From Acidobacteriota bacterium (GTDB lineage Bacteria; Acidobacteriota; Vicinamibacteria; Vicinamibacterales; CAVVIG01): a stretch of 12,043 nucleotides of DNA. Numbering within the stretch: position 1 is the stretch's first letter; the number at the start of each line of letters is the position of its first letter. The position numbers were made by a program, and so were the translations under genes. The notes below the pieces were generated by a model. It did no database searches, was not told the origin of the DNA, and saw only the letters and a program-made list of their open reading frames with translations. The stretch spans positions 1 to 12,043 of the forward strand of contig QHWL01000060.1 of assembly GCA_003222555.1 (NCBI GenBank), given 5' to 3'. Shown piece after piece: positions 1 to 12,043 of this stretch.

Positions 1-282
1 AACGTCACGACAGGAATACTCTTGGTGCTCGCCTATCCGACCAAAGCCCTCACAAACCCTATGTTCTACATCAAGCTCTCGCTCGTTGCGATTGGCCTGA
101 GCGCGATGCAGAGGATCAAGACTCGAGTCTTCGACGATCCCGGGTTGAGTGAAGCCGCCATGGCCGCAAAAGCGAGGAGCATGGCGATCTGGTCGCTGCT
201 CGTGTGGACGGGCGCGCTGACGGCCGGCCGACTGCTGGCGTACACCGCTCTGTATCTCGTTTACGGTGTCAGGGGTGGATAA
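1..282 (+). CDS. Membrane protein C-terminal fragment (DUF6644-like)
   Basis: The frame is open from the window edge to the TAA at 280-282, so the gene begins upstream; a TTG at 22 is only an internal possibility. The visible 93 residues show a helix ending in a Lys-containing segment (TNPMFYIKLSL), a short basic loop, a charged stretch (DDPGLSEAAMAAKARS) and a last helix ending in GRLLAYTALYLVYG. A 'TG-loop-N-x-x-F-x-x-K' segment followed by 'W-x-G-x-x-x-G-R' is what I recall for the DUF6644 type of small bacterial membrane protein, whose function is unknown. The same order of motifs occurs in the C-terminal half of the next gene, so the two are paralogous. They lie 21 nt apart on the same strand and are probably co-transcribed. 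Coding and membrane location are secure; the family name is moderately so. Confidence 0.75.
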   Translation, partial: NVTTGILLVLAYPTKALTNPMFYIKLSLVAIGLSAMQRIKTRVFDDPGLSEAAMAAKARSMAIWSLLVWTGALTAGRLLAYTALYLVYGVRGG

Positions 283-303
283 CATGAATCAGAGCCTGGC
301 GCC

Positions 304-1281
304 TTGAACTTCGCACATCTCCATCTGCTGCTGAACCACTTCCCGGTCATCGGGACGATCATTGGCCTGGGTCTTTTCTTTCTCGGGTTGTCTGAAGAAC
401 ACCACCACATGAGGCGCGCCGGCCTCATCCTCTTCGCCGTCCTGGCGTTCATCACGATTCCTGTCTTCATCAGTGGTGTCGGTGCCCAGGTGATGTTACG
501 GAAAGCCGGTATATCAAACGCCTTGATTCAACGGCACGAAGGTGCGGCGATGCTGGCGCTGACGTTCATGGAAATGACCGGCGCCGTGGCCTTGGTCGGG
601 CTCTGGCAGTCGTCTCGGATGTCCCGGCCCGCGCGCTGGAACATCGCCGCCGTCTTGCTCCTTTCGGTGGTGACCGTGGGGCTCATGGCAAGGACCGGAA
701 ATACTGGTGGCGACCTCCGCCATCCCGAGATAGGGGGCCTTCAGGAGCCGACCGGCATGGAGGGAACGCTGGGCTCGTTCGTTCACACGTTCGAGCCGGA
801 ACCCGACAAGATCAGCAACCTCATGGTCTTCACCAAATGGACGACTGCGTTCCTGATGGACCTGCATTTCATCGGGCTCGTCCTGATCGTTGGGACGATC
901 GGAATCTACAACATACGAATTTTGGGAATTGCGAAGCAGATGCCCATCGCACCGTTGCACCGGCTCTTGCCCTGGGGGTTGATTGGCTTGGGCATCAACG
1001 TCGCAACCGGCATGGCGGCGTTTGTGGGCGCGCCCGAGGATTACACCTTCAACGCCGTCTTGTGGCTCAAGATCGTCGCGCTGGGCCTGTTAGGCTTGAA
1101 TGCCGCGGTGTTCTACCTGACGGGTCTCTTCAATCACGTTGAGCGTCTCGGGCCCTGGGACGAGGCGCCGATGTCGGCCAGGGTTGTTGCGATGACCTCG
1201 TTGGTCCTATGGTGCGCCGTGATCACATTCGGCCGCTACATCCAGGTCTTTCAGCACAGCATTCCGAGGGTTTCGAACTAG
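304..1281 (+). CDS. Eight-helix membrane protein, DUF2231-like plus DUF6644-like halves
   Basis: This 325-residue integral membrane protein has hydrophobic segments near residues 11-29, 40-62, 82-101, 112-130, 182-201, 221-242, 250-272 and 292-311. The N-terminal half begins MNFAHLHLLLNHFPVIG and ends with TGNTGGDLRHPEI (131-143), a layout resembling DUF2231 membrane proteins. The C-terminal half (about 180-313) carries LHFIGLVLIVGTIGIYNIRILG, broken here only by helix spacing, and a tail alignable to the preceding gene. Histidines at 5, 7, 12, 33-35, 78, 140 and 187 could bind heme or metal, but that is speculation. The start is TTG at 304: no ATG lies in frame after the stop at 280. A better-placed ATG at 284 opens only a seven-codon ORF whose TGA (305-307) overlaps this TTG, which suggests coupling or an indel. 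The stop is 3 nt from the convergent gene's stop. Confidence 0.8.
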   Translation: MNFAHLHLLLNHFPVIGTIIGLGLFFLGLSEEHHHMRRAGLILFAVLAFITIPVFISGVGAQVMLRKAGISNALIQRHEGAAMLALTFMEMTGAVALVGLWQSSRMSRPARWNIAAVLLLSVVTVGLMARTGNTGGDLRHPEIGGLQEPTGMEGTLGSFVHTFEPEPDKISNLMVFTKWTTAFLMDLHFIGLVLIVGTIGIYNIRILGIAKQMPIAPLHRLLPWGLIGLGINVATGMAAFVGAPEDYTFNAVLWLKIVALGLLGLNAAVFYLTGLFNHVERLGPWDEAPMSARVVAMTSLVLWCAVITFGRYIQVFQHSIPRVSN

Positions 1282-1284
1282 CGA

Positions 1285-2226
1285 TCAACGGATTCTGCTG
1301 ACGATGTGGGCGGCGTCAGCCTCGATACAAGGCGGATCTTCCGTGTACACCGTGCTTGGGTTGAGCCTCAGCACGCGAGGCTCCGCCTCCCAGGGCTCGA
1401 GCAGAACGGCGGGGTCGTACACCGTGACTTGCCAGGTGAGGGTGTTCCCGTCGCGACGGAACCGTTCGACGACGCGCATGTCGCTCGTGTGGAACCAGCC
1501 AGGATAGCCGATCCACGTGATGTCGTTGAAACCGACGACATCGACAACCAGCGTATCTCCCTCCCAGTGGCCAACCGAGTCTCCCATGAACGTCTGGTCC
1601 TTCGAGTACACAGGGTGATGCGGCCGGCCATCGGTCGGTATCACTCGCCAGGTAAAAACGTTGAGGAAGTTGTTGACGTTATAGAGGAAGACCAGATCGT
1701 TGGCGGTCTGAAGAATCCTGGACGGCGGACCCATGCGGGGAAGCCCGCCAGGCAGGCAGGTAAACGATGAGTCCTCTTTTCCCCCGTTCAAATCCAGGTA
1801 CTGCACCTTGTCCCAGAACTCAGGCTTGTAGAGAGGCGGATTCCACGTGAATCTCGCCTGGAGAACCGCATCTTTCCCCGAATAGTCATTGTTGCCATGC
1901 CTATAGTTCGTCGAGCGTGCCTGGACAGTGGCTTCGGGACTCACCTTCCCGCTGAGGAGCGCCGCTTCGTACTCCAGGTAGCTTGGGAATGTGAGTGCCT
2001 CGCCGTTCGGGCTCGTCACCCTGACGACCTCGCCGCCGCCACCTCCCCAGCGGGCGCTCAGGTCCGGGTGCCCATCCGGCATCCGTGGTGTGGCCGCTTG
2101 CGCCTGGGCGATCTGTGCACCGCGGCCGCCTCCTTGAGCCGCACGCATCGGCACCAACCACAACGCCGCGACGGCGGCGGCACCCAATGTGATCGCACTG
2201 CCGCGAGAAAGACGACGAGCCCTCAT
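1285..2226 (-). CDS. Secreted protein of acidobacterial GDSVGHWEGDTLVVD family
   Basis: This 313-residue protein has a basic N-terminus and a hydrophobic stretch (residues 10-30), consistent with Sec export. It then carries RMPDGHPDLSARW (48-60), a landmark of a large secreted family in Acidobacteriota. The central block FTWRVIPTDGRPHHP (191-205) and GDSVGHWEGDTLVVDV (215-230), then VGFNDITW and GWFHTSD (244-250), and DPAVLLEPW near 271-279, are the family's usual conserved run. Two cysteines (157 and one near 300) might form a disulfide. No enzymatic activity is established as far as I know. The ATG at 2226 is preceded by GGAGGT at a suitable distance. It is the last gene of a three-gene minus-strand operon, 16 nt after the DUF6152 gene, a pairing I recall as recurrent. 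Length and motifs look intact. Confidence 0.85.
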   Translation of the reverse strand: MRARRLSRGSAITLGAAAVAALWLVPMRAAQGGGRGAQIAQAQAATPRMPDGHPDLSARWGGGGGEVVRVTSPNGEALTFPSYLEYEAALLSGKVSPEATVQARSTNYRHGNNDYSGKDAVLQARFTWNPPLYKPEFWDKVQYLDLNGGKEDSSFTCLPGGLPRMGPPSRILQTANDLVFLYNVNNFLNVFTWRVIPTDGRPHHPVYSKDQTFMGDSVGHWEGDTLVVDVVGFNDITWIGYPGWFHTSDMRVVERFRRDGNTLTWQVTVYDPAVLLEPWEAEPRVLRLNPSTVYTEDPPCIEADAAHIVSRIR

Positions 2227-2242
2227 GGAAACCTCCGGCCGT

Positions 2243-2641
2243 CTATTCTTTGTAGTTCTGCCACAGGTCTATCTTCCGGCCATCCGGCAAGATGAACCCA
2301 AAGGCGTGCCCAAAGTTCGAGCCATCCTTTGCAAGCGCGATAATGGCGGTGTAGGTCTCCCCCACTTTGAACACGTCCTTGCTGGTTATCCCGATCTGGC
2401 GGAACCCGTTTGGACCACCTCCCGAGATATCCCAGGTCACCACTTTGCCGGTCTTCGGATCCTTGACGTCCATCACCCAACGAACGTGCGGGTTGATCCA
2501 CAGCACTTTCGTCAAGACACCCTTTATCGTTGCCCTTTTGTTCTGATCGAACTCCGCTTGAACCGCGTGATGCGCGAAGGCGGGTACCGCCAGGCCCAGC
2601 AACACGACAATCGCCAGCGCACGTCCAGAACCGTCACGCAT
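2243..2641 (-). CDS. DUF6152 family secreted protein
   Basis: This 132-residue protein has a clear Sec signal peptide with probable cleavage after VPAFA, leaving HHAVQAEFD at the mature N-terminus. The body shows the DUF6152 hallmarks: the HHA start, a lysine-rich 'x-KGVLTKVLWINPH' strand (about residues 40-53), 'MDVKDPKTGKVVTWDI', 'GGGPNGFRQIG', and a C-terminal 'AKDGSN...LPDGRKI'. It probably forms a small periplasmic beta-barrel-like domain; the function is unknown and the His-rich mature terminus is only suggestive of metal contact. The ATG at 2641 follows a perfect AGGAGG (2648-2653 on the minus strand) with 6-nt spacing, the best ribosome binding site of the operon. It lies 31 nt after the 321-aa gene and 16 nt before the 313-aa gene. 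Confidence 0.9.
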   Translation of the reverse strand: MRDGSGRALAIVVLLGLAVPAFAHHAVQAEFDQNKRATIKGVLTKVLWINPHVRWVMDVKDPKTGKVVTWDISGGGPNGFRQIGITSKDVFKVGETYTAIIALAKDGSNFGHAFGFILPDGRKIDLWQNYKE

Positions 2642-2672
2642 TCCACACCTCCTGAAACGGACCTCGAAATAT

Positions 2673-3638
2673 CTACTGACCCGCCGCCTTCTCGAGACTC
2701 GCCGGCAACGGCATGATCACGTACGGGTTATAGGTGTCTGTCTTGGTGATCGCCAGGTTCAGCGTCGCGACGCCACCCTGCTTCGCGACAATGTGGCGTG
2801 GCAACAAGACCATGCTTTTCAGATCCTCGTCGTTCCAATCTCCGTAGTCCGAATACGTGACCTCGATGACGCGAGGGCCGAATCGGGTCTCCGTTCGCTC
2901 GATCAAGTGGCTGTACTCGCGTTTCACGCCGGCGGGATTGGCGTCGACCCTGAAAATCCTGGGGTCGAGCGTCGCCTTCATCGTCGCGCTCGAGAGTGGC
3001 GCCGGCAGCGGGAACGTGACGACAGGGGCCGCGCCTTCGAAGGTGAGCTTCGTCTCGGCGCCGGCGGCGCGAGCCGCCTTGATGACGCTCTCTGGAAACA
3101 GCGTCCAGAGATCGAGCAGCCGATCGTTGACGACTCCGGGTGCCGGAGTGGCACCGATGCCAGGCTTCGCCTCGTTCCATGCGTATTTATCAGCCACCAC
3201 CTGAATCTGGCGCGGCCCGGGCCGCCCATTCGCTCCGGAGCACGCGAAATCCACGCGCATCGCCGGGACCGGAACCTTTTGCCGGCCAGCGGTGGGATAT
3301 CTGATGCTCGCGAGGTAGTTGGCGAGCTTGCACGGCTGGCCGCCGACGTTCATGGTTCCCGTGGCCCAAATCTGCATTGTGAGGATCAGGTCGTCCTCAC
3401 GCGCGCCGCGGAGCATGCCGAGGGCATCTGCGGCGTAATAGAGAACGGTCTTCAAGTCCGTTGGATTCCGCGCGCCCTGCACGCCACTCTGCGGCCCAAA
3501 CGGCGCACTCTTCGATGCGCGCGGCGGATTTTTCTGTGCGAGGGGCGCAGTTTTCTGTGCGGCTACTGCAACGTGAGCAAGCGCGGTGAGTAGCGCCAGT
3601 GCCGTGCCAGCCGCCATGGCCAACGCTCTCGTTCGCAA
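2673..3638 (-). CDS. Secreted protein of unknown function, first gene of operon
   Basis: This 321-residue protein has a Sec signal peptide (basic MRTR, a hydrophobic core, cleavage near HVAVAAQ) followed by a low-complexity Ala/Lys/Pro linker to about residue 55. The mature part contains two cysteines (QPCKLANYLASIRYP and DFACSGANGRPGP), alternating beta-like segments in the second half (VVTFPLPAPL, RVIEVTYSDYGDW) and a C-terminal MVLLPRHIVAKQGG. I do not recognise a named family. The Tyr/Asp-rich 'YSDYGDWNDEDLK' stretch resembles outer-membrane or periplasmic accessory proteins common in Acidobacteriota, which is inference only. The start is TTG at 3638: AGGAG (3646-3650 on the minus strand) lies 7 nt before it. 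An ATG seven codons later would give a shorter signal peptide but lacks a suitable ribosome binding site. Two secreted-protein genes follow closely, so it leads an operon. Confidence 0.8.
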   Translation of the reverse strand: MRTRALAMAAGTALALLTALAHVAVAAQKTAPLAQKNPPRASKSAPFGPQSGVQGARNPTDLKTVLYYAADALGMLRGAREDDLILTMQIWATGTMNVGGQPCKLANYLASIRYPTAGRQKVPVPAMRVDFACSGANGRPGPRQIQVVADKYAWNEAKPGIGATPAPGVVNDRLLDLWTLFPESVIKAARAAGAETKLTFEGAAPVVTFPLPAPLSSATMKATLDPRIFRVDANPAGVKREYSHLIERTETRFGPRVIEVTYSDYGDWNDEDLKSMVLLPRHIVAKQGGVATLNLAITKTDTYNPYVIMPLPASLEKAAGQ

Positions 3639-3698
3639 TGCGCGTCTCCTGAACTGTAGAGGCCGCTACGCTGGCGGGCGGCTGGTACCGTGCGATCC

Positions 3699-3714
3699 TA
3701 CCCCAAAAGGGGTA
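3699..3714. promoter_or_regulatory. Dyad TACCCC-AAAA-GGGGTA, candidate operator
   Basis: A perfect 6-bp inverted repeat with a 4-nt AAAA centre lies in the 140-nt gap between the divergent secreted-protein operon and the fused transporter/spermidine-synthase-like gene. On the minus strand the left arm overlaps TAGGAT (3700-3695), a poor -10-like hexamer; I found no convincing -35 for it. A second small dyad, CGGGC-GT-GCCCG, lies at 3744-3755, nearer the plus-strand gene. The positions suit regulator binding, but no regulator gene is present in the window and the assignment rests on symmetry and location alone. Confidence 0.35.
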
Positions 3715-3778
3715 CACCTCATGACCAGCTTTTTTCAGCTGTCCGGGCGTGCCCGAACTAAACTGAACTGGTTTCCAG

Positions 3779-4501
3779 ATGATTAGGCGGATCCGATTTC
3801 CTGCGCTGCTGTTGCTGTTCCTTGCGAGCGGCTGTGCTGCCCTGATTTTCGAGGTGACGTGGCTGCAGCTGCTGCAGCTCGTGATCGGCTCCTCGGCGGT
3901 GTCGGTGGGCGTACTGCTCGCAACCTACATGGGCGGAATGTGCCTCGGCGCGTTGGCGGTGCCTCGCATCTTCTCCACCGCGCGACATCCGCTGCGCACC
4001 TACGCGGCACTCGAGCTGGCCACTGGCGTCATTGGGGTCGTGGAGCTGTTCGCGATTCCGCTCGTCGGCCGGGTGTACTCGGCGCAAATCGGCTACGGAC
4101 TCCTTGGTTTTCTCCTGCGCGGTCTCGTCTGTGGAATCTGTGTGCTCCCTCCGACCGTTTTGATGGGGGCGACGCTCCCAGTCGTCGCGCGCTGGCTTGG
4201 TGCGACGTCGAAGGACGTATCGGGGGTTGGACTTCTCTACAGCGCGAATACCGTAGGGGCGGTGCTCGGATGTCTGCTGGGTGGGTTCTATCTGCTGCGG
4301 GTGCACGACATGGCCATGGCGACGCTGGTCGCTGCGGCGGTCGATGGCGTCGTCGCGGCGTCGGCCCTCGGCCTGTCAGTCCTCGAACCCCACGGCACAC
4401 CCTCTGAGGATTCCCACGGTCTGGCTAACCGCCTTCGCCAAGGCTACGCCGAAGCTTTACGCGGAGGCGGAAGCCAGACACGACGTACGGATCGCTCATG
4501 A
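3779..4501 (+). CDS. Fused MFS/spermidine-synthase-like protein, N-terminal half (frame broken)
   Basis: The 240-codon frame encodes about six membrane helices, beginning with FPALLLLFLASGCAALIFEV. This is the standard opening of the fused transporter-like/spermidine-synthase-like proteins: 'SG-x-x-AL-x-x-E-V-x-W-x-x-L-L' followed by 'G-x-x-x-G'. The family reading is clear as far as about residue 205 (ALGLSVLE). The last 30 or so codons, to TGA at 4499-4501, run through a hairpin element (4419-4479) and a shifted frame and are probably not native. The rest of the protein continues from about 4482 in the next frame. Removing 64 nt joins both parts into one 832-codon reading frame. No good Shine-Dalgarno precedes the ATG at 3779. 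The gene is divergent from the secreted-protein operon. It may be a pseudogene, a functional split gene or an assembly artefact. Confidence 0.75.
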   Translation: MIRRIRFPALLLLFLASGCAALIFEVTWLQLLQLVIGSSAVSVGVLLATYMGGMCLGALAVPRIFSTARHPLRTYAALELATGVIGVVELFAIPLVGRVYSAQIGYGLLGFLLRGLVCGICVLPPTVLMGATLPVVARWLGATSKDVSGVGLLYSANTVGAVLGCLLGGFYLLRVHDMAMATLVAAAVDGVVAASALGLSVLEPHGTPSEDSHGLANRLRQGYAEALRGGGSQTRRTDRS

Positions 4502-6341
4502 AGACGTGACTGCGGGCGCGCCATGGTCCTGGGCGGTGTATCTGGCAATCGCGCTGTCGGGATGCACGGCCCTCGGCGCCCAGGTTGTTTGGACGCGACT
4601 GCTGTCTCTGCTCCTCGGCGCAACGGTGTACACGTTCTCGATCATTCTCGCAGTCTTCTTGTTCGGCCTGGGGATCGGCAGCTGCGCTGCAGCTTTGCTA
4701 TCGCAGCGCGTGGGCCGTCCGCGGCTCATGCTGGGCTGTTGTCAACTGCTCCTGACCGCGGCAATCGCGTGGGCTGCGTACATCATCGGTCAGGTTCTTC
4801 CGTACCGGCCAATCGAGCCTACGGCATCCGGCAGTCCGTGGGTGGTCTTCGAGTTCGAGCTGCTGCGCGCCCTGTTGGCGATCCTGCCGGCGTCCAGTTT
4901 GTGGGGCGCAAGCTTCCCCCTGGCCTTGGCCGCGATCGCGATGAGCGGAGACGATCCGGCGCGACCCGTTGCTGAAACCTACGCGGCCAATACGATCGGC
5001 GCGATCGTCGGTGCGCTGGCGACCAGCCTCTGGCTGATTCCCTCGTTCGGCACACAGCGGGCCCAGCAGCTCTTCATCGGCTTGTCAGCGGTCGCGGCGG
5101 GCCTCGCCCTGATGTCCCCGGCGTTTTCCCCCCGGCCAGCGGCCTATCCCCGCGCCGGCGCGATGCGACCGAGGCCGCGGAGCCTCGGCCCCGCTGTGCT
5201 CGCAGCCTCGAGCGGCATGGCCGCGCTGCTGGCGTGGAGCGTTGCCCCCATTCCCGGAGTGACCATCGCCTACGGCCGAGCCGCTGCTTCCTGGATCGGG
5301 CACGCGCGGATTGTCTACGCAGGCGAAGGGATGAACTCGTCGGTCGCCGTCACGACCTTGCCGTCCGGGTCTTTGAACTTCCACGTCAGCGGCAAGGTGG
5401 AGGCGTCGAACGAGCTGATGGACATGCGGCTTCAGCTGATGCTCGGTCACTTGCCGGCGCTCGTGCACCAAAACCCGCGATCGGTGCTGGTTGTTGGTAT
5501 GGGTTCAGGAGTGACGGCTGGCTCATTTGTCCCGTATCCCGAAATCGAACGGATCGTCGTCGCCGAAATCGAACCGCTGGTTCCGATGGTGATCTCGCAG
5601 TACTTCGGTCGCTACAACAACAATGTCGTACGAGATTCGCGGGTCGCGGTCGTCTACGACGATGCTCGCCACTACGTCCTGACGACGACCGAGAAGTTCG
5701 ACATCATCACGACAGACCCGATTCATCCGTGGGTCAAGGGCTCAGCGGCGCTTTACACGAAGGAGTACTTCGAACTCCTGGCACGGCGTCTCAATCCGGG
5801 CGGCGTGGTGGCGCAGTGGGTGCCGCTCTACGAAAGCAGCCCGGACGTCGTCAAGAGCGAGATCGCAACTTTTTTCGACGTGTTCCCACAGGGCACGGTC
5901 TGGGACAACGGAATCGGCTACGACGTCGTTCTGCTCGGCCAGACGGGCGGGGCGACCGTCGACGTGGATCGCATGCAGCGGCGGCTGGATCGTGGCGACC
6001 ACGCTCTGGCGATCGAGTCGCTCCGTGACGTCCGATTCGGGTCGGCCGTCGATCTGCTGGCGACCTACGCCGGGCGCGCGTCCGATTTGGCGCCTTGGCT
6101 GGCGCATGCGGAGCGGAATCGGGACGTCAACTTGCGGCTTCAATATATTGCCGGACTGGATTTCAATGTCCGTCAGCGGCAGCAAATCTACGATCAGATA
6201 ATGGCGTACTGCCGTTTTCCCGGGGACCTCTTCGTCGCCTCCAATGAGATCAAGCAGCGGCTGAGAAAGTCTTTCGACATGAAGGAACTGTTGAGAAAAT
6301 CTCTGGCACAGCGGCGCTCCAAGACTCAGGACGAAAATTGA
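4281..6341 (+). CDS. Fused MFS/spermidine-synthase-like protein, C-terminal part
   Basis: The frame is open from GTG 4281, but native sequence begins only near 4482 (residue 68); earlier codons are an out-of-frame shadow of the upstream gene plus the hairpin element. From residue 80 on come about six helices that repeat the N-terminal half (ALSGCTALGAQVVWTRLLSL). A Rossmann methyltransferase-like, spermidine-synthase-type domain follows: the glycine-rich VLVVGMGSGVTAG (402-414), an acidic strand end AEIEP, DDARHYV, then DPIHPWVKGSAALYTKEYF (479-497) and NPGGVVAQWVPLYE. These match the family commonly annotated as fused MFS/spermidine synthase. True aminopropyltransferase activity is unproven for it, and no speD or other polyamine gene is near. 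I see no independent ATG or ribosome binding site before the first native helix, so separate translation is doubtful. upp follows 14 nt downstream. Confidence 0.8.
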   Translation: MGSICCGCTTWPWRRWSLRRSMASSRRRPSACQSSNPTAHPLRIPTVWLTAFAKATPKLYAEAEARHDVRIAHEDVTAGAPWSWAVYLAIALSGCTALGAQVVWTRLLSLLLGATVYTFSIILAVFLFGLGIGSCAAALLSQRVGRPRLMLGCCQLLLTAAIAWAAYIIGQVLPYRPIEPTASGSPWVVFEFELLRALLAILPASSLWGASFPLALAAIAMSGDDPARPVAETYAANTIGAIVGALATSLWLIPSFGTQRAQQLFIGLSAVAAGLALMSPAFSPRPAAYPRAGAMRPRPRSLGPAVLAASSGMAALLAWSVAPIPGVTIAYGRAAASWIGHARIVYAGEGMNSSVAVTTLPSGSLNFHVSGKVEASNELMDMRLQLMLGHLPALVHQNPRSVLVVGMGSGVTAGSFVPYPEIERIVVAEIEPLVPMVISQYFGRYNNNVVRDSRVAVVYDDARHYVLTTTEKFDIITTDPIHPWVKGSAALYTKEYFELLARRLNPGGVVAQWVPLYESSPDVVKSEIATFFDVFPQGTVWDNGIGYDVVLLGQTGGATVDVDRMQRRLDRGDHALAIESLRDVRFGSAVDLLATYAGRASDLAPWLAHAERNRDVNLRLQYIAGLDFNVRQRQQIYDQIMAYCRFPGDLFVASNEIKQRLRKSFDMKELLRKSLAQRRSKTQDEN
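4419..4479. repeat. Hairpin element (REP/MITE-like) inside the fused gene
   Basis: The outer arms GTCTGGCT (4419-4426) and AGCCAGAC (4472-4479) are perfect complements. After a 2/1-nt bulge the inner arms CCGCCT (4429-4434) and AGGCGG (4465-4470) pair, and TCGC/GCGG (4435-4438 with 4461-4464) extends the stem with one G-T pair, giving about 18 bp. The 22-nt top (4439-4460) contains GGCTACGCC, itself a small dyad. CACG occurs just outside or at the edge on both sides (4415-4418 and 4479-4482), a possible 4-bp target duplication. The reading frame of the host gene changes across this element. Its sequence resembles palindromic interspersed repeats that I recall from acidobacterial genomes, but copy number could not be examined. 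Confidence 0.7.
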
Positions 6342-6355
6342 TATAGTGAGGTGCC

Positions 6356-6979
6356 GTGCCGGTTCATCTCGTCGACCACCCGCTGGTCCACGACGCGCTC
6401 GCCTCGCTGCGGGACAAGCGAACGGCTCCCGAAGGCTTCCGCCGCGCCGCCACCCGGATCAGCGTGCTGCTCGCCGCCGAGGCCATGCGCGAGCTCCCGG
6501 CATTGGACGTGATCGTCGACACACCGCTCGGCTCTGCTCCAGGACACCGGGTGACGCCGGACGTCGTCGTCGTGCCGGTGTTGCGCGCCGGGCTTGGCAT
6601 GCTGGACGCGGTGCTCGAACTCGTGCCGCATGCGCGTGTCGGCCATATCGGACTTCAGCGCGACGAGCTGACGGCCGTCGCCTCGCAGTACTACTCCAAG
6701 CTGCCGGGGAGCCTCGATGCGAGCTACGTGCTGATGATCGATCCGATGCTCGCGACCGGCGGCAGCGCCGTCGCCGCGCTCGATCTGCTGCAGCGCGCCG
6801 GCGCCAAGAGCGTTCGCATCGTCTGTATCGTCGCGGCTCCAGAAGGCATCACGCTCGTCGAGCGGCGCCATCCCGACGTGGTCATCTACACGCCGGTCGT
6901 CGATCGCGGTCTCAACGAGCACAAATTCATCGTTCCGGGCCTCGGCGACTTCGGCGACCGCCTGTACGGCACGATCTGA
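6356..6979 (+). CDS. upp: Uracil phosphoribosyltransferase
   Basis: This cytosolic pyrimidine-salvage enzyme converts uracil and 5-phosphoribosyl diphosphate to UMP and diphosphate. The 207 residues match the usual family length. Visible landmarks are VPVLRAGLGMLDAVLELVP (73-91) with ARVGHIGLQRDE (93-104), the PRPP-binding loop DPMLATGGSA (129-138), and the C-terminal uracil-binding segment VPGLGDFGDRLYGT (193-206). All are intact. The start is GTG at 6356; a GAGGT at 6348-6352 lies only 3 nt before it, so translation may depend on coupling to the preceding gene, whose stop is 14 nt upstream. No uracil permease or other pyrimidine gene is adjacent. A citrate-synthase-family gene follows after 23 nt. 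A longer frame starting at 6346 overlaps this gene but is a shadow. Confidence 0.95.
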   Translation: MPVHLVDHPLVHDALASLRDKRTAPEGFRRAATRISVLLAAEAMRELPALDVIVDTPLGSAPGHRVTPDVVVVPVLRAGLGMLDAVLELVPHARVGHIGLQRDELTAVASQYYSKLPGSLDASYVLMIDPMLATGGSAVAALDLLQRAGAKSVRIVCIVAAPEGITLVERRHPDVVIYTPVVDRGLNEHKFIVPGLGDFGDRLYGTI

Positions 6980-7002
6980 CCGCTTCAGCTCAGGTACTCC
7001 CT

Positions 7003-7851
7003 ATGGCACCGCGACGAACCGACCCCGGAAACGAGCGCCGCGCGCAACCCCGCGCGCCAAGCGAGCGGTGGCAGACCGCTCTCACGGCGATCGCCCCGAA
7101 CAAGATTCTGGTCCGCGGATACCCGCTCGACGAAATGATGGGGCGCCTGTCGTTCGCCGACGCCGTCTACTTGCTGCTGATGGGCGAGCTGCCGACCCCG
7201 GCGATCGGGCGCATGCTCAACGCCGTGCTCGTCTCTTCCCTCGATCACGGCGTCACGCCCCCTTCGACCCTGGCCGCGCGCAACGTCGCGACCACCGGCG
7301 GCCCGCTCAAGGACTGCGCCGCGGCGGGCATCCTGGCGTTCGGGCCGCATCACGGCGGCGACATCGAGTCGTGCATGCGGTTTCTCGACGCGGGTCTGAC
7401 GCTCGTCCGCTCCGGACGCTCGATGCAGCAGGCAGCCGAGACGCTCATCGACGAATGCCTGCGCGATCACGAGGTGCCACCCGGGTTCGGGCACCGCTTC
7501 CACGCGCGCGATCCGCGGGCCGCGCGCCTCTTCCAGATGGCGCTCGAGCTCGAGTTGGAGGGCGAACACGTGCGGCTGCTTCGCGCCGCCGAGCGGGCAA
7601 TCGAGGCGCGGAAAGCCCGGTTCGACCGGGCGCTGCCGGTCAACGTCGACGGCGCCATCGCGGCGATTTGCGCCGACCTCGGGTTCGCATACGAGCTTGG
7701 GAACGCCGTCTTTCTGATTTCCCGCCTGCCCGGACTCATCGCGCACGCGCACGAAGAGCGATCGCGGCAGCCGGCGATGCGGCAGATCGACCCGAAAGAT
7801 CACGACTACGATGGCGCGGCGGAACGGCGGCTGCCGGAGGGACGGAAGTGA
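7003..7851 (+). CDS. Citrate synthase family protein, citryl-CoA lyase-like
   Basis: The protein is 282 residues, much shorter than citrate synthase (about 370-430) but right for the citryl-CoA lyase-like branch, which cleaves citryl-CoA to acetyl-CoA and oxaloacetate. The landmarks are SLDHGVTPPSTLAAR (79-93), FGPHHGGDIE (113-122), GFGHRFHARDPRA (161-173) and NVDGAIAAICADLGF (214-228). Citrate synthase's catalytic His-His-Asp should correspond to H117, H164 and D216, all present. The usual HGGA reads HGGD here. I chose ATG 7003: the upstream open frame overlaps upp, and AGG at 6992-6994 sits 8 nt before this ATG. No citryl-CoA synthetase is in the window, so the physiological reaction is uncertain. 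It may share a transcript with upp. A repeat begins one base after its stop. Confidence 0.8.
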   Translation: MAPRRTDPGNERRAQPRAPSERWQTALTAIAPNKILVRGYPLDEMMGRLSFADAVYLLLMGELPTPAIGRMLNAVLVSSLDHGVTPPSTLAARNVATTGGPLKDCAAAGILAFGPHHGGDIESCMRFLDAGLTLVRSGRSMQQAAETLIDECLRDHEVPPGFGHRFHARDPRAARLFQMALELELEGEHVRLLRAAERAIEARKARFDRALPVNVDGAIAAICADLGFAYELGNAVFLISRLPGLIAHAHEERSRQPAMRQIDPKDHDYDGAAERRLPEGRK

Positions 7852-7852
7852 A

Positions 7853-7880
7853 ATTTACAATTTACAATTAGCAATTTACA
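7853..7880. repeat. Heptamer tandem repeat, four units of ATTTACA
   Basis: There are three exact copies of ATTTACA (7853-7859, 7860-7866, 7874-7880) and one variant ATTAGCA (7867-7873), in register with no spacers. The array begins one base after the stop of the citrate-synthase-family gene. Its AT-rich composition stands out sharply from the surrounding GC-rich DNA. It resembles the short tandemly repeated repetitive heptamers known from cyanobacteria and seen in other phyla. Slipped-strand expansion could explain the array. Confidence 0.8.
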
Positions 7881-8002
7881 AAGGACAGGAACCTGATGAG
7901 TCAAGTTTGTCGATGATCATGAACGCGGCTCGATCGCCGCTCCCGGCGGGCGCAAAACCGCTGCTGACGCCTTTTCCGAAGTGAGCGACCGTCGAAAATG
8001 CG

Positions 8003-8088
8003 ACGTTTGAACGCAGGGTTCGCAGAACACGCTGAGAAATCATGGGGCATTTCTTCTCTTCGGTCTCGGCGGTCTCTGCGTTGAACGT
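8003..8088. repeat. Long imperfect palindrome between convergent genes, terminator-like
   Basis: The left arm 8003-8040 and the reverse complement of the right arm 8049-8088 align along nearly their whole length. Shared blocks include ACGTT, AACGCAG and GAGAA...AAAT, with an 8-nt loop at 8041-8048. On the plus strand the structure is followed by TGTTTTGTT (8088-8096); on the minus strand the exit side reads CATTTTCG (8000-7993). Both could act as U-rich tails. Lying between the stop of the citrate-synthase-family gene and that of the amidohydrolase gene, it is well placed as a bidirectional terminator. The 'GAACGCAG / CTCTGCGTT' wording also resembles a dispersed repeat class found in many bacterial genomes. 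Confidence 0.6.
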
Positions 8089-8100
8089 GTTTTGTTCAGG

Positions 8101-9822
8101 CTAGTCGGAGCCTTCCCGCCTGACGCGCTTCTCTTCCAATTGGGCGTATGGCCCGGCGCCATATACAACCTTGCCGCCGACTATGGTGAGAAGCGATACC
8201 GTGCTGCCGATCTGTTCGACCGGGACAGTCATATAGTCCTTTGAGAGAACCGCAAGATCGGCAAGCTTGCCGGCCTCGAGCGAGCCTCGCCGGTCGTCTT
8301 CGCGCGCGACCCACGCGCTGCCCATGGTGTAGAAGCGCAGAGCGTCGGCACGGCTGGGGGTTTCCGGATCCTGAGGCCCGCGCGTCTGTGTCCCGCTGGC
8401 CGTCTTGCCGTCGAGGAACCACTGCAGCACCGTGAACGGATTGTAGGTGGAGACGCGGTGCGCGTCTGTCCCGGCGCTGACGACCACTCCTATTTTCTTG
8501 GCCGTCTCGACCGGCGGCATGCGGCGAGCCGCCTCGGCGCCTTCCTGTTTCAGCACCTGATCGCCGCCGTTGTACATTTCGTCCTGCACTGTCCACCCCA
8601 TGCCGAGCGCCTTCATGCGCTGGAGACTCTGCGGCGAGGCGTTATTGAGGTGCGCAATCGTCCATCGCAGGGGCGCGATGGGCACGTCCTTGTTCACGCG
8701 CTCGAAGATCGTCAGGAGCTGATCGACGTTCTTGTCACTCCCCCAGTGCATGGTGACCGTCATGCCACGGTCGGCGGCCCATTTGACGATGTCGTAGTAC
8801 TTTTGCCGGTCGGCCTCTGACGCCAGGCCGTTGATGCCGTTCATGGCCCACGTGATTCGCTCGCCGATGCCGTTGAAATGCAGCATGTCGTCGCCAAATC
8901 CCATCGGCATCATGGCGAGGTAATTCTTGTATTCCTCGAACTCCGAACCGGGCGTCATGCCGTTCAGGCTATACGCCATCCGGATCGTCAACTGGCCGTC
9001 GCGCCAGACTTTGAACAGCGCCTGATAGTCCTGGGGAAGGACGTTGTTCCCGCCGGGATCGACCACCCCGGTGAGGCCCAGGCGATTGAGCTCCCGAAAG
9101 AATTCCTTGGTGCCCTCGACCTGCTCGTCGAAGGTCGGCTTGGGCAACTTGTCGAACATCGTCACGATGTTGCTGGTCACCACGCCAGTGGGTTTCCCGC
9201 TGGCATCCTTTTCCATCTTTGCGTTGGCGGGCAGGTCGGCGTCGCCGTTGATGTTGAGTGCCTTGAGCGCCGGCGGCGTCATCATCACCCACCCGTAGCC
9301 GAGCTGCACGTACACCGGATTGTTTGGTGCCGCAGCCACGAGTTCGGCCTGAGTTGGCCGGCGCTTCTCCTTGAACGCCTCCACGGTTGCCGGCGGCGTC
9401 ACAACGACCAGCCAGGCATTCGGCTTCATCCTCTGCGCCGCCTGGCGAATGCGGTCGAGGCCTTCGGCGAGAGAAGTCGCCCCAATCCAATTCACCTCGG
9501 TACTGAAGGTTTCCGCCGCGCGCGTCGCATGCATGTGGTTATCGATCAGGCCGGGGATGGCGGTGCGGCCCTGGAGATCGATCACGCGCGTGCCGGGACC
9601 GGCAAGCTTCCGGACATCGGCGCTGCTGCCCGTCGCCATGATCTTGCCCTCGCGTATGGCGAGCGCCTCCCGGACCGAAAACTGGTTGTCCACGGTGAGG
9701 ATCTTGCCATTTACCAGGATCGTGTCGGCGCTTTGGGACCATGCCGGAGCGACATCGATGAATCCCACGACAAGGAGCACCGCAATCTTCATGGCGATGT
9801 CGCCTGCGACCGAGTTCTTCAT
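8101..9822 (-). CDS. Exported YtcJ-like metal-dependent amidohydrolase
   Basis: Read from the ATG at 9822 the protein has 573 residues; one ten codons further on also opens a signal peptide (MKIAVLLVVGFIDVAPAWSQ), so it is exported. The N-terminal urease-like beta domain (ILVNGKILTVDN) leads to IPGLIDNHMHA, giving the metal pair H96 and H98. Further candidate ligands are TMHWGSD (H359), TIAHLNN (H391) and SAGTDAHR (D453). The C-terminus closes with GSLEAGKLADLAVL and VVYGAGPY, typical of amidohydrolase family 3 (YtcJ-like). The substrate is unknown. I preferred 9822 to the ATG at 9828 because AGGAG (9829-9833) abuts the latter but stands 6 nt before the former. The gene is complete and convergent with the citrate-synthase-family gene. 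A 7-bp hairpin (9862-9880) lies in its leader. Confidence 0.9.
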   Translation of the reverse strand: MKNSVAGDIAMKIAVLLVVGFIDVAPAWSQSADTILVNGKILTVDNQFSVREALAIREGKIMATGSSADVRKLAGPGTRVIDLQGRTAIPGLIDNHMHATRAAETFSTEVNWIGATSLAEGLDRIRQAAQRMKPNAWLVVVTPPATVEAFKEKRRPTQAELVAAAPNNPVYVQLGYGWVMMTPPALKALNINGDADLPANAKMEKDASGKPTGVVTSNIVTMFDKLPKPTFDEQVEGTKEFFRELNRLGLTGVVDPGGNNVLPQDYQALFKVWRDGQLTIRMAYSLNGMTPGSEFEEYKNYLAMMPMGFGDDMLHFNGIGERITWAMNGINGLASEADRQKYYDIVKWAADRGMTVTMHWGSDKNVDQLLTIFERVNKDVPIAPLRWTIAHLNNASPQSLQRMKALGMGWTVQDEMYNGGDQVLKQEGAEAARRMPPVETAKKIGVVVSAGTDAHRVSTYNPFTVLQWFLDGKTASGTQTRGPQDPETPSRADALRFYTMGSAWVAREDDRRGSLEAGKLADLAVLSKDYMTVPVEQIGSTVSLLTIVGGKVVYGAGPYAQLEEKRVRREGSD

Positions 9823-10161
9823 GTTCATCTCCTGCGCGCGGTAGCCTCGAGTCCGCCAGTCGCTGCTGACCGCCAGCAGCCCGTCTATTGTGTCTCAAGA
9901 GCACTCTCGTCGTCGCGGGCAAGTCAAACGGGCGGATTTTCGTTCTTCGGCAGGACCTTTCGCAGTCCGTAAGGACCCAACTATCCGAGTCCTCAATCGA
10001 CGCCTGATCGCGCGCGTGTGTTGATGGCGGTGATTGTGCATCACGCGCCGCTCGGCCGAACGAGCGCCCGCGAGCTTCTCGACGTTTTCACTGAGAAGGC
10101 GGGGATGCCTGCTCCTTCTGGAGTCCCGTACACAACAGTCGGAAAACCAAGGAGGTCAGCC
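9823..10161. other. Intergenic region without a convincing gene
   Basis: This gap holds the amidohydrolase leader and the approach to a tiny ORF. The one clear structure is GCTGCTG-ACCGC-CAGCAGC (9862-9880), a 7-bp stem in the 5' leader of the minus-strand amidohydrolase, which could modulate its translation or transcription. I found no sigma-70-like promoter pair that I would defend. A 66-codon frame from 10018 has no ribosome binding site and no recognisable content until the internal ATG at 10162. Confidence 0.5.
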
Positions 10162-10218
10162 ATGAGTTGGTTCAGATCTCTGGTTCTACGGAAGCTTATC
10201 AGAGGCTTTTATCCGTGA
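10162..10218 (+). CDS. Tiny ORF (18 aa) with perfect ribosome binding site
   Basis: An exact AAGGAGGT (10149-10156) stands 5 nt before ATG 10162, or 6 nt if counted from AGGAGG, the strongest initiation signal in the window. The ORF encodes 18 residues, MSWFRSLVLRKLIRGFYP, with four arginines or lysines and alternating hydrophobics, so it could be a small amphipathic peptide. Its last codons and TGA lie inside the first unit of a 13-mer tandem repeat (10210-10241). It could equally be the 5' stump of a longer gene cut by that repeat, or a chance ORF. I recognise no family. Coding status is uncertain. Confidence 0.25.
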   Translation: MSWFRSLVLRKLIRGFYP

Positions 10219-10241
10219 CCTCTGTTCGTATCCGTGACCTC
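10210..10241. repeat. Tandem 13-mer TATCCGTGACCTC, two copies
   Basis: TATCCGTGACCTC occurs at 10210-10222 and exactly again at 10229-10241 (period 19), followed by CGTGGTAGAACATTT. The wording 'ATCCGTG...CCGTGGT' matches a style of dispersed intergenic repeat that I recall from several phyla, though I cannot count copies here. It lies 60 nt upstream of the CHRD-protein gene and overlaps the end of the tiny ORF. Confidence 0.65.
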
Positions 10242-10301
10242 CGTGGTAGAACATTTGCGGCGGTAGACGGCGTTGGAAGTCAGTTTCATGGAGGGCACAT
10301 G

Positions 10302-10829
10302 ATGAATTACCGTAAAGCGGTCCTGCTCCTGGCGGCTATTCCCGTGCTCGCTGTGCCCCTTATCGCGCAGCACAATGAGCGGCACGAGGGGCCAGAGCGC
10401 GAGTTCCGGGCGGATTTGAGGGGGCGCAACGAGGTGCCCTTAACGCTCTCCGCGGCGCGAGGAACACTCGCGCTGACGGTCAATGACGCCGATACGTCGG
10501 TGCACTTCGTCTTGGAATACTCGGGCTTGCAAACAACCGTCGCGGCTTCCCATATCCATGTGGGTCAACCGAACGTCAATGGCGGCGTGACGGTCTTCTT
10601 CTGCGGTGGCGGTGGGAGACCAGCGTGTCCGCAGGCGGCGGGAACGGTCGAGGGTGATTTTACGGCGAACGACGTGCTGCCCCTCGCAACACAGCAACTC
10701 GAGGTGAATAACCTCGCGAAGTTGCTCAGGGCGATTCGTGCTGGAAAGACGTATGCCAACGTTCATACGGCGACGAGCCCTGGAGGTGAAATTCGAGGAC
10801 AGATCCACGACGACGAAAAGGAACACTAG
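10302..10829 (+). CDS. Secreted CHRD-domain protein
   Basis: This 175-residue protein has a Sec signal peptide (MNYRKAVLLLAAIPVLAVPLIAQ) and one CHRD domain, about residues 33-167. CHRD, named from chordin, is an immunoglobulin-like beta fold found in many secreted bacterial proteins; the molecular role in bacteria is poorly known. Typical signs are FRADLRGRNEVPL, the SHIHVGQPNVNGGVTVFFCGG block, and the closing YANVHTATSPGGEIRGQI. The conserved histidines in SHIHVG and NVHT are intact. The body ends in an acidic DDEKEH tail. Two ATGs compete: 10299 and 10302. GGAGG at 10290-10294 is 4 nt from the first and 7 nt from the second, so I chose the second. It appears monocistronic, with repeat-derived sequence upstream and a strong palindrome 55 nt downstream. 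Confidence 0.9.
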   Translation: MNYRKAVLLLAAIPVLAVPLIAQHNERHEGPEREFRADLRGRNEVPLTLSAARGTLALTVNDADTSVHFVLEYSGLQTTVAASHIHVGQPNVNGGVTVFFCGGGGRPACPQAAGTVEGDFTANDVLPLATQQLEVNNLAKLLRAIRAGKTYANVHTATSPGGEIRGQIHDDEKEH

Positions 10830-11149
10830 ACTTCTCAGCCTTCCACGAAAAACCGAACGCAAACCACGACGCGCGCGGCGCCAGCCGGGTGCCTGCCCGA
10901 GGCAGGCACCCGGGGAACGATCTTCAGAAGGTGCACCACCACCGCTGTCGCGCAGCGGCAGACTCGCATCGGCCGCAACGAGCACCGTGTGTTCGGGTCG
11001 CGCCGCGAAGGGGTACGACCTCTTTTCGGCCTCGCGCAGCCCGTTGGCCGGTTTCGCTCGTCGGTTTAGGACTGTCACCGCAAGCTGGTCGGGCGTAAGA
11101 TACGTCCGGGTCGGACGTTGTGGTCCATGACCCACGAAGGAGGAGCAGC
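10830..11149. other. Intergenic region with hairpins, no convincing gene
   Basis: This 320-nt gap contains the 13-bp palindrome at 10885-10913 (listed separately) and a smaller stem CCGCTG-TCGCG-CAGCGG (10942-10958). Near the downstream gene, CTGTCA (11072-11077), an 18-nt spacer and TAAGAT (11096-11101) form a weak sigma-70-like pair, each matching consensus at four of six positions. A 130-codon frame covers much of the gap but lacks a ribosome binding site and reads as basic, low-information sequence. Confidence 0.45.
10885..10913. repeat. Perfect 13-bp palindrome with CGA loop
   Basis: CCGGGTGCCTGCC (10885-10897) and GGCAGGCACCCGG (10901-10913) are exact complements around the 3-nt loop CGA. 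The stem is almost all G-C pairs. It lies 55 nt after the CHRD gene's stop. No T-run follows on the plus strand (GGAACGATC comes next), nor on the minus strand, so it is not a canonical intrinsic terminator. It could stabilise the 3' end of the mRNA or be a copy of an interspersed palindromic element. Confidence 0.75.
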
Positions 11150-12043
11150 GTGGAGCCGATCTCGCGGCGTGGACTCTTCAAGATGGGCGCGGCGCTGACG
11201 GCTGCCTCTTCACTGGTTCGCAGTCTGGGCGCGGCCCAGCGTCCCGCCACGGGTCAGGATGCTGGCACGTTGCAGTCGGCCGCACGCACGCCCGTCAACC
11301 CCACGCACCACATCCTGCTGCGAGGTGGAACCATCATCACGATGGATCCGGCCCTTGGCGACTTCGCGAAGGGAGACATTCACATTGAGGGAAAGCACAT
11401 CGTGGAGGTCGGCCGCGATCTGAGAGCGCCCGCTGGCGCGGAGGTCATCGACGCGGTGGGTACGATCCTTATTCCCGGATTCGTGGACTGTCATCCGGCA
11501 TTCGTGGTCCGCAACGTTTCGGCAGATTATTCCGGATGGCCTGATCGCGAACTACATGGCGACGACCCACCAGGGCTTCGGGCCGTACTATCGTCCGCAC
11601 GACATGTACGTGGGCAATTTCATCACGGCGCTCGGCTGTATCAATGCCGGCATCACGTGCGTCATCGACAATTCTCACAACTCGCGAAGCGCCGCGCATT
11701 CCGATGCTGCCATCGAGGCGCTCTTCGACTCGGGCATCAGGGGCGTGCACGCGTCGGGGCCGCCTCAATTCGGCACGTGGGACAAGCAGCTGCCCGCCGA
11801 TTGGGCCCGCCTTCAGAAGAAGTACTTCACGTCAGACGACCAGCTGGTGACGCTGCGCGCGTTCGGGGCTGCGAACCGCGAAAATTGGGCGCTCGCGCGC
11901 AGCCTGGGGCTGAAGATCCACGCGGACGGCATTTCCTCGGAGCTGGTGGAGGCGTTCGCGGAGGAGAAACTTCTCGGACCGGACTTCACGTTCAATCATG
12001 CCAGCGGGCTGACCGACGCGGCCTGGCGTCTGGTCCGCGAGAC
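11150..12043 (+). CDS. Tat-exported amidohydrolase, frameshifted and 3'-truncated
   Basis: The GTG at 11150 follows AGGAGG (11138-11143) with 6-nt spacing. The N-terminus carries a twin-arginine signal (ISRRGLFKMGAALTAASSL), then the amidohydrolase beta domain (HILLRGGTIITMDP, ending GTILIPGFVDCH). At 11495-11496 the frame breaks: removing one C turns DCHPAFVV into DCHRHSW, restoring the HxH metal motif. The downstream frame then reads on as PDGLIANYMATTHQGFG, YVGNFITALGCINAGITCVIDNSH across adjacent stretches, LKIHADG and FNHASGLTD, supplying two further metal-ligand histidines. This resembles exported members of the cytosine-deaminase/chlorohydrolase-like amidohydrolases; the substrate is unknown. 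The original frame is also open to the window edge, so a gene caller could miss the shift. The 3' end lies outside the window. Confidence 0.8.
   Translation, partial: MEPISRRGLFKMGAALTAASSLVRSLGAAQRPATGQDAGTLQSAARTPVNPTHHILLRGGTIITMDPALGDFAKGDIHIEGKHIVEVGRDLRAPAGAEVIDAVGTILIPGFVDCHPAFVVRNVSADYSGWPDRELHGDDPPGLRAVLSSARHVRGQFHHGARLYQCRHHVRHRQFSQLAKRRAFRCCHRGALRLGHQGRARVGAASIRHVGQAAARRLGPPSEEVLHVRRPAGDAARVRGCEPRKLGARAQPGAEDPRGRHFLGAGGGVRGGETSRTGLHVQSCQRADRRGLASGPRD

Follow-up and report, generated by a model that had tools for sequence, protein, structure and literature searches.

Does a mobile hairpin interrupt the gene in which it lies, or has it become part of the encoded protein? The question is raised by a locus of an Acidobacteriota bacterium, where a gene for a fused MFS/spermidine-synthase-like protein is found as two ORFs in two different frames, with a palindromic element at the transition. 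The window, i.e. the whole stretch of DNA that was analysed, comprises 12,043 nt; its features are compiled in Table 1. The gene was identified through the near-identical protein P0001, which matches the NCBIfam model NF037959 (fused MFS/spermidine synthase) with 89.3 bits at a cut-off of 40 and which is also matched by Pfam Spermine_synth. According to the initial annotation, a small non-autonomous element had recently inserted into the linker between the two halves of the protein, thereby duplicating a CACG target and breaking the frame, and exact excision of 64 nt would restore the gene. Several of the underlying observations are sound. The hairpin has perfect outer arms, CACG words are present on both sides, and the arithmetic holds, as 2563 nt minus 64 nt (1 mod 3) leave 832 codons plus a stop. 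The site is indeed located in a linker, since AlphaFold assigns pLDDT values below 50 to nearly all of the residues 209-250 of P0001, a stretch predicted to be disordered and flanked by two long helices. Nevertheless, we arrive at a different explanation: very probably, the element is a REP of the type that REP-associated tyrosine (HUH/Y1) transposases mobilise and is translated as part of the linker, and the frame is broken by the loss of 8 nt at the tip of its hairpin.

Table 1. Coordinates of the split gene and of the element in its linker (positions in the window)
Feature	Position	Strand	Remark
Fused MFS/spermidine-synthase-like gene	3779..6341	+	frame-split: ORFs 3779-4501 and 4281-6341
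Long-form REP element	4418..4490	- (head on minus strand)	boundaries from other copies
REP head GTACGTCGTGTCTGGCTT	4471..4488	-	GTCG replacing the commoner GTAG
Outer hairpin arm GTCTGGCT	4419..4426	+	sequence, fold
Outer hairpin arm AGCCAGAC	4472..4479	+	sequence, fold
Inner palindrome, situated in the short-form REP loop	4427..4471		8 nt missing in the window copy
Site of the 8-nt loss, hairpin tip	4447..4448	+	position uncertain by one base; other copies and P0001 peptide
Left CACG	4415..4418	+	CAC belongs to the flanking gene; its last G agrees with the opening base of the family GGTCC
Right CACG	4479..4482	+	REP tail, no target duplication

The key to the frame change is the protein P0001 (856 aa), which stands for a cluster of 13 sequences in the public protein set and was reported as 100% identical to a 611-residue query. 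Its N part is identical to the window product through residue 223, and within residues 227-856 there are two differences. When 8 nt are added to the 2563 nt of the window gene, exactly 856 codons plus a stop result. In addition, the linker of P0001 reads SEDSHGLANRLRQGYGGPPKLYAEAEARHDVRIAHED, which is the expected product of an element with a full tip; judged from the peptide, it is presumably encoded by the consensus element. In the loci fetched, 17 copies of the inner module could be aligned; 16 of these carry the tip GGCGGTCC, a variant of it or a longer one, and solely the window copy is devoid of a tip (six more pattern matches were judged to be due to chance and dropped). As the linker of P0001 suits the full tip, and as its 856 codons equal the window gene plus 8 nt, the element is evidently coding in P0001, from which the window deviates by the 8 nt of the tip. 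Thus, it is not an insertion that broke the frame, because the element lies in one frame in P0001 and the window is short of 8 nt. Likewise, excision does not lead back to the original frame: a 64-nt excision as the ancestral state is ruled out by P0001, which keeps the whole element, and the 64 nt are an arithmetical coincidence, since other lengths of 1 mod 3 would serve equally. Of two observations that the initial annotation had jointly named as an argument against itself, a continuous frame in an orthologue and an element present in a single copy, the former was made in the near-identical P0001, whereas the latter does not apply.

Rather, the element belongs to a family that is dispersed over the window's own genome (G000). 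A search with positions 4405-4490 gave 28 matches, some of which represent halves of one copy, and the long form of the window is 85% identical to the copy at C98:5499-5577. When the copies were lined up by eye, the full form read GGTCCGGCTAACCGCC...GGCGGAAGCCGGACACTACGTACG. Its opposite strand starts with GTACGTAGTGTCCGGCTT, which is the layout of a REP, a hairpin whose foot is formed by GTAG (or GTGG). The commonest head, GTACGTAGTGTCCGG, has a GTAG foot, and the GTCG of the window copy recurs in zero-mismatch heads on C13, C132, C259, C334 and C732. Within the window the head pattern matches a single time (4488-4471 on the minus strand; 0.07 matches expected), and the element has the conserved-arm hairpin that is a trait of GTAG REPs. 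Scanning the genome revealed 179 heads with at most three mismatches (6 for the backward pattern) and 118 short cores (control, 0), which bears out the notion of a repeated, non-autonomous palindromic element. The short form was detected in 23 of the 27 family genomes, with at least 20 copies in 16 of them and one to eight copies in seven, while the reversed control gave 0 in all 27. In 101 distinct heads of G000, a non-random sample composed of loci from the element search and of better-matching heads, we distinguished 61 short ones, in which the second arm follows within a few bases, 11 long ones with an inner palindrome in the loop, 11 that are joined to another repeat, and 18 others. It is important to note that the inner module also occurs without a REP head, e.g. 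in L012, L016 and L021-L024. The long form looks like a short REP inside which a palindrome has been added. Apart from this, four copies in G000 (L004, L008, L010 and L028) have a tip of 48 nt instead of 9, with a further palindrome, CCCCAACGCGG...CCGCGTTGGGG, and about 39 extra nucleotides. In L087, L096, L106, L108 and others from this genome, the REP head is fused to a second dispersed repeat (TAGAGCCTGTGAA... with ACGCAGAGCTCGCAGAGCACGCAGAG).

The comparison with other copies also allowed us to reconsider the boundaries of the element. The boundaries drawn initially were not confirmed, as on the right the element reaches about 4489/4490. Here CACGACGTACG corresponds to the family tail CACTACGTACG, so that the right CACG is part of the element and not of a target. 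There is no general target duplication in 56 flanked short copies: the 3-nt flanks match in one case (1.0 expected), the 4-nt flanks in none (0.2) and the 5-nt flanks in one (0.05), for the short form with the boundaries that we had set. The one copy with matching 5-nt flanks counts against our explanation. Altogether, the scenario of a recent insertion with CACG duplication and exact 64-nt excision appears highly improbable. It accounts for the 832 codons without a stop and for the coexistence of a dispersed family and a transposase, yet it conflicts with the intact P0001, with the assignment of the right CACG to the family tail, with the 56 short copies, and with the REPs or REP peptides that P0002, P0123, P0210 and the genome G001 have at the same site.

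Another conceivable role of the hairpin is that of a functional RNA in the transcript of the gene, such as a terminator, a riboswitch or a frameshift signal. The predicted fold is strong, with -42 kcal/mol for positions 4405-4490 compared to -25.8 ± 3.35 kcal/mol for 200 shuffled sequences, none of which was as good (z = -4.84). However, the window has no Rfam match at gathering score, and the element, located in the middle of a gene, belongs to a dispersed family and is part of the reading frame in P0001. We regard a function of this kind as highly improbable, too.

The initial annotation had also suggested looking for an enzyme of the TnpA-REP type elsewhere in the genome. We found one Y1 transposase match in G000, an ORF on C412 that scores 96.2 bits (cut-off 80) with the model for REP-associated tyrosine transposases, NF047646. 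The start of this ORF coincides in part with a perfect REP head, and its 3' end holds a degenerate head in the opposite orientation; REPs at both ends of the transposase gene are a trait of GTAG REP/RAYT systems. This transposase probably moves, or once moved, the REP copies. Homologues (E ≤ 1e-10) were found in 12 of the 27 family genomes, and transposase presence and REP number match loosely. Two observations count against our explanation: six of the 16 genomes with at least 20 short REPs (G002, G005, G011, G015, G016 and G017) have no homologue at this threshold, and G006 and G008 do have one, yet merely four and two REPs, respectively. A GIY-YIG nuclease was considered as an alternative mobiliser and set aside; the genome holds a single, partial match to this domain, near a contig end.

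In order to place the window copy among its relatives, we inspected the same linker in related proteins. P0002 (87% identity to the C-part query) and P0210 (342 aa, 77% over 57% of the N-part query) have a short form in frame, HGLARARHDARVAHEE and RGLAKARHYVPGHDVR, respectively. In P0123 (220 aa, 89% over 87% of the N-part query) the linker reads EGLAKARHYVGIAQKS, whereupon the protein ends. In all three cases the REP was read from the peptide. No REP peptide is present at this linker in P0003 (87%) and P0004-P0006. Compared with the commonest REP peptide, GPAKAGHYV, all four REP-bearing peptides have L instead of P and R instead of G (GLA...AR). These residues are what one would expect from a paired change in the stem, GTCTGG/CCAGAC, as read in the DNA of the window alone. 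Since the same variant residues are located at the same place in P0002, P0123 and P0210, a REP would have occupied this linker before these lineages separated, or else the same variant must have arrived there more than once; a recent arrival of the element, as initially proposed, does not fit. In G001, a genome of the same genus, the second half of the gene is immediately preceded by three in-frame short REPs, beside a gap of N. This gap precedes the REPs and a break follows soon after them, which counts against our explanation. The N-half ORF of P0123 stops soon after the REP peptide as well, possibly a second break at the same linker; apparently, the linker is not always read through.

At the DNA level, the linker could be mapped in 47 of 51 related-gene loci, the exceptions being L031, L062, L077 and L162. 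The G017 linker (L063) contains a REP, that of G111 (L158) was recognised by eye to have REP arms around a long loop, and the scan of the remaining mapped linkers was negative. In L079 (G023), two REP-like copies lie in frame in a second loop before the spermidine-synthase domain, at ORF bases of about 1377-1450. Inverted repeats as a general property of this linker were discarded: perfect stems of at least 8 occur in 14 of the 47 mapped linkers, and among the 12 loci listed, only L060 (stem 22, none of 67 control windows as good) and L081 (stem 9, none of 68) have a linker that surpasses all control windows from the same gene. The palindrome of L060, from a member of the Bryobacteraceae, is perfect and unrelated to the REP, and its arm is repeated in the respective genome (33 matches versus one for the reversed sequence). 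Another route of growth is seen in L066 and L074 (G016 and G008), the linkers of which consist of tandem repeats of the VNP and GQVGQ types, as judged by eye. One in-frame TAG occurs in the related-gene match of L033 (G000:C464), L062 and L067 (G003 and G023).

From these comparisons the following course of events can be proposed. A short REP would have landed in linker codons between the two membrane halves in an ancestor of the species group, where its in-frame translation would yield a disordered peptide of the GLAKARHYV type. Later, in the window's species, the loop of this REP would have gained an additional palindrome, again in frame, with the insert read as GLANRLRQGYGGPPKLYAEAEARHDVR. 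Finally, in the window's allele or in its assembly, 8 nt at the hairpin tip would have gone, which would shift the frame and split the gene. This model predicts linker DNA of the type GGTCTGGCT...AGCCAGACACNACGTA in P0001, P0002, P0123 and P0210, and not in P0003; furthermore, the long form should turn out to be a short form with an insertion placed precisely between its two arms. Within the series, the long form, seen in P0001 and the window only, looks derived. It could also have been inserted whole, and the added inner palindrome may have moved recently.

As to the 8-nt loss itself, either slippage at the palindrome tip or the assembly is probably responsible. We give an even chance to an assembly artefact at the palindrome, in which case the gene of the organism would be intact and the element in frame. 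The assembly is fragmented (784 contigs, completeness of 82%), the missing bases belong to a hairpin tip that is kept by 16 of 16 other alignable copies, P0001 is intact, and in G001 a gap of N adjoins the REPs; against an artefact speaks that the frame of another relative, P0123, likewise ends just past the REP. A real allele that arose by tip slippage, with the gene switched off or split into two proteins, has a likelihood somewhat below one half. Palindrome tips are generally prone to deletions, the ORF for the C part is open, and P0123 represents a separate N half. On the other hand, none of the 120 listed out of 484 N-part matches exceeds 89% identity and no second loss is seen among them, although this is a weak argument, as the product of the window itself is unlisted, too; in addition, of the 13-member cluster of P0001 the representative alone was examined. 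Both possibilities fall within our explanation of a translated REP.

Next, we considered to what extent REPs reside in other genes. A crude coding test (GC content by codon position, 180 nt on each side) was applied to the 101 distinct heads of G000. Twelve were too near an end, 81 lacked a two-sided coding signal, and eight had one. By this test, the REPs of this genome are mostly outside genes, as is typical for such repeats, and the window copy is among the eight exceptions. Out of these eight (of 89 usable heads), four lie in one open frame and four do not, the latter being the heads of the window, of C412 (at the transposase), of C661 and of C662; the broken frames were counted against our explanation. 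Three of the in-frame heads are in genes for GatA (591 bits), LpxD (380 bits to PRK00892) and Lnt (358 bits), and the fourth, on C607, may be on the wrong strand. In gatA, lpxD and lnt the REP is read in the same frame, as GPAKAGHYVR, and in stretches without counterpart in homologues: residues 359-391 of GatA have almost no equivalent in the solved GatA 3h0l_A, 46 residues of LpxD stand against 11 in the LpxD chain 6ued_A, and the Lnt 5n6m_A shows a gap at the REP peptide. The GatA loop, found in 22 of 27 loci, measures 42 aa in G000 and 61 aa in G001 compared to 10-38 aa in the 20 other loci, and a REP core was detected in the loop DNA of G000, G001 and G015 (8 of the 22 loci were scanned). 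The LpxD stretch comprises 85 aa in G000 and 49-56 aa in 24 other loci; among these 25 loci, which leave out L245 because the wrong ORF had been picked, the REP core is found in G000 only. Enlarged GatA loops also occur in L206, L207, L209 and L210 (G019, G023, G021 and G017), where they look repeat-like by eye and have no REP core according to the scan. In the public protein set, a long-form peptide is found inside P0122, an RsmB/NusB-type protein, and near the N-terminus of P0121, an Lnt whose start may be misplaced.

These findings lead to a broader, albeit tentative, proposal. In this bacterial group, transposase-linked palindromes might be a continuing source of new protein sequence, which settle in frame in a small, recurrent set of flexible loops (MFS/spermidine-synthase linker, GatA loop), grow there stepwise by in-frame nesting, and occasionally break the frame at their tip. 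If true, the evolution of such linkers would proceed through the insertion of REPs, their nesting and the loss of tips. At one orthologous site, the locus displays a rarely seen range of states, from the absence of any REP through a single short or a long nested REP to a set of three REPs and a broken frame, which allows testing how mobile hairpins turn into protein sequence. Moreover, in a single genome gatA, lpxD and lnt share one repeat, which is translated in an identical frame in all three. The case also teaches caution: a precise excision deduced from a single sequence can mislead, as it took a near-identical protein to show that an 8-base loss, not an insertion, breaks the frame.

Protein-coding REPs are already known from elsewhere, and the window element is a well-resolved further case. 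Its less common aspects are that one site presents a series of forms, that the long form is nested, and that several genera reuse the same loops. PMC3733652 describes REPs inside genes, cites the Rickettsia elements and mentions, for two Xanthomonas species, two REP sites that occupy roughly corresponding positions in recB. The same paper names Acidobacteria just for the transposases of a TIR-flanked group, and the phylum is absent from its passage that names the GTAG repeats; PMC12306157 includes three Acidobacteriota in a list of REPs. A report on protein-coding REPs in Acidobacteriota was not found in the parts of the literature that were covered, including PMC3733652, PMC6006769, PMC12306157 and PMC11778308, a weak negative in view of the limited coverage. 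The system shares with the GTAG REP/RAYT systems, as portrayed in PMC3733652 and PMC6006769, the hairpin, with a GTAG foot in the commonest head, the many copies, a transposase gene that has REPs at its ends, and some genic, translated copies. The window copy differs from these by the long inner palindrome in its loop and by GTCG in place of GTAG. MITEs are likewise short, palindromic and non-autonomous, but the element of G000 lacks a general target duplication and is associated with a transposase of the Y1 type. The Rickettsia palindromic elements, two of which (RPE-4 and RPE-6) are placed in the CGTC class in PMC3733652, are also in-frame palindromes that protein genes tolerate; judged by their description, this is a likeness of behaviour, not of membership. 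A REP unit joined to a stem-loop is also known from the composite repeats of Pseudomonas, which according to their description in PMC3733652 combine degenerate GTAG-1 units with other stem-loops, whereas in the element studied here the second palindrome is located inside the REP loop, between the arms.
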